Assembly: GCA_945878635.1 (NCBI GenBank)
Contig: CAMCTV010000003.1
Location: 1-64,000 of the forward strand
DNA: 64,000 bases
Direction: 5' to 3'
DNA from: Chryseobacterium gleum
GTDB lineage: Bacteria > Bacteroidota > Bacteroidia > Flavobacteriales_D > Sanyastnellaceae
The position numbers and the translations under genes are program-made. Shown here piece by piece: positions 1 through 64,000 of the stretch. Every line of letters starts with the position of its first letter. The stretch's first letter is position 1. The notes under the pieces were generated by a model that worked only from the letters and a program-made list of their open reading frames with translations, was not told the origin of the DNA and did not search any database.

Positions 1-65
1 TATGGAAACAGGATTTGATTAATGTTATTCATGCTATAATTCGTGATGCAAAGTTAAGAAGGCTG

Positions 66-73
66 TACCTTTG
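66..73 (+). promoter_or_regulatory. -7 promoter box of ribB, predicted leaderless start
   Basis: TACCTTTG matches the Bacteroidetes -7 consensus TAnnTTTG. Four bases (ttgc) separate it from the ATG at 78, so the expected transcription start falls on or next to the A of the start codon. No clear -33 TTTG is seen. There is no room for an FMN riboswitch in this leader. Confidence 0.6.
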
Positions 74-77
74 TTGC

Positions 78-1151
78 ATGCGTAATTCTAAAGACTCTAT
101 TCTCCATAGCATTGAAGAGGCAATAGCTGATATCAAGCAAGGAAAAGTAGTTATTGTTGTCGACAATGAGGACCGTGAAAATGAAGGCGATTTCATTACG
201 GCCTCGCGAAATGTCACACCTGAAATCATCAACTTCATGTCCAAAGAAGGTAGGGGATTAATTTGTGCCGCCATCACACCAGAGCGCGCGCAGCAACTGG
301 ATTTGCCTTTGATGGTCACCCACAACACAGACCCCAATAAAACTGCGTTCACAGTTAGTGTTGACCTTTTGGGCAACGGATGCACTACAGGAATTAGCGC
401 ACATGATAGAGCCAAAACTGTGCAATCATTAATAGATAATGCCACCACTCCAAGAGATTTGGCCCGCCCTGGTCACATTTTCCCGTTGATTGCCAAACCT
501 GAAGGTGTCCTAAGACGACCCGGACATACAGAAGCTACCATTGATTTAGCTCGTTTGGCTGGATTTGAACCCTCTGGTGTTTTGGTAGAAATCATGAATG
601 AGGACGGTACCATGGCACGTTTACCCCAGTTACTCGAGATTGCAGAAAAACACCAATTGAAAATCATTTCGATTGAGGATTTGATCGCATACAGAATGCA
701 ATCTGAGAAGCTTATCATAGAAACTGAAAGAACGCCTTTCCCTACCCCATTTGGAAATTTTGTTTGTTGTACTTTCAAACAAAACATTACTGGTGAAAAG
801 CACTTTGCTTTTGTGCTCGGTGATTGGAATGATGATGATGCTATCGCTGTTCGCGTGCATAGCGGACGCCCTGAAAAAGATTTATTGGAATACATTCAGC
901 ACGGCGAGAATGCTTCACTGGGTAAAGGTCTCAAAGCCATTCAAAAAGAAGGAAAAGGAATATTGGTGTATATGCACGCCTCTTCTCAATCCAACAACTC
1001 AACTGCCATGGATGATCGAGATTACGGAACGGGTGCTCAAATCATACGTGCATTGGGTATTAGAAAGATGAATCTACTAACCCTACATCCCGTTAAAAGA
1101 ACTGCCTTAAGCGGCTATGGAATCGAAATTTTGAATTACCTACCTTATTAA
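78..1151 (+). CDS. ribB: 3,4-dihydroxy-2-butanone-4-phosphate synthase with degenerate GTP cyclohydrolase II domain
   Basis: Makes the four-carbon precursor of riboflavin from ribulose 5-phosphate in the cytoplasm. The N-terminal RibB domain is intact: DNEDRENEGDF at about residues 29-39 (acidic metal/substrate loop), NKTAFTVSVD, ARPGHIFPL and GHTEATIDLARLAG. The C-terminal 150 residues have the RibA fold, ending in the RALGIRKMNLLTLHP-type segment, but the three zinc cysteines are gone: after RVHS comes GRPEKDLL instead of ECLTGD...RCDC. The RQEGRxIGL-like loop is also missing. The domain is therefore probably not a working cyclohydrolase, and a separate RibA should exist elsewhere. The start at ATG 78 fits both the family N-terminus and the promoter spacing. 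The frame stays open upstream, but those residues do not look like RibB. Confidence 0.93.
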   Translation: MRNSKDSILHSIEEAIADIKQGKVVIVVDNEDRENEGDFITASRNVTPEIINFMSKEGRGLICAAITPERAQQLDLPLMVTHNTDPNKTAFTVSVDLLGNGCTTGISAHDRAKTVQSLIDNATTPRDLARPGHIFPLIAKPEGVLRRPGHTEATIDLARLAGFEPSGVLVEIMNEDGTMARLPQLLEIAEKHQLKIISIEDLIAYRMQSEKLIIETERTPFPTPFGNFVCCTFKQNITGEKHFAFVLGDWNDDDAIAVRVHSGRPEKDLLEYIQHGENASLGKGLKAIQKEGKGILVYMHASSQSNNSTAMDDRDYGTGAQIIRALGIRKMNLLTLHPVKRTALSGYGIEILNYLPY

Positions 1152-1153
1152 TC

Positions 1154-2197
1154 ATGAACAAGTCAGAAATCATTGCTCAGTTTGACCCCAACAGCGCGGG
1201 TCTTAAAGATGCCAACATTTATGGATTGCCTTTCCAAAATGAAGATTGCGAAATCATCATTATCCCTGTTCCTTGGGAAGCTACTGTGAGTTACGGAAGT
1301 GGTGCTTCAGAAGGGCCGGCACATATTTTTGAGGCCAGCTTTCAAGTCGATTTACACCACCCACAATTTCCAGAACTTTGGAAAGCAGGGATTGGAATGG
1401 ATACGATTCCAGAGCACTTGCAAGAGCTGAGCTTAGGTGTTCGTCCCAAGGCTGAAAAGGTCATTGAAATGCATGAGGAAGGTTTAGACGTCGCTGCTGA
1501 TGCTATAGGACAACTGCTTCTAGAAGAGGTCAATGCTGCTTGTGAAAAAATGAACCAATGGGTAGAAGAACGAACAATCTTTTGGCAGTCCAAGAACAAA
1601 AAGGTTGCCCTTCTCGGCGGTGACCACAGCACACCTCTTGGATACTACAGAGCCATGCATAAAAAACATGGACAATTTGGAATTTTGCACATCGATGCCC
1701 ACATGGATCTGCGCATTGCCTATGAAGGCTTTGAATACAGCCACGCTTCCATCATGTACAATGCGCTTAAAGAATCACAATTGACTCATTTGACTCAAGT
1801 GGGAATCAGAGATTTTTGCGCACAGGAAGATCAAGTTGTAAAAGAACACAAAGGTCGTGTTGAGGTTTTTACCGATTTCAAAATCCAATCACAACAATTT
1901 GAAGGAGATACCTGGAAGATGATCTGTGACGAAATCATTGAAACCTTGCCTGAAAACATACTCATCAGTTTTGATATCGATGGATTAGATGCAACACTTT
2001 GTCCCAATACAGGTACACCAGTTCCTGGAGGACTCAGTTATGCGCAATCACTTTATTTGCTCAATGCCGCAGCGCAAAAAAGAAATCTATTGGGATTTGA
2101 TTTGGTTGAAGTTGCTCCAGGAGGCGATGATTGGAATGGTAATGTAGGCGCGCGTCTGTTGTTCCACCTTTGTGGACTTTTGGAAATGAAGAAATGA
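1154..2197 (+). CDS. Ureohydrolase of the arginase/agmatinase/formimidoylglutamase family
   Basis: A manganese enzyme that hydrolyses a guanidino (or formimino) compound to urea (or formamide). The dinuclear metal motifs are complete: GGDHS at 155-159, DAHMD at 181-185 and SFDIDGLD at 272-279. The 347-residue length fits the Bacteroidetes branch of the family, which is usually annotated as agmatinase or arginase. Substrate choice cannot be made from motifs alone. It begins two bases after the ribB stop, so it is very probably co-transcribed with ribB. It overlaps the next reading frame by ATGA. Confidence 0.9.
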   Translation: MNKSEIIAQFDPNSAGLKDANIYGLPFQNEDCEIIIIPVPWEATVSYGSGASEGPAHIFEASFQVDLHHPQFPELWKAGIGMDTIPEHLQELSLGVRPKAEKVIEMHEEGLDVAADAIGQLLLEEVNAACEKMNQWVEERTIFWQSKNKKVALLGGDHSTPLGYYRAMHKKHGQFGILHIDAHMDLRIAYEGFEYSHASIMYNALKESQLTHLTQVGIRDFCAQEDQVVKEHKGRVEVFTDFKIQSQQFEGDTWKMICDEIIETLPENILISFDIDGLDATLCPNTGTPVPGGLSYAQSLYLLNAAAQKRNLLGFDLVEVAPGGDDWNGNVGARLLFHLCGLLEMKK

Positions 2198-2783
2198 GAC
2201 TTGCTCTTTTTGGGGTCATTGTCATGCTCATTCCATTTTATGGTATTGCACAGCATCCATTAAAAAACTGGGAAGGAGAATGGAAAGGAGAAATGATAGG
2301 ATACCAAAATGGTCAGGTGACTTATCGCGTTCATTCCCAAATGCTTATCCAACCGTCCAAAAGATGCAACATGTGCTGGGATTGGACAACCACCTATTAC
2401 AAAGACTCCATTCTAGATAATTGGGGAGTTGTCATTAAAGACTACTGGATGGAAGTAGATTCCACAAACCAAAATCGAATGATTCTTCATGAACCAGATA
2501 TAGATGCCTCAATTATTCGTTACGAATGCTTTAGTTAAAACTGATTGGTGGATACAGTGTTTTGGACGTTGATTCAATGGCCAATGATTTACCAGAACAT
2601 CAAACATTATTTCACACCCAATATGAGTTGAAAGGAGATGCCCTTCTATTTGATTTATCGTATTTTCAATACGAAAACAAAGCGGAACAAGACGAGCTTT
2701 CTAGCAATATTCGCGCATTCATTCCCATTGGTCAACAACAATCCATTCTTTACCGTTCAAAAAATAAGGGCCATACCGTTTGA
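2194..2783 (+). pseudogene. Frameshifted small secreted protein
   Basis: The first frame starts at ATG 2194, overlapping the ureohydrolase stop. It encodes a signal peptide (MRLALFGVIVML...GIAQ) followed by a NWEGEWKGEMIGYQNG domain, and ends at TAA 2536-2538. A second frame is open from 2535 to 2783 and continues in the same style (YELKGDALLFDLSYF), without a good start of its own. The two frames meet exactly at 2533-2537, so one missing base explains both. No classic slippery heptamer lies before the stop, which argues against programmed frameshifting. It is either a true pseudogene or a one-base sequence error. The product would be about 195 residues, exported, function unknown. Confidence 0.65.
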
Positions 2784-2810
2784 TATAGCCCTGTCATACT
2801 TTTTAAGTAT
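2767..2810. terminator. Possible weak bidirectional terminator
   Basis: Two small hairpins lie between converging genes. AGGGC (2767-2771) pairs with GCCCT (2788-2792), with an ATA/TAT extension. ATACTT (2796-2801) pairs with AAGTAT (2805-2810). T-runs are short, so this is only a suggestion. Confidence 0.3.
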
Positions 2811-2820
2811 TGTGTTCTTA

Positions 2821-3375
2821 CTAAGCAGCTGCTTGTGACACCACTTTAAATTTATCTGTAAAACTTTCCCAATCAAATAGGAAATTGGCCATTATCTCGT
2901 CCATTCTTTTCAAGAAAAGTGGATTAGGAGTCTGCATTATCTTGAAGTAGTCCTGTTGATAGGCATTCAAATTATATTTGAAGAATACAGCTTTCGACAT
3001 GGCATACAATGTATTCTTAGAAGGTGTATTGATGCGAGACATCATTTCCTTGTATGCATTTAAAACATGTGTAAACTCAGAAACAGACAAATCAAATACT
3101 GGAGCCAATTTTTGACTTGCCTCGTAAATGATCTCTTCGTCTTGCCCCGAGGTAAAATACTTGGGAAGTAAATTAAAGTTTCCGGCAATGACAATCATCA
3201 AGAACTTTCCACTGTCATCTTTTCTAATTGGGGGCGTAGTGACAAACTCAGGACAATAAGCAATGTACTCTGCAATACTATCAAACCCTTCTTCAACACT
3301 GTTCAAGATGGCATTGACAAGATGATGCGCAACGCGCTCTGTATTCAATTTCTTTTTTCCAAAAAGCTGTAGCAT
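2821..3375 (-). CDS. Conserved hypothetical helical protein
   Basis: 184 residues, no signal peptide and no membrane segment. The sequence looks mostly alpha-helical and cytoplasmic, beginning MLQLFGKKKL and ending VVSQAAA. I do not recognise a catalytic motif or a named family. It is transcribed alone, facing the frameshifted gene at its 3' end and divergent from the 3533 gene at its 5' end. No TAnnTTTG box is seen close to its ATG. Confidence 0.7.
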   Translation of the reverse strand: MLQLFGKKKLNTERVAHHLVNAILNSVEEGFDSIAEYIAYCPEFVTTPPIRKDDSGKFLMIVIAGNFNLLPKYFTSGQDEEIIYEASQKLAPVFDLSVSEFTHVLNAYKEMMSRINTPSKNTLYAMSKAVFFKYNLNAYQQDYFKIMQTPNPLFLKRMDEIMANFLFDWESFTDKFKVVSQAAA

Positions 3376-3507
3376 AGTCTTAATATTATTTTAACTTTTG
3401 GTTTTCTCAAAAATAGACGGCTTAAAGCGCATGAACCCGATTGTACTAACGCGACATTTCAACATAGTTATTCACCGACTTATTCATCAATGAACGTTCA
3501 TTATTGT

Positions 3508-3515
3508 TACTTTTG
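3508..3515 (+). promoter_or_regulatory. -7 promoter box for the 3533 gene
   Basis: TACTTTTG matches TAnnTTTG. The gap to the ATG is 17 bases, so the predicted leader is about 13 bases. Confidence 0.5.
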
Positions 3516-3532
3516 CAACATAGCATTAAGAG

Positions 3533-4045
3533 ATGGATACGAGAATAATCAAGTTTTTAGTCGCCGCGTTGTCGTTGTTTTACACGACAACCTTGTTTAT
3601 CAATGGATCATGGGGCACCGGTATTTTCATGATATTGGTAAGCGCCGTTTTGGTTTTGGTATGTTTCAGAAGTACGCGTTTGATCGTTGTCTTTTATTAC
3701 ATGCAACGACAAAATTTGGAAAAAGCCAAATCATGGCTTTTAAAAATTAATCCAGACAGGCTTTGGAATAAACAGAAAGGTTATTACTATTTCTTATTGG
3801 CCACCGCAGACATGCAAAACCAAAGCATGGCCAATAGTGAGAAGAATCTTCGTACCGCTTTAAATTACGGATTGCGCATGGACCATGACAAGGCCGCTGC
3901 ATATTTGAATCTTTCCGTTTTGGCCGCCAACAAGAGAAAAAAGAGAGAGGCAATGATGCACTTGAATGAAGCCAAAAAATTTGACACAAAAGGTTATTTA
4001 AAGAAAGACATCAAAGAAGTTCAAAAAATGCTCAACAGCATTTAA
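3533..4045 (+). CDS. Membrane protein with TPR-like soluble domain
   Basis: 170 residues. Two hydrophobic segments at about residues 7-25 and 28-48 are followed by a soluble helical region (about 60-165) with TPR-like helix pairs, such as YYYFLLATADMQ and AAAYLNLSVLAANKRKKREAMMHLNEA. It is probably an inner-membrane protein with a cytoplasmic or periplasmic helical-repeat domain. Function is unknown. Its stop codon shares the palindrome TTAA with the stop of the oppositely transcribed gene at 4042, so the two genes overlap by four bases tail to tail. Confidence 0.75.
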   Translation: MDTRIIKFLVAALSLFYTTTLFINGSWGTGIFMILVSAVLVLVCFRSTRLIVVFYYMQRQNLEKAKSWLLKINPDRLWNKQKGYYYFLLATADMQNQSMANSEKNLRTALNYGLRMDHDKAAAYLNLSVLAANKRKKREAMMHLNEAKKFDTKGYLKKDIKEVQKMLNSI

Positions 4046-4191
4046 GCTCTTTTTTGTTTCGCTAGATACAATTGATGCACGGCACAACCCGTGCATTTTG
4101 TTTTGTTCTCCTTCCACATGTCATAATACTTTTTGAACAAATAGAAAGCCGCACCTCCGACTGTAAGAATGGTCAATCCTTGCTGTATCAT
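4042..4191 (-). CDS. FeoB-associated small Cys-rich membrane protein
   Basis: 49 residues: one transmembrane helix (GLTILTVGGAAFYLF) followed by a short basic tail with the motif KCTGCAVHQ. This matches the FeoB-associated Cys-rich membrane protein family found beside feoB in Bacteroidetes and Firmicutes. The CxxC may help handle or sense iron or redox state for the transporter, which is inference. The ATG at 4191 overlaps the feoB stop as ATGA, showing translational coupling. A longer reading of the same frame upstream lies inside feoB and is not used. Confidence 0.8.
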   Translation of the reverse strand: MIQQGLTILTVGGAAFYLFKKYYDMWKENKTKCTGCAVHQLYLAKQKRA

Positions 4192-6155
4192 ATGAACAAG
4201 TGGTAAGTGATGAAAGCAGAGAGATAAGCCAACACTCCCATGTAAATGACTTGAATAATGGGCCATTTCCATGAAGTTGTTTCTCTTTGAACCACAGCAA
4301 ATGTTGCCAAACATTGCATCGCAAAAACATAAAAAACCATCAGGGATAAACCGCTGGCTATGTTATAAGTGGGTCTTCCCAATTCATCGTTGAAGTCATT
4401 GCGCATCCGATCCAACAGTCTGCTATTGTCTTCAAAATCCTGACCCACACTATAGATGGTGGCCATTGAACCCACAAAAACCTCTCTCGCTGCAAAGGAC
4501 GTGATAATGGCAATGCCCATTTTCCAATCGTAACCCAAAGGCTTGATCACTGGTTCAATCCAATGTCCCAATATGCCGATATAAGAATTTTCAAGTTTAG
4601 ATGTTGCCAACAAGTCGAAAGTTTTCTCAGGGGATAAAGTTTCTGTTTGCGCACGTTGCAAAATCTTTTGCTCTGCATTTTTCAATCGTTCAGAGGGACC
4701 AAAAGATGCCATTGCCCACAACACGATGCTCAGTGCAATAATCACCTTTCCTGCATCTGCAACAAAAACCTTTACCTTTTCAACAACAGTGATGCCTACT
4801 TGACGCATCAGCGGTGGTTTTAGTGATGGCATTTCCATCACCATAAAACCCTCATGCTTGGTTTTCAAAATCCATTTAAACACCACGCTCATCAATAAAG
4901 CAGAGATCAATCCCAAAGCATAAAGGGCAAAAAGTACCAAGCCTTTCAAATCTATCCAACCAAAGAAGTTTCCTTCCGGAATAACCAATGATATGAGCAG
5001 GGTGTAAACAGGGATCCGGGCACTGCAACTCATCAATGGCGCAACCAATATGGTAATCAATCGATCCCTTCCATTGGAAATCGTGCGTGCCGACATGATT
5101 CCTGGAATGGCACATGCGACACTGGACATCAATGGCACCACTGACTTGCCATTCAAACCAAACGGACGCACCAACTTGTCCATGATAAAAACCACGCGGG
5201 ACATGTAACCCGTTTCCTCTAAAATGGACAAAAAGAAAAACAAAAAAGCAATCTGGGGTACAAAAGTCACTACCCCACCAATACCTGGGATTAATCCCTC
5301 GGAAATCAAATCTATAAAAATCCCTGAAGGTAAATTCTCCTTCACAATCCCACTCAGTTGCACAAACCAACCATCTATAATATCCATAGGCGCTGACGCA
5401 AAACGGAAAATGAACTGAAAGATCACAAACAAGACCAATGCAAATATCAAATACCCCCAAATGGGATGAATCAAAAGCGAATCCCATTTTGACTTATGAA
5501 ACAGCTGCTCTTTAGCTTGCGCTCCTTTCAATGGAAAATTCTCCTTGATCCAAGCATATCGCTTTTGGGTATTGGCAACTTGACCCTCAAGGTCTCCTTG
5601 CAAACTCTTAAGATCACCATCTACAATGGGTTTTCTCAAATCCACCGCATTGTGAAATTGCGCAATAGCAGACTTCAATTGTTCAATTCCCTCTCCGGTT
5701 CGACCATTGACATCCACCACTGGTATGTGTCTCTCCTTCCAGATGGGATGCTGAGAAGAACTCCACAACGCATCCTTATCCGACATGGTTTTGACCAATA
5801 GCAAGGGAATTCCCAAATCATACAATTGGGTAAACAATAGCAAATTCCTTTCCCATTGTGTTCTATCCGCCACATAAATCACCAAATCAGGAAAATCACT
5901 ATCCTGATTATTGAACAACAAATCGCGTACAATGCGCTCTTCTTCAGAACGGGGAAAAATAGAATACGTTCCTGGTAAATCGATGACCTCGTAGGTTTGT
6001 TTTTTAAACTGATAATTTCCAGTCTTGCGGTCTACCGTTACTCCTGGAAAATTACCTACTTGTTGATTGAGTCCCGTAAGCCAATTAAAAATCGTGGACT
6101 TCCCCGTATTGGGGTTACCAACTATGGCTATGCGTTCAATTCTTTTTTCAATCAT
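4188..6155 (-). CDS. feoB: Ferrous iron transporter FeoB
   Basis: The GTPase-linked Fe(II) permease of the inner membrane, 655 residues. The G domain starts at once: GNPNTGKST at 13-21 (G1), then DLPGTYS (G3). The membrane domain carries both Gate motifs, with the cysteine segment SCSARIPVYT and the second SFAAREVFVGSM. The start chosen is ATG 6155, which overlaps the feoA stop as ATGA. An in-frame ATG at 6173 inside feoA would add six residues (MDHHCI) and is less likely. It is the middle gene of feoA-feoB-Cys-rich protein. Confidence 0.96.
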   Translation of the reverse strand: MIEKRIERIAIVGNPNTGKSTIFNWLTGLNQQVGNFPGVTVDRKTGNYQFKKQTYEVIDLPGTYSIFPRSEEERIVRDLLFNNQDSDFPDLVIYVADRTQWERNLLLFTQLYDLGIPLLLVKTMSDKDALWSSSQHPIWKERHIPVVDVNGRTGEGIEQLKSAIAQFHNAVDLRKPIVDGDLKSLQGDLEGQVANTQKRYAWIKENFPLKGAQAKEQLFHKSKWDSLLIHPIWGYLIFALVLFVIFQFIFRFASAPMDIIDGWFVQLSGIVKENLPSGIFIDLISEGLIPGIGGVVTFVPQIAFLFFFLSILEETGYMSRVVFIMDKLVRPFGLNGKSVVPLMSSVACAIPGIMSARTISNGRDRLITILVAPLMSCSARIPVYTLLISLVIPEGNFFGWIDLKGLVLFALYALGLISALLMSVVFKWILKTKHEGFMVMEMPSLKPPLMRQVGITVVEKVKVFVADAGKVIIALSIVLWAMASFGPSERLKNAEQKILQRAQTETLSPEKTFDLLATSKLENSYIGILGHWIEPVIKPLGYDWKMGIAIITSFAAREVFVGSMATIYSVGQDFEDNSRLLDRMRNDFNDELGRPTYNIASGLSLMVFYVFAMQCLATFAVVQRETTSWKWPIIQVIYMGVLAYLSAFITYHLFI

Positions 6156-6379
6156 GATGCAATGGTGATCCACTCTGCTTCTTCCAAGCGCAAAGATACA
6201 ACGGTACCACCCACTGCAACAGCCAAAGGATCACCAAAAGGAGCTTTGAAAATCACTTCTATCTCATTGCCCTCAAAAAGACCCAAGTCAGCCATTTTGG
6301 CCGCCAAAAAACCCGATTTGACCTTGGTAATCACACCTCGCTTCCCCAAATGAACACTCGATAGAATAGACTCCTCCAT
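6152..6379 (-). CDS. feoA: Ferrous iron transport protein A
   Basis: 75-residue SH3-like cytoplasmic partner of FeoB. Typical features are the small size, the KMADLGLFEGNEIEV segment and the VAVGGTVVSLR strand region. It leads the feo operon and overlaps feoB by four bases. A near-consensus promoter box lies four bases before its ATG, suggesting leaderless translation. Confidence 0.93.
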   Translation of the reverse strand: MEESILSSVHLGKRGVITKVKSGFLAAKMADLGLFEGNEIEVIFKAPFGDPLAVAVGGTVVSLRLEEAEWITIAS

Positions 6380-6383
6380 TCAA

Positions 6384-6391
6384 CAAAAATG
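6384..6391 (-). promoter_or_regulatory. Near-consensus -7 box of feoA
   Basis: On the minus strand CATTTTTG (one mismatch to TAnnTTTG) is followed by four bases (ttga) and the feoA ATG at 6379. This is the same spacing as at the perfect boxes in this window. Confidence 0.45.
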
Positions 6392-6432
6392 CTCTTTTTA
6401 TCTCATCGCATCAATACCACAAAAAAGGTATT

Positions 6433-7740
6433 TTACTTCTGTCTGAAATACAATCGAATGGGAACACCCGTGAAATTGAAATGCTCACGAATCTTATTCT
6501 CTAAAAAGCGCTGATACGGAAGTTTAATATTTTGAGGTGAGTTGCAGAAAAAAGCAATAGCAGGAGACTTGGTTGGCAATTGGGTTATAAACTTAATCTT
6601 CACTTCCTTGCCCTTATAAATGGGCGGCGGATAGGCCTGGATCAAGGGCAACATAATGTCATTCAACTTTGACGTGGAAACCCTTTGGAACCTGTTTTCA
6701 AATACCTCCAAAGCCATTTCCAATGCTTTTAGCAATCGCTGCTTGGTGACGTTGGATGTAAAGAAAATGGGAACATCAGTAAATGGTGAAATCTTCTTCT
6801 TGATTTCCTCTGTCATTACCTGCACACTCTTGTGGTCCTTCTCGACCAAATCCCATTTGTTGACACAAATGACAACACCTTTATTGGCCTCATCTATTTC
6901 ATGAAAAATAGCCAAATCCTGTGCTGTTACACCTTCCTGGGCATCTATGAGTAAAATACAAACATCAGCACTTCGGATGGCCTTCAATGTCCTTACTGAT
7001 GAATAATACTCAATGTCATTGTCTATTTGTTTTCTTCTTCTAAGACCCGCAGTATCTACCAAAATCATCTCTTTGTCAAACGCATTGAAATAGGTATCCA
7101 CGGAATCTCTGGTAGTTCCTGCAACTTCAGAAACGATGGATCTGTTTTGTCCCATCAAGGTATTGATGAGCGTAGACTTTCCGACATTGGGCTTACCAAC
7201 TATGGCAATTCGAGGTAAATCAGATGGCTCTTGTTCTGGTTCCACTGGAATCAATTCAGCCAAATCATCCAGTAAGTCGCCAGTGCCGTAACCGTTATTG
7301 GCACTCAATGGATACAGTTTTTCCGTCATACCCAAAGACCAAAACTCATGGGTCAACACTTCTTTATCAGACGTGTCCACTTTATTACAAACCACAAAAA
7401 CGGGCTTATCAATTCTGCGCAACATGTGCCCCACAGCCTCATCCCACTCTGACAAACCATCTCTCACATCTACCATAAACAAAACACTATCGGCCTCGGC
7501 TACAGCAAATTTCACTTGTTCATTGATATCTTTCTCAAACTCATCTTCCGCATCGGAAACCATTCCTCCGGTATCAATGATGATAAACTCTTTGTTTCTC
7601 CAACTCGCTGTGCCATACTTTCTGTCACGCGTCACACCAGATGTCGGGTCAACAATCGCTTCAGAGGTTTCTGTCAAACGATTGAACAAGGTTGACTTCC
7701 CTACATTGGGTCGGCCGATGATCGCAACTGTATAACTCAT
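6433..7740 (-). CDS. der: Ribosome-assembly GTPase Der (EngA)
   Basis: Double-Era-like GTPase needed for 50S ribosomal subunit maturation, 435 residues. It has two consecutive G domains, each with a clear P-loop: GRPNVGKST at residues 9-17 and GKPNVGKST in the second domain. Their DTGG and DTAG switch motifs are followed by a C-terminal KH-like domain (PPPIYKGKEVKIKFITQ). The start is ATG 7740. The longer upstream frame would run into the divergent ettA promoter and lacks family similarity. The TAnnTTTG box lies four bases before the ATG. Confidence 0.96.
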   Translation of the reverse strand: MSYTVAIIGRPNVGKSTLFNRLTETSEAIVDPTSGVTRDRKYGTASWRNKEFIIIDTGGMVSDAEDEFEKDINEQVKFAVAEADSVLFMVDVRDGLSEWDEAVGHMLRRIDKPVFVVCNKVDTSDKEVLTHEFWSLGMTEKLYPLSANNGYGTGDLLDDLAELIPVEPEQEPSDLPRIAIVGKPNVGKSTLINTLMGQNRSIVSEVAGTTRDSVDTYFNAFDKEMILVDTAGLRRRKQIDNDIEYYSSVRTLKAIRSADVCILLIDAQEGVTAQDLAIFHEIDEANKGVVICVNKWDLVEKDHKSVQVMTEEIKKKISPFTDVPIFFTSNVTKQRLLKALEMALEVFENRFQRVSTSKLNDIMLPLIQAYPPPIYKGKEVKIKFITQLPTKSPAIAFFCNSPQNIKLPYQRFLENKIREHFNFTGVPIRLYFRQK

Positions 7741-7744
7741 GTCG

Positions 7745-7752
7745 CAAAGATA
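7745..7752 (-). promoter_or_regulatory. -7 promoter box of der, predicted leaderless start
   Basis: TATCTTTG on the minus strand, then cgac, then the der ATG at 7740. It sits back to back with the ettA box, with only 14 bases between the two octamers. Confidence 0.6.
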
Positions 7753-7766
7753 GGGCTTACAAAACG

Positions 7767-7774
7767 TATATTTG
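7767..7774 (+). promoter_or_regulatory. -7 promoter box of ettA
   Basis: TATATTTG matches TAnnTTTG. It lies 24 bases before the ettA ATG at 7799, giving a leader of about 20 bases. Polymerase bound here would cover the der promoter. Confidence 0.5.
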
Positions 7775-7798
7775 CCATGCATTAAAGAAACAAGACCA

Positions 7799-9478
7799 AT
7801 GGACAAAAAAATTATCTTTTCCATGGTAGGTGTAAACAAATACACCCCACAAGGAAAACACATCATCAAAGACATTTATTTGAGCTTCTATTACGGAGCT
7901 AAAATTGGCATCATCGGTTTGAACGGCGCTGGTAAATCCACGGTAATGAAAATCATTGCGGGCTTGGACTCTAGCTTCCAAGGAGACGTTGTTTGGTCGC
8001 CTGGTTATTCAGTAGGTTATCTTCCGCAGGAGCCACAATTGGACGAACAAAAAACGGTTCGTGAAATTGTAGAGGAAGGGGTGAAACCCATTACCGATGC
8101 TTTGAAAGAATATGAAGAAATCAATGCGCTCTTCATGGATGAAGAAATTTTGAATGATCCTGATAAAATGGATTCATTGCTCAATCGACAAGCTGCTGTG
8201 CAAGATAAAATTGAAGCCCTGGGTGGTTGGGATTTGGATACCAAATTGGCCATTGCCATGGATGCGTTGAGATGTCCTCCTGAGGACGCCAAAATTGAAA
8301 AGCTATCCGGAGGAGAAAGAAGACGCGTAGCATTGTGTAGACTTTTATTACAACAGCCTGATGTATTGTTACTGGATGAGCCTACCAACCACTTGGACGC
8401 GGAATCGGTGCTTTGGTTAGAACAACATTTGCAACAATACCCTGGCACTGTGCTCGCTGTGACCCACGACCGTTACTTCTTGGACAATGTCGCCGGATGG
8501 ATCCTAGAATTGGACAGAGGCGAAGGCATTCCTTGGGAAGGAAATTATACGGGATGGTTGGATCAGAAAACCAAACGATTGGCCCAAGAGGAAAAGCAAG
8601 AAAGCAAGCGACGCAAAGTATTGGAGCGTGAGTTGGAATGGGTTCGCATGAATCCAAAAGGACGACATGCCAAGAACAAAGCCCGTTTGCAGAACTATGA
8701 CAAAATGATGTCTGCCGGTGAATCAGAAAAAGAAGCCAAGTTGGAAATCCCCATTCCCAATGGACCTCGTTTGGGTAATGAGGTGATTGAGTTCACCGGA
8801 GTTACCAAAGGATTTGAAGACCGCATTCTTTTTGAAGACCTCAATTTCAAATTACCACCCGCAGGAATCGTTGGGATCATAGGACCCAACGGAGCCGGTA
8901 AAACCACCCTGTTCCGTCTCATCATGGAAGAAGAGCAAACGGATACTGGACAAATTAAAATTGGAGATACCGTTCAGATTGGTTACGTCGATCAACGACA
9001 CAAAGAAATTGACGCTGAAAAATCAGTCTATGAAGTCATCTCCGGAGGCAATGAAGTCATTCAAATTGGTGGGTCTACCATCAACTCCCGCGCTTACTGC
9101 AGCAAATTCAACTTCGCAGGATCTGACCAACAGAAAAAATGCGGTGTGCTGTCCGGTGGTGAAAGAAACCGATTGCACTTGGCCATGACTTTGAAAACAG
9201 AGGCCAACGTATTATTGTTGGATGAGCCTACCAACGACATTGACGTCAATACCCTTCGCGCATTGGAGGAAGGCATTGAGAGTTTTGCGGGATGCGCAGT
9301 GGTCATCTCCCATGACCGTTGGTTCTTGGACCGCATTTGCACTCACATCTTGGCTTTTGAAGGAAACTCAGAAGTTTATTTCTTTGAAGGATCCTTCTCT
9401 GAATACGAAGAGAATAAAAAAATGAGAAAGGGTGATGTTGGGCCAACCCGCATCAAATACAAAAAATTGGTTCGATAA
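7799..9478 (+). CDS. ettA: ABC-F protein, energy-dependent translational throttle EttA
   Basis: 559-residue cytoplasmic ABC-F ATPase that binds the ribosomal E site and gates entry into elongation according to energy state. It has two ABC domains without membrane segments: Walker A GLNGAGKST at 40-48 and GPNGAGKTT in the second. Signatures are LSGGERRR and LSGGERNR, with LLDEPTNHLD and LLDEPTNDID. The linker has the charged ABC-F motif (KRRKVLERELEWVRMNPKGRHAKNKARL). The size and overall sequence fit EttA better than Uup. The start at ATG 7799 gives the normal MDKKIIFSM N-terminus. Its stop overlaps the pyrD ATG (TAATG). Confidence 0.93.
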   Translation: MDKKIIFSMVGVNKYTPQGKHIIKDIYLSFYYGAKIGIIGLNGAGKSTVMKIIAGLDSSFQGDVVWSPGYSVGYLPQEPQLDEQKTVREIVEEGVKPITDALKEYEEINALFMDEEILNDPDKMDSLLNRQAAVQDKIEALGGWDLDTKLAIAMDALRCPPEDAKIEKLSGGERRRVALCRLLLQQPDVLLLDEPTNHLDAESVLWLEQHLQQYPGTVLAVTHDRYFLDNVAGWILELDRGEGIPWEGNYTGWLDQKTKRLAQEEKQESKRRKVLERELEWVRMNPKGRHAKNKARLQNYDKMMSAGESEKEAKLEIPIPNGPRLGNEVIEFTGVTKGFEDRILFEDLNFKLPPAGIVGIIGPNGAGKTTLFRLIMEEEQTDTGQIKIGDTVQIGYVDQRHKEIDAEKSVYEVISGGNEVIQIGGSTINSRAYCSKFNFAGSDQQKKCGVLSGGERNRLHLAMTLKTEANVLLLDEPTNDIDVNTLRALEEGIESFAGCAVVISHDRWFLDRICTHILAFEGNSEVYFFEGSFSEYEENKKMRKGDVGPTRIKYKKLVR

Positions 9479-10506
9479 TGTTGTACCAAAGTATCATTAA
9501 ACCATTGTTCTTCAAAATGGACCCTGAGAGGGCCCATTACTTGGCCATGGACATTTGGACCATTGTTTCTAAGATACCTGGTGTTGGCTTTTATTACAAA
9601 AACAAAAACAAGAAGATCGCTCAGCCGACTCATGTTGCTGGCATAGTATTTCCAAATAAAATTGGATTGGCCGCCGGATTTGACAAAAATGGAAAGTGGA
9701 TGCATGAACTGGCTTTGCTGGGCTTTGGGCACATCGAGGTGGGAACGGTTACACCACTACCCCAACCTGGAAATGATAAACCGCGTCTTTTTCGTCTGAC
9801 CAAAAACAACGCCCTGATCAACCGCATGGGATTCAACAATGAAGGCGTGGATGCCTTAGCAGAACGATTAAAAAAACGTCCTGCAAATGTAGTCATCGGT
9901 GGCAACATTGGCAAAAACAAATGGACACCCAATGAGGAAGCTTACAAGGACTATTTGATTTGTTTTGAAAAATTGCATGGCCTGGTGGATTATTTTGTGG
10001 TCAATGTTTCGTCTCCAAACACACCAGGATTGCGAGCTTTGCAGGAGAAAGAACCATTGCTGCAGGTGCTAATGGGATTGCAATTTCATGAGCTACAAAA
10101 AAAACAACCCATTCCCATCTTTTTAAAAATTGCACCTGACCTGACGGAGGAAGCTTTGGAAGACATCATCGATGTGGTAACCCAATCGCAAATTGCAGGC
10201 ATCATCGCAACCAATACAACCATTGATCGCCAGCAATTATCTTATTCGCAAGCACACATTGAAAGCATTGGAGCTGGCGGTGTGAGTGGACAACCTGTGA
10301 AGCAGAAATCGTTGAATATCATTCGGTCTATCAAAGCCCAAAACCCCTCTCTCACCGTCATCGGTGTTGGCGGCATTTTTAATGGTCAAGATGCGATAGA
10401 GTCATTGCAAGCTGGGGCTTCACTGGTTCAGGTGTACACAGGGTTCATTTATGAAGGTCCCGAGATTGCACGAAACATAGGCCTATCATTGCGGCACAAT
10501 GATTGA
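9478..10506 (+). CDS. pyrD: Dihydroorotate dehydrogenase (quinone), class 2
   Basis: Oxidises dihydroorotate to orotate in pyrimidine synthesis, passing electrons to quinone at the inner membrane. At 342 residues it has the N-terminal membrane-associating helices of class 2 enzymes (LYQSIIKPLFFKMDPERAHYLAM). The FMN barrel shows GLAAGFDKNG, NRMGFNNEG, VNVSSPNTPGLR (catalytic serine loop), KIAPDLT, NTTIDR, GAGGVSG and GVGGIFNG. It is translationally coupled to ettA by a TAATG overlap. Confidence 0.95.
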   Translation: MLYQSIIKPLFFKMDPERAHYLAMDIWTIVSKIPGVGFYYKNKNKKIAQPTHVAGIVFPNKIGLAAGFDKNGKWMHELALLGFGHIEVGTVTPLPQPGNDKPRLFRLTKNNALINRMGFNNEGVDALAERLKKRPANVVIGGNIGKNKWTPNEEAYKDYLICFEKLHGLVDYFVVNVSSPNTPGLRALQEKEPLLQVLMGLQFHELQKKQPIPIFLKIAPDLTEEALEDIIDVVTQSQIAGIIATNTTIDRQQLSYSQAHIESIGAGGVSGQPVKQKSLNIIRSIKAQNPSLTVIGVGGIFNGQDAIESLQAGASLVQVYTGFIYEGPEIARNIGLSLRHND

Positions 10507-10526
10507 TAAAAAAAAGTTAAGAAATT

Positions 10527-10555
10527 TTTGAATAACCTTTACTTAGATATTTTTA
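10527..10555 (+). promoter_or_regulatory. Promoter for the DUF4369-thioredoxin gene
   Basis: A good -33 TTTG (10527-10530) is followed after 17 bases by TATTTTTA (10548-10555), one mismatch from the -7 consensus. Five bases then separate it from the ATG at 10561. Confidence 0.5.
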
Positions 10556-10560
10556 GGACC

Positions 10561-12111
10561 ATGAAAAATGTAAAATACGCTTGGATGCTCGTCATCACAT
10601 TGATAACCCTAAACGTCAATGCGCAAAAAAGCAAATCACCATATACCATCAAAGGCCATGTGGAAGGGTTGAAAGACACATCTGTTTATTTGGCTCATTA
10701 CTATGGTAAGCAGTTGTATTACAATGACACTGCAAGGGTGGACAATATGGGCAATTATCAATTTGAAGGAAAGCCATTTGAAGAGTGTGGAAAGTACGCC
10801 ATGGTGTTTCCTGGCCCTCGCTACTTTGAATTCATGGTAGTTGAAGAAAACATTGAATTCTGGTCCACTCCCGATGCCGACCCCACCAAAATCAAAGTCA
10901 TTCAATCTGAAACCAACAAGAAGTTCTTTGATTTCATCAAATTCATCAATGATAAAATAAGAATGCGGGCTCCCATTGAGGCTTGTATCAATGACAGCAT
11001 TAAATCAAAAGAGGACAAAAAGCCTTGCTATGATGAATTGGAAATACTGAACAATCAGGTTAACGACTACCAATGGAACATCATCAACCAAGACCCCAAT
11101 AACCTTTTAAGCAAGTTCTTAAAAATGGGTATGGATGTCAAAATTCCAGATGCTCCTGCGGATTTGGCTGATGATAAAAAACAACTGTGGCAATACATCA
11201 CCTACCGCAACATGTATTGGAACAATACGGATTTGACTGATAGAAGAATCGTCAGAGATCAACTTTTCCATCGCACTTTGGAAAATTATTTGACCAAGGT
11301 TGTTCCTCAAATACCCGACACCATGTTGACCGAGGTCAACAAACTGATTGCAAAAACAGAAGGCAATCCTGATGCATTCAAGTATATTACCCATCAAGCC
11401 ACTTACCTCTCTGAGACCTCCAAAATCATGTGCATGGACAAAGTTTTTGTCAACCTTGTGGACAACTACTATTTGTCAGGAAAAGCCACATGGGCCAGCG
11501 AGAAAAATCTCAAGGACATGAAAGATGCTGCGGATAAGAAAAGAAATTGTTTATGTGGTTCGATTGCTCCTGATATCATTTTATTGGACACCACTGAACA
11601 AAAGTGGATCTCGATGCATAAGAACAGAGGAAAGTACACGCTATTGGTTATTTGGGAGAGCAATTGCGGTCATTGCAAAAAGGAAATTCCTGAGTTGTTA
11701 GAGGTGTACCACAAATGGAAAGACAAAGGTTTTGTTGTGTATGCCGTTGGAAACGATTTGGAAAACGAGGGTTGGTTGAAATTTGTTCGTGAGAAGAAAT
11801 TGGACTGGATCAATGTCAGCGACACCAAAGAAATCATGACCAATGAAGCCGCCACCATGCTCATCAGTCAAGGCAAAACATCTTTATTGAGTTTGAATTA
11901 TAGAACAACCTGGGATGTATCCTCTACTCCCAAAGTTTATTTGATGGATGAAAACATGAAGATCATCGCCAAGAGCATCGGACACGAGCAAATTGATGCC
12001 TTCTTAGCGCATTTGATCGATGGAAAAGAATTGGATACCAAGAGCTTGAAGAATGAAGATTACGAAGATGAACATGCGCCTCAACCCAAAGGAAAAAAAG
12101 CGGGGAAATAA
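10561..12111 (+). CDS. Secreted thioredoxin-fold protein with DUF4369-like N-terminal domain
   Basis: 516 residues. A signal peptide (MKNVKYAWMLVITLITLNVNA) is followed by a DUF4369-like region (YTIKGHVEGLKDTSVYLAHYYGKQLYYNDTA), a helical middle and a TlpA/AhpC-like domain with CGHC at 369-372 (after LLVIWESN). The C-terminal tail is charged. Members are periplasmic thiol-disulfide proteins that Bacteroidetes carry in many copies. Most probably it reduces or isomerises disulfides in the periplasm; partners are unknown. An ORF extension to 10528 would precede the signal peptide and is not used. Confidence 0.85.
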   Translation: MKNVKYAWMLVITLITLNVNAQKSKSPYTIKGHVEGLKDTSVYLAHYYGKQLYYNDTARVDNMGNYQFEGKPFEECGKYAMVFPGPRYFEFMVVEENIEFWSTPDADPTKIKVIQSETNKKFFDFIKFINDKIRMRAPIEACINDSIKSKEDKKPCYDELEILNNQVNDYQWNIINQDPNNLLSKFLKMGMDVKIPDAPADLADDKKQLWQYITYRNMYWNNTDLTDRRIVRDQLFHRTLENYLTKVVPQIPDTMLTEVNKLIAKTEGNPDAFKYITHQATYLSETSKIMCMDKVFVNLVDNYYLSGKATWASEKNLKDMKDAADKKRNCLCGSIAPDIILLDTTEQKWISMHKNRGKYTLLVIWESNCGHCKKEIPELLEVYHKWKDKGFVVYAVGNDLENEGWLKFVREKKLDWINVSDTKEIMTNEAATMLISQGKTSLLSLNYRTTWDVSSTPKVYLMDENMKIIAKSIGHEQIDAFLAHLIDGKELDTKSLKNEDYEDEHAPQPKGKKAGK

Positions 12112-12117
12112 TCTTCT

Positions 12118-12663
12118 ATGAATTTAGATTTTTTAGAAAAAGGAATGGGCGTTAAAGACGCCCTTTCTTTTGGCCAACAGGCGGCAAAGGATCGAAAGTT
12201 TTTTGATTCTATGTTTAAAATAGCCATGAGCAATGATAAAAAATCCGACCGTGCTGCATGGGTAATTTACAAAGCTGTTCTTGAATGTGAATGTGCCTTT
12301 GCATTGGAATACAAACTACCATTAATGGAAGGGCTGATTCACAAGGTTCTGTCTCCTGCTGCCCACCGAGAATTGCTCAAAGTGTTGCTCAGTTTAAAAC
12401 CAGAGAAGGAGGACTCATTCGGACAATTGTTCGACAGGGCCAAGGAATGGATGTTTGACGTGCAGGCTGAGGCTGCCATTAGATATGCATCGCTCAATGT
12501 TATTGAATTGGCCGGCAAGACTTATCCTGAAATGATCCCAGAGTGCTGGGAAATCATACAAGATGCAAAAGCATTGGCAGAAGGACCTTGGCAAAGACGT
12601 TGTAAAAAAGTACAAGAAGGGTTGAATAGAAAATACCAAAAATGGAACGAAAAAAAAGGGTAA
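12118..12663 (+). CDS. Conserved hypothetical helical (HEAT-like) protein
   Basis: 181 residues, soluble, with no signal peptide. It is rich in amphipathic helices (AAWVIYKAVLECECAFALEYKLP, AHRELLKVLLSLKP), which suggests a HEAT-like superhelix similar to conserved Bacteroidetes proteins of unknown role. It begins six bases after the thioredoxin gene and ends just before a strong terminator, so it is probably the last gene of that transcript. Confidence 0.75.
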   Translation: MNLDFLEKGMGVKDALSFGQQAAKDRKFFDSMFKIAMSNDKKSDRAAWVIYKAVLECECAFALEYKLPLMEGLIHKVLSPAAHRELLKVLLSLKPEKEDSFGQLFDRAKEWMFDVQAEAAIRYASLNVIELAGKTYPEMIPECWEIIQDAKALAEGPWQRRCKKVQEGLNRKYQKWNEKKG

Positions 12664-12680
12664 CAAATGTTACCCTTTTT
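12653..12680. terminator. Bidirectional rho-independent terminator
   Basis: A perfect 12-bp stem (12653-12664 with 12669-12680) with loop AAAT has an A-tract on the left and a T-tract on the right, so it works in both directions. It separates the 12118 gene (+) from typA (-). The stop codon of the 12118 gene lies inside the stem. Confidence 0.9.
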
Positions 12681-12698
12681 ACAATATCAAATATTCAA

Positions 12699-14510
12699 TT
12701 AATACTTTCCTAAATCTTTACCGAAGCGCTTGCGGTCATTTTCATTCAAATAAATCTTGCGCAAACGGATTGACTTTGGCGTTACTTCAACGTACTCATC
12801 CGCACCGATGTATTCCAATGCCTCTTCCAACGTAAACTTGATAGGAGGTGCCATAACAGTCTTGGCGTCAGTACCAGAAGCACGCATGTTGGTCAATTGT
12901 TTGGTCTTGGTTACGTTTACCACCAAGTCATTGTCACGAGAATGCTCCCCAATTACTTGGCCCTCGTATACTTCCTCCATGGCTTCAACAAAGAACTTAC
13001 CACGGTCCTGAAGGTTACTGATACTGTAGGCAACAGCATTACCTGTTTCCATACAAATCAAAGAACCATTCAAACGACCAGGAATTTCATCCTTCATCGG
13101 TTGATACTCCTTGAAACGGTGGTTCATGATGGCCTCACCCTGTGTTGCTGTCAACAAATAACTTCTCAAACCAATGATACCACGAGATGGAATTTCAAAT
13201 TCAATCACCGTACGATCACCCTTGGGCTCCATGTTTTTCATTTCACCCTTTCTCTTAGAGACAGACTCAATGGCAGTACCAGCCATGTCTGATGGTAAGT
13301 CGATTGTCAATTCCTCCATAGGCTCCATCTTCACACCATCCACTACTTTCAAAATTACCCTTGGCTGACCAATTTGCAATTCATACCCCTCACGGCGCAT
13401 GGTCTCGATCAATACAGACAAATGGAGTACACCCCGTCCGAATACATTGAAACGATCCGCCTTGTCTGTGTCTTGAACACGCAAAGCCAAGTTTTTCTCT
13501 AACTCTTTCTCCAAACGCTCTTTGATGTGACGGCTGGTCACAAACTTACCTTCACGACCAAAGAAAGGAGAATCATTGATGGTGAACAACATACTCATCG
13601 TTGGCTCATCCACATTGATGCTGGGCAATGCCTCTGGATTTTCAAAGTCAGTGAAAGTATCACCAATTTCAAAGTTCTCAATACCATTGATGGCGCAGAT
13701 ATCACCAGAAACCACTGAATCTACTTTTCTCTTTCCTAGACCTTCAAAGACATACAATTCTTTGATACGACCTTTGGTGATAGAACCATCTCTTTTCACC
13801 AAAGAGACATTCATACCCGCTTTTAATTCACCGCGGTGCAACTTTCCGATAGCCATACGACCAGTATATGTCGAATAGTCCAAGGAAGTCACCAACATTT
13901 GGGGAATACCCTCTCTGGAGATGGGTGCAGGAATTTTGTCAATAACCATATCCAATAAAGGCTCGATGGTGCCCGTTGGCGTTTTCCAATCCAATCCCAT
14001 CCAGTTGTTTTTGGCAGAACCATAAACCACAGGGAAGTCCAACTGATCTTCGTTGGCACCTAGATTGAACATCAAATCAAAAACTTGTTCGTGAACTTCT
14101 TCAGGTGTACAATTTTCCTTGTCCACTTTATTAATGACCACAATGGGTTTCAATCCCATTTGCAAAGCTTTTTGCAATACGAAACGGGTCTGAGGCATGG
14201 CGCCTTCAAAAGCATCCACCAAAAGCAGAGCTCCTTCAGCCATGTTCAATACACGCTCTACTTCACCACCAAAGTCACTGTGACCTGGCGTGTCGATGAT
14301 ATTGATTTTGTAACCCTTGTAAGGAATCGAAACGTTTTTGGCAAGGATGGTAATACCGCGCTCACGCTCGATATCGTTGTTGTCCAGGACCAACTCTTCT
14401 GATGTTTCGTGTTCTTTGAAAAGCTTACCAGCCAACAACATTTTGTCTACCAAGGTAGTCTTACCATGGTCAACGTGCGCGATAATCGCGATATTTCTAA
14501 TCTTTTGCAT
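12699..14510 (-). CDS. typA: Ribosome-associated GTPase TypA/BipA
   Basis: 603-residue translational GTPase acting in ribosome assembly and stress adaptation. It has G1 AHVDHGKTT near residue 11, RGITI in switch I, DTPGHSDFGGEVERV in switch II and NKVD. EF-G-like domains and the BipA-specific C-terminal region (ADEYVEVTPKSIRLRK) follow. The start at ATG 14510 gives MQKIRNIAIIAHVDHGKTT, the usual N-terminus. A TAnnTTTG box lies 15 bases upstream. Confidence 0.97.
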   Translation of the reverse strand: MQKIRNIAIIAHVDHGKTTLVDKMLLAGKLFKEHETSEELVLDNNDIERERGITILAKNVSIPYKGYKINIIDTPGHSDFGGEVERVLNMAEGALLLVDAFEGAMPQTRFVLQKALQMGLKPIVVINKVDKENCTPEEVHEQVFDLMFNLGANEDQLDFPVVYGSAKNNWMGLDWKTPTGTIEPLLDMVIDKIPAPISREGIPQMLVTSLDYSTYTGRMAIGKLHRGELKAGMNVSLVKRDGSITKGRIKELYVFEGLGKRKVDSVVSGDICAINGIENFEIGDTFTDFENPEALPSINVDEPTMSMLFTINDSPFFGREGKFVTSRHIKERLEKELEKNLALRVQDTDKADRFNVFGRGVLHLSVLIETMRREGYELQIGQPRVILKVVDGVKMEPMEELTIDLPSDMAGTAIESVSKRKGEMKNMEPKGDRTVIEFEIPSRGIIGLRSYLLTATQGEAIMNHRFKEYQPMKDEIPGRLNGSLICMETGNAVAYSISNLQDRGKFFVEAMEEVYEGQVIGEHSRDNDLVVNVTKTKQLTNMRASGTDAKTVMAPPIKFTLEEALEYIGADEYVEVTPKSIRLRKIYLNENDRKRFGKDLGKY

Positions 14511-14525
14511 AAAATAAATTCGGCC

Positions 14526-14533
14526 CAAAAGTA
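14526..14533 (-). promoter_or_regulatory. -7 promoter box of typA
   Basis: TACTTTTG on the minus strand, 15 bases before the ATG at 14510, giving a leader of about 11 bases. Confidence 0.5.
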
Positions 14534-14860
14534 CAAAGTACAAGGCCCTGAAAACGAATTATTTCTTTGAAATATTCTATACCGACCATTTTGCCATTTA
14601 AACTTAAAACATTGACGGCGCGTTAATTAAAGAATTGGAATCATTTTCATGCCAACTTCGGTGGATTTGGTGCGTTGATAATTGCCAAAAAAATAAACTT
14701 TAAAAAGAAGGAATCGGCGCTATTGCCGTGATTCGCGGCATATTGACATGACATTCTCGGAGATTGGAAAATCAAGTTTCCCTTCATGCTTCAAACAATT
14801 GGGGATTTGAAGGTTGGGAAAGAATATCAAAAAAAAACATCTTGCAGCGAGAAAAAACTA
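14534..14860. other. Intergenic region between typA and the 14873 gene
   Basis: About 330 bases between two divergent promoters without a credible ORF. It holds one short inverted repeat, CTTCAAA (14789-14795) with TTTGAAG (14806-14812), and no T-run. A GC-richer patch near 14725-14750 (ggcgctattgccgtgattcgcggc) could form a short stem. I see no recognisable RNA gene. Confidence 0.5.
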
Positions 14861-14868
14861 TAATTTTG
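14861..14868 (+). promoter_or_regulatory. -7 promoter box of the 14873 gene, predicted leaderless start
   Basis: TAATTTTG, then tagt, then ATG 14873. A TTG at 14842-14844 lies 16 bases upstream and may serve as the -33 element. Confidence 0.6.
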
Positions 14869-14872
14869 TAGT

Positions 14873-15613
14873 ATGGTCTGTTTTGGCATAAATAAAAAGA
14901 TGTGTTTATCCTTGATAATGGGGGTAGTGCTATCATTGCTAACCACAGACCTATCTGCTCAGTTTTTAAAAAATTTCAGATCCAAGCCCACCACATTTCA
15001 GGGGGGATGGAACATAATAGACGACAACCGCAATTCCTACCAAGACATTCTCAATTTCAAATCTTGGTACAGCAATGCACTGCCCGGAAAGTATTCAGCG
15101 ATGAAAACTTTGTCTGGAAGGTTGAAGGGGGACTTGAACATCGGTTTTTCAAAAATGAAACAGTCATATTATAAGGAGCGATATGTTTACCCGGGGATAT
15201 TTACTTTTGTGGACCTTAATTTCAGAATACAGTACAATCTTTTTGACAAGTTTTTTGACAATTTATATTACCCCAGACAGGGACATAAATTATTGAACAA
15301 AATCAGTGCGGGGGGGGTGAACATTGGTCCAATTTTCGGATTGGGATATACGTCAAGAACCCAGACGGTATTTGACCGGTCCATGACCTTTAATTTTGGC
15401 GTGGTGGGGACCTATTGGTTTGTGCGTAACAAGATCGGCATCACCATACAAAGTGTTGGTAAATTGGGGCTACAAACACCCATTTTGAAAACGGGAAGCA
15501 ATTATATACACCACAGTGCGGGAATAGTGTATGTTTCTAAGGGCAATCTGTATTACCGCAGTCAGCGATACAAAAAAGCTGGTCGTAGGACACAAAATCG
15601 TGTTCGTTTGTAA
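14873..15613 (+). CDS. Small outer-membrane beta-barrel-like protein
   Basis: 246 residues. A signal peptide (about residues 1-29, ending DLSAQ) is followed by alternating hydrophobic/aromatic strands such as FVDLNFRIQYNLF, GVNIGPIFGLGYTSR, TFNFGVVGTYWFV and KIGITIQSVGKLGL. These end in an Arg-rich tail. The pattern is that of an outer-membrane beta barrel. No family is recognised. It is monocistronic and ends just before the tRNA promoter. Confidence 0.75.
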   Translation: MVCFGINKKMCLSLIMGVVLSLLTTDLSAQFLKNFRSKPTTFQGGWNIIDDNRNSYQDILNFKSWYSNALPGKYSAMKTLSGRLKGDLNIGFSKMKQSYYKERYVYPGIFTFVDLNFRIQYNLFDKFFDNLYYPRQGHKLLNKISAGGVNIGPIFGLGYTSRTQTVFDRSMTFNFGVVGTYWFVRNKIGITIQSVGKLGLQTPILKTGSNYIHHSAGIVYVSKGNLYYRSQRYKKAGRRTQNRVRL

Positions 15614-15637
15614 AAATAAAAATTTCGTTTATCTTTG
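15607..15637 (+). promoter_or_regulatory. Promoter of the tRNA-Met gene
   Basis: -33 TTTG (15607-15610), a 19-base spacer and -7 TATCTTTG (15630-15637) form the best consensus promoter in the window. The predicted start near 15641 leaves a 5' leader of about seven bases. The -33 element overlaps the last codons of the upstream gene. Confidence 0.7.
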
Positions 15638-15648
15638 CACCCGCTTTT

Positions 15649-15722
15649 GGCGAGGTAGCTCAGCTGGTTAGAGCGCATGATTCATAATCATGAGGTCGAG
15701 GGATCGTGCCCCTCTCTCGCTA
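15649..15722 (+). tRNA. tRNA-Met (CAU), elongator type
   Basis: 74 bases fold as a cloverleaf. The acceptor GGCGAGG pairs with TCTCGCT (G-T pairs at both ends), the D stem is GCTC/GAGC, and the anticodon stem is CATGA/TCATG. The loop is TTCATAA, with anticodon CAT at 15683-15685. The T stem is GAGGG/CCCTC, the discriminator is A, and CCA is not encoded. It lacks the initiator features (C1-A72 mismatch, GGG/CCC anticodon pairs), so it is elongator Met. The T loop reads ATCGTGC, with A54 and T58 instead of the universal T54 and A58. tRNA-Ile(CAU) cannot be strictly excluded. Confidence 0.92.
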
Positions 15723-15741
15723 CAAACATTTAAAGCACAAG

Positions 15742-15774
15742 CCCCTTCATTTTGAGAGAGTGAAGGGGTTTTTT
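15742..15774 (+). terminator. Rho-independent terminator after tRNA-Met
   Basis: An 8-bp stem CCCCTTCA/TGAAGGGG (15742-15749 with 15761-15768) is followed by six T residues, 20 bases after the tRNA. Confidence 0.9.
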
Positions 15775-15848
15775 GTAAGGTGTAACTTTAAGTCTGATGT
15801 TAGTGAGGAAAAGGTCATTTAAGGGTGATTTTGGGGATTTTCAGATGT

Positions 15849-15888
15849 GACACATGCAAATTACATGCAAATGAAACCAGCATGTGTC
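15849..15888. repeat. 9-bp perfect inverted repeat
   Basis: GACACATGC (15849-15857) pairs with GCATGTGTC (15880-15888) across a 22-base loop that contains part of a direct repeat. No T-run follows. Role unknown. Confidence 0.6.
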
Positions 15889-15939
15889 TGTCGTAATACA
15901 TCAAGATTTTCGCTACACCCCACTCCTCATCCACCAACC

Positions 15940-15986
15940 TATATTCCGCCAAATGTGTTATTTTTTATGAGATTTGGCGAAATATA
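15940..15986. repeat. 15-bp inverted repeat (one mismatch)
   Basis: 15940-15954 pairs with 15972-15986 across a 17-base loop. The core is CGCCAAAT/ATTTGGCG, and flanking C15939-G15987 extends the stem. As minus-strand RNA the single mismatch becomes a G-U pair, so it would be a long hairpin about 80 bases downstream of the permease stop. It lacks a U-tract, so it may stabilise the 3' end rather than terminate. Confidence 0.6.
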
Positions 15987-16065
15987 GCGCATTGTGTTTA
16001 AGAACAAAACGGTCTGCTATAGCATCATTCCAGCGTTTCCAATTCCCTTTTAGCGGTTCGGTTTT

Positions 16066-17109
16066 TCAAAGCTTGGGATCCAAGACTTTGTACAATCGAT
16101 TCATCAAGATATCGATGACCATGAAGATCAAGGCAATGGTGATTACACCTCCCATCAAAATGGGCAAATCACCTTTTTCTATCGCCTGAAACATCACCTG
16201 TCCCATGCCGCGCCATCCAAATACAAACTCCACAAATAATGCTCCCGCCAACAAAGATGCAAACCATCCCGATATGGCCGTCAATACTGCATTCAACGAA
16301 TTGGGCACCGCATGCACCCACAATATTCTGGACTCGGAAAGTCCTTTGGCTCTGGCTGTTCGAATAAAATCCTGTTGGTATACTTCCAACAACGATGAGC
16401 GCATCAATTGAACAACAACTCCCAACGGCCTTATCATGAGTGTTATCACTGGTAAAACAATGTTTCGCCATTCGATGTGCCTGCCTGTCCATGGATCTAG
16501 GTCATACAAACTTCCTGTCAATGGAAGTCCGGTGAAAGCTCCCCATTGAACGGCCAATAGCCAAGCCAATACTATGGCCATGAAAAAGGATGGCGCCGAC
16601 ATCCCCAATGAAGAAATGGCGATGAGCATTTTGTCCAAAAAGGTATTCTCATGCTTGGCAGCCATAATACCCAGAAAAACGCCCAAGGTCAAAGACAACA
16701 AAATGGAAACACTGGCCAACAACAACGTCGCGGGCAAAACGGAAAACAAAATGTCGGATACTGGCTGATCATTAATGTACGACTTACCCAAAAAAGGCCA
16801 CTTCATCCCCAAGGTCCAGTGTTCAAATCGAACAGGATACCCATTGAATTCTTCTTTCCAAATCCATCGAGACCAAGCATCATTGGAATGAAAAGACAAG
16901 GGTGACATCCCATTGAGAAAAAGGAAGTATTGCTCTGGTAAGGACAAATCCAGGTTCCACTTGATGCGCGTATTCTCAATGATCTCCGCATTGGTATTCT
17001 CTCCCAACACATTGCGAACAGGATCGTTCCCCGAAAGGTTGAACAACAAAAAAACCAACAAGGAAACACCAAAAAAAAGACTGAGTGGCTTAGCGATGGA
17101 TTTAATCAT
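16066..17109 (-). CDS. Oligopeptide/dipeptide-type ABC transporter permease (DppB/OppB family)
   Basis: 347-residue inner-membrane permease with about six helices. It has the first-helix signature of DppB-like subunits (SLLVFLLFNLSGNDPVRNVLGENTN) and the cytoplasmic EAA-type loop TARAKGLSESRILWVHAVPNSL, which contacts the ATPase. An insertion at about residues 70-115 enlarges the first periplasmic region. The ATG at 17109 is chosen over a TTG at 17121. It overlaps the DUF1599 stop by eight bases. Neither a partner permease, an ATPase nor a binding protein is in the window, so the rest of the transporter must be encoded elsewhere. Confidence 0.88.
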   Translation of the reverse strand: MIKSIAKPLSLFFGVSLLVFLLFNLSGNDPVRNVLGENTNAEIIENTRIKWNLDLSLPEQYFLFLNGMSPLSFHSNDAWSRWIWKEEFNGYPVRFEHWTLGMKWPFLGKSYINDQPVSDILFSVLPATLLLASVSILLSLTLGVFLGIMAAKHENTFLDKMLIAISSLGMSAPSFFMAIVLAWLLAVQWGAFTGLPLTGSLYDLDPWTGRHIEWRNIVLPVITLMIRPLGVVVQLMRSSLLEVYQQDFIRTARAKGLSESRILWVHAVPNSLNAVLTAISGWFASLLAGALFVEFVFGWRGMGQVMFQAIEKGDLPILMGGVITIALIFMVIDILMNRLYKVLDPKL

Positions 17110-17665
17110 GTTTCGGAGCAAGGTGCTGAGCCTCTTCCATTTGTATCAAAGCAAAAACAGCATAATTCAAAATGTCTTGATAACCGCTTTCAATTCCTTC
17201 ACTGACGATGGTCTTTCCATCATTGTCCTCAATTTGCTTGATGCGCAGAAGCTTCATCAAAATCAAATCGGTAAACGAGGATACCCGCATATCTCTCCAC
17301 GCTTCACCATAATCATGGTTTTTCTTCATCATCAAGTCCAATGTGGTATTGACCTCCTTTTGATAAGCCATCACGGCTTTCTCCACCGACCAATCGGTAT
17401 CGGAAGGATCATGGGACTGCATTTGTATCAAGGCCATCACAGCGTAATTGATGATACCGGTGAATTCATCCTGAATACCCTCTCCTACCTTGTTCTGCCC
17501 TGTCTCCTCCAAGGTGCGAATTCTCTGTGCCTTGATGAAGATCTGATCGGTTAAACTTTTGGGTCTTAAAATGCGCCATGCCGTTCCGTAGTCGCGGGTT
17601 TTCTTGGTAAAAAGCTCCTTGCAAAAGGAAATTATCGCTTGATATTGTGTAATTGTCTTTTCCAC
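17102..17665 (-). CDS. DUF1599 domain protein with internal duplication
   Basis: 187 residues made of two similar halves. About 20-82 (KTRDYGTAWRILRP...IQDEFTGIINYAVMALIQM) repeats at about 113-176 (KNHDYGEAWRDMRV...IESGYQDILNYAVFALIQM). This is the tandem DUF1599 arrangement of Bacteroidetes. The fold is helical and may relate to all-alpha nucleotide-handling proteins, but no function is established. The start codon is GTG 17665. It is divergent from folP and overlaps the permease gene by eight bases. Confidence 0.85.
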   Translation of the reverse strand: MEKTITQYQAIISFCKELFTKKTRDYGTAWRILRPKSLTDQIFIKAQRIRTLEETGQNKVGEGIQDEFTGIINYAVMALIQMQSHDPSDTDWSVEKAVMAYQKEVNTTLDLMMKKNHDYGEAWRDMRVSSFTDLILMKLLRIKQIEDNDGKTIVSEGIESGYQDILNYAVFALIQMEEAQHLAPKHD

Positions 17666-17710
17666 GTCTGATATTTGAACACTCGTTCAAAATTAAACGC
17701 ATTCCGAGAC

Positions 17711-18544
17711 ATGAAGGAAAAAAAATTGGAATTTGTTGCCCATGGGCAAACGTATTCGTTGCAGATACCTGCAATCATGGGCATTTTGAATTGCACGCCC
17801 GACTCTTTTTTGTCTTCCAGTCGCTTTAATGATAACATGCGAAGCACCATCCACCAATGGATAGCGGGTGGATTGGACATCTTGGATATTGGAGGACAAA
17901 GCACGCGACCCGGAGCAATATTCATTGATGCAGAAACGGAATGGTCCAGGGTGGAGCCTGTGATTCAATGGATCAGAAATGAATATCCAAAGCAATTGAT
18001 TTCGATTGACACCTTCCATCCTGAAGTTGCACGAAGAGCATTGGCCATGGGTGTACAAATCATCAATGATGTATCCGCAGGGCAATGGGTTGAGGGGATG
18101 TGGGATGTCCTAAAAGACAACGAGGTTCCTTATGTGCTGATGCATGCCCAAGGCCATCCGCAAAACATGCAAGACCATCCCACCTATTCAAATGTTCTAG
18201 ACGAAGTGATTTCTTTTTTTCAAAACAAAAAAATTGAAATCAAAAAAATCAAACCAGATGCACAAATTTGGATTGATCCCGGATTTGGTTTCGGAAAATT
18301 ATTTGAGCACAATCAAATTCTTCTACAACAATTGTCTGCGCTATCCACATTAAACTGCCCTATTTTAGCGGGAGTTTCAAGAAAGAGAATGATCCAAACC
18401 GCACTTCAAGTTTCTGCAGACGATTCTCAACTGGGCAGTACCTTGGCTCACATGATGGCCGTCATGAAAGGAGCCTGCATCATCCGAACGCATGATGCCA
18501 TGGAGTGTTTGACTTTAAAAAAGATTTTTAATACGTTTAATTGA
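17711..18544 (+). CDS. folP: Dihydropteroate synthase
   Basis: Condenses para-aminobenzoate with hydroxymethyl-dihydropterin diphosphate in folate synthesis. 277 residues with a complete TIM-barrel signature: IMGILNCTPDSF, DIGGQSTRPGA, SIDTFHPEVARRA, INDVSAGQW, LMHAQGHPQNMQ, WIDPGFGFGK, AGVSRKRMI and a terminal IIRTHDAME. The start at ATG 17711 precedes the first conserved strand. The frame is open upstream to a TTG that is not needed. The S9 peptidase gene follows after one base. Confidence 0.95.
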   Translation: MKEKKLEFVAHGQTYSLQIPAIMGILNCTPDSFLSSSRFNDNMRSTIHQWIAGGLDILDIGGQSTRPGAIFIDAETEWSRVEPVIQWIRNEYPKQLISIDTFHPEVARRALAMGVQIINDVSAGQWVEGMWDVLKDNEVPYVLMHAQGHPQNMQDHPTYSNVLDEVISFFQNKKIEIKKIKPDAQIWIDPGFGFGKLFEHNQILLQQLSALSTLNCPILAGVSRKRMIQTALQVSADDSQLGSTLAHMMAVMKGACIIRTHDAMECLTLKKIFNTFN

Positions 18545-18545
18545 T

Positions 18546-20699
18546 ATGATGAAAAAACAAATGATTGTCATCTTCGCGATGCTTTTGGTTCAAGCAGGAT
18601 TCAGTCAAACCATGCTAACATTGGAAGAAGCCGTGCGGCAGCAGTTCGGCAAATTTTACCCTGAACATTTGCAAGAATTGAATTGGATCAACAGCACCAA
18701 CGATTATCAGTTTGTCAAAAACGACACCCTGTGGAAAGGCAACGTCACCGCTGCAGAATTGGCTTTGCCTTTTATTTCCAAAACGGATTTGTCTAAATGG
18801 TCAGAATATACCTTGGCCAATATGCCCCATTTGGAATGGACTTCGGAGTTTGAATTTTGGTACGAGGCGGATGGCAAATACTTCAATGGAAATATTCAAT
18901 CCAAAAAAATAAAGCACATGAACCAAGCACCGGAGGGTGCGGAGAATCTGGCTTATCATCCAAAAAATGGTCACTTGGCCTATACCATAGGAAATAATCT
19001 TTTTATCAAAACCAATCAAGTCTATGCAGTAACAGCAGACCCTGAGTTCATTGTTCACGGCCAAAGCATTTCGCGAAATGAATACGGCATTGAAAAAGGA
19101 ATCTTTTGGTCTCCCGATGGTCATTTCGTTGCTTTTTATACCAAAGACGAATCACAAGTAGCCGACTATCCATTGACCAATTACAAGACAGTACCGGCCT
19201 CAGTAAACATGATCAAATATCCCATGTCTGGTGGGAAGAGTGAGGTAGTGGCATTGAACATTTTTCCGATAAAAAATGTGGGTATAAAAGATCCTGGCAC
19301 TGGCTACATCACTTTGAACATCACCGATGAAGAAGGAAAAAAAAGCGATCAATTCTACATCACCAATGTGGGGTGGACGCCCAACAGCGAATCCATTCTT
19401 TGTGCTTGGATCAACAGAAAAACGGACCGAATCAAGTTGATGCATTACAACACAAAGGGAGAATACCTTGGTGAGATTTTACAAGAGACCGATCCTAGAT
19501 GGGTAGAGCCGGACCAAGCGCCAATATTTATTCCAGGAAAGCGAGATGAGTTTTTGTGGCGTTCTTATCGTGGAGAGTGTCATGAGTATTTCCATTACAA
19601 AACTGATGGCAGTGTCCTTGGAAAAGTTAATGGTTGGGAACAAGAGAAAATAAAAGGATTTGACAACAGCGGAAAATGGATGTTGGTAGAAGGTCGAGAC
19701 ATGAATGGCCTCAACACCACTGCTTATTTGTACAACACCCAAGACAAGAAAACCACTTACATTAACCTACCCAACGGCATTCACGATCTGCAAATGTCTG
19801 CAGACGGAAAATGGGTACTGGATACCTACAGCAACAAAAACACCCCCAACAAAAGTGTTGTATTGAATAACAACGGAACAGTGAAGAAGGAACTGTTAAA
19901 CGCTGCTGACAAATTGAAAGACAAAAAGATTGGTATCACTGAGGTAGGACAAATCAATGGTCACGATGGTACAATATTGAACTACAGAATCATCAAGCCT
20001 TCCAATTTTGACCCCAAAAAGAAATACCCTGTATTGGTTTATGTTTACAATGGTCCGCACGTGCAATTGATCAATAACGCCTATTTATCAGGCGCTTCCT
20101 TGTGGATGAATTACTTTGCTGAAAAAGATTTTTTGGTTTTCACTTTGGATGGCCGAGGCAGTGCCAGTAGGGGAAAGAATTTTGAGCAAGCCATACACCG
20201 CCAACTCGGCACCATTGAGATGGAGGATCAAATGGCAGGGGTAGAATGGTTGAGAAGTCAAGCATACGTTGACGAAAGTAAAATGGCTATTCACGGTTGG
20301 AGCTTTGGTGGATTCATGACCACGTCAATGATGTTGAGACAGCCCGGATTATTCAAATGCGGCGTTGCTGGAGGACCTGTGTTGGATTGGAGTTTATATG
20401 AAGTCATGTATACTGAGCGCTACATGGATACACCCGCGGAAAACCCTGAAGGTTATAAAGCCAACAACATGAGCGAGTACGTTAAAAATCTATCAGGGCC
20501 ATTGTTGATGATTCATGGAACGGATGACAATGTCGTTGTCATGCAGCACAACATGCGCTTTTTGAGCACATGCATAACCAACCTTATTCCTATAGACTTT
20601 TTTGCATACCCAGGCCACGAGCACAATGTGAGAGGAAAGGACAGAGTGCATTTGATGCATAAGGTCCTGGATTATGTAGAACATGAAATCCATCACTAA
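18546..20699 (+). CDS. Secreted S9 family peptidase, dipeptidyl peptidase IV-like
   Basis: 717 residues with a signal peptide (about 1-20, ending AGFSQ), a DPPIV N-terminal beta-propeller region and a C-terminal alpha/beta hydrolase domain. The catalytic triad is visible: Ser586 in GWSFGGF, Asp at 660/661 in HGTDDNV and His693 in GHEHNV. DPP IV-like enzymes release X-Pro or similar dipeptides from oligopeptide N-termini in the periplasm. The specificity residues of the propeller cannot be judged here. It follows folP with one base between and probably shares its transcript. Confidence 0.9.
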
Positions 20700-20707
20700 C
20701 CTATCCT

Positions 20708-20715
20708 TATCTTTG
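20708..20715 (+). promoter_or_regulatory. -7 promoter box of gcvT, predicted leaderless start
   Basis: TATCTTTG, then catt, then ATG 20720. No -33 element is clear. The short gap leaves no space for a glycine riboswitch. Confidence 0.65.
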
Positions 20716-20719
20716 CATT

Positions 20720-21820
20720 ATGTCAGAAATTTTAAAGAATACCGCACTTACCAAAGTGCATCAATCCTTGGGGGCCAAGATGGTTCCGTTTGCAGGATAC
20801 AACATGCCTGTTCAATACAAGGGTTTGATAGAAGAGCATCATTGTGTCAGAAAGGCATTGGGTGTTTTTGATGTAAGCCACATGGGTGAGTTTTGGGTGA
20901 AAGGTCCAAAAGCATTGGATCTGATTCAAAAGGTTACTTCCAATGACGCTTCTAAATTGTTTGACGGAAAAGTTCAATACAGCTGTCTGCCCAACAAAAA
21001 TGGTGGGATTGTTGATGATTTATTGGTATACCGATTTGGTGAAGAAGAATACTTCTTGGTGGTCAACGCTTCTAACATTGACAAAGACTGGAATTGGATT
21101 CAACAATTCAATCAAGAAATTGGTGCGGAGATGACCAATGTTTCTGATGATTATTCATTGCTTGCCATTCAAGGGCCATTGGCTTTGAAGGCCATGCAGA
21201 AATTAACGGAAATGAATGTTGTTGACATGGAATATTATACCGTTCAACGCGGGAAATTTGCAGGAAAAGACAACGTTATTTTTGCTACAACAGGATATAC
21301 AGGTGCAGGTGGTTGTGAGATTTATTTCAGAAATGAGGACGCTGAGGACATCTGGAATGCCGTGATGAATGCAGGAGCTGAGTTTGGAATACAACCCATT
21401 GGATTGGGCGCCAGAGATACTTTGCGTTTGGAAATGGGATTCTGTTTGTATGGAAATGACATTGATGACACCACTTCACCATTGGAAGCAGGCTTGGGTT
21501 GGATTACAAAATTCACCAAAGATTTTACCAATTCTGAAGCTTTAAAATTGCAGAAGAGCAATGGAGTAACCAAGAAATTGGTTGCCTTTGAAATGATAGA
21601 CAAAGGTATTCCTCGTCACGGTTATGAAATAGCACAAGCTGATGGCAGTGTTATCGGAGTGGTGAGCAGTGGAACACAATCTCCAAGTTTGAGTAAAGCC
21701 ATTGGCATGGGTTATGTGCCTATATCCATGAGTGCCGTTGGTACAGAAATTTATTTATTGATCAGAGGAAAGCAGCTCAAAGCTCAGGTGGTTTCTTTGC
21801 CTTTTTACAAACAGTCCTAA
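20720..21820 (+). CDS. gcvT: Glycine cleavage system T protein (aminomethyltransferase)
   Basis: Transfers the methylene group from the lipoyl H protein to tetrahydrofolate and releases ammonia. 366 residues with the family pattern: [87 protein letters not shown] and SPLEAGLGW. No gcvH or gcvP is nearby. It heads a three-gene run with comB and the nuclease-like gene. Confidence 0.96.
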
Positions 21821-21824
21821 TACC

Positions 21825-22556
21825 GTGATTAACGTTGACCGCAAGCTCGTAGAAGTATGCTACACCCCAGGGCAGTATGCCTTGTACAAGGGTGATTTCG
21901 ACATTGTTGTCGTTATCGACGTATTGCGTGCAACCAGTGCAATGACCACTGCCTTGCATTACGGAGTAGAAAAAATAATTCCTGTCGCTACGCTTGAAGA
22001 AGCCATTGATTATAAAGCCAAAGGCTTTATTGTCGGGGCTGAAAGGGATGGTCAAGTTGTTGACGGTTTTGACTTTGGTAATTCGCCATACGTATACATT
22101 GACAATGACATGCGTGGAAAAACTGTTGTGCTCACCACAACCAATGGCACCAAAGCCATTGACATTGCTAAAAATGACGCCACCATTGTCATTGGTTGTT
22201 TGAATAATTTGCAACACTTGTGTGATTGGCTTATAAAACAACACAAGAACACCCTCATTTTGGCTTCAGGCTGGAAAGACAAAGTCAATTTAGAGGATAC
22301 CATTTGCGGTGGAGCCATTGCTGACATCCTAATTGAGTCCCGAAAATTCAGGGCCAATGAAGACAGCACCGTGGCTGCCAAATTCATTTACAAAAGCGCC
22401 AAAGAACACCTTTGGAGTTTTTTAAGAGCGTCTTCGCACCGCAGAAGACTTATTCACTTAAAGATTCAGAAAGATGTCAAGTATTGTTTGACATCGAACA
22501 CCGTTCCTTGCATCCCCATCCTCAGGAACGGAGCACTTGTAAAACTTGAAGAATAG
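21825..22556 (+). CDS. comB: 2-phosphosulfolactate phosphatase-like protein (ComB family)
   Basis: 243 residues of the ComB fold, including VVVIDVLRATSAMTTAL, GFIVGAERDG, FGNSPYVY, TTTNGTKAI, GCLNNLQHL, LASGWKDKVNLEDTICGGAI and RRLIHLKIQKDVKYCL. In methanogens ComB makes sulfolactate for coenzyme M. In a bacterium the substrate is more likely another phosphorylated sulfonate or unknown. The start is GTG 21825, four bases after gcvT. No other sulfonate genes are in the window. Confidence 0.88.
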   Translation: MINVDRKLVEVCYTPGQYALYKGDFDIVVVIDVLRATSAMTTALHYGVEKIIPVATLEEAIDYKAKGFIVGAERDGQVVDGFDFGNSPYVYIDNDMRGKTVVLTTTNGTKAIDIAKNDATIVIGCLNNLQHLCDWLIKQHKNTLILASGWKDKVNLEDTICGGAIADILIESRKFRANEDSTVAAKFIYKSAKEHLWSFLRASSHRRRLIHLKIQKDVKYCLTSNTVPCIPILRNGALVKLEE

Positions 22557-23508
22557 ATTTTTATTGATTTTTTGGGCGTTGATTTTCACATCAACGCCCA
22601 AAGCTTCATGTCCTGATCAAACTTTGGACTGGGGCTTTTACGGGCATAAAAAAATCAATGAACTGGCTGTCTTTTGCCTACCCTCTCCCCTATTTGAATT
22701 CTATAAATCCAATTTGCCTTACTTGATTGAACACAGTGTAGATCCGGACCGCAGAAGACACAGCGTAAAAGGAGAGGCTGAAAGACACTACATTGACCTC
22801 GATCACTATTACATCAATGGCCACTTGCCTTCAATGCCCACCACATGGGCCAAGGCAATATGTCAATTTGAAGAGGACAGTCTCAAGGACAAGGGAATTG
22901 TCCCTTGGCACATCCAAAAGCAACTCCATCAACTCACAGAAGCTTTTGTAGCAAAAGACAAAATGAAAGTTTTGCAAATAAGCGCTGAGTTGGGCCATTA
23001 TATTGGAGATGCACATGTTCCTCTGCACACCACCAGCAATTACAATGGACAAAAAACCAATCAGCATGGCATACATGGCTTATGGGAATCACGCATTCCT
23101 GAGCAGCTCTTTGAGAATTATCGCTTTGCTTATCATACCGCACAAATCATTGATCAACCTGATCAGCACATTTGGAATATTGTTTACCAAAGTCACGCTG
23201 CTTTGGACAGTGTTTTTGATTTTGAAAAAATGGTTCAAGAGGAATTGGGCGAAAAAAAAATGGAGGTAGATTTTAGAAACGGCGCCATTGCCTATCAGTT
23301 CAGTGACGAATTTACACTGCGTTATGCGCAGAAGCTAGACCATCAAATTGAGCGCCGCATGCGAAGCGCCATTTCATGTATTGCGGATTTTTGGCTTACT
23401 GCATGGATCAATGCTGGCCAACCTGAATTGACACATTGGAAAAAACAAAAGGACGAAAAAGAAAGCAAAGAAAATCAGCCCAATAAAGTGGTGAGATCAC
23501 ATGAATAG
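22546..23508 (+). CDS. Secreted S1/P1 nuclease / zinc-dependent phospholipase C-like protein
   Basis: 320 residues. Signal peptide (NRFLLIFWALIFTS...), then the trinuclear-zinc fold of S1/P1 nucleases and phospholipase C: WGFYGHKKIN (first Trp and His ligands), HYIDLDHY, and the dense ligand segment LGHYIGDAHVPLHTT followed by HGLWESRIPE. It should act in the periplasm or outside on nucleic acids or phosphoesters. No ATG is available before the signal peptide, so the start is taken as TTG 22546, overlapping the end of comB by 11 bases. It ends two bases from the stop of the converging 23511 gene. Confidence 0.85.
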   Translation: MKNRFLLIFWALIFTSTPKASCPDQTLDWGFYGHKKINELAVFCLPSPLFEFYKSNLPYLIEHSVDPDRRRHSVKGEAERHYIDLDHYYINGHLPSMPTTWAKAICQFEEDSLKDKGIVPWHIQKQLHQLTEAFVAKDKMKVLQISAELGHYIGDAHVPLHTTSNYNGQKTNQHGIHGLWESRIPEQLFENYRFAYHTAQIIDQPDQHIWNIVYQSHAALDSVFDFEKMVQEELGEKKMEVDFRNGAIAYQFSDEFTLRYAQKLDHQIERRMRSAISCIADFWLTAWINAGQPELTHWKKQKDEKESKENQPNKVVRSHE

Positions 23509-23510
23509 AA

Positions 23511-24986
23511 TCAATTGGTTTGAACCAACATTTTCTTGACCAGGGTGCTGTCATTCAAAGACCAATGCAGCAAAAGCAATTGTGCTCTGGCCTCCAACTG
23601 AATTTGATGCTTGGAGATCATTTGAAAATTGACTTTTCTTCCCATTGTATCATAGGCCCCTAACCATTCAGCATCCCCTTGCCAAGAGATAAAACCGTCA
23701 TTGTATGCAAAATCAAATGGCAACTCCTCCAACTGCACTGCACCAACAGTAAAGCAAGGATTGATCACATTTTCCAACTGGACAGTATTGGGTTGTACAA
23801 AAAGACAACCATCACCTCTAACCAACCAAGCTTGCTGAGACATGCCTTGCGAATGGCTGTTGTCCAATCCTATGGAATGAAGCTTGTTGTTTTGATCAAA
23901 CACCACATCATTCATTTTGCAAAGTAAATCGCCTCCAATGAATCCATTTCCCATCCATTGATCATTTGCATCAAAGTAATTGTAGAAACCTCCGCCCATG
24001 CCAAATCCAAATTCAAAGGACCACCCCACTGCGCAATACACCGCGCTATCTTGCGTATAACCCACCCCATGAAACATGGTCTCCCTTTGGTAATTGGGAT
24101 AATTGGAAATGGACCACATGCCCAACCCGGATTGCCATTTCATCACTTGCGGCCTAAATTGCTCGTTGTGATAAAAGCCACCCACCAAAATCAGCGCATC
24201 GTCTTTTACGATTGCATCGTGCATTAATATAGAATCACCATTGGCAACATTGGTTGTATCCCATTGAAAAGACCATTGCGCATCCAATTCAAAAGCTTTG
24301 GTTGTTGGGATGGAATCGGCATTCCAATAACTGGCAAAACCCCACCAGTTGTCATTGCTTCCTTGTGTCACAAAAGAGGATTCTAAATTTTGCGCATTGA
24401 TGCTGATTGACATTTGGTCATCTACACTATAGACGTTCATTGCTCCAGTACTGATTACTTTCCACAATCTTAAATCCCAATTTCCGTTTGCATTTAACTC
24501 CTTCCCTGTAATTGATATTCCACCATTTGCAGAAATACCGAAGCGTTGAGCAAATTGCCAACCTTCATCTTCAAGGATATTGGTCTCTGCAACTTGCCCA
24601 TTGGAATCCAAAACATACAACACGACATCATAACCCAAAGCAGAATAACTAGAAGTTGTTCCCAAAAGCAACATATTGCCGTTGGGCAGCAACAACAAAT
24701 CAACACCCAAGTCTACTCCATTTCCTCCAAAACTGTAGCTCCCCAGACACTGATGAGCAGAATCCAAATGAATCAAGTAGATATCTTGTCCATACAATTC
24801 AGAACTGGAACTCGTGCCAATTGCCCATAACGTATTGTCTTCTGCAACAACCATTCTCTCCAATACTTCATCTCCTCCGTAACCCATTCTATCCCACAAC
24901 AGGGTGTCAATCACAACAGATGAAGACTGCGCATGGCCTTGAGCGAAGCACAGGAAAAAAATGAATATCGAGAAAAGTTTAGGCAT
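23511..24986 (-). CDS. Secreted protein with T9SS-type C-terminal region
   Basis: 491 residues. Signal peptide (MPKLFSIFIFFLCFAQGHAQ), then repeats of 60-80 residues with a propeller-like rhythm (NTLWAIGTSSSSELYGQDIYLIHL, GNMLLLGTTSSYSALGYDVVLYVL, GISITGKELNANGNWDLRLW). The end, about 90 residues (WLGAYDTMGRKVNFQMIS...LVKKMLVQ), resembles a type A T9SS sorting domain. It probably goes to the cell surface or medium; function unknown. The ATG at 24986 overlaps the kdsA stop by eight bases. Confidence 0.75.
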   Translation of the reverse strand: MPKLFSIFIFFLCFAQGHAQSSSVVIDTLLWDRMGYGGDEVLERMVVAEDNTLWAIGTSSSSELYGQDIYLIHLDSAHQCLGSYSFGGNGVDLGVDLLLLPNGNMLLLGTTSSYSALGYDVVLYVLDSNGQVAETNILEDEGWQFAQRFGISANGGISITGKELNANGNWDLRLWKVISTGAMNVYSVDDQMSISINAQNLESSFVTQGSNDNWWGFASYWNADSIPTTKAFELDAQWSFQWDTTNVANGDSILMHDAIVKDDALILVGGFYHNEQFRPQVMKWQSGLGMWSISNYPNYQRETMFHGVGYTQDSAVYCAVGWSFEFGFGMGGGFYNYFDANDQWMGNGFIGGDLLCKMNDVVFDQNNKLHSIGLDNSHSQGMSQQAWLVRGDGCLFVQPNTVQLENVINPCFTVGAVQLEELPFDFAYNDGFISWQGDAEWLGAYDTMGRKVNFQMISKHQIQLEARAQLLLLHWSLNDSTLVKKMLVQTN

Positions 24987-25806
24987 GGATAGCGTCGTGA
25001 ATTTTACAAAGTTCAATCAAGAGACTTTCCAAATGTTGCAAGTGCAACATGTTGGCTCCATCGCTTTTGGCTTCTTTGGGATTGGGGTGTGTCTCTATGA
25101 ATAAACCATCCACTCCAGTTGCTATGGCAGCCTTGGCAATGGTTCCGATGAGCTCTGGTTTTCCACCCGTAACACCTGAAGATTGATTGGGTTGCTGCAG
25201 GCTGTGCGTGCAGTCCATCACTACTGGTGCAAATTGTTGCATAGCCGGAATATTGCGATAATCAACGATGAGGTCTTGGTAGCCAAACATTGACCCTCTT
25301 TCAGTAAGCCAAACATTCTGATTTCCTGATTGCTTGATCTTATCTACAGCGTGGGCCATCGACTCCCCAGAAAGAAATTGTCCTTTCTTGACATTCACTA
25401 CTTTACCTGTTTCTGCTGCTGCAATCAGCAAATCCGTTTGGCGGCACAAAAATGCAGGTATTTGCAAAACGTCTACATACTTAGCTGCCAATGCAGCTTC
25501 ATCAGCGGCGTGGATATCCGTTGTGGTTGGCACACCTAGTTTTTGTCCGACATCAGCAATCCATTGCAAAGCTTTCTCATCACCTACACCAGTATAAGAA
25601 TCCAAACGTGAACGATTGGCCTTTCTGTATGATGCTTTAAAAATATACGGTATAGAAAGACGATCACAAATGGCTTTCACCTCTTGGCCAATCTCGTGAA
25701 CCATTGTCTCTCCTTCGACAACGCATGGTCCTGCAATTAAAAAAAATCTATTGCCCTTTAAGTTGGGAAATGCAGACAACGCGCGCTCATCTCTTTCTTT
25801 TCTCAT
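24979..25806 (-). CDS. kdsA: 3-deoxy-8-phosphooctulonate (KDO-8-phosphate) synthase
   Basis: Joins phosphoenolpyruvate and arabinose 5-phosphate to make KDO 8-phosphate for the lipopolysaccharide core. 275 residues with IAGPCVVEG, FKASYRKANRSR, TTDIHAADE, LQIPAFLCRQTDLL, NVKKGQFLS, RGSMFGYQDLIVDYRN, DCTHSLQQPN and FIETHPNP. The cysteine in IAGPCVVE occupies the position that separates metal-dependent (Cys) from metal-independent (Asn) enzymes, so this one should need a divalent metal. It is the fifth gene of the dapF operon. Confidence 0.95.
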   Translation of the reverse strand: MRKERDERALSAFPNLKGNRFFLIAGPCVVEGETMVHEIGQEVKAICDRLSIPYIFKASYRKANRSRLDSYTGVGDEKALQWIADVGQKLGVPTTTDIHAADEAALAAKYVDVLQIPAFLCRQTDLLIAAAETGKVVNVKKGQFLSGESMAHAVDKIKQSGNQNVWLTERGSMFGYQDLIVDYRNIPAMQQFAPVVMDCTHSLQQPNQSSGVTGGKPELIGTIAKAAIATGVDGLFIETHPNPKEAKSDGANMLHLQHLESLLIELCKIHDAIHA

Positions 25807-25807
25807 G

Positions 25808-27016
25808 TTAAAATATTCTTTTTTGTATATTGATTTGACACATCAGCTGACGACTATTTCCCATTAAAAACCCGGGTAATTCAGACGCCATGATGGATAG
25901 GTCAAAATTCTTCTTGTTATTTTCAAAGCCAATCTCGCCGGACAATGCATAGCGATTTTGAAAAGTATGATTCAACGCCAACTCATAATGCATTTGTCCT
26001 TGTTTGATGGGCACATTGCTCTTTGAGAAATACAGGGACTGCCATCCCAGTTGTCTTTCAAAACAATACGTTACTACCTTGTATCCGATGCCTTTCACTG
26101 AAACACCAGCTGTTAAACGGGTGGGCAATGAAACACTTCTGTCTTTTGTTTTCTTCTTAGGTTCTGTCCACTCAGCAAGCGCTTCGTCACCCGACTCTCC
26201 ATTCAAAATTGCCTCGGACCAAGATGTCCCTGTAAACTCCTCATTGGCTCTCCAAACGCTTCTTTCAACATCTTTGAACTTCAACCATCCCAAGTCACTA
26301 ACTTCAGCATTCCATTGCACACCTCCCTCCTTCTTTTGCCATTTAAAGTCCAATCCCATTCCCACTCCACTATTTTGTTGCAAGGATTTAAATTGCACCA
26401 TGCGGTAATTCAAATCAATGAACTGTCCTGAAGGATCGGTATATACATCTCCACTGTCAATTCTAAATTGATAATAATCTCTGCCCTCAATACCATTTAG
26501 GTATACGGACCAACCATTTTTGACACTTTGGAATCCTAGACCAATTTTTTGATAAGACAACTGCGTAAAAGAAGTCCCTGACAAATCCAATTGTTTCCCT
26601 GTGAAGGGAGCGTTACCTAACATGGACAAACCAAAAACATCCTTGCTAAAGACCACATGATTCCAACTTGCTTGTTGCCATTGCACACAAAAAAAACCAT
26701 CGGGAAATAACGACGAAGAGTCCATCGCTGAACGAATTTGAATTCCGTATTGCTGATGCCCCATCAATTGATTGCGCTGTTTTAAATTGGCCCAAATATT
26801 CTGATTGGTTGTCTGGTCCAAAGTCCCCCCATAAATAACTTTCTTAACAAAGTTCAAATTGATCTCATTGCTTTGCGCCAACCAAGAACCGCCTATCGAT
26901 ACATACAGGGGTTTGTTCTCTAATTCTGGAGCGTCTCCAAACAATGCCCCATTATCTTGTCCAAAAACACAAAACGACATGAAAATTAAAACTACATTCA
27001 AGAAAAATGTTCTCAT
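25808..27016 (-). CDS. Outer-membrane beta-barrel protein (DUF5723-like)
   Basis: 402 residues with a signal peptide (about 1-19, ending CVFGQ). The pattern is all-beta: YGIQIRSAMDSS, KNGWSVYLNGIEGRDYYQFRIDS, SVGMGLDFKWQKKEGG-like strands, RLTAGVSVKGIGYKVV and a final aromatic strand ending in Phe (INIQKRIF), a barrel-assembly signal. It resembles DUF5723-type barrels of Bacteroidetes. Its ATG overlaps the stop of the upstream lipoprotein, so the two may work together at the outer membrane. Confidence 0.75.
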   Translation of the reverse strand: MRTFFLNVVLIFMSFCVFGQDNGALFGDAPELENKPLYVSIGGSWLAQSNEINLNFVKKVIYGGTLDQTTNQNIWANLKQRNQLMGHQQYGIQIRSAMDSSSLFPDGFFCVQWQQASWNHVVFSKDVFGLSMLGNAPFTGKQLDLSGTSFTQLSYQKIGLGFQSVKNGWSVYLNGIEGRDYYQFRIDSGDVYTDPSGQFIDLNYRMVQFKSLQQNSGVGMGLDFKWQKKEGGVQWNAEVSDLGWLKFKDVERSVWRANEEFTGTSWSEAILNGESGDEALAEWTEPKKKTKDRSVSLPTRLTAGVSVKGIGYKVVTYCFERQLGWQSLYFSKSNVPIKQGQMHYELALNHTFQNRYALSGEIGFENNKKNFDLSIMASELPGFLMGNSRQLMCQINIQKRIF

Positions 27017-28557
27017 TCTATTGTGGTTTGAAGTGTTACGTTGCCTATCACTTTCAAGCTGGCAAATTGTTCAGGTCTCACCCCTACAAATGAAGGATAT
27101 TGGGTTGTATTAAAAACCCAACGCATGCGAATCCCACCGTTTTCCTTGATTCCTTCCCATTGCTGGGGATTTACTTTTAAAGTGGAGAGACTACTTTCAA
27201 TGATTAACTCATTGCTTGTTGCATTCCAACCACCTGCATCAACATGAATGATACCTAACAATTCGGACTCATGCATTACTTGAACATCCGCTTCAAAGGG
27301 AAATGCATTTTCGGCTTGAAAACGCAATTCTCCGTTCCAATCCACATTGCTATCCCATGTAAAATCCAACCATTCTTCTGACGTCAAATCCTTTGCAGTA
27401 AATAACAACGGAGCATGTAATTTAGAATGAATGCGCATCATTCTGTTGGGATATACAAAATCATTGGATCCATTGGCGTTTCCCAGCGGATTGAGCTGAA
27501 TATTGGCGTCTACAATTGCATTGCCTCCAAGGTATTGGACAACATCCAACAAATTGGAATTTTCTTCGTCCCAATGCAAATTCAAAAATTGGGGATTCAC
27601 AGCTCCCTGCCAATCCTCAGCGCGAGCAATGGCCAAAGCTTGTCCAATTCCTGGCGCTGTTAATGTCAATGGTTGCTCATTGTTTCGGGTAAATTCAACA
27701 CCATTCCAATTCATGAGAACATCCACGCCCATCCAATTTTGAATTTCACAATCCCAATTCAAAGCTTTCAGTTGAATTTCTCCTTGGGGGAAATACTTAC
27801 CCAAAGACAATTCCTCATGCAATGCAATGTTTTGTTGACCAAAATATCCGCGGGCATAGGCCACTTCTGGTGCTATAAAAGACACTTCAATTGAAATGCT
27901 TTCACCAGCCATAACAATTACATTTTGACTGGCCGATGAAGACGCAGAAACTTGCATTTTGGTTGAAAGATCGTTGACCAAAAAACCGGTGACACCTGTC
28001 AAATCAAATTGTGCATGACTCAGGTCCAAATCACCTTCAACCACTCCAGGAGAACTTAACGTACCTGCATTTACATCCACATCAATTTCCAAAGGCATTC
28101 CAAGTATGGTTGCACGTTGAATGCTGTATAGACAATGCAAAGGGCCCGGAATGTGATTCTCTATGCGGTAATGCAAAATGCCCGAACTTAGATTAAGGGC
28201 TTTAAGCTCAACATCCTGCGGCAATAATCCCGATTGGTTCTGCGTTTCATTGATAAGCATTACTCCAGGAGGAACACTTACTGAAACTGGAACCTCGTAA
28301 TCCAATTGAATGGTGGTATCTTGAATGGACAACAATGAATCTACGCCAAAATCAATGGTTGTATCATAAACCAAATCATACCAACCGCTGTCATTCACCT
28401 GAAGATACTTCTCATCAATCAAATCCGTTAAATGCACTTTACCGTCCGCAATAGGCGCAACCCAATCAGAGCTCCATTTTACTTCCTGTTTTTTGCAGGA
28501 AAAAAACAATATGATCATTAATAGACCCAAACGCCAAATCGCTTTATTGTTTTTCAT
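27013..28557 (-). CDS. Large lipoprotein of unknown function
   Basis: 514 residues. The N-terminus has a lipoprotein signal (RLGLLMIILFFSCKK, lipid Cys near residue 21). The mature part is nearly all beta with repeated calycin- or Ig-like stretches and no recognised enzyme motif. It overlaps DUF4105 upstream by 14 bases and DUF5723 downstream by four, a tight coupling that suggests a lipoprotein partner of the barrel protein. Confidence 0.75.
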   Translation of the reverse strand: MKNNKAIWRLGLLMIILFFSCKKQEVKWSSDWVAPIADGKVHLTDLIDEKYLQVNDSGWYDLVYDTTIDFGVDSLLSIQDTTIQLDYEVPVSVSVPPGVMLINETQNQSGLLPQDVELKALNLSSGILHYRIENHIPGPLHCLYSIQRATILGMPLEIDVDVNAGTLSSPGVVEGDLDLSHAQFDLTGVTGFLVNDLSTKMQVSASSSASQNVIVMAGESISIEVSFIAPEVAYARGYFGQQNIALHEELSLGKYFPQGEIQLKALNWDCEIQNWMGVDVLMNWNGVEFTRNNEQPLTLTAPGIGQALAIARAEDWQGAVNPQFLNLHWDEENSNLLDVVQYLGGNAIVDANIQLNPLGNANGSNDFVYPNRMMRIHSKLHAPLLFTAKDLTSEEWLDFTWDSNVDWNGELRFQAENAFPFEADVQVMHESELLGIIHVDAGGWNATSNELIIESSLSTLKVNPQQWEGIKENGGIRMRWVFNTTQYPSFVGVRPEQFASLKVIGNVTLQTTIE

Positions 28558-29707
28558 TCAGTAGTTTCGTAAACCAGAAAGGTTTCATTATTTTTAAAAG
28601 GATGTACAGTTCGGCTAAAACAAAAGGCCAAACGGAAGGGTGCATGGTTTGCGGTGTCCATCGGAAGAATACGAGCTCAACTATCAGAACAACCATAAAA
28701 ACCAAAGCAACACGACGCTCCCACGTTGCACAAGAGCGCGGCGTTCTGAATAAAAAGTAAATCCAAAACGGGTTGGCCCAGATTAAGTTCCAATTGTTGT
28801 GTGTTGTATCGTGGTCTGTGAAGAACCAAAGAAAAACCAACAGACCGCCAATCAATGCCAAGATACTAATCAGAATGGTTTCAGGAACCGTGCGCAATCT
28901 CCCGTTACGCCCCATCCAAATCCCCCAAAACAATATGAAGAAGAACATCCCCCATGCGCAAACCACAGGCCAATTCATGGAAGGAAGAACAAGATCGACA
29001 TCAACAGGAATCAACTCCATTGTTCTTGATGTCAAAGGTGTTTCTCCATAACTGGTTCGAGACAATAACAATAGCAGTGAATCAGGAAGAAATGCTCTAT
29101 CCTCCATTTGCATCAAATCATCACATGGAGCACCCAAGGCCAAATCAATTCCGAAATCTCCCCAAGGCATATAATTGAGGTAGGTTTGAATGGCTGACCG
29201 GAAAGATGTTTTAGGGGAATCTAAATGAACAATGAGCGGTTTACTTGAAGCTTTTTTAATGATGTTCCAAACGCGCGTCGAGCAATTGTCCTTGAAAAAA
29301 TGGTACCGGAAAGTGGCGTTCTGTGGTTGTAGATTTTCCATGAGCAAGTCCGACAGCTTAATCAAATCATCATTGGTCATGAGCAGATATTGTTCTTTAA
29401 TACCACGACCATCAAACAAGTACATCTGCTGAAACTCACCAAAAGAGCTAACAGAAAGGAAGTAATCCAATCGACCTTTCGCAAATTTGACATAGAAATC
29501 ATCTGAAAACTGGAAGGTCCCGTAGTTGTAAACAACATCATAAAAATCCCCATCCAATGAATCCTGCACCCTCAGTGCAGAATGACCAAATACGCTATAC
29601 AACTCACTACCGGGAGAGCAAGTCAAAACCGAAACGATGGGACTCCTCGCAACCAACATTTGGGCTGAAAGTATCAAACAAATCAAAAGACTCAAATGCT
29701 TCCTCAT
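28544..29707 (-). CDS. DUF4105 membrane protein
   Basis: 387 residues. A signal-like N-terminus (KHLSLLICLILSAQMLVA) is followed by a periplasmic DUF4105 domain with the typical LTCSPGSELYSVFGHSALRV and FFKDNCSTRVWNI motifs (conserved His and Cys, protease-like). Four C-terminal membrane helices follow from about residue 255. The start at ATG 29707 overlaps the dapF stop as ATGA, preferred to an ATG three codons earlier. The His/Cys arrangement recalls cysteine-peptidase-like folds, but no activity is proven. Confidence 0.88.
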   Translation of the reverse strand: MRKHLSLLICLILSAQMLVARSPIVSVLTCSPGSELYSVFGHSALRVQDSLDGDFYDVVYNYGTFQFSDDFYVKFAKGRLDYFLSVSSFGEFQQMYLFDGRGIKEQYLLMTNDDLIKLSDLLMENLQPQNATFRYHFFKDNCSTRVWNIIKKASSKPLIVHLDSPKTSFRSAIQTYLNYMPWGDFGIDLALGAPCDDLMQMEDRAFLPDSLLLLLSRTSYGETPLTSRTMELIPVDVDLVLPSMNWPVVCAWGMFFFILFWGIWMGRNGRLRTVPETILISILALIGGLLVFLWFFTDHDTTHNNWNLIWANPFWIYFLFRTPRSCATWERRVALVFMVVLIVELVFFRWTPQTMHPSVWPFVLAELYILLKIMKPFWFTKLLNEKQ

Positions 29708-30480
29708 AAACTCCATTTTCCTTCAAATACTTTTTGTACGGCACCTTTCAAATATACGTTTGTAAATTGATAAGGCCCCTGTCGATCCGCAGAAACTTCC
29801 AGAATTCCACCGCGGGTGAATACACGAATTTGTCCACTCAGTTGTAATTGCTCGAGAATATACAACGCCGATGCAGTAACCCCTGTACCGCAGGACAAAG
29901 TTTCTGCCTCAACGCCTCGTTCGTATGTTCTCAAATGCCAATCACCAGAAATGTTCTGAATAAAGTTGACGTTGGTCCCGTTTTGACTTTTAAAATAATC
30001 GTCATACCGAATCAGAGCCCCTCTTGCTTGCACATCCATTTCTTCAATATTATCAACGGGAACCATGACGTGGGGACTACCTGTGTGAATAAAACACCCC
30101 CAAGGCGATTCCTCATTCGCATGAACATCTTTCATACTGATGCTCACCAAACCATCACTCCAAATGGCATTGTGTGTTCCATCAATGGCAGAAAAAACAA
30201 ATTCCGTTTTGGATGCATCAAAATACGCATGAAAAAAAGCCACTGCACATCGAGATCCATTGCCGCAAAAACTTTGTGACCCATCTGGATTGTAAAAGTC
30301 GATATGAAAATCAAACTCCTGCGATGGTCGAACAATCACAACGCCATCACTCCCCACACCCCATTTCCGATGGCAAATGTGCTGAATCCATTCATCGTTA
30401 GGCGCTTCACTCCATTCCTGGCCATCCAAGACCACAAAATCATTGCCTGTACCTTGGTATTTATAAAACAATGTTCCCAC
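29704..30480 (-). CDS. dapF: Diaminopimelate epimerase
   Basis: Interconverts LL- and meso-diaminopimelate for lysine and peptidoglycan synthesis. 258 residues. Both catalytic cysteines are present: Cys72 in SFCGNGSR and Cys197 in LSCGTG. Other motifs are YQGTGNDF, VGSDG, NPDGS, GSPH and ERGVEAETL. The start is set at GTG 30480. It gives the usual N-terminus (GTLFYKYQGTGNDF) and lies exactly four bases after a TAnnTTTG box. A TTG at 30498 would lie upstream of the promoter. It leads a six-gene minus-strand operon. Confidence 0.95.
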   Translation of the reverse strand: MGTLFYKYQGTGNDFVVLDGQEWSEAPNDEWIQHICHRKWGVGSDGVVIVRPSQEFDFHIDFYNPDGSQSFCGNGSRCAVAFFHAYFDASKTEFVFSAIDGTHNAIWSDGLVSISMKDVHANEESPWGCFIHTGSPHVMVPVDNIEEMDVQARGALIRYDDYFKSQNGTNVNFIQNISGDWHLRTYERGVEAETLSCGTGVTASALYILEQLQLSGQIRVFTRGGILEVSADRQGPYQFTNVYLKGAVQKVFEGKWSL

Positions 30481-30484
30481 CTGA

Positions 30485-30492
30485 CAAAAATA
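30485..30492 (-). promoter_or_regulatory. -7 promoter box of dapF, predicted leaderless GTG start
   Basis: TATTTTTG on the minus strand, then tcag, then GTG 30480. Its partner on the plus strand (E1) lies 38 bases away. Confidence 0.65.
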
Positions 30493-30530
30493 CGACAAAG
30501 AAGAAAGGGTGTGAATGCCCCATAAACTAT

Positions 30531-30538
30531 TATTTTTG
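30531..30538 (+). promoter_or_regulatory. -7 promoter box of the E1 gene, predicted leaderless start
   Basis: TATTTTTG, then tctc, then ATG 30543. Confidence 0.65.
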
Positions 30539-30542
30539 TCTC

Positions 30543-32612
30543 ATGAACGTGGGAAGTATAAGATCTAAGGCACTCAATGCAGAAAAACTGATGAAAGGTT
30601 TTGAGCTCATGTGTCAGGCCAGAAGTTTATCGGACATCTATGAGACCAATGCCAAGGTAACTTCAAAGTATGTCCATTCAACATCTCGGGGCCATGAAGC
30701 CTGCCAACTGGCCCTTGGATTACAATTGAAAGAAATCGATTATCTCTCCGCCTACTACAGGGACGACAGCATCTTATTGGCTATTGGTATACAACCCTAT
30801 GAATTGATGATGCAATTGATGGCCAAGAAGTCGGATCCGTTTACTGGAGGTCGTTCATACTATTGCCATCCCGCTTTGAACCGACCCGGATTTCCCAAAA
30901 TCCCCCACCAAAGTTCGGCCACCGGAATGCAAGCCATTCCGACAACGGGCGTCGCCATGGGACTTTGGTATAAAGAACAAAATGGATTACATGACAAACA
31001 GGATCCCAACAGCAACCCTGTGGTGGTTTGTTCATTGGGAGACGCTTCAATGACAGAAGGTGAAGTTTCTGAGGCTTTGCACATGGCTTCTTTGAAGCAA
31101 TTGCCCATCTTGTATTTTGTTCAAGACAATGAATGGGACATCAGTGCACATGCTTCAGAAATAAGATTTGGCGATGCCACCACATTGGCAAAAGCCTACC
31201 CAGGCATTCAAGTAAAAAGCATAGATGGAACCGATTTCGTAGCGAGTTATGACGTCATTCATGACATCCTTGCTGACATAAGAAAAAATAGGCGCCCATG
31301 GTTGTTGCATTGCAAGGTTCCACTTTTGGGGCACCACACGAGCGGTGTTCGCCGGGAGTGGTACCGTGATGATCTAGAAGAAGCGCAAAAGCGAGATCCA
31401 CTGCCCAAGTTTCAAAAGCAATTGATCAAATTGGGATTTGCCCAAGAGGCCATTGATGAAATTTGGCATTCACAACAACAGCGCATTGAGCAAGAATACC
31501 AGCGTGCTTTGCTTGCAGAAGACCCTGCACCACACCAATTGATGGAGCATATTTTTGCCCCTACTCCCATCACCCAAGAAAGCGGAGAACGCAATCCTGC
31601 TGGTAAAGAGGCAACCGTAATGGTAGACAGTGCATTGTTTGCCATGCAGGAAATTCTTTCCAAAGACCCCAACGCCTTGCTCTACGGACAAGATGTTGGA
31701 AAAAGATTGGGAGGCGTTTTTAGAGAGGCGGCAACATTGGCCGAAAAATTTGGAGACAACCGTGTTTTCAATACACCGATACAAGAAGCGTTTATCATTG
31801 GAAGTACCGTGGGGATGAGTGCTGTCGGATTGAAGCCAATAGTGGAAGTTCAATTTGCAGATTACATCTGGCCGGGGCTTAACCAATTGTTCACTGAAGT
31901 TTCAAGAAGTTACTATTTGAGCAATGGTCAATGGCCTGTGGGTTGTGTCATTCGGGTTCCCATTGGGGCCTATGGAAGCGGCGGCCCCTATCACAGCAGC
32001 AGTGTAGAAAGTGTCTTGTTGCAAATCCGCGGAATCAAAGTGGTTTACCCCAGCACTGGAGCCGATTTAAAAGGCCTACTAAAGGCGGCCTATTATGATC
32101 CCAATCCGGTGGTTGTATTGGAACACAAAGGATTGTATTGGAGCAAAGTGAAAGGTACTGAAGATGCCCGAACCATAGAACCCAGTGAAGATTATGTAAT
32201 CCCAATAGGCAAAGGTCGTGTCGTACAAGAAGCCAAAGCCCTAAAATCCATCTCCATCATCACTTATGGCATGGGCGTTTATTGGGCAAAAATGGCATGC
32301 AAATCCATCGAGGAACATGTTGAAATCATTGACTTGCGGTCATTAAACCCAATAGATTATGACTTGATTCAACAGAGCGTGGAAAAAACCAATCGATGCC
32401 TCGTACTCACAGAAGAGCCGGCCAACAATGGTTTTGCCCAAGCGCTTGCAGGATGGGTGGCCCAAAACTGCTTTGAATCATTGGAAGCTGCGCCAAAAGT
32501 CATCGGCAGCCAAGTAACTCCCGCTATACCTTTGAACAGCACATTGGAACAAGCCTACCTGCCCAATATTGAAAATATAAAAGCCAATTTACAAGCCATG
32601 CTTGATTATTAA
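30543..32612 (+). CDS. 2-oxoacid dehydrogenase E1, fused alpha and beta subunits
   Basis: 689-residue thiamine diphosphate enzyme of a branched-chain or related 2-oxoacid dehydrogenase complex. The N-terminal alpha half (to about 350) has HSTSRGHEACQLALG, YYRDDS and the ThDP-binding GDASMTEGEVSEALHMAS...DNEWDIS. The C-terminal beta half (from about 375) has LYGQDVGKRLGGVFREAA, FNTPIQEAFIIGSTVGMSAVG, VRVPIGAYGSGGPYHSS and LTEEPANNGFAQAL. Fusion in one chain is common in Bacteroidetes. E2 and E3 are not in the window, so the substrate is not settled. The leaderless start at 30543 replaces a longer open frame from 30471. Confidence 0.9.
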   Translation: MNVGSIRSKALNAEKLMKGFELMCQARSLSDIYETNAKVTSKYVHSTSRGHEACQLALGLQLKEIDYLSAYYRDDSILLAIGIQPYELMMQLMAKKSDPFTGGRSYYCHPALNRPGFPKIPHQSSATGMQAIPTTGVAMGLWYKEQNGLHDKQDPNSNPVVVCSLGDASMTEGEVSEALHMASLKQLPILYFVQDNEWDISAHASEIRFGDATTLAKAYPGIQVKSIDGTDFVASYDVIHDILADIRKNRRPWLLHCKVPLLGHHTSGVRREWYRDDLEEAQKRDPLPKFQKQLIKLGFAQEAIDEIWHSQQQRIEQEYQRALLAEDPAPHQLMEHIFAPTPITQESGERNPAGKEATVMVDSALFAMQEILSKDPNALLYGQDVGKRLGGVFREAATLAEKFGDNRVFNTPIQEAFIIGSTVGMSAVGLKPIVEVQFADYIWPGLNQLFTEVSRSYYLSNGQWPVGCVIRVPIGAYGSGGPYHSSSVESVLLQIRGIKVVYPSTGADLKGLLKAAYYDPNPVVVLEHKGLYWSKVKGTEDARTIEPSEDYVIPIGKGRVVQEAKALKSISIITYGMGVYWAKMACKSIEEHVEIIDLRSLNPIDYDLIQQSVEKTNRCLVLTEEPANNGFAQALAGWVAQNCFESLEAAPKVIGSQVTPAIPLNSTLEQAYLPNIENIKANLQAMLDY

Positions 32613-32615
32613 GAC

Positions 32616-33095
32616 ATGAAAAATTGGATTCAGAAATATGGATTTTGGATACTCATTTCAGGCGTAGCCATCTTTTGGATCTATCGACAATGGCCCCACA
32701 ACATTGCCATTCAAGACATTCAAACGGAGCAAAGAGACGGGCAAATTGTACCTTTGACCATTGCCGCAGACTCCATTACCATCGTTCATTTTTATGCCCA
32801 TTGGTGTGGCCCTTGCATGCGTGAACTTCCGGAGATTGCCCAGTTAAAAAAAGCCTATCAATCGGCTGGCGTTTCCATCATCTGTGTCACCGATGATGAT
32901 TTTTCGTTCATTGATGACATCAAAAGCAGAACTGCTTTGAATGTTATCCGGACACCTTCATTAAAGGACTTGAAAGTGTTCAACATTCCAATGACGTATA
33001 TTTACAATCACAAAGGGGAACAAGTGCAGCGCATTGAAGGACCTTTTGAATGGAGCGATCCAAATACATTGAAAGAAATTTTGAAATACAAATAA
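32616..33095 (+). CDS. Membrane-anchored TlpA-like thioredoxin
   Basis: 159 residues with one N-terminal membrane anchor (YGFWILISGVAIFWIY) and a periplasmic thioredoxin fold. The active site is CGPC at 64-67, preceded by VHFYAHW, and the cis-Pro loop is NIPMTYIYNHKG. It likely reduces disulfides outside the inner membrane, for example on apocytochromes such as the two encoded just downstream (inference from position). It starts three bases after E1. Confidence 0.88.
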   Translation: MKNWIQKYGFWILISGVAIFWIYRQWPHNIAIQDIQTEQRDGQIVPLTIAADSITIVHFYAHWCGPCMRELPEIAQLKKAYQSAGVSIICVTDDDFSFIDDIKSRTALNVIRTPSLKDLKVFNIPMTYIYNHKGEQVQRIEGPFEWSDPNTLKEILKYK

Positions 33096-33097
33096 CC

Positions 33098-33382
33098 ATG
33101 AGTGAGAGCGCAGTTACATTAATCATTGACGGCACCAGAACAGAAACCGTCGTAGACAAAAACGGAAAAAGTTTATTGGAAGTTGGGATTGAATTGGGAT
33201 TGGATCCCCCGTACTCTTGCCAAGGCGGAATATGCACATCATGCAAAGCCAAAGTGTTGGAGGGTGAGGTTACCATGAAGGTCAACCATGCATTGTCACC
33301 TAGGGAAGTTGAAAAAGGATGGATCTTGGCTTGCCAATCCCATCCCGTTACCGACAAGGTTGTCATTTCCTGGGATGAATAA
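33098..33382 (+). CDS. 2Fe-2S plant-type ferredoxin
   Basis: 94-residue small electron carrier. The cluster cysteines are Cys41, Cys46, Cys49 and Cys79 (CxxxxCxxC and a distal LACQ), the pattern of plant-type ferredoxins and of the C-terminal domain of PaaE-like reductases. It starts two bases after the thioredoxin gene. The frame open to 33050 overlaps thioredoxin and is not used. Its redox partner is not evident. Confidence 0.93.
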   Translation: MSESAVTLIIDGTRTETVVDKNGKSLLEVGIELGLDPPYSCQGGICTSCKAKVLEGEVTMKVNHALSPREVEKGWILACQSHPVTDKVVISWDE

Positions 33383-33394
33383 ATACAAAAATTC

Positions 33395-34087
33395 ATGAAA
33401 ATAAACGCCGCATTTGCAGCCACTATAATCACTGCGCTAGGAATCTTCATGGCGTGCAAACATGACGTGCCCAATCCAGAGCCTTCCAATGACCCTACAG
33501 TTTCAGAAAACTGCTCTACCGATACCGTCTATTTTCAAAATACCATTCTGCCCATTCTTGTGTCCAATTGTGCCATGTCAGGATGTCATGATGCTGGTTC
33601 AGCAAGTGAAGGCATTGTACTCTCTGATTATGTGCAAATCATCAGTACTGGGAGTATTGCGCCCGGAAACGAGGGAAATAGCGATTTGGTTGATGCCATT
33701 ACTGAAGATAATCCGGATAAAATCATGCCACCTCCTGCAAGCGGCTCCCTTAGTGAAGAAGAAATCAATTCGATACGGATTTGGATAAACCAAGGTGCAA
33801 AAAATAATTCATGCGCAAGTTGTGACACCTCTGTTTACACCTTCAGCGCGGCTGTTTGGCCGATAGTTGAAAGCAACTGTCAAGGATGTCATACCACTGC
33901 TGACGCAGGAAATAACAATTACCAATTCAACAATTGGAATGATATAGTATCGGACAGCAGCGCTTTTTGGAACAGTATAATGGAACTCAACGGGATGAAC
34001 CTTATGCCCAAAAACACTTCAGGTTTGAATGATTGCCAAAAAACCATCATCCGCAAATGGCTCGATGCTGGAGCTCCTAATAATTAG
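33395..34087 (+). CDS. Two-module cytochrome c-like lipoprotein
   Basis: 230 residues with a lipobox (GIFMACKH, Cys near 21). Two similar modules follow. The first has NCAMSGCHD (C-x4-C-H) and MPPPASGSLSEEEINSIRIWINQGA. The second has NCQGCH (CxxCH) and MPKNTSGLNDCQKTIIRKWLDAGAP. Each has a haem-c-like attachment site, a possible Met ligand and a shared C-terminal helix, as in the planctomycete-type cytochromes. Probably outer-membrane or periplasmic. Whether C-x4-CH really binds haem is uncertain. Confidence 0.8.
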   Translation: MKINAAFAATIITALGIFMACKHDVPNPEPSNDPTVSENCSTDTVYFQNTILPILVSNCAMSGCHDAGSASEGIVLSDYVQIISTGSIAPGNEGNSDLVDAITEDNPDKIMPPPASGSLSEEEINSIRIWINQGAKNNSCASCDTSVYTFSAAVWPIVESNCQGCHTTADAGNNNYQFNNWNDIVSDSSAFWNSIMELNGMNLMPKNTSGLNDCQKTIIRKWLDAGAPNN

Positions 34088-34090
34088 AAC

Positions 34091-34447
34091 ATGAAAAAAT
34101 TCTTGGTTTTTATATTTATACTTGGTGCCATAAGCGGATGCTATTACGACGTAGAAACTGTTTTGTATGGCACACCCAATTGCGACAACACTGTTTTCTC
34201 CTACAACGGACGTATCAAAGCCATCATGGAGTCCAATTGCACAGGTTGCCACTCAGGATCTAATCCATCCGCAGGTATACCTTTGACTAATTTCACAGAA
34301 ATCAAAACTGCCAATAATGATGGATTCTGGTTATGTTCCATTGAGCAATTAAATCAATGTTCAGCAATGCCCAAAGGAGGAAAACTTTCTGATTGCGAAA
34401 TCGAGGCGTGTCGCAAATGGGTGGAAGCAGGTTACCCTGAAAACTAA
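34091..34447 (+). CDS. Single-module cytochrome c-like lipoprotein
   Basis: 118 residues with lipobox GAISGCYY (Cys17). One module matches the second module of the neighbouring protein: NCTGCHSGS (CxxCH), then a region with MPKGGKLSDCEIEACRKWVEAGYP. It lies three bases after the two-module gene, so the pair are tandem paralogues made together. It may carry one c-type haem. Confidence 0.8.
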   Translation: MKKFLVFIFILGAISGCYYDVETVLYGTPNCDNTVFSYNGRIKAIMESNCTGCHSGSNPSAGIPLTNFTEIKTANNDGFWLCSIEQLNQCSAMPKGGKLSDCEIEACRKWVEAGYPEN

Positions 34448-34473
34448 ATCTTTACATTTCGATAACATATTCT

Positions 34474-34481
34474 TATCTTTC
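34474..34481 (+). promoter_or_regulatory. Near-consensus -7 box of the CotH gene
   Basis: TATCTTTC (last base off consensus), then five bases, then ATG 34487. It would give the CotH gene its own start point inside the cluster. Confidence 0.4.
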
Positions 34482-34486
34482 CAAGC

Positions 34487-36706
34487 ATGAAATGGGGAAA
34501 GAAGAGTCTATTCATTACAGTATTTTTTTGTTCATGTCTACATGGGTTGTTGGCGCAGGTTGATCATTGGGAAACCATCGTTTTCGACAATGACACATGG
34601 AAATATTTTATCCCCACCTCCACCATCAATGAATGGAACACTTTGAATTTTGATGATACCTCTTGGCCTGCAGGACTGGGTGGATTTGGCTTTGGAGACA
34701 ACGACGATGCTACATCCATTCCAACAGGAACCATTTGCCTTTATCAAAGGATAGCCTTCAACATTTCTGACCCCAGCCTTATTCATCAGTTGGTAATGAA
34801 CATGGACTATGATGATGGATTCATCGCCTACCTCAATGGAACTGAAATAGCCCGTGGCGGTATGGACCAAGGTTACTTCCCATCTTTCAATGACCCTTCT
34901 TCCGGTTCACACGAGGCTGTTATGTTTACAGGAGGATATCCCGACCAATTTGTTATCAATAACAACATCACTTCATCTCTCCTCATCGCTGGAATCAATG
35001 TGCTTTCCATTGAAACACACAATCAAAGCACCAATTCCTCCGATTTTACATCACGTGGTTTTTTACATGCCGGAATCACCAACAACAGCTCACTTTTTGA
35101 CCCCATTCCTAATTGGTTCACTCCTCCATTTTCATTTTACACTTCAGCACTTCCCATAGTAGTTGTCAACACATACGGAGTAGACATACCTGACGAACCC
35201 AAAATCAATGGCACCATGGGCATCATCAACAATGGCAACGGCGCAACCAACTCCCTCAGTGATGCCTTCAACGAATTTAACGGACTCATCGCCATCGAGA
35301 AAAGAGGCTCATCCTCCAATGGCTTTCCTGCCAAATCGTATGGCTTAGAAACCCGAGGCCCTGATAGTATTAACTACAATGCATCGATTTTTGATTGGCC
35401 GGCAGACAACGATTGGATTCTTTACGCGCCATACACAGACAAATCGTTAATGCGCAATGTACTGACCTACCAAATGGGAAGAGACCAAGGTCGCTGGGCT
35501 CCACGTACTGAATTTTGTGAGTTGGTGCTCAATGGCGAATACATGGGTGTTTACGTTTTCATGGAGAGAATTAAAGTCAATCCAGGCAGGGTTGACATCG
35601 ATCCTTTGTTGCCTTCAGACACAATAGACAATGAACTCACGGGTGGTTACATACTCAAATTGGATAAAACAACGGCTGGAGGAATCATTGCTTGGGAGTC
35701 TCCCTATTTTGGGGCACCACCCAGCACCAATTACACCACCTTTCAATTGCATGATCCTGAAATCAATGAATTGCATCCCAGTCAATTGAGTTATATCCAA
35801 GGCTATGTAACAACTTGGGAAAATATTTTAATGGATAGCTTACTCTTCAATCACCCCTTGGTGGGCTATTCACAATTTATCGACCCGGGATCTTTCATCG
35901 ATTTCTTCTTGGCCAATGAGATAACCAAGAACGTAGATGGATATCGTATATCGACTTTTTTATACAAAGATCGATTGAGTGACGGTGGGAAAATCCATGC
36001 TGGTCCGCTTTGGGATTTCAATATTGCACTGGGCAATTCCGACTATTGCAATGGTCCCAATGTAGAAGGTTGGGAAATGGATTTCAACAACTTCTGTGCA
36101 GGAGGATTGGACAATCCTTTTTGGTGGCATCGTTTATTGGAAGATAGTGTTTATGCCAATCAAACCCATTGCAGGTGGCAAGAATTGAGACAGGGCCGAT
36201 GGAGTGATGATTACTTGATGAACTACATTGACAGTGTTGCAGCTTCATTGGAAGAAACGAGTCAAAGACATTTTCAACGTTGGCCCATCTTGGGCACTTA
36301 TGTGTGGCCCAATAATTTTATTGGCAATACCTACCAAGAGGAAATTGATTATTTGAAATCGTGGATTGTAGACCGCACTGCTTGGATGGATAGCAACATG
36401 TTTGGAAGACCTTGCGACTTGTCGCTTGGATTAAATCAACCAGATCAAAGTAATGAAACCATTATCTACCCCAATCCCATTCAAAAAGGAGAAACCTTGC
36501 ACATCCAATCCAATGGCAACATAGAAAGCGTATCGATATTTGACGGATTAGGAAAAATAGTTGCCTGCGATTATTCTGTCATGGCCTCGAAAATTCCATC
36601 CAACAGTATGGATATTTCTTTACACAAATTACCTGTTGGCTTGTATACCATAAAAATCTCGCAGACAAACAAAGTCATTTCATTTAAAAGAGTATTGGTC
36701 TTATGA
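34487..36706 (+). CDS. Secreted CotH-family protein with T9SS sorting domain
   Basis: 739 residues. A signal peptide (to about 24, ending GLLAQ) is followed by a galactose-binding-like beta domain (about 25-200, WNTLNFDDTSWPAGLGGFGFGDNDD) and the CotH kinase-like domain (about 220-620). That domain shows IEKRGSSSNGFPAKSYGLETR, DWILYAPYTDKSLMRN, EFCELVLNGEYMGVYVFMERIKV, GGYILKLDK and AGPLWDFNIALGN. A C-terminal type A sorting domain follows (YPNPIQKGETLHI...FKRVLVL). CotH proteins of spore formers are atypical kinases that phosphorylate extracellular proteins. Here the target is unknown. It overlaps the next lipoprotein by ATGA. Confidence 0.88.
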   Translation: MKWGKKSLFITVFFCSCLHGLLAQVDHWETIVFDNDTWKYFIPTSTINEWNTLNFDDTSWPAGLGGFGFGDNDDATSIPTGTICLYQRIAFNISDPSLIHQLVMNMDYDDGFIAYLNGTEIARGGMDQGYFPSFNDPSSGSHEAVMFTGGYPDQFVINNNITSSLLIAGINVLSIETHNQSTNSSDFTSRGFLHAGITNNSSLFDPIPNWFTPPFSFYTSALPIVVVNTYGVDIPDEPKINGTMGIINNGNGATNSLSDAFNEFNGLIAIEKRGSSSNGFPAKSYGLETRGPDSINYNASIFDWPADNDWILYAPYTDKSLMRNVLTYQMGRDQGRWAPRTEFCELVLNGEYMGVYVFMERIKVNPGRVDIDPLLPSDTIDNELTGGYILKLDKTTAGGIIAWESPYFGAPPSTNYTTFQLHDPEINELHPSQLSYIQGYVTTWENILMDSLLFNHPLVGYSQFIDPGSFIDFFLANEITKNVDGYRISTFLYKDRLSDGGKIHAGPLWDFNIALGNSDYCNGPNVEGWEMDFNNFCAGGLDNPFWWHRLLEDSVYANQTHCRWQELRQGRWSDDYLMNYIDSVAASLEETSQRHFQRWPILGTYVWPNNFIGNTYQEEIDYLKSWIVDRTAWMDSNMFGRPCDLSLGLNQPDQSNETIIYPNPIQKGETLHIQSNGNIESVSIFDGLGKIVACDYSVMASKIPSNSMDISLHKLPVGLYTIKISQTNKVISFKRVLVL

Positions 36707-37452
36707 AAAACCTCATCCTCACTTTGTCACTATCAATTGTTCTATTTTCCTGCACCAAATCTGAAGGTCCGGGAGGAACCTCTTCTATTCAAGGAAAAGT
36801 TATTGGACAAAACATCAATTTGGGTCGCCCCGAAATCATTGACATCACCGTTACATCAGGTCTGCAAATTGAGCACGGGGATTATTTCATCATCAATCAA
36901 CCCGATGGTGCAAACTACTATTTCTGGTTCAACAACCCCATTTGGGTAAGTAATGGAGATCCGCAATTGACAGGGAGAATTGGCCAAGCCATTTCCTACA
37001 ACTACAGTGACAATGACACCACCATTGCCAACGCCGTTTTCAATGCACTTTCCACCCACCTCAGTGGGCAATTTAACCTATCCAAAAATGGCGATATGAT
37101 TCAGTTGGCATCAAAAAACAACATCAATATCGCAGACCCTGACGATGTGACTACTTCATTTCTTTTGGATGTCGGCCAGCAAGGACAATCTGACGAGATT
37201 GGAGCACAAACAGCCATTACCGATGAAAGGGTTTACCTCATTTATGGAGACGGCAAGAACTACAATGAATCCACCAGAACAGGTGCCGATGGTATTTATT
37301 CTTTTGACCAATTGCAAAATGGAGAATATCAGGTGTATGTTCTTTCGAAAGATTTAACCACCGGAGAAATGACAAAAACCATTTTGGAGAAAGTAACCAT
37401 CTCAGCTAAAAATCAAGTGGTTGATGTTCCAACTTTAGAAATTGTTCATTGA
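36703..37452 (+). CDS. Lipoprotein with beta-sandwich C-terminal domain
   Basis: 249 residues with lipobox SIVLFSCTK (Cys near 17). The N-terminal beta domain (QGKVIGQNI...) and the end (STRTGADGIYSFDQLQNGEYQVYVLSKD) resemble the SdrD-B or carboxypeptidase-regulatory type of beta sandwich. Function unknown. It overlaps CotH upstream by four bases and the DUF2490 gene downstream by four, so the three are translationally coupled. Confidence 0.75.
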   Translation: MKNLILTLSLSIVLFSCTKSEGPGGTSSIQGKVIGQNINLGRPEIIDITVTSGLQIEHGDYFIINQPDGANYYFWFNNPIWVSNGDPQLTGRIGQAISYNYSDNDTTIANAVFNALSTHLSGQFNLSKNGDMIQLASKNNINIADPDDVTTSFLLDVGQQGQSDEIGAQTAITDERVYLIYGDGKNYNESTRTGADGIYSFDQLQNGEYQVYVLSKDLTTGEMTKTILEKVTISAKNQVVDVPTLEIVH

Positions 37453-38180
37453 TTCGCCAGCGTTTACTTTCAGCACTTCTCATTTTCATTTCATCCGCTT
37501 GCGATGCGCAGTCAGGGCTGTGGAGTTCAGCTTCATTTTCAACCCGACACAATAAGAAATGGCAAAGTGAACTTCAATTGCTCCAACGCTACAATCCTAA
37601 CGGCTGGTCGAAAAGCGGCATTGCTTTAACTGAACATTTTCAACTGAAGAAAAAAATCTCCGTTGCACTGCAATACCGATGGACTGCATTTCCAAATGAA
37701 AATGCATTACTCAATGATGCGAATTTGGATTATGGAAACAGATTGCGATTGGCCATTTCTTTGAAACTATTGCAATCAAAAAAAGATCAGAATCGATTTG
37801 AATGTTCCTGGAGAAACGCCATTCAAGTAGAAAGATTAACCTGGGAACGAAGTCCAATTGTTTTGAGAAGCAGATTGAAATTATCAACGCCTGAGTGGAA
37901 GAAAATCAGGTTAAATGCTAATGCGGAATACTTTTATTGGATCAATGCAATTCAATACTGGAGCGACAAACAATTGATTCAATACGGGCTTTCAAAAGAA
38001 TGGCGTTACTCAGCCGATATTGAATTCAAAGTCAATAAAAACAACCAATTCAATTTTGGCTTTTGCTACAACAATCGATTGCTAAAACAAGATAGACAGT
38101 GGTTTACCATTGGCTTCAATCATGAAATAAAAAGGAAAAAGGAAAGTTCAAAAAAAACAGAAATCAACCCCACTCAGTAG
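37449..38180 (+). CDS. DUF2490-type outer-membrane protein
   Basis: 243 residues. A signal-like N-terminus (QRLLSALLIFISSACDAQ) is followed by amphipathic beta strands with many Arg, Tyr and Trp (KISVALQYRWTAFPNEN, RLRLAISLKLLQ, NNQFNFGFCYNNR), typical of DUF2490 barrels. The start is TTG 37449 (TTGA overlap with the previous stop), as no suitable ATG exists. It is the last gene of the CotH group. Confidence 0.75.
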   Translation: MIRQRLLSALLIFISSACDAQSGLWSSASFSTRHNKKWQSELQLLQRYNPNGWSKSGIALTEHFQLKKKISVALQYRWTAFPNENALLNDANLDYGNRLRLAISLKLLQSKKDQNRFECSWRNAIQVERLTWERSPIVLRSRLKLSTPEWKKIRLNANAEYFYWINAIQYWSDKQLIQYGLSKEWRYSADIEFKVNKNNQFNFGFCYNNRLLKQDRQWFTIGFNHEIKRKKESSKKTEINPTQ

Positions 38181-38189
38181 CAACCCGTT

Positions 38190-39707
38190 TCATTTCGTAG
38201 ATTGAAGCAATACAATCGATTCATTTTCGAAAACAATACGATTCCCTTTGGCTAGTCTTTCCTTCAAAGTATTCTGATAAATTGAATCTTTCACCACTGG
38301 TTTCATTATCAATTTTTGTTCGGTACAATTCAATGAACCAACAACTTCATTGCTCATTGATTTAAAACAGATCGGGAAATAATCGACTGCTGCCTCATAA
38401 TTCTCTGTGCATGCAACATCTTTTGATTGGAGTGCTATGAAATTGCTAAAATGTTGAAAGCGCCAATCTCCTGAAAGATCCTCAAAATGAAGGATGGAAT
38501 GTTCTGGTATGTATTGCTGGGCTAATGCGCATTGGTCCAACAACATGCCATCTTTGCGCAGAACTTTGGCATGAAAATGAACCAAAGCAAAATGCGCAAC
38601 CAACATCAATATTGTTGTTGCCAATGATAGTCGATTGGGAATTGTTGAAACAGAAATGAAAACAATTGTCATCAAAGCCAACCAACCTTGAATACGCACT
38701 GAGATAAATCCCGCACTGCCTGTATTGTCGGGCAATAAAAAATACAGCATGAATAACGTTATCAACGTGAGAATCACACGTTGTTGCGGAAGAGTGAAGC
38801 GAATCTTTGTTCGCACAAAAACCAATATCGAAAGAGCAATCGTCAGCAATGACATTATCACTGTCCAACGTTCCTCCTTGCCCTCATGGTAAACAATCAA
38901 AGAACGCCATCTGAATATATCCTTGATCAAATCCTCTCTTTCTAAAAAGGTTGGTGAACCGCTGTGATAGGCTGTATTCAATCGATACAAAACAACAAGA
39001 GGCAAAATCAAAACAACAGCCTTAATGAATCGATAAATCTGGGACTTAATCGATTCACTCTTTTTCCATTCATGAATCAAATGAGGCAGCGCACTGGCAC
39101 CCCAAATGAAAAGTGTCAATAAAAAAGTAAACCCGTGTGATAAATACACAGTCAACAACAATGAAAACAAAATCAGATTTTCCTTCACTGAATAGTGACT
39201 TTCAAAAAACTGCCAACTCCTAGCAAGAAATAGCAAAGCAAAAATGATAGACAAAGAGAAATTGTAAAACCCGATAGAGAAAACAAAACTGAATACAAAA
39301 GGAAATGACCAAAAAGACAACCAACGATTCCCGCCAATCGTTCTAATAAAATAATCTACGGCCAAAGGCAACGACACTAAATAGAGAACCAACATCAATT
39401 TTTCCGCCAGCCACCACTCACCACAGATGAAATAGAACAAGGCCAAAAGGGCATGACCAATCCAATTGGGAACCAGCAGTGGATTGTATTGATAGAAATG
39501 CTGGACAATGTAATTATCGCCTTGCAAAATTTCCAAAATCAACTTTGCATTGTACAAATGCGCAGGAGAATCCAATGATGGGAAATAATAAGAAACAAAC
39601 AATGGAGACATCGTAGCCACCAACAAGATAAAAAACACAATACGAAAGCGCTTTGGATTTTCGTTCAATGATTCGAACCAAATAGCGATATTTTTAACGA
39701 ACGCCAA
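38190..39707 (-). CDS. Polytopic membrane protein, possible GT-C type glycosyltransferase
   Basis: 505 residues, about ten to eleven membrane helices in the first 370 residues and a soluble periplasmic C-terminus of about 115. The first loop has SLDSPAHLYNAKLI, an acidic/His loop placed like the catalytic loop of GT-C enzymes. This assignment is tentative. The start appears to be TTG 39707, overlapping queE by 14 bases. An ATG would come only at about residue 33, after the first helix begins. Confidence 0.65.
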   Translation of the reverse strand: MAFVKNIAIWFESLNENPKRFRIVFFILLVATMSPLFVSYYFPSLDSPAHLYNAKLILEILQGDNYIVQHFYQYNPLLVPNWIGHALLALFYFICGEWWLAEKLMLVLYLVSLPLAVDYFIRTIGGNRWLSFWSFPFVFSFVFSIGFYNFSLSIIFALLFLARSWQFFESHYSVKENLILFSLLLTVYLSHGFTFLLTLFIWGASALPHLIHEWKKSESIKSQIYRFIKAVVLILPLVVLYRLNTAYHSGSPTFLEREDLIKDIFRWRSLIVYHEGKEERWTVIMSLLTIALSILVFVRTKIRFTLPQQRVILTLITLFMLYFLLPDNTGSAGFISVRIQGWLALMTIVFISVSTIPNRLSLATTILMLVAHFALVHFHAKVLRKDGMLLDQCALAQQYIPEHSILHFEDLSGDWRFQHFSNFIALQSKDVACTENYEAAVDYFPICFKSMSNEVVGSLNCTEQKLIMKPVVKDSIYQNTLKERLAKGNRIVFENESIVLLQSTK

Positions 39708-40293
39708 TGTATTTGTGCGTTTGAAGGCTCAATCGCCAATTGGGAAACTGACTCAAGTGAGACATGATCAATGGCATTGATTCATCTTGCCTCTCCCATT
39801 CTGGTTGAAGCAAAAGATGGCAATCCACGTTTGTCTTTTTTGACAACTCGATGGCCCATTGAATATCAGAGGGATGAAAGACAATGACCTTCATCTCATT
39901 GCAGATTTGAAAAATTTCGTCTGTGGGTGACTTGAACTTCTTGGGAGAAAAGGTAATCCAATCCCATTGTCCTGTTAGCGGGTGAACACCGCTGGTCTCA
40001 ATGTGCGTCTTTATTCCCTTCTCTCGCAGTTGTTCGGTCAGGACGTCCAGATTGTGCATGGTGGGCTCACCTCCGGTCACAATCACACGAATGGCACCAC
40101 TGCTCAATACATTTTGCACCAATTGTTCAACGGCAATCATAGGGTGCTCGTCTTTGTTCCAAGATTCTTTAACATCGCACCAAACACAACCAACATCACA
40201 TCCCGCCAAACGAATAAAATATGCAGGGCAGCCTGAAAAGACACCTTCCCCCTGAAGGGTGCAAAATTCTTCCATGACAGGCAGCTTGTCCAT
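39694..40293 (-). CDS. queE: 7-carboxy-7-deazaguanine synthase
   Basis: Radical SAM enzyme that makes the 7-deazaguanine ring for queuosine in tRNA. 199 residues with the short QueE signature: TLQGEGVFSGCPAYFIRLAGC, cluster cysteines C32, C36 and C39 (CxxxCxxC with WCD), GGEP, HIETSGVHP and SPKK. It lies six bases after rimO, another radical SAM enzyme, in a translation-related operon. QueC, QueD and QueF are not in the window. Confidence 0.93.
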   Translation of the reverse strand: MDKLPVMEEFCTLQGEGVFSGCPAYFIRLAGCDVGCVWCDVKESWNKDEHPMIAVEQLVQNVLSSGAIRVIVTGGEPTMHNLDVLTEQLREKGIKTHIETSGVHPLTGQWDWITFSPKKFKSPTDEIFQICNEMKVIVFHPSDIQWAIELSKKTNVDCHLLLQPEWERQDESMPLIMSHLSQFPNWRLSLQTHKYIGVR

Positions 40294-40299
40294 ACAAAA

Positions 40300-41613
40300 C
40301 TAGCTTTTCAATTCAGCGAACAAATCATATTGTTCTGCATCAGTTATTGTGGTATTGACAAAATCTCCCAAACGCAAATATTGATCAGGTGCATGAATGA
40401 TCACTTCATTGTCCACCTCAGGAGAATCGAATTCTGTTCTACCGATAAAATACTCCCCTTCCTTCCTATCAATCAACACCTTCATTTCTTGTCCAATCTT
40501 GTCTTGATTTTTCTGCAAAGAAATTTCAGACTGAATTTCCATAATGGCATTGGCGCGCTGTTTCTTGGTTCGTGCAGGAACATCATCTTTCATGGAGAAA
40601 GCATGCGTATTCTCTTCGTGTGAATAAGTAAACACGCCCAAACGATCAAACTTGGTTTGCTCAACCCACTGGCTCAATTCTTCAAAATCCTGTTTTGTTT
40701 CTCCAGGAAATCCAGTAATAAGAGTGGTACGCAAAGCGATATCTGGAACTTTGGCTCTGATGTCTTGCAACAAGGCATCTGTTTTTTCTCTTGTGATTCC
40801 GCGTCGCATGGCTTGAAGCATTTTGGTTGTACCATGTTGCAATGGCATGTCCAAATATTTGCAAATGTTGGATCGTTCGTTCATCACATCCAAAACATCC
40901 ATCGGAAATCCACTGGGGTAAGCATACTGCAAACGAATCCAATCGATGCCTTCCACATCAGATAAGTTTCTGAGCAGGTCGGCCAACTTTCTATCCTTGT
41001 ACAAATCCAAACCATAGAAGGTCAAATCTTGCGCGATTAAGATCAACTCTTTGACGCCATTCTTGGCCAACCCTTTTGCTTGGGCTACCAAATCTTCCAT
41101 TGGTGTTGACAAATGTTTGCCACGCATCAATGGAATGGCGCAGAAAGAACACGGACGATCACAACCCTCCGCAATTTTAAAATATGCGTAATGACTGGGA
41201 GTTGTCAGCAAACGCTCTCCTACCAATTCATGTTTGTAATCTGCTTTTAAAGTTTTGAGCAAACGCGGCAACTCTCGTGTACCAAAAATTCCATCCACCT
41301 CTGGAATGTCTTTTTCCAACACATCACGGTAGCGTTCACCCAAACATCCCGTCACCAAAACCTTATCTACATTTCCTTTCTCTTTCTCCTTGGCCCACGC
41401 CAAGATGGTATTGATGGACTCTTCTTTAGCGTTATCGATAAAACCACAAGTGTTGATGATAACAATGGATGAGTCTTGATCCTCAGATTCATGGTGAACA
41501 TCGTAGTCATTGGCCTTTAACTGAGCCATCATCACCTCACTGTCAAAAATGTTTTTGGCACAACCCAATGTCACGACATTGACCTTGTTTTTCTTCAGCG
41601 TCTTGGTCTTCAT
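40300..41613 (-). CDS. rimO: Ribosomal protein S12 methylthiotransferase RimO
   Basis: Methylthiolates an aspartate of ribosomal protein S12. 437 residues. The N-terminal MTTase domain has three cluster cysteines (TLGCAKN, NTCGF, VTGCLGER). The radical SAM motif is CDRPCSFCAIP, and a C-terminal TRAM domain follows (GQEMKVLIDRKEGEYFIGR). It overlaps the ftsY stop as ATGA. Confidence 0.95.
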   Translation of the reverse strand: MKTKTLKKNKVNVVTLGCAKNIFDSEVMMAQLKANDYDVHHESEDQDSSIVIINTCGFIDNAKEESINTILAWAKEKEKGNVDKVLVTGCLGERYRDVLEKDIPEVDGIFGTRELPRLLKTLKADYKHELVGERLLTTPSHYAYFKIAEGCDRPCSFCAIPLMRGKHLSTPMEDLVAQAKGLAKNGVKELILIAQDLTFYGLDLYKDRKLADLLRNLSDVEGIDWIRLQYAYPSGFPMDVLDVMNERSNICKYLDMPLQHGTTKMLQAMRRGITREKTDALLQDIRAKVPDIALRTTLITGFPGETKQDFEELSQWVEQTKFDRLGVFTYSHEENTHAFSMKDDVPARTKKQRANAIMEIQSEISLQKNQDKIGQEMKVLIDRKEGEYFIGRTEFDSPEVDNEVIIHAPDQYLRLGDFVNTTITDAEQYDLFAELKS

Positions 41614-42578
41614 GCTTGATTTTCTTCGGTGAATAATGAATCCACGAATTCGAAACGATTAAAAATTTGCAATTGCTCTGGACGTTCACCAATCCCAATG
41701 TATTTTACTGGGATGTTAAATTGATCAGAAATACCTATGACCACACCTCCTTTGGCGGTGCCGTCAATTTTTGTAATGGCTAGCGCATTCACATCAGTAG
41801 CTGCTGTAAATTGCTTGGCCTGTTCAAATGCATTTTGACCTGTTGACCCGTCCAAAACCAATAAAACTTCATGAGGCGCATTGGGTACTATCTTGTCCAT
41901 GACTCTCTTGATTTTAGAAAGTTCTTGCATCAATCCCACTTTGTTGTGCAAGCGACCTGCGGTGTCAATAATCACTACATCTGCATTTTGTGCAACAGCA
42001 TGTTGCAACGTATCAAATGCAACTGATGCCGGATCAGATCCCATATTCTGTGCAATAACGGAAGACTGAGAACGCTCTCCCCAAATTTTCAATTGATCTA
42101 TCGCTGCAGCTCTAAATGTATCTGCTGCTCCCAACACCACTTTCTTCCCTTGCTTTTGTAATTGATAAGCCAATTTGCCTATCGTTGTTGTTTTTCCTAC
42201 TCCATTCACCCCAACCACCATGATAACGTAAGGTGAAGACATCGTTGGAATAAAAATATCCTCAGATTCCTCGCCTTCGTAGGATGCCAGTAAAGATGCA
42301 ATTTCTTCTTTTAGAATATTATTCAACTCTGCTGTCCCCATGTACTTGTCTTTGGAAACGCGTTCTTGAATGCGGCCGATGATTTTCAAAGTTGTGGCCA
42401 CTCCAACATCTGACCCAATCAACACCTCTTCGAGATTATCCAAAACCTCGTCATCGATAGTTGATTTACCAACAACGATGCGCGCTAGCTTAGAAAACAA
42501 ACCGGTTCTGGTTTTCTCCAATCCTTGGTTCAGGGTTTCTTTTTTCTCCGAGGAGAAAAGGCGCTTAAAAAAGTTCAT
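41610..42578 (-). CDS. ftsY: Signal recognition particle receptor FtsY
   Basis: Membrane-targeting GTPase that docks SRP-ribosome complexes. 322 residues with the NG domain only: no long acidic A domain, as usual in Bacteroidetes. Motifs are GVNGVGKTTTIGKLA (G1), DTFRAAAIDQL, DTAGRL (G3) and TKIDGTAKGG (G4). The start at ATG 42578 gives MNFFKRLFSSEKK, while an ATG two codons earlier (42584) is also possible. A terminator lies just upstream, so some transcription may start anew here. Confidence 0.95.
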   Translation of the reverse strand: MNFFKRLFSSEKKETLNQGLEKTRTGLFSKLARIVVGKSTIDDEVLDNLEEVLIGSDVGVATTLKIIGRIQERVSKDKYMGTAELNNILKEEIASLLASYEGEESEDIFIPTMSSPYVIMVVGVNGVGKTTTIGKLAYQLQKQGKKVVLGAADTFRAAAIDQLKIWGERSQSSVIAQNMGSDPASVAFDTLQHAVAQNADVVIIDTAGRLHNKVGLMQELSKIKRVMDKIVPNAPHEVLLVLDGSTGQNAFEQAKQFTAATDVNALAITKIDGTAKGGVVIGISDQFNIPVKYIGIGERPEQLQIFNRFEFVDSLFTEENQA

Positions 42579-42598
42579 GGCCATCGTTTTAGAATAAA

Positions 42599-42626
42599 AA
42601 AGGCCTTTTCTTTCGAAAAAGCCTTT
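42599..42626 (-). terminator. Rho-independent terminator after DUF4295
   Basis: A 12-bp stem with one mismatch (42599-42610 with 42615-42626, loop TTTC) is followed on the minus strand by a run of T. It lies between DUF4295 and ftsY and would limit read-through from the ribosomal protein gene. Confidence 0.8.
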
Positions 42627-42646
42627 GAACAATTATCAATGACTGA

Positions 42647-42802
42647 TTAGGCTTTGGTAAACCACTCAGCTATTTTGTCGTTGTGTACAATCTCTTCCTT
42701 GAAGGAATAAGACCCTGATTTTGGTGACTTCACCATTTTAATCACCTTGGTGTGGTTCTTACCACCACCCGTTTGCAATGTTGCAACTACCTTCTTTGCC
42801 AT
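42647..42802 (-). CDS. DUF4295 small basic protein
   Basis: 51 residues, beginning MAKKVVATLQTGGGK and ending KIAEWFTKA, rich in Lys. DUF4295 is a Bacteroidetes family encoded beside rpmG and ftsY, and is probably a ribosome-associated protein. Here it follows rpmG by seven bases and is followed by a terminator. Confidence 0.9.
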   Translation of the reverse strand: MAKKVVATLQTGGGKNHTKVIKMVKSPKSGSYSFKEEIVHNDKIAEWFTKA

Positions 42803-42809
42803 GGCTTAA

Positions 42810-42992
42810 TTATTTAATCTCTTTATGAACGGTCATTCGCTTCAAGATAGTATTGTATTTCTTCATCTCCAAACGATCTGGGGTGTTCTTTCTGTTTTTG
42901 GTTGTGATGTATCTGCTTGTTCCTGGCATGCCCGACTCCTTGTGCTCGGTGCACTCCATAATCACTTGAACTCTGTTACCTTTTTTTGCCAT
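42810..42992 (-). CDS. rpmG: 50S ribosomal protein L33
   Basis: 60 residues: [18 protein letters not shown]...[18 protein letters not shown]...TVHKEIK. Only one cysteine is present, so this is the zinc-free (C-) form of L33. The usual neighbour rpmB (L28) is not upstream here. Promoter box TATATTTG lies 20 bases before the ATG. Confidence 0.96.
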
Positions 42993-43012
42993 TGTGTCTT
43001 AAAAACGGATTG

Positions 43013-43042
43013 CAAATATAGAATGAATTTTGGATTTTACAA
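43013..43042 (-). promoter_or_regulatory. Promoter of rpmG
   Basis: On the minus strand TTG (43042-43040), a 19-base spacer and TATATTTG (43020-43013). The predicted leader is about 16 bases. Confidence 0.55.
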
Positions 43043-43138
43043 TATTTTTTTTATTCTCTTGTTTTTAACCTTGAAAAGATACACGTTAAGTTGTTGAAAA
43101 CGGCCGAAATCCAAGGCGTTTTCAAAGTCGCACATTAC

Positions 43139-43146
43139 TATTTTTG
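43139..43146 (+). promoter_or_regulatory. -7 promoter box of ftsK
   Basis: TATTTTTG, 19 bases before the ftsK ATG at 43166. Confidence 0.5.
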
Positions 43147-43165
43147 AACTCAACCTAAACTATTC

Positions 43166-45739
43166 ATGGCAAAAAGCAAATCAAATATCGATCAAGAAGA
43201 TGAAATCCCATGGGTGGATGAGAAAAAATCTTGGAAACAAAGCGTTTTGGGTCGTCGTTCTCAATTGATTTTTGGAACCGCCCTTCTGCTCTCCTCTATT
43301 TACCTGATTTTGGCTTGCATCTCTTTTGCCATCAATGGCGATGCTGATTTGAGCTTGATTCTAGGCGGAGACCATGCATCAAGCATTAGCGAGACTCCCA
43401 ACTATTCCAACTGGATGGGCAAATTGGGCGCACTTGCTGCTTACGTTCTCATGTACAAAGGCTTTGGTGTTGGGGCATTTTTCATTTGTTACTTGCTCAT
43501 TTTACTCAGCAGTTACTTGATTGTTCAAGCCACGCCGACTCCCTTTTTCAAAAGTTTCCGGTGGATGATGTATGGAATGATTTTCATTCCGCTCGTTTTG
43601 GCTTTTGCCTTTCACCACCGTGAGGAAGATCCATTCCCCCATATTGTATTAGACATCAATGACCGTTTTGTCGGAGCATATGGACTTTGGAGTGCTCAAT
43701 GGTTAACATTCACACTGGGTCGAATTGGCGGGACAGTGGCGCTTATCGGCGTTGCTGCAACATCTTTTCTCATTCACTTTGGCCAATGGGTTGAAAATGG
43801 CATCGAGAACTGGAAGTTGAGAAGGCAAGAAAAACAAGACCGAATAGAACAGGCAAAGGCAAACACAGATGTTTTAGAAAACAAAACTGAAACAGAGCTA
43901 GAATCAGAAGAGGTTCTAGAGCAGGTGAATACTGCATCCAACACATTGGAAACCACAATCAGCAACAAATACAAGGTTGTCAACGAAGAATTGGATGAGA
44001 CGGAGGAAGATTTATTGGGGCAACTTGAAATCATTACTCCCGAGCCACCCACTCCGATACTCCCTATTCAAGCAGAACCAATAGAACTAAGCTTAACTCC
44101 GGTAGAACACATCCAAGAAGATGAGTTAAACTTGGCCAAGATTGAGGCTGATCTTGGAATGGAAGTGCAAGGCCCAGTTCAAGAAGAAATATTGAGCAAT
44201 GAAGAGGTTGATGAACGATTGGCTGACTTTGGCGATTATGATCCAAAATTGGATCTTTCAAGATACGAGGCTCCTTCCATTGAACTCCTTAAAAATCACA
44301 CGACAGGAGGAATAAAAATCACGAAAGAGGAATTGGAGGAAAACAAAAACAAAATCATCCAAACACTCAATCATTATAAAATTGAAATCGAAAAAATCAA
44401 AGCCACCATTGGGCCGACAGTCACACTTTATGAAATAAATCCAGCTCCAGGTGTTCGAATTTCAAAAATCAAAAGTCTTGAAGATGACATCGCGCTTAGC
44501 CTTGCTGCGCTGGGAATACGAATCATTGCGCCAATACCAGGAAAAGGCACCATAGGTATAGAGGTTCCCAATTCACAGCCCGAAGTAGTCAGTATGCGCA
44601 GTTTAATTGCTTCCGAGAAATTTCAGAATGCAGACATGGAATTGCCCGTTGTTTTGGGAAAAACCATATCCAACGAAATCTTCTGTGTGGACTTGGCCAA
44701 GATGCCTCACTTGTTGATGGCAGGATCAACTGGGCAAGGTAAATCCGTTGGATTAAATGCAATCTTGGTGAGCTTGTTGTACAAAAAGCATCCTTCGCAA
44801 GTCAAGTTTGTTTTGGTGGATCCCAAAAAAGTTGAATTGACTTTGTTCAATAAAATTGAAAGACATTTCTTGGCCAAACTTACCGATACGGAAGACCCCA
44901 TCATCACAGACACCAGCAAAGTTGTGAGAACCTTGAATAGCTTATGCATTGAAATGGATCAACGGTATGATCTATTAAAAATTGCAGGGTGCCGAAACAT
45001 CAAAGAGTACAATGAGCGCTTTATCAAAAGGCGCTTGAATCCAGAAAATGGACATCGTTACTTACCATACATTGTACTCGTGGTGGATGAGTTTGCTGAT
45101 TTGATTATGACTGCTGGGCGTGAAGTAGAAACACCCATTGCACGATTGGCGCAATTGGCTCGTGCCATTGGCATTCACTTGATCATTGCAACCCAGCGTC
45201 CCTCCGTGAATATCATCACCGGAATAATCAAGGCTAACTTCCCTGCTAGAATTGCCTTTCGTGTGACATCCAAAATAGATTCAAGAACCATTCTGGATGC
45301 AGGAGGTGCGGATCAATTGATTGGACGTGGTGATTTGTTGTATTCAACAGGAAACGATTTGATTCGGGTGCAGTGCGGATTTGTGGATACTCCTGAAGTA
45401 GAGGAAATCACAGCGTATATCGGTAATCAACAAGGATATCCAAGCGCGTTGTATTTACCTGAGGTTCCAGACGAAGCGGGAAATACAGAATTGAGTAACT
45501 TTGCCGACAGCGACCGAGATGAACTATTTGCGGAAGCTGCCAAGATCGTCGTTCAAACACAACAGGGCTCTGCCTCTATGCTTCAGCGAAAACTCAAGCT
45601 GGGATTCAATAGAGCCGGTCGTTTGGTTGACCAATTGGAAGCAGCAGGAATCATTGGACCATTCGAAGGAAGCAAAGGAAGAAAGGTTTTGATTCAAGAC
45701 GAAACCACTTTGGAACAGTTATTGAAAAGGGGCCAGTAA
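43166..45739 (+). CDS. ftsK: DNA translocase FtsK
   Basis: Septal DNA pump that clears the chromosome and activates XerCD at cell division. 857 residues. Four to five membrane helices (about 33-210) are followed by a Glu-rich linker (about 215-350), the alpha/beta motor and the winged-helix gamma domain. The motor has Walker A GSTGQGKS at about 518-525, VLVVDEFADL and ATQRPSVNIITG. The gamma domain (SASMLQRKLKLGFNRAGRLVDQLE) recognises KOPS-like sites. Divergent from rpmG. Confidence 0.96.
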   Translation: MAKSKSNIDQEDEIPWVDEKKSWKQSVLGRRSQLIFGTALLLSSIYLILACISFAINGDADLSLILGGDHASSISETPNYSNWMGKLGALAAYVLMYKGFGVGAFFICYLLILLSSYLIVQATPTPFFKSFRWMMYGMIFIPLVLAFAFHHREEDPFPHIVLDINDRFVGAYGLWSAQWLTFTLGRIGGTVALIGVAATSFLIHFGQWVENGIENWKLRRQEKQDRIEQAKANTDVLENKTETELESEEVLEQVNTASNTLETTISNKYKVVNEELDETEEDLLGQLEIITPEPPTPILPIQAEPIELSLTPVEHIQEDELNLAKIEADLGMEVQGPVQEEILSNEEVDERLADFGDYDPKLDLSRYEAPSIELLKNHTTGGIKITKEELEENKNKIIQTLNHYKIEIEKIKATIGPTVTLYEINPAPGVRISKIKSLEDDIALSLAALGIRIIAPIPGKGTIGIEVPNSQPEVVSMRSLIASEKFQNADMELPVVLGKTISNEIFCVDLAKMPHLLMAGSTGQGKSVGLNAILVSLLYKKHPSQVKFVLVDPKKVELTLFNKIERHFLAKLTDTEDPIITDTSKVVRTLNSLCIEMDQRYDLLKIAGCRNIKEYNERFIKRRLNPENGHRYLPYIVLVVDEFADLIMTAGREVETPIARLAQLARAIGIHLIIATQRPSVNIITGIIKANFPARIAFRVTSKIDSRTILDAGGADQLIGRGDLLYSTGNDLIRVQCGFVDTPEVEEITAYIGNQQGYPSALYLPEVPDEAGNTELSNFADSDRDELFAEAAKIVVQTQQGSASMLQRKLKLGFNRAGRLVDQLEAAGIIGPFEGSKGRKVLIQDETTLEQLLKRGQ

Positions 45740-45753
45740 TTAGGATATACAAT

Positions 45754-46398
45754 ATGAAAAAAGCATTTTTATTTTTATTGACCATCGCCATGGGTGCAAT
45801 GGCTCAAGCGCAAAGCTCAAAGGAAATTTTAGATAAATTATCCGCCAAAGCCAAAGGATGGACCACCGTCACTGCTGACTTTAATTCTACACTTGTTGAC
45901 AAAAAGAACAACAAAAACATCAAACAAGAAGGCAATATCAAAATCAAAGGCAAGAAATACATCATCAGTTTATCTGACTATATCATCTCCACGGATGGCA
46001 CTACCATTTGGACGTATGATAAAAAATCCAACACCTGCACCATTGACAATTTGAAAGATGTCAAAGACGGTGCATTTGATCCTTCAGAAATATTTAGCAT
46101 TTGGGAAAAGGATTTTAAAAACGAAATGAAAAATCCAAATGCCCTCATGGATGGAGTTGCTTGTTATGAAATTGCGCTATTTCCTATCAATCCCAAAGGC
46201 AAGCCTTATCATTCGATTTCCATGTACATCGACAAGGGTAAAATGGAATTAAGAAAGGCTGTTGTTAAGACAAAAGATGGTGGCGAAATAAGCTACAAGA
46301 TTTCCAACCTCAAGACCAATCAACCTTACGCTGATGGTGACTTTAGCTTCAATAAAGCCAAATATCCAAAGGTCGAAATGGTGGACAACCGTTTGTAA
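45754..46398 (+). CDS. lolA: Outer-membrane lipoprotein carrier LolA
   Basis: 214 residues with a signal peptide (to about 20, AMAQAQ) and the LolA half-barrel pattern (TVTADFNSTL, KGKKYIISLSDYIISTDGTTIWTYDKKSNTCTI). It carries lipoproteins across the periplasm, for which this genome has many clients. It lies 14 bases after ftsK, a gene pair conserved in Bacteroidetes. Confidence 0.9.
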   Translation: MKKAFLFLLTIAMGAMAQAQSSKEILDKLSAKAKGWTTVTADFNSTLVDKKNNKNIKQEGNIKIKGKKYIISLSDYIISTDGTTIWTYDKKSNTCTIDNLKDVKDGAFDPSEIFSIWEKDFKNEMKNPNALMDGVACYEIALFPINPKGKPYHSISMYIDKGKMELRKAVVKTKDGGEISYKISNLKTNQPYADGDFSFNKAKYPKVEMVDNRL

Positions 46399-46413
46399 GA
46401 AACTTGCGCTCTT

Positions 46414-47268
46414 GTGAAAAACCTTGGATTGATTCTCGCGATGCTCTTTTTGACAAGTTGTCTTGGCAAACAAAAAGAAAAAACAGATGGCCTCAATGTA
46501 TCAACCAAAGGCAAATTGTTTATCATCGGTGGTGGAGATAGAACACCGGAGCTTATGGCCTCCATGATTCAGCAGGCCGGTTTGCAATCAGAAGATTACA
46601 TTGCCGTTCTTCCTATGGCAGGAGAAGAGCCCGACTCAAGCTTTTGGTATTTCAAACAGGATGTCCCGTCGTCAGTAAAATGCGTCAATTTAAATTTTTC
46701 AGACGGAGCGCGCAATTCGCAGGACATGAGCGATTCGTTGAAGAATGCAAAACTCATTTTCATTTGCGGTGGTGATCAAAATCGATTCATGCAAGTCTTG
46801 AAAGACAACAAACTTGCTCCGTTGATAGTTGATGTTTATAACAACGGAGGCATGATAGCAGGCACCAGTGCTGGAGCTGCAGTAATGAGCAAGGTGATGA
46901 TTACAGGAGATCAGAAAAAAGACACTGCTTATAGTGCTACTTACGAGCGATTAGAAACCAACAATGCCTTGTACAGCGCGGGATTGGGATTTATTGAGAA
47001 TGGAATAGTGGATCAACATTTTGTAACCAGAAGTCGCTACAATAGACTGATCACAGCAATGATGGATCATCCAAAGATGAACTATGGGATGGGTGTTGAG
47101 GAAGAAACTGCTGCTTTAATTCAGAACAAATCTTGCACTGTCGTTGGGAAAGGTCCTGTTGTACTTTTTACCACCAAGAAAAAAATCAAACTAAAGGGTG
47201 AATTGATCGATGATGCTCATTTCGACGTGCGTATTTACGGTTCAGGTCAAACATTTAAACTACCTTAA
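46414..47268 (+). CDS. Cyanophycinase-like S51 peptidase lipoprotein
   Basis: 284 residues. The start is GTG 46414. The lipobox LFLTSC puts lipid on Cys16. The S51 fold is clear: FIIGGGDRTPELM, LIFICGGDQNRF, and the nucleophile Ser152 in AGTSAGAAVM, with VDQHFVTRSRYNRL downstream. Cyanophycinases cut beta-Asp-Arg dipeptides from cyanophycin. An exported form could use extracellular cyanophycin or other isoaspartyl peptides. No cyanophycin synthetase is seen here. It ends one base from the rluD stop. Confidence 0.88.
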   Translation: MKNLGLILAMLFLTSCLGKQKEKTDGLNVSTKGKLFIIGGGDRTPELMASMIQQAGLQSEDYIAVLPMAGEEPDSSFWYFKQDVPSSVKCVNLNFSDGARNSQDMSDSLKNAKLIFICGGDQNRFMQVLKDNKLAPLIVDVYNNGGMIAGTSAGAAVMSKVMITGDQKKDTAYSATYERLETNNALYSAGLGFIENGIVDQHFVTRSRYNRLITAMMDHPKMNYGMGVEEETAALIQNKSCTVVGKGPVVLFTTKKKIKLKGELIDDAHFDVRIYGSGQTFKLP

Positions 47269-47269
47269 A

Positions 47270-48295
47270 TCAACTGTACTTTGCGATGTTTCTAAATCGC
47301 TCTAGGATTTCTTGCATGTCTGCGGGCAAGGGGGAATCAAAAGACATGCGTTCACCTGATGTGGGATGATCAAATGACAATGTCTTGGCGTGCAGCGCTT
47401 GTCGGGGTAGTATTTTAAAACAATTTTGCACAAACTGATTGTACTTGGGATAGGTTGTACCTTTTAAAATTTTATCACCGCCATACTCCAAATCTCCGAA
47501 CAAGGTGTGTCCGATATATTTCATATGAACACGAATTTGGTGCGTTCTGCCCGTTTCCAACTTGCACTCGACCAGTGTAACATAATGCAACTTTTCTAAA
47601 ACCTTGTAATGCGTTACAGCATGTTTCCCAAAGTCTCCTTTCGGAAACACGGTAAACACTTTTCGATCCTGCAAACTTCTTCCAGTATTGCCAATGACCG
47701 TTCCATCTTTCTCAACATCGCTCCAAACGATGGCTTGATAGCGCCTTTCTGTGGTTCTGTCAAAAAACTGCTTTCCCAAATGATTCAATGCATAATCCGT
47801 CTTGGCCATCACCATCACGCCAGTGGTATGCTTATCCAATCGATGAACCAATCCTGGTCGATGCTGCTCACCTGCTGGGGTCTTTTGCAAATGATACAAA
47901 ACCGCATTAACCAAAGTTCCCGAATAATTGCCATGACCTGGATGAACAACCATATTCATGGGTTTATTGATCACCAGGACATCGTCGTCCTCATACAAAA
48001 TATCGATGGGGATATTCTCTGGGATAATCTCAAACTCCCTAATCGGATAGGGCAACTCAATGGTGATGACATCATTGGGCTTGATTTTGTAGCTGGCCTT
48101 GACTGAAATCCCATTGACCTTTACAAAACCCGCATCATGCGCTTCTTGAATTCTGGATCGAGAGGTTTTTTCCAATCGATCTACCAAAAATTTGTCTATT
48201 CTAACCAGCCCTTGCCCTTTATCAGCAACGATGCGGTGGTGCTCAAATAAACCTTCCTCATCCTCCCTCTCGATATCGTCTATCTCTTCACTCAT
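47270..48295 (-). CDS. rluD: 23S rRNA pseudouridine synthase, RluD family
   Basis: 341 residues: an acidic N-terminus, an S4 domain (about 30-75, VRIDKFLVDRLEKTSRSRIQEAHDAGFVKVNG) and the RluA-type catalytic domain. That domain has Asp154 in HRLDKHTTG and LETGRTHQIRVHMKYIGHTLFGD. It modifies uridines of 23S rRNA. Last gene of the purL-PASTA-T9SS cargo-rluD operon. Confidence 0.93.
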   Translation of the reverse strand: MSEEIDDIEREDEEGLFEHHRIVADKGQGLVRIDKFLVDRLEKTSRSRIQEAHDAGFVKVNGISVKASYKIKPNDVITIELPYPIREFEIIPENIPIDILYEDDDVLVINKPMNMVVHPGHGNYSGTLVNAVLYHLQKTPAGEQHRPGLVHRLDKHTTGVMVMAKTDYALNHLGKQFFDRTTERRYQAIVWSDVEKDGTVIGNTGRSLQDRKVFTVFPKGDFGKHAVTHYKVLEKLHYVTLVECKLETGRTHQIRVHMKYIGHTLFGDLEYGGDKILKGTTYPKYNQFVQNCFKILPRQALHAKTLSFDHPTSGERMSFDSPLPADMQEILERFRNIAKYS

Positions 48296-48298
48296 CCT

Positions 48299-50119
48299 CT
48301 ACTTTGAAAAACGAAAAACATGTTGCTGACCTTGTGACAATGCCTTGATGAAATAAAATCCTTGAGACCAATTGTTGACATCAATGACAACATGACTATT
48401 GAAAGACGAACCCGAATGAATCATTTTTCCTGTAACATCTATAACTTCAAAAGAACAAGACCCCGGAGCATCAAAGGCGATTTGATCCAACGCAGGATTG
48501 GGATAAGCCAAGCCCCATGCATAGGATAAATTTTCATTTTCAACACCGTTCCAAATTTGTTTCTTTCCCGAGCGCAATACCGGACGAACCATAACGCTTC
48601 CCGTTACTTGAGAAGCCTGCCAAGGTTGATCAACGCCCAATGAATAAAACAATTTGGCCGGATTGTTATTGGTATTCTTGTCATTGCCCACATCATAAGT
48701 AGGCGCATCAGATTGCACCCATCCAACGTAATAAGTACCCACTGCCAAGACCAAAGGATTATCCAATTCATGAAAGGTAAACGAATCATAACCTGTGCTA
48801 TCCGTGTATTGGGGATATTGGTAATTAAAATTTTCTGAAATCAAAGAACCAGGTGAGCCTGAATTGTCGCTCCATACCTTAAGAAAAAAAGTTTGATTGG
48901 AGTGATCGATTCCGTAAGGCAACCAATTCACAGCCAATCCCATCAAGGTATCTGCTGTGTAATTGTAAAATTTCAATGCTACTTGAGAACCTGCACCTTG
49001 AACAGTCCATGTGCGTTCTGCGCTGCCATCATCGTACGAATAGAAATTAGACATCTCCACAGAATAGCAGGCTGTATCATTTTCCAAATGAGCATCTGTG
49101 GGATTGATGAAAGTGCAAACTTCGACATTCCCCGTGGTGTCACTCAAGAGGGGATTCTGAAGAATGGCTGTATTCCAATTCATGCTTTCCTCCAAAGATT
49201 GATTTTCATTTGCAAAGGTATTGAGCACAACTGCGGATGCTTGCTGCACCAGTCCATTGCATTTGATTCTATATCCTGTTGCGATGTTCTCTGCATTGCC
49301 CAGATTGCGCTCAAATGCGGTCAAAGTAGGATTCAAAAAACCTGCAGGGTTACCTTTGAAATGCTTCCATGGCATTGTACTATAGCCATTAGAAAAAGGA
49401 AATGAAGGAACATATTGCATGGCTACTTCGTCAAACGCAATGTTGGAGGTGTCCAAACCTTCGCGAAGCAAAACATAATCAATGTTCCATTGATCATAGG
49501 CTCCGCTTAAAGTAGCTTCATTGCGGAATCGAAATTGGAAACCGGCTTGTAAAAACTGTGGCTGCGCAATGTGCAGATCTGCTCGTGACCAAGAAGTATT
49601 GTTGGGAGATGTCACTACCCATTTCTTCTCCCACACTCCTGTTAATGGCGAATAAAAATCAACAAAAAGGGAATCCTCTTCGTCAGGCATGTTGCCCCAT
49701 CCCCCTGCTTGAAAATAAAAAGACAAATAAACATTGTCTGTGCTATCCAGTCCAGATAAATCAATACCCTGAGAAGTTAAGGTATCAGCAGGACCTTGAG
49801 CATATTGATCCGTAAAGTCGTAGGGATAACCCTTAGCATCTAATCCATCCAATGTGGCCACGCCAATGGTCAATGGATCTATTGGCATCACATTGTTGAT
49901 GTACACATCATCGTCTTGCCAAAACAGAAGATTGGGGCTGGTCCTTCCTCCGCGGTGATTGGCGAAATCATCAAAAAAAGGCAAGGTGAGCAATTCCCGC
50001 TCTCCATTGATTAAGTAGCGATCTTGAGTACGAGATAAATACATTGGCACTCTTTCTAACTCTTGAGATTGCACAGCAGAAACGAGCAATGAAAACAAGA
50101 CTAAAAGTATATTTTTCAT
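48299..50119 (-). CDS. T9SS-exported protein of unknown function
   Basis: 606 residues. A signal peptide (MKNILLVLFSLLVSAVQSQ) is followed by a long beta-rich region with sugar- or ligand-binding-like sandwiches (LPFFDDFANH, LYLSFYFQAGG-type strands). It ends in a type A sorting domain (LAYPNPALDQIAF...DVTGKMIHSG...GFYFIKALSQGQQHVFRFSK). The ATG at 50119 overlaps the PASTA gene stop as ATGA. The longer frame upstream is inside PASTA and is rejected. Confidence 0.8.
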   Translation of the reverse strand: MKNILLVLFSLLVSAVQSQELERVPMYLSRTQDRYLINGERELLTLPFFDDFANHRGGRTSPNLLFWQDDDVYINNVMPIDPLTIGVATLDGLDAKGYPYDFTDQYAQGPADTLTSQGIDLSGLDSTDNVYLSFYFQAGGWGNMPDEEDSLFVDFYSPLTGVWEKKWVVTSPNNTSWSRADLHIAQPQFLQAGFQFRFRNEATLSGAYDQWNIDYVLLREGLDTSNIAFDEVAMQYVPSFPFSNGYSTMPWKHFKGNPAGFLNPTLTAFERNLGNAENIATGYRIKCNGLVQQASAVVLNTFANENQSLEESMNWNTAILQNPLLSDTTGNVEVCTFINPTDAHLENDTACYSVEMSNFYSYDDGSAERTWTVQGAGSQVALKFYNYTADTLMGLAVNWLPYGIDHSNQTFFLKVWSDNSGSPGSLISENFNYQYPQYTDSTGYDSFTFHELDNPLVLAVGTYYVGWVQSDAPTYDVGNDKNTNNNPAKLFYSLGVDQPWQASQVTGSVMVRPVLRSGKKQIWNGVENENLSYAWGLAYPNPALDQIAFDAPGSCSFEVIDVTGKMIHSGSSFNSHVVIDVNNWSQGFYFIKALSQGQQHVFRFSK

Positions 50120-50916
50120 GGATTTGTAACGGATGATGAATCTCTGGGACAAGGTTCTTTGGTCAGGTAAATGTCCATGATACTTCCTGAATTTAAATCC
50201 AATGCACCCGGTGAATATGGTGGCTCTTGGGTACATACTTTATATGCAAGAGAGTCTGATTCACTGGGCGTTGCATCAAAAAACAACTGTGGAATTAAAC
50301 CCAAAGACTTTAATAAACGCTGTGCTTCAATGTAGGACAAACCGTGTAAATCAGGAACCGGAATTTTAGCGTTGTCACCCGTTCCAACAATTAAGACCAC
50401 CTTGCATCCTCTGGGCAATTGATCATTGAACTTGATGTCTTTTCCTTGATATCGAATACCTATTACGCTTCCAACAAAATTGTTATTGGGTTGGTAAGAG
50501 ACATCATAGTCAATGCCTTTGTTTTTCAATTTTACCATGGCCACAGCAGCATATTCACCTGATTTAATGTTAATGGTTTCCATCGGTGGAGTCTTGCTAA
50601 AAATGGTGAGATAGACCTGACGACCTTCCTTGATGGTGGAACCCGGCACTGGCATTACATAATTCACGCTGCCCTTTGCCGAAGTGTCAGACCAAATACT
50701 ATCAATGACCACGGGCTCCAAATCCAAATCCTCCAAAATCTCCATTGCGTTCTCTAGTGGTTGCCCCTTTAACTCGGGTATGGTCACAAACTCTCCGTGA
50801 TCGGTATACCATGAGAGCCAGAACCAACTGAGCAAGACAACCAAGATATTGGCTCCCATCACATAGCCCAACATTCTCATTCCGGGCTTTGATCGCAAGT
50901 ATTGAAAAAAACTCAT
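50116..50916 (-). CDS. PASTA-domain membrane protein
   Basis: 266 residues with one N-terminal membrane helix (about 14-36) and three PASTA domains outside: EFVTIPELKGQPLENAMEILEDLDLEPV, a divergent one in the middle (INIKSGEYAAVAMVKLKNKGIDY), and KIPVPDLHGLSYIEAQRLLKSLGLIP. PASTA domains bind peptidoglycan fragments in Ser/Thr kinases and PBPs, but here there is no kinase or transpeptidase domain. It starts one base after purL. Confidence 0.88.
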   Translation of the reverse strand: MSFFQYLRSKPGMRMLGYVMGANILVVLLSWFWLSWYTDHGEFVTIPELKGQPLENAMEILEDLDLEPVVIDSIWSDTSAKGSVNYVMPVPGSTIKEGRQVYLTIFSKTPPMETINIKSGEYAAVAMVKLKNKGIDYDVSYQPNNNFVGSVIGIRYQGKDIKFNDQLPRGCKVVLIVGTGDNAKIPVPDLHGLSYIEAQRLLKSLGLIPQLFFDATPSESDSLAYKVCTQEPPYSPGALDLNSGSIMDIYLTKEPCPRDSSSVTNP

Positions 50917-50917
50917 T

Positions 50918-53158
50918 TTACTTTTTCTTCATGAAATTGCCAATGGCATTGTTGTAAAGTTCTCCAATTTCATCAACTGATCCATACTCTTCCCCATCGA
51001 TGGTAAAACGACCTTTGGTTACGTGACCCAGGAGCATTGCGGGAGCTTTGTTTTCTAGCACAAAATCCAAGAATGCATCCTTGTCTCTTTCAGGAACAGT
51101 GACCACCACCCTGCTTTGAGACTCACCGAAGAGGAATGCATCTTTTCTGAATTCCAAAGGCGTTTCAATATCAAATCCCAATTTGGCAGACATTCCCATT
51201 TCTGCCAATGTCACCCACAATCCGCCATCGCTGACATCGTGTGCTGCATTGATCAGGTTATTTTGAATCATGTGCTTCAGGAATTGATGCAATGCAAATT
51301 CCTCTTCTAGATTAAAATGAGGAGCGGGCGTGTTCTTCACCCCCAAAACATTGTACAAATACTCGGAAGAATTCAAATCGTCTTGGCTTTCTCCAATCAA
51401 ATAAATCAAATCTCCTTTGTATTTAAAGTCCAAAGTCATGTGATGGGATTTGTCTTCCATTATACCCAACATCCCGATGGTGGGTGTAGGAAATACAGGC
51501 TTGGAAGTGCCATCCTCATTCACCGTTTGATTGTAAAAACTAACATTTCCTCCAGTAACAGGTGTTTCGAATTTGCGGCATGCCGCGGCCATTCCTTTTA
51601 TTGCTCCAACAAACTGCCAATACACTTCTGGGATGTATGGATTTCCAAAATTGAGACAATTGGTAATGGCTGAGGGTTGTCCTCCAGAACAAACAATATT
51701 TCGCGCAGCTTCTGAAACAGCAATCATAGTACCCACTTCTGGATCTGCATTAACATACCTTCCGTTGCAATCAACAGTGAGAACCAATGCTTTATTGCTT
51801 CCCTTGATATTAACCACACCGGCGTCACTTGGACGATTGGTAGTCATCGTAGCTGTGCCCACCATGCTATCGTACTGCTCATAAATCCAGCGTTTACTTG
51901 CGATGTTGGGCAATGCAATGAGTTGTTTTGCTGCTTGAACAAAATCTTTGGGTTGCTCAATGTTTGCAATATCAAATTTCTTTGACTCTTGAAAATAAGC
52001 TGGTTCTTTGTATTCTCTTTCATACTGCGGTGCTCCGCCTCCAAGCACCAAAGATTCTGCCGGTATTTCACTCACCAAATCACCGTTCATGAAGTAACGC
52101 ACCATGGGTCCTTCAGTGACCACGCCAATCTCAGCAGCATGCAAATCCCACTTATCAAAGATGGCTTTTACCTTGTCTTCATGACCTTTCTCTATCACCA
52201 CCAACATGCGCTCTTGAGATTCAGACAACAAAATTTCAAAGGGCAACATGCCTTCTTGACGTGTTGGTACTTTTTCTAAATGTATGTCCATTCCCACTTT
52301 TCCACCGGCACTCATCTCAGAGGTGGAACAAGTGATTCCTGCTGCGCCCATGTCCTGCATACCTCGGATAGCATCAATTTCAGCCAATTCCATGGTTGCT
52401 TCCAATAACAACTTTTCTTGGAAAGGATCACCAACTTGAACACTTGGTAAATCTTTAGCCGATTCCTCTGTAATATCTTTCGATGCAAACGAAGCCCCTT
52501 TAATTCCATCTTTTCCAGTGGCGGATCCAACAATAAATACCGGATTACCCACACCGCTGGCTTTGGCTGAAATAATTTTTGTCGAATCAATCAAACCCGC
52601 GGACATGGCATTCACCAATGGGTTGACTTGATAGCTGTCATCAAAATACACTTCCCCTCCAACGGTAGGAATTCCAAATGCATTTCCGTAGTCACCAATA
52701 CCCTTGACAATACCTTCCATCAACCATTGTGTTTTTGGATTCGAAATTTCTCCAAAACGGAGAGAGTTCAACAAGGCAACTGGACGTGCGCCCATTGTAA
52801 AAATATCTCTGTTGATTCCTCCAACTCCCGTGGCGGCTCCTTGATAAGGCTCAATGGCTGAAGGGTGGTTATGAGATTCTATTTTAAAAGCACATCCCAA
52901 TCCATCGCCTATGTCTACCAGTCCAGCATTCTCTTCTCCGGCCTTGACCAACATGTGCGGTCCATCTTTGGGCAATGTTTTCAACCATTTGATTGAATTC
53001 TTGTAAGAGCAATGCTCGCTCCACATTACGGAGTAAACACACATCTCAGTGAAGTTAGGCGTACGCCCTAAAATTTCTTTGATTTTCTCAAATTCTTGGG
53101 GCATTAAACCCATTTCTTTGGCTTGCTCCAAAGTAGCCAATTGTGTTGCTGCTGACAT
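50918..53158 (-). CDS. purL: Phosphoribosylformylglycinamidine synthase, small PurL type
   Basis: ATP- and glutamine-dependent step of purine synthesis. 746 residues, the size of small PurL, which needs separate PurS and PurQ subunits. Motifs are [61 protein letters not shown] and [10 protein letters not shown]. No purS or purQ is near. A TAnnTTTG box lies 15 bases upstream of the ATG. Confidence 0.96.
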
Positions 53159-53173
53159 AATCTAAAAGTTGCC

Positions 53174-53181
53174 CAAAGGTA
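53174..53181 (-). promoter_or_regulatory. -7 promoter box of purL
   Basis: TACCTTTG on the minus strand, 15 bases before the ATG at 53158, the same spacing as at typA. It lies in the short gap after the 53185 gene, so purL has its own promoter. Confidence 0.55.
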
Positions 53182-53184
53182 ACG

Positions 53185-55917
53185 TTATCGGAGCAAAATC
53201 TCATCAATAAATAACCACGATTTTTCACCAACAAAAGGGTGGTCAGGTGGCAATTTCTTGATGGAATGAGCGCTCAATTTGAAATAACGCATTCTTCGAT
53301 CTTTTGTTGTTTCATTTGATTTCAAAGAAATCTGAAATTGCTTCACACCATCATCATCCTGATAATTTTGTACTGACCCTGACTGCCGCTCGATTTCCAC
53401 AAAATGGATACCGTCAGAACTGCCGGATAAGACCACCTCATTAGGCCAATACACCCAAGCGCTTTTTTGGGAAAGTGATCTAAACCCTATCGAGGAATGT
53501 TCCATTGTGGTATCCGCCTCAACCACCACCTCGAAATCTGTGCCTTCAAATCCTTGCCACTTCCCATCCCATACAAACTCTCCCATTTTTCCATCCATTA
53601 AAGCATCCTTGCCTCCTGCCATATACTTCAGACTTGGCTCGTGCGTGTACTCTATTTTTTTCCAACGATGATGCTGCAACAAAACAGGCCAGGTCAAATT
53701 CTGAAACTGACCATTGGGCAACAGATATTGCACCGCCAAGGTCCCTTGTTGATTTAGCGCTAATCCTTGGGATAAATTACCTCTATAAATGGAGTCACCA
53801 ATGACCGGTGTAAAGGCATAAGTGATTTTATCCAAAGGACATATATCCCCAACGGCTTGTGCACTCAATGTTCTTTGATTGTCAAAAATTTCACCGCCCA
53901 TAATGATAGAAGGAGATTCTACCCATTGGATTTGATCAAACCAAACAAATCCTTCATTGATTATGCGCAACTCCAACATGTTTCTATCCTCCCCTACCGT
54001 TGGGATATATGAAACATCGTATCGATGCCATCCTGAGCGTATGGCAATTGTATCATGCCAAATAAATTTACCCCAAGGTTTTTCAATGCGCAACGCAACG
54101 CGATTCTCGATGCCCGACTTATTATTTGTTTGTTCTGCATATGCCCAAAAACTAAGAACATAGGCGTGATTAGCAACCGTCTCAAATTGATAAAAACTTA
54201 TCTCCTGCGAATTATCGTGTGCAAATTCACCACCAAGATTATTCAATCTTAGACTGACTTCACCATGGTGAGCTCCTGACCTATCGAGGATGGCTGTTGC
54301 CCCGTGTTCTTTGCTCATGTGAAGATAGCATGCCGTTGGAATTCCTGTACTCGTCCATTGCTCAAAACTAAAATCCCTAATCAAATTGCCTTCCCACTCT
54401 TTGTTCATCATGGCATTTAAAGACAACTTACTTCTTTCAAACCGAACCAATTTTACTTCAAATGGATTCAATACCCATTCAAACATTTCTTCTGATTTCA
54501 CCCTTCTGTTCTCGGCGATAAAATGCCATTCACCATTCTCGTAATCCGTTCCCATTGGACAATTGATAATCTTGTGTGTATTTTCCAAATTGACCAAAAT
54601 AAAAAGCTGATGATTGGGATTCTCCCCTTTAAAACAAGCAGACGCTACCTTCATCTTGTCCCACCAATCCTTTTCTTTAAAAGACTTAATTTCATTTTGA
54701 TACTGAATATCCTTGGACAAAAACTGTAACTCTCTAGCGGATTGGTGGTATGCCGACCACATGGCTGGATTCTTGGGGAAACTTTGACCCACATGACGGA
54801 TGAATGCCTGAGAAGCCATCGCTCCATTGATGACGCCCAAATAGACCATTGCTCGGAGCTCATCTGGGGTTGGTTCTCTTTGCCAAAACTCCTGTCCGCC
54901 AAATGCCTGTGGTACAATCCAAATATGCTTTTTGAATTGATAATACTCCTTGAGCTTATTGAGATACTCCCCTGCATTAACAACTGAATTACCTGGAATG
55001 GGGTATGGATCGGTCATCACAATGTCCAATAAATCTTTGTAAGGAAGACTTGGTTTAGTATCAACAAAAACCATAGAAATGGGATGATGAGGGTCCAATT
55101 TTCGAATCAATGCAACAGACTCGGCCAACTCACAGGGCTTGATAAATTGACCATCTGGCTCATCGCTTACATACCAGCTCAAAAGCGCGGGATGATCTTT
55201 GAACATCCTTATTTCCTGTTGTAGTTTACGCAACTTTTCCTTTTTAACTTCAGGAGAATCACTTTCCTTTAATGGACATATTTGTTGAAGGTTGTAATTC
55301 ACCCACATACCCAATTTCGCGCACAAATCCATGTATGCCTTACGCCGCAATAGGGTAGAATCCTCAATGGCTTGGTAAGGTGAATATAGGTTGAAACCAT
55401 TCATGGCTTCCGTTCTGAGAATCCACTCAAAATCATCCCTTTCCCGGGCATAAAACCCGAAAGGAAAAAACTTTGACCTTTGCTCATTACCTACAAAATG
55501 ATGTTGGGTTGCCATGGACGTTTCCAACAATCCTGAAAGAAAATGAATCCTTACCGCATTGTCTTTGCGCGGTAATGTTTTGATTTCTATGGTATCGTAA
55601 GTGAGATTTTGATGACTCAGAACTCTAATGGGGATTTGAATTTCACCGTCACCAATGATCTCAAACTCCTCACGCTCCAAAGGCAATATAAAAAATGACT
55701 TCTGCATGGTGGAAGTGATGCTATCCCGAAAAATCACTCTACCATTTCTAAGAAGAATGGAAATATCTTGTGGCTTTTGGCTTTCGGTGGTTATCCAACA
55801 AATGGGTTTTTCATCACTAAAAAAATAATTGTATTCTGGATATACTAAAATATTCTCCTGAGCAAAGAGGGAATGCGTAAAAACGAAAAGGGAAAGGAAT
55901 AGCAAGACTTTTTTCAT
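53185..55917 (-). CDS. Large secreted glycoside hydrolase-like protein
   Basis: 910 residues. Signal peptide (MKKVLLFLSLFVFTHSLFAQ), a beta domain, then a TIM-barrel-like region (about 150-440). That region has WYVSDEPDGQ, which holds a candidate acid, plus DIVMTDPYPIPGN and WIVPQAFGG, as in GH families with barrel folds. A carbohydrate-binding-like sandwich follows (about 510-650). The end resembles the C-terminal part of Bacteroides beta-hexosaminidases, with chitobiase-like and discoidin-like parts (YTHEPSLKYMAGGKDALMDGKMG...WQGFEGTDFEVVVEAD). No T9SS tail is obvious. The glycan target is unknown. The ATG at 55917 lies four bases after a TAnnTTTG box. Confidence 0.8.
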   Translation of the reverse strand: MKKVLLFLSLFVFTHSLFAQENILVYPEYNYFFSDEKPICWITTESQKPQDISILLRNGRVIFRDSITSTMQKSFFILPLEREEFEIIGDGEIQIPIRVLSHQNLTYDTIEIKTLPRKDNAVRIHFLSGLLETSMATQHHFVGNEQRSKFFPFGFYARERDDFEWILRTEAMNGFNLYSPYQAIEDSTLLRRKAYMDLCAKLGMWVNYNLQQICPLKESDSPEVKKEKLRKLQQEIRMFKDHPALLSWYVSDEPDGQFIKPCELAESVALIRKLDPHHPISMVFVDTKPSLPYKDLLDIVMTDPYPIPGNSVVNAGEYLNKLKEYYQFKKHIWIVPQAFGGQEFWQREPTPDELRAMVYLGVINGAMASQAFIRHVGQSFPKNPAMWSAYHQSARELQFLSKDIQYQNEIKSFKEKDWWDKMKVASACFKGENPNHQLFILVNLENTHKIINCPMGTDYENGEWHFIAENRRVKSEEMFEWVLNPFEVKLVRFERSKLSLNAMMNKEWEGNLIRDFSFEQWTSTGIPTACYLHMSKEHGATAILDRSGAHHGEVSLRLNNLGGEFAHDNSQEISFYQFETVANHAYVLSFWAYAEQTNNKSGIENRVALRIEKPWGKFIWHDTIAIRSGWHRYDVSYIPTVGEDRNMLELRIINEGFVWFDQIQWVESPSIIMGGEIFDNQRTLSAQAVGDICPLDKITYAFTPVIGDSIYRGNLSQGLALNQQGTLAVQYLLPNGQFQNLTWPVLLQHHRWKKIEYTHEPSLKYMAGGKDALMDGKMGEFVWDGKWQGFEGTDFEVVVEADTTMEHSSIGFRSLSQKSAWVYWPNEVVLSGSSDGIHFVEIERQSGSVQNYQDDDGVKQFQISLKSNETTKDRRMRYFKLSAHSIKKLPPDHPFVGEKSWLFIDEILLR

Positions 55918-55921
55918 TCTC

Positions 55922-55929
55922 CAAAAATA
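55922..55929 (-). promoter_or_regulatory. -7 promoter box of the 55917 gene, predicted leaderless start
   Basis: TATTTTTG on the minus strand, then gaga, then ATG 55917. Confidence 0.6.
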
Positions 55930-56002
55930 AACCTTGTTGGTCAGGATTTCGTACTCCAAGGATATGAAGATATTTTGTAACTTGCCCGAGATTGCAGAAT
56001 CC

Positions 56003-58996
56003 ATGAAAAAGAAGATCCATTCGCTTTGTATTTTAATGTTTGCCCTAGCCATTTCTGTAATTGGTAATGCGCAATTGACCGTTATTCCGGGGGGCAGCGC
56101 TTTTCAGATGGGTGACGCGTTGACGGGGAGTGGGATTACCATTCAGGGAAACCCAACCATCAATTGTAACCCATTGGCCTATGGAGCATTTGCCAATGGT
56201 GGCAGTACCTCATTGGGCATTACCAATGGAATTGTTCTCACAACAGGAAATGCGCAAGGCATGGCAGGAGCTAACAATGCACCATCCTATGGGGTAGATA
56301 ATGGCACGCAATACAGCGACCCTCATTTGACTTCCATTGTTCCGCAGGCCAACAGAGACGTTTGCGTGCTTGAATTGGATGTTATTCCCCAATGCGATAC
56401 CTTGACCATTAGGTTCGTTTTCGGGTCCGATGAATACATGGAATTTGTCAATGAAGGATACAATGACGCATTTGCATTTTTCATTTTTGGGCCCAACCCT
56501 GCAGGCGGAATGTACAACGCCTACAACATTGCCCGTCTGCCAAATAATACTGTTGTCAGTATTGACAATGTCAACGCAAACAACAACAGCGCCTACTATG
56601 TAGACAATACCAATGGATCACAAATCCAATATGATGGAAGAACGGTTGTGTTGTCTCCCAAAATCAAAGTGGTTCCTTGCCAAACCTATCACTTTAAATT
56701 GATCATTGGAGACAGTGGAGATGGCAGCATTGACTCTGGAGTTTTGATTGACTTTATTTCTTGCACCAATGCGTTGGAGGCGTCCATCAATGTGACTGCA
56801 TCTGAGTGCGGAATGGACAATGGTTCCGCAGCCATCACCACAGATGGCGGAAATGGTCCTTTTGATTATGATTGGTCTTTTAATCCTGCGTTGAGCGGTC
56901 CTATTGCCAATAACCTTGCACCCGGAAGTTATTCCTTAGAGATTCAAGACATGGGAATAACTTGCGCAACACCCATTACCCTTGACTTTACAATTCCAGA
57001 AGATGGTCCGGTTCCTCAAATAGCGCTTTTCACTGAAGACAATACACCTTGTATCGGGGATACTGTAGCCGTTTGGGGAGTTTGTGATACAACCTTTACG
57101 TGGATCAGCACCAACTACATTGGCCTATCAGGTGACACTGCCTATTTTGTCATTGGAGACAACAATCAATTTGAAATTATGGCGTCCAATCTTTGCGGTT
57201 CCAATAACGCCCTACTTAACCTATCTTCCATTACAAGTCCCCAAGCCAACATATTGAATGATACATTTTATTGCCACAATGAACCGTTGATTTTAAATGG
57301 TGAGCCCGCAGGCGGACCCGGAAATTTTTCATGGACAACACCTAACGGAGGCTCGCTAAATGGCCTAACACATGACCTAGGAAATGCCCAGTTCAGTATG
57401 AATGGAATGTACTATTTGCAGGCCAGCTATGATGATTGTCCAATAAAACTGGATTCTGTTCTTATTTCCATTATTGCCAACCCCACCAACAACATCAATA
57501 ATGCAGCGATTTGTCCCGGTCAATCTTTGGATGTGCTTATTTCACCCAATAGCACATATACATGGAACAATAGCATTGGAGCCAACATCAATACCAATGG
57601 CAATTCAGGACAAATATCCCCAAGCGTCAACACCATTTATACCATTAGCAATGCATACGGCTGCAGCACAACCATCAATGTTGTGATGAATCCAATCCCT
57701 GAAGTGATGACCAACATTTCAACCCTTCAAGGATGTGCGCCTTTGTTGGTTCAATTTACCGATATCAACCCCGAAGTTCTAAATTTCAATTGGCATTTCG
57801 GCGATGGTTCATCCGCCATCATTGAATCACCCAATCATGTTTTTCAAGGTGGAGCCAACGACACCAGTTATCAAGTGACCCTTACTGTCCAAAATGCGCA
57901 AGGGTGCACAAATTCGGCATTCTTTACCATTCAAACCATGATGCCGGCTATAGCCTCTTTCTCGCTTGATCCAGTTTCTCAAATTTTCCCCAACGCATCC
58001 GTTTCTGTAAACAATGAAAGCTCAGGAAGTGGAACGCTTGCATCCGAATGGATGTGGCAAAGCAATTCAACTGCCGTTTGGCAACCCGGATCTTTGAATT
58101 TTGATACCTGGGGAGATTTTGAAATCGCATTGATTACTCAAAATGAATGGTGTTCAGATACTTCCATTCAAGTCATTCAAATTGTGCCACCTGCTCCAAT
58201 AGCCGATTTTAATCTCAGCTATTCCGGTTGTCCAGGAAGTAGTTTTGAATTCACACACACCAGCACGTATGCCCAATCTGTAGAGTGGATTTTTGGTGAT
58301 GGGGACACTACCAGCGCCGAAACAACATCTCACATTTACAACAACACTGGAATGTACAATGTCACATTACTGGCCCATGGCTTTGACGGGACTACCGATA
58401 CCGCTCGTATTGAAGGTGCCGTAGAAATCTATCCATCACCGGAAGCTTTCTTTAATATTCTAGAAACTACGATTGCCGCAGTGGTTGACTCTGCTGTTGT
58501 TATTAATCTTTCTTCCGGGGCCAATACATATTATTGGGATTTTGGAAATGGAGAAACCAGCAATGCCTTTGAACCTTATGCATATTATCAGTTGGTGGGA
58601 CAATATCCCCTGACTTTGGTGGCCAGCAATTCTTACGGCTGCACGGACAGGTATGAACACCCCAAAGGAATTTTAGTAACTACAGATGGTTTTATTGAAA
58701 TGCCCGATGCGTTCTCACCAACAATGCTCAATCCAGCAGATGGAGCGTATGTGAGATATGATTTTTCAAACAACATTTTTCACCCGCATTTCAGATCTGT
58801 AAGTGAGTTTGAAATGATGATTTTTAACAAATGGGGCGAGTTGTTATTTATTACAAATGACATTTGGAAAGGTTGGAATGGATTCTATCAAGACCAAATG
58901 TGTCCCCAGGATGTATACGTATATGGATGCAAAGGCAAGTTCTATGGAGGGGTTGATTTTGAGAGCAAAGGAACGGTAACGTTGCTTATCAAATGA
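56003..58996 (+). CDS. Surface adhesin-like protein with choice-of-anchor L, PKD repeats and T9SS type B tail
   Basis: 997 residues. A signal peptide (to about 24) is followed by a choice-of-anchor L domain (about 25-260, [27 protein letters not shown]...[14 protein letters not shown]). A SprB-like repeat comes next ([25 protein letters not shown]), then three PKD domains marked by [15 protein letters not shown] and DFGNGETS. The gliding-motility-type C-terminal domain ([13 protein letters not shown]...[12 protein letters not shown]) is the type B sorting signal. It is likely held on the cell surface and used for adhesion. The start at ATG 56003 precedes the signal peptide. Its 3' end overlaps rnhA tail to tail by eight bases. 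Confidence 0.88.
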
Positions 58997-59462
58997 TTTT
59001 CATGTTCTCCTGCGCTTCAAAGAAAGTGTCTACAGGCAAGTTGGATTTCATGCGTGCTTGAACCGCCAAGCGATCACATCGCTCATTCTCCGCATGTCCC
59101 GCATGACCTTTAATCCATTGCCAAGAAACTTCATGTTTATCTACCAGCACAATCAATTGCTTCCATAAATCGGGATTTTTAACATTCTTCCATTGCCTTT
59201 TTTGCCAGCCTGCTATCCATTTTTTCTCAAATGCATCCACCACATATTTGGAATCAGATACGATGCATACATCACAAGGGATAACCGTAAGTGCCTTTAA
59301 TCCTTCAATCACCGCTATCAATTCCATGCGATTGTTGGTTGTCCTTCTAAATCCACCACTAATTTCCTTTTCGTGTTTACCGCTCTGAAGAACTGTGCCA
59401 AAGCCACCCGGACCTGGATTACCGGAGGCCGCACCATCCGCAAATAATTTTACTACTGGCAT
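58989..59462 (-). CDS. rnhA: Ribonuclease HI
   Basis: 157 residues; removes RNA from RNA-DNA hybrids. The acidic active site is present: Asp in [15 protein letters not shown], Glu in [13 protein letters not shown], Asp in [12 protein letters not shown] and Asp in [10 protein letters not shown]. The handle region ([21 protein letters not shown]) is complete. It begins one base after marC. Confidence 0.95.
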
Positions 59463-59463
59463 A

Positions 59464-60042
59464 TTATTGAATCAAAACACCCAAATTCTTTGAGAACAAT
59501 TTAATGGCAATGGCCAAAAGGATAATGCCAAAGGCCTTTTCAATGATAGCAATTCCGCCTGGACCAAAAACCTTTTGAAGTCGGCCCGACAATTTCAAAA
59601 CCATAAATATGATGGGTACATTGAGAAGAATGGCTATGATTATATTGATCATTTGATATTCTGCGCGCAATGAAATCAAAGTTGATATTGTACCCGCTCC
59701 CGCTATCGTAGGAAAAGCCAATGGAACAATGCTCGCCACATGCGTGAGGCCTTCCTTCTGTTTAAAAAGCTGTATTCCCAAAATCATTTCTAAAGCAATA
59801 AAAAACAAGATAAATGCACCCGCTACAGCAAAACTGTAGACATCGACGCCAAACAACCCCAATACGGTTTCTCCACCAATAAGAAAAACAATCATCAGAA
59901 CCATGGAAACCAAGGTTGTCGTTACGGGTTGAATATTGCCTGTTTTGTTCTTTATATCAATAATGATAGGTATACTGCCAACAATATCAATGACGGCAAA
60001 CAACACCATAAAACAAGAACCTATTTCTGCTAAACTAATCAT
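59464..60042 (-). CDS. MarC family integral membrane protein
   Basis: 192 residues with six membrane helices. It has the family features [29 protein letters not shown] and [17 protein letters not shown]. MarC/UPF0056 proteins have no firmly known transport substrate. It has its own perfect promoter box four bases before the ATG and forms a two-gene unit with rnhA. Confidence 0.92.
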
Positions 60043-60046
60043 ACTG

Positions 60047-60054
60047 CAAACTTA
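60047..60054 (-). promoter_or_regulatory. -7 promoter box of marC, predicted leaderless start
   Basis: TAAGTTTG on the minus strand, then cagt, then ATG 60042. It lies four bases after the hydrolase stop. Confidence 0.65.
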
Positions 60055-60058
60055 CGTT

Positions 60059-61042
60059 TTAAAAACTTGGTGTTATCATCGACTTATATCTATTCTGATT
60101 TTTTATTAACCATTGATTGAATTGCTTTGGTCTCTCCATATTCCAAACATGTCCAACTTTTTCAAGCTCTGTATAGTTGATGCCTTTAAAATGTTCAGCT
60201 TGTTTTCTTCCCACCTCAAGCGGAATCAATCGATCTGCATCTCCCCAGAATATGTTGACCTTGCATTTCCATTGAAAATTGTACCTGATCCAATACTCCT
60301 CATTTTTTCTTAAATCAACTACCAACTGCTCGTGATCCTTCCGCCTTGGCTCTAAATCATTTTCAATAATCTGATTGGCTACAAAACGGGGCACCCATAT
60401 TTTTCGATGCAATGACAACTTTGTTCGTGTATTAAATACCGCAGCGTTAGCTGGAGATAACAAATCAAAAAAATCTTGAAGACCAACCGAATGCGCAATA
60501 GAATCGGCCATTGATGCGCCAAAAAATCGTATGGGGGCATCAATCATCGTAAGCTGACTTGTCATATTGGGATATTGATCTGCAAAGATTCCAGCGACTA
60601 TTCCGCCGTATGAATTTCCAACAACATGAACCTTTTGATAGCCGTCATCATTGTGCAACTGAGATAACAACAACAAACATTCAGCAACCCAATGCACTTG
60701 ATCTTGAATGGAATAACCTTGAGGAATATTTTTGGACTCTCCATGGAATTTAAGATCCAAGGCTATAACGTCATAATGCTTGCTCAACTTAGAAGCATTC
60801 TTGGCGTATTGAACTTCAGCATTCCCTGTTATACCATGAAGCAAAAGCAACTTTGGCTTTCCTTGATGCGAGACCCATGCGTGACCCTCGTCGCCATTGT
60901 TGAACTTTAAAACAACTTCATCGAGATGGTGTCGATGCATTTTTCTTGAACGAGCGCTTTGAATGATGTTGCGCTGAGCAATCAACGCTTCAGAAGCGAT
61001 GAATGAGAAAACAAAGACAAATCCCACTAAAATTCTATTCAT
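60059..61042 (-). CDS. Secreted alpha/beta hydrolase
   Basis: 327 residues with a signal peptide (MNRILVGFVFVFSFIASEALIAQ). The alpha/beta hydrolase triad is visible: Ser144 in GNSYGG, Asp in FWGDADRLIP and His in VGHVWNMERP, with oxyanion loop LLLHGITGN. It may be an esterase or lactonase acting in the periplasm. It is the last gene of the permease-mutarotase operon (ATGA overlap), so an ester of the sugar could be its substrate, which is inference only. Confidence 0.82.
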   Translation of the reverse strand: MNRILVGFVFVFSFIASEALIAQRNIIQSARSRKMHRHHLDEVVLKFNNGDEGHAWVSHQGKPKLLLLHGITGNAEVQYAKNASKLSKHYDVIALDLKFHGESKNIPQGYSIQDQVHWVAECLLLLSQLHNDDGYQKVHVVGNSYGGIVAGIFADQYPNMTSQLTMIDAPIRFFGASMADSIAHSVGLQDFFDLLSPANAAVFNTRTKLSLHRKIWVPRFVANQIIENDLEPRRKDHEQLVVDLRKNEEYWIRYNFQWKCKVNIFWGDADRLIPLEVGRKQAEHFKGINYTELEKVGHVWNMERPKQFNQWLIKNQNRYKSMITPSF

Positions 61043-61377
61043 TCTTCCTCCAGTTTATAAATTAAATGCGCCATCTTCCATTTCTCGCCTGAGAGAGAAC
61101 CTGGAATGGGTTGTTGAAACTTCCACATTAATTTTTCCCATTCAACTGTTGGAGGGTGACCCAAATCTGCGATAGACTTCTTCTTCCAATTCATCTCCTG
61201 ATTGGAATGTGCTATTAAAACCAAACGGTTGCTGAATCTATAAATACGACATGATGTGATACCTGATCTTAAAATTTGCGCCTCTACTTCTGGCCAAACA
61301 TTTTGATGCCATTTTTCATATTCACCTATTCCGTTTGGATCATCAACCAAATCCAGAAAAAAAACATATTCATTCAT
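61039..61377 (-). CDS. L-rhamnose/L-fucose mutarotase-like protein
   Basis: 112 residues, the size of the RhaM (L-rhamnose mutarotase) family, ferredoxin-like fold. Typical parts are YEKWHQNVWPEVEAQIL (conserved His), the SCRIYRFSNRLVLIAHS strands and WEKLMWKFQQPIPG near the end. It should speed conversion between alpha and beta anomers of a 6-deoxy sugar. The start at ATG 61377 overlaps the permease stop by eight bases. Confidence 0.82.
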   Translation of the reverse strand: MNEYVFFLDLVDDPNGIGEYEKWHQNVWPEVEAQILRSGITSCRIYRFSNRLVLIAHSNQEMNWKKKSIADLGHPPTVEWEKLMWKFQQPIPGSLSGEKWKMAHLIYKLEEE

Positions 61378-62542
61378 GCTGCATTCTTTTGTAATAAAAA
61401 GCAAACACACCAACAAAGCAAAAGCACACCATCGGCAAAAAATAGGCCCAACTTAAATTCCCAGACCATTGTGCCAATTGTGCCATTGCAAATGGAATCA
61501 AAGCTCCGCCTGAAATGGTCATGACAATAAACGCGCCGCCTCGCACTTTGTTGCTTTGCAAAGTGCCTATTCCAAGCGCGAAGATAGTAGGGAACATGAT
61601 GGACATGAAAAACGGAAGTGCCAACAAAAAGAACTGTGAAAATGGCTGAGCCAAAACAACTCCTAGCGTACATACGACTGCACCTAAAGAAAAGAACAAA
61701 AGAATTTGCTCTGCCGGCCATCTTCTCATCATCCATGATCCAATGAATCTTCCTGTTGTAAAAAAAGCCAATGAAAGAGAAAGGTAATAGGCTGATTCCT
61801 GCATACTATGAGAAAAGTACAGACTCATGTATCTGATAAAAAAGCTTGAAATACCAATCTGTGACCCTACATATAAAAACTGAGCAACCACGGACATTAC
61901 AAAAGAATTGTTCTTAAAAATGTCATTTGAATTTGATGGCGCATCAAGACTTGGCTCATGAAACATTGGAAATTTTAATCGGTAGATGACAAACATTAAG
62001 CAAACAATAATCAAAGCCAGCACTATGAAAGGCGTTGTTTCCAAATGACTATTCTGATCTGTTTCATCCAATAATAAAAAGCCTCCCAAACCAGCGGCAA
62101 CCATTGCGCCAAGACCATTGAAACTTTGCGCCAAATTGAGTCTGTACACTTGTTGTTCTGGAGCGGAAATTCGCGTTATCAATGGATTGGCAGCTGCTTC
62201 AAGCATTGTGATTCCCAAACCTATTAACAATAATGCCCCCAGAAAAAACACATACGAGTGTAGAAATGATGCCGGCACAAACCCCAAAATTCCCGATGCA
62301 AATAATCCCAACCCCAACAAGATGGTTTTTTGATAACCCATTTTAGCAATCAAAAAAGCAGATGGCAAGGCCATGATAAAATAAGCGATGTAAAAAGCGC
62401 TGTCCACCAACATGGCCTTGGTGTCCGACAATTGAAAAGACTGTCGCAACTTGGCAATCAAAATTGGATTTAAGTTATGCGCCAAAGCCCACATGAAAAA
62501 CAATGATACTAGGGCTAAAAACAAAGATTGACTATGTTTCAT
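61370..62542 (-). CDS. Sugar MFS transporter, L-fucose permease (FHS/FucP) family
   Basis: 390 residues, twelve membrane helices, inner-membrane sugar-proton symporter. Early features match FucP-type permeases: FFMWALAHNLNPILIAKLRQ in helix 1 and LVDSAFYIAYFIMALPSAFLIAKMGYQK. The centre has GLGITMLEAAANPLIT, with LAQSFNGLGAMVAAGLGG in the following helix. The start at ATG 62542 shares one base with the upstream stop (TAATG). L-fucose is the likeliest cargo by family, but other sugars are known for FHS members. Confidence 0.88.
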   Translation of the reverse strand: MKHSQSLFLALVSLFFMWALAHNLNPILIAKLRQSFQLSDTKAMLVDSAFYIAYFIMALPSAFLIAKMGYQKTILLGLGLFASGILGFVPASFLHSYVFFLGALLLIGLGITMLEAAANPLITRISAPEQQVYRLNLAQSFNGLGAMVAAGLGGFLLLDETDQNSHLETTPFIVLALIIVCLMFVIYRLKFPMFHEPSLDAPSNSNDIFKNNSFVMSVVAQFLYVGSQIGISSFFIRYMSLYFSHSMQESAYYLSLSLAFFTTGRFIGSWMMRRWPAEQILLFFSLGAVVCTLGVVLAQPFSQFFLLALPFFMSIMFPTIFALGIGTLQSNKVRGGAFIVMTISGGALIPFAMAQLAQWSGNLSWAYFLPMVCFCFVGVFAFYYKRMQHE

Positions 62543-63681
62543 TATCTTCTTATTTTGATTGGAATAAACGATTCCAAATTGTATTCTGAAACAACCACCC
62601 AATAACCACCGCCGCCTGCGCCCGAAATCTTGAAACCCAAAATATCGGATTCAATCGGTTTTAGAATAGCTTCTGCTGTTTCATTGGTCATGAGCGGAAA
62701 TAGCTGACACTGCGCTCTAAATGATGCCGTCATCCATCTCCCCAATCCGTTTAAGTCTTTATTCAGAATACTCAACCAAACATTTTTGGCTGCATCAGCC
62801 AATTGCTCCGCTCCATCATGACTGAGATGGACTTCATCCAAAACCTCAAAACCATCTTCTCGCGGTCCTATTGGAATCAAAAACAAATGACGCTCCAACC
62901 ACAATAATGTATCTTCATCAAGAACGGTGGTTATGCCCTGCGGCCAATAATCATTTTTATAATCCAACCTATTTAAGCCTGGAAAAACAATGCCTATTGC
63001 ATCTTGAGAGCCTGAAACATTTTTCCTTCCAGGGGGATTATCAGCAGCGAAAAGTAACTTGGCCATTTGCTCATTGTCTTGATTGGGGAGGTGTTTTCCC
63101 CATAAACTCAATGCTGTGTTTCTTGTGCTAGAGGCCATTCCACTTCGCAGGTTAAAGTTGACCGATGGTAAAATGGAAATGGTAACAACAGGACCAGCGC
63201 AATGCTGACTGACAAAGGGTTGATCCAACCATCCACCCGCCAAATCGATTCGAAATGGCATCTCTGTCTCTTTGCGAAATTGAGTCGTTGACCGTGCAGG
63301 TAAACCATCCTTGGGTGTTCTTTCTAAAACAATGTATTGGACTCCATTGGACTCAATGAAGGCCTGCTTTTCTTCGCTATGTCCATCTTCATTGACAACA
63401 AAATAATCTGGAAGAATCTCGTTTAGCTCTTCAATAAAATCCAACTGGCCAAACCCTTTACTGATTTTGACTTCTTTGACAACGCGCAAAGCACTTAGTA
63501 AATATGTTCGTTCTTGTTCATTGAAATAGGTGGACCTTTTCTTCAATTGCAAGACATTGGCGTCATTGCCAATACAAACAAATAATTCACCTAAATCTGC
63601 AGCGCGCTCTAGAAATGCAATGTGCCCTGGATGCAATGCATCAAAACATCCAGACACCATAACTTTTGGAACTTTCATCAT
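62542..63681 (-). CDS. Nucleotidyltransferase-GHMP kinase fusion, candidate sugar activation enzyme
   Basis: 379 residues, two domains. The first (about 5-137) is a cytidylyltransferase-like fold: VSGCFDALHPGH with HPGH at 17-20, and ARSTTQFR at 129-136 in place of ISTTxxR. The second (about 142-379) is a GHMP kinase: motif 1 RIDLAGGWLDQP (144-155), SGSQDAIGIVFPGLNRLDY (223-241) and motif 3 KISGAGGGGYWVV (351-363). The usual glycine-rich motif 2 is unclear; GMASSTRNTALSLWG (181-195) takes its place. The order suggests phosphorylation of a sugar and transfer of a nucleotide by one protein. It starts 13 bases after mpl and is coupled to the FucP-type permease. Confidence 0.82.
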   Translation of the reverse strand: MMKVPKVMVSGCFDALHPGHIAFLERAADLGELFVCIGNDANVLQLKKRSTYFNEQERTYLLSALRVVKEVKISKGFGQLDFIEELNEILPDYFVVNEDGHSEEKQAFIESNGVQYIVLERTPKDGLPARSTTQFRKETEMPFRIDLAGGWLDQPFVSQHCAGPVVTISILPSVNFNLRSGMASSTRNTALSLWGKHLPNQDNEQMAKLLFAADNPPGRKNVSGSQDAIGIVFPGLNRLDYKNDYWPQGITTVLDEDTLLWLERHLFLIPIGPREDGFEVLDEVHLSHDGAEQLADAAKNVWLSILNKDLNGLGRWMTASFRAQCQLFPLMTNETAEAILKPIESDILGFKISGAGGGGYWVVVSEYNLESFIPIKIRR

Positions 63682-63694
63682 CCCAAGATAATGA

Positions 63695-64000
63695 TTAATT
63701 CATTGGTAATCGCAAAGCCAAATCAGCGATGTCCAACCCATCAAAATTGCCACTGGTCATCCACAACAAATGGGTCTTTTCCCAATCACTTTCCATTAAA
63801 ATCATTTCAACCAAACTGGCATCGGTTAACACGATCAAATCCTCCCGTTGAAATGCTTTTTTTACGTCATCCACACTGATGGGATCCAATCGTTTGTGCG
63901 CAATGGTATGAGGATTAAAATAGACAATCGCAACATCTGGTTCATCCATGCTGTGCGCATATTGCTCCAAAAATGCGGAATTGAGACTACTAAAGGTGTG
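63695..64000 (-). CDS. mpl: UDP-N-acetylmuramate tripeptide ligase Mpl (3' end only)
   Basis: The last 101 residues of a gene that continues beyond the window. EQYAHSMDEPDVAIVYFNPHTIAHKRLDPIS and LLWMTSGNFDGLDIADLALRL match the C-terminal domain of the Bacteroidetes Mpl group, which recycles cell-wall tripeptide onto UDP-MurNAc. Its catalytic parts are outside the window, so MurC is a less likely alternative. It probably leads into the sugar operon. Confidence 0.8.
   Translation of the reverse strand, partial: HTFSSLNSAFLEQYAHSMDEPDVAIVYFNPHTIAHKRLDPISVDDVKKAFQREDLIVLTDASLVEMILMESDWEKTHLLWMTSGNFDGLDIADLALRLPMN

Follow-up and report, generated by a model that had tools for sequence, protein, structure and literature searches.

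A compact operon in the 64,000-nucleotide stretch analysed here (the window) encodes a 379-residue fusion of an HxGH nucleotidyltransferase and a minimal GHMP kinase. The protein is likely to be a bifunctional L-fucose-1-kinase/NDP- (probably GDP-) L-fucose synthetase, Fkp-like in action but not an Fkp. The pocket residues, the affinity of the mutarotase and the neighbourhoods of relatives suggest an L-fuco/L-galacto-configured sugar; with the Fkp kinase nearest in profile searches and the gene set of the host genus also taken into account, L-fucose is most likely. A preliminary description of the locus had left the sugar open among fucose, rhamnose, heptose and MurNAc, of which fucose is now favoured. 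We infer GDP as the nucleotide only because neighbours of the fusion gene act on GDP-sugars.

Operon layout and gene calls

Four overlapping genes, all on the minus strand (as are all window features given below), make up the operon. The fusion gene (62542..63681; called from its ORF, a PF01467 match, and the AlphaFold2 model with its structural matches) shares 1 nt of its stop (62542) with the ATG of a gene for a FucP-family MFS permease of 390 aa (61370..62542). The permease gene overlaps by 8 nt (61370-61377) that of a RhaM-like (PF05336) mutarotase of 112 aa (61039..61377), which in turn overlaps by 4 nt (61039-61042) the gene of a 327-aa alpha/beta hydrolase whose N-terminus resembles a signal segment (60059..61042; PF00561, E 3.5e-18). 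The true start codons of FucP and RhaM lie at 62542 and 61377, and the chain of overlaps in the preliminary description is real. Its span for the operon, 60059-64000, holds for these four genes, but the last 306 nt (63695..64000) are the 3' part of a 454-aa gene that runs on to contig position 65059 and that we take, from its sequence, to be mpl. This gene, the immediate upstream neighbour of the fusion and co-oriented with it, ends 13 nt before it; marC and rnhA follow the hydrolase on that strand. Promoter and terminator scans returned counts close to those of shuffles. The hydrolase looks secreted and keeps its place in the operon in 4/4 genus members; it would perhaps provide a de-esterifying step on a fucosylated glycan.

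Nucleotidyltransferase half

The fusion was modelled with AlphaFold2 from 10 aligned sequences (pLDDT 86.5, pTM 0.64); as the pTM is modest and pLDDT is low across residues 126-137, this model does not fix how the two domains are arranged. The nucleotidyltransferase domain spans about residues 4-122 (63316..63672). Residues 9-110 match PF01467 (E 2e-11, 44.5 bits against a threshold of 21), and the HPGH motif is found at residues 17-20 (63622..63633), with H17 and H20, both histidines of HxGH, invariant in 28/28 homologues aligned. Residues 4-121 of the model superimpose on TagD (2b7l; Z 17.8, rmsd 1.6 Å over 112 residues), an enzyme of the CTP:glycerol-3-phosphate cytidylyltransferase type; the domain also matches 1coz (Z 17.6) and HldC (5xf2; Z 16.3). 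The best-known relatives of the HxGH domain use CTP or ATP as the nucleotide substrate. ARSTTQFR, which contains an ISSTxxR-like motif, occupies residues 129-136, and its STTQFR part (131-136; 63274..63291) leads into the kinase; an STT-like sequence followed by R/K is conserved in most bacterial copies. Both motifs, and the fusion of a cytidylyltransferase-like domain to a GHMP kinase, agree with the preliminary description.

Kinase half and sugar pocket

The GHMP kinase domain comprises residues 139-379 (62545..63267). In the model residues 138-379 match the heptose kinase WcbL (4usk; Z 22.1 over 236 residues) and the Fkp kinase with fucose-1-phosphate (9iip; Z 20.1, 225 residues), the latter at 24% identity, the highest among the kinases listed. 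From these two matches the short kinase is predicted to be a complete GHMP fold. Its GHMP marks are an SGMASST phosphate loop, the catalytic Asp D227 and a C-terminal GAGGGG motif. PF08544 was seen in 18/22 family members at a lax threshold, and a Pfam search of the fusion for GHMP_kinases_N gave nothing at threshold. When the PDB was searched with a kinase profile, the Fkp kinase came first (E 1.8e-11) and the heptose kinase 3k85 next (1.4e-5).

Trp599, Asp601, Thr602, Gln761 and Asp762 hold the sugar in Fkp, where Arg592 is close to O1 and to the phosphates; the W599A and D601A substitutions lower kcat/Km by a factor of over 3000, and activity is lost in E751A and D762A (PMC11982464). Fkp R592, W599, D601, Q761 and D762 align with R144, W151, D153, Q226 and D227 of the fusion, which are invariant in 22/22 bacterial copies aligned. 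The Thr602 position is an invariant Gln in bacterial fusion copies, and Glu751 falls, in an approximate placing, close to a position occupied throughout by Asp or Glu.

Permease and mutarotase

The permease resembles the L-fucose:H+ symporter 3o7q (E 2e-58), and its TIGR00885 score of 251 bits is under the 280.4 cut-off, which a FucP-like relative in locus L035 exceeds (317). Asp46 and Glu135 of FucP have a role in transport. Glu135 is kept in the window permease, and Asp46 aligns with Pro (NLND to NLNP), as it does in loci L081 and L082 of the genus. With the Asp46 residue absent and the fucP cut-off missed, the window permease may carry another sugar or be differently coupled. The mutarotase matches PF05336 (70.5 bits, E 1.5e-19). 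As a single query it is equally weakly similar to L-fucose and L-rhamnose mutarotases; the profile of its family is nearest to the L-fucose mutarotase 7byu/7byw (E 5.8e-11), followed by rhamnose mutarotases (1.2e-5).

Distribution and neighbourhoods

Homologues were searched in one phylum, in viral and plasmid scans and in one genome scan. The fusion was present in 4/4 sampled genomes of the genus (G000, G693, G717, G696) and had no match at E 1e-30 in 195 further genomes sampled from the order. When genome contigs were scanned with the single protein as query, one locus (L003) came up; it is apparently the G696 record and was counted once. A plasmid search with a relative found matches to the N-domain only. 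The order mpl, fusion, fucP, rhaM, hydrolase, marC, rnhA is kept in 4/4 genus members, so a search for this gene order, suggested at the outset, found the neighbourhood conserved in the genus. A further 18/294 genomes of another class (that of G176) carry the fusion, distant bacterial homologues being 43-52% identical to the window protein. One candidate, a 1368-aa frame in G135 (L008/L038), was set aside, as very long overlapping frames surround it and no fusion is evident.

Counts at 21 distant loci were read from ORF tables, with representative neighbours identified directly and others by clustering with these and reading their sequences; contig ends make all counts lower bounds. A RhaM-like gene occurs at at least 11 of the 21, a FucP-like gene at at least 5, GH29 or GH95 at at least 7, a GDP-mannose 3,5-epimerase-like gene preceding the fusion at at least 7, and gmd with GDP-fucose synthase at at least 2 (L034, L037). 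At L090 the order is gmd-like gene, fusion, GDP-fucose-synthase-like gene. GH29 lies within 10 kb of the fusion in 6/18 genomes against 0.32 expected (0/200,000 simulations reach 6), a figure that overstates significance because the genomes are related, although they represent four genera. A class II aldolase gene like that for L-fuculose-phosphate aldolase adjoins one fusion gene (L067:5946-6635).

In the tree, the copies of the host genus stand apart from a main group belonging to the class of G176, from a GME-linked clade and from a clade of viral copies. The GME-linked clade comprises L036, L073 and L076 in the tree, and L077 and L078 have its context. It keeps the sugar pocket, its third kinase motif changes from SGAGGGGY to TTGSGGGY, TSGSGGGY or TSGCGGGY, and STT becomes SSS or ASS. 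Epimerase homologues stand directly upstream of the fusion at L036:6332-7333, L034:5285-6250, L064, L073, L076, L077 and L078, and at GME-linked loci a LacI-type regulator often precedes them.

Genomic complement

Fusion-bearing genomes have gmd in 21/22 cases, GH29 in 18/22, FucI in 5/22 (none in the host genus, 0/4) and Fkp over its cut-off in 0/22. GH29 is found in 19/120 genomes of the order and in 4/4 genus members, which also have GDP-fucose synthase (4/4) and GT11 (4/4); gmd of the window genome sits in a polysaccharide-export-like locus. With genes for gmd, GDP-fucose synthase, GT11 and GH29, the genus is expected to produce and use GDP-fucose, and it may liberate fucose. Since it also has the genes of the de novo GDP-fucose route, salvage would be a supplement to that route.

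Phage copies

In tailed phage, full-length relatives of the fusion are flanked by the genes for the terminase large subunit and the portal (L084:1084-2244 and L086:628-1788; neighbours matching phrog_9 at 390 bits and phrog_12 at 401 bits). Others are on viral contigs (L083:5001-6140, L087:4992-6131, L088:4992-6131, L089, L091:5001-6137), that of L083 near phage portal and head-protease genes and those of L087-L091 among genes resembling sugar-transfer genes. In four of the copies in L083, L087-L089 and L091 the pocket Trp is replaced by Phe and the Gln by Val, which suggests that these act on another sugar. More divergent HxGH-GHMP-like fusions with AGGWLD and GWQD motifs were also seen on viral contigs (L095:4992-6080, L097, L099:5004-6089), that of L099 with 33% identity over the first 200 residues. 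A viral scan with the L035 relative as query found nothing.

Proposed mechanism

From the sequence, model fold, pocket conservation, gene context and genomic complement, all directly observed, we infer the activities, sugar, nucleotide and order of steps. L-fucose, probably set free by GH29 enzymes of the cell, would enter via the FucP-family permease, and its anomers would be equilibrated by the RhaM-like mutarotase. The C-terminal GHMP domain would phosphorylate C1 with ATP, with Asp227 as the base, Arg144 and a Ser185-bound metal acting on the phosphates, and Trp151, Asp153 and Gln226 binding the sugar. Transfer of the nucleotide, probably GMP from GTP, would then fall to the N-terminal HxGH domain and give GDP-L-fucose, which would go to surface glycans. 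An operon that combines uptake and anomer exchange with a sugar-1-kinase and nucleotide transfer would form a functional parallel to Fkp, as had been proposed, and the gene assignments agree with this. Observations that count against this reading include the use of CTP or ATP by the best-known HxGH relatives and the missing Asp46 and sub-threshold score of the permease; in addition, the WcbL match is slightly above that of Fkp, the Thr602 position is Gln, and neither GH29 nor gmd adjoins the operon in the host genome.

Alternative readings

The same mechanism might serve L-galactose or D-arabinose as the physiological sugar, GME-linked relatives turning GDP-L-galactose into GDP-mannose; for the window operon we consider this unlikely. 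An epimerase homologue precedes the fusion at no fewer than 7/21 distant loci, often with a LacI-type regulator and GH95. Its best PDB match is 2c59 (two homologues tested, E 3e-84 and 4e-95), the catalytic Cys, Tyr/Lys and Lys positions are conserved in the one aligned, and Fkp itself takes L-galactose (PMC6678494). However, no epimerase gene lies around the window operon, and the two GH29 genes and the gmd and GDP-fucose synthase of the host genus favour fucose. We see little chance that the fusion is instead a heptose enzyme, that is, a D-glycero-D-manno-heptose 1-kinase with NDP-heptose synthetase as a compact analogue of HldE or HddA/HddC. The best structural match is to a heptose kinase, the N-domain resembles HldC and there is a weak TIGR02199 match, but the latter scores 50 bits against a 181.5 cut-off. 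All bacterial copies aligned keep the Trp599 equivalent, at a position where heptose kinases are expected to have Gly; among the distant loci no heptose gene was recognised, and neighbours include FucP-like and fucosidase-family genes.

Slightly less probable still is a degenerate kinase half, in a protein with another activity or none. The kinase domain has only some 240 residues and escapes the Pfam GHMP_kinases_N model, yet every bacterial copy aligned keeps the residues for the base, the metal and the sugar contacts, and the modelled fold is complete. The position of mpl raises a role in cell-wall recycling, in which a MurNAc/GlcNAc 1-kinase with uridylyltransferase activity, analogous to AmgK/MurU, would supply Mpl, and the FucP family does take in the GlcNAc carrier NagP. 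Although mpl is directly upstream in the window and in 4/4 genus members, the cassette adjoins mpl in 0/12 family relatives (L173-L184), no mpl was recognised at the distant loci and the pocket fits Fkp, so that this reading is very improbable. A functional linkage to mpl was rejected: in the 12 family relatives the gene next to mpl is unrelated and mostly convergent, allowing for frames in L181 and L183 that the simple ORF calls misread. As the cassette is beside mpl in none of these, it was probably inserted next to a pre-existing mpl, which would mark the place of insertion.

Comparison with known systems

The open-access full texts searched (most subscription papers being outside that scope) yielded no characterised pathway with this combination of parts, in agreement with the preliminary description. 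Related parts occur in other combinations. HldE also joins a sugar kinase to an HxGH nucleotidyltransferase, but its kinase has the PfkB fold and precedes the transferase, and its substrates are heptoses. HddA is a GHMP kinase like the kinase half of the fusion; HddC is not known to be an HxGH enzyme, and HddA and HddC also act on heptoses. TagD, HldC and the Fom1 CyTase share the fold and HxGH motif of the N-domain, and none is fused to a GHMP kinase. Homologues of GDP-mannose 3,5-epimerase, none of them around the window operon, tie the family to GDP-L-sugars in other lineages.

We hold tentatively, as possible but doubtful, a broader proposal in which the family founds a nucleotide-level L-hexose route: a second, independent invention of the Fkp reaction, a GME clade taking L-Gal from the plant wall through L-Gal-1-P and GDP-L-Gal to GDP-D-mannose, and phage copies that perhaps remodel host or virion glycans. 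If true, the GME-clade route would be the reverse of plant Smirnoff-Wheeler steps, a Leloir-like pathway for L-sugars. The epimerase-linked clade makes this L-galactose route, not found in the open-access papers searched, directly testable.

The closest parallel is Fkp of Bacteroides fragilis (plant FKGP), with which the fusion has the two-step salvage logic and five of the fucose-contacting residues of the GHMP kinase in common (R592, W599, D601, Q761, D762), T602 differing. In both proteins the nucleotidyltransferase comes first and the kinase follows it towards the C-terminus (PMC6468028), and the opposite domain order ascribed to the fusion in the preliminary description was wrong. Its claim of a different nucleotidyltransferase fold stands: that of Fkp combines a Rossmann domain with a left-handed beta-helix, whereas that of the fusion is cytidylyltransferase-like and about 125 residues long, as the 2b7l and PF01467 matches indicate, and the Fkp pyrophosphorylase motif HXGGXSXRXP(X)5GK (PMC6468028) was searched for in the fusion sequence and is absent. 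The fusion matches NCBIfam NF009948 at 40 bits over residues 299-365 only (cut-off 721 over ~970 residues). A 2025 survey favours one origin for the known Fkp enzymes, in a single event that joined a fucokinase to a GDP-fucose pyrophosphorylase; the survey searched those two domains and leaves the HxGH-GHMP architecture unmentioned (PMC12732313), and a search of this kind would not see an enzyme with another nucleotidyltransferase as bifunctional. If the L-fucose reading is true, it would account for the salvage of fucose where a lineage has fucosidase genes and neither Fkp nor FucI is detected, and the compact enzyme would possibly be useful for making GDP-fucose and analogues. With a kinase domain of ~240 residues against ~360 and a total of 379 against 949, about 40% of the length as first estimated, the fusion would then be a second, unrelated solution to the job of Fkp, 2.5 times smaller.
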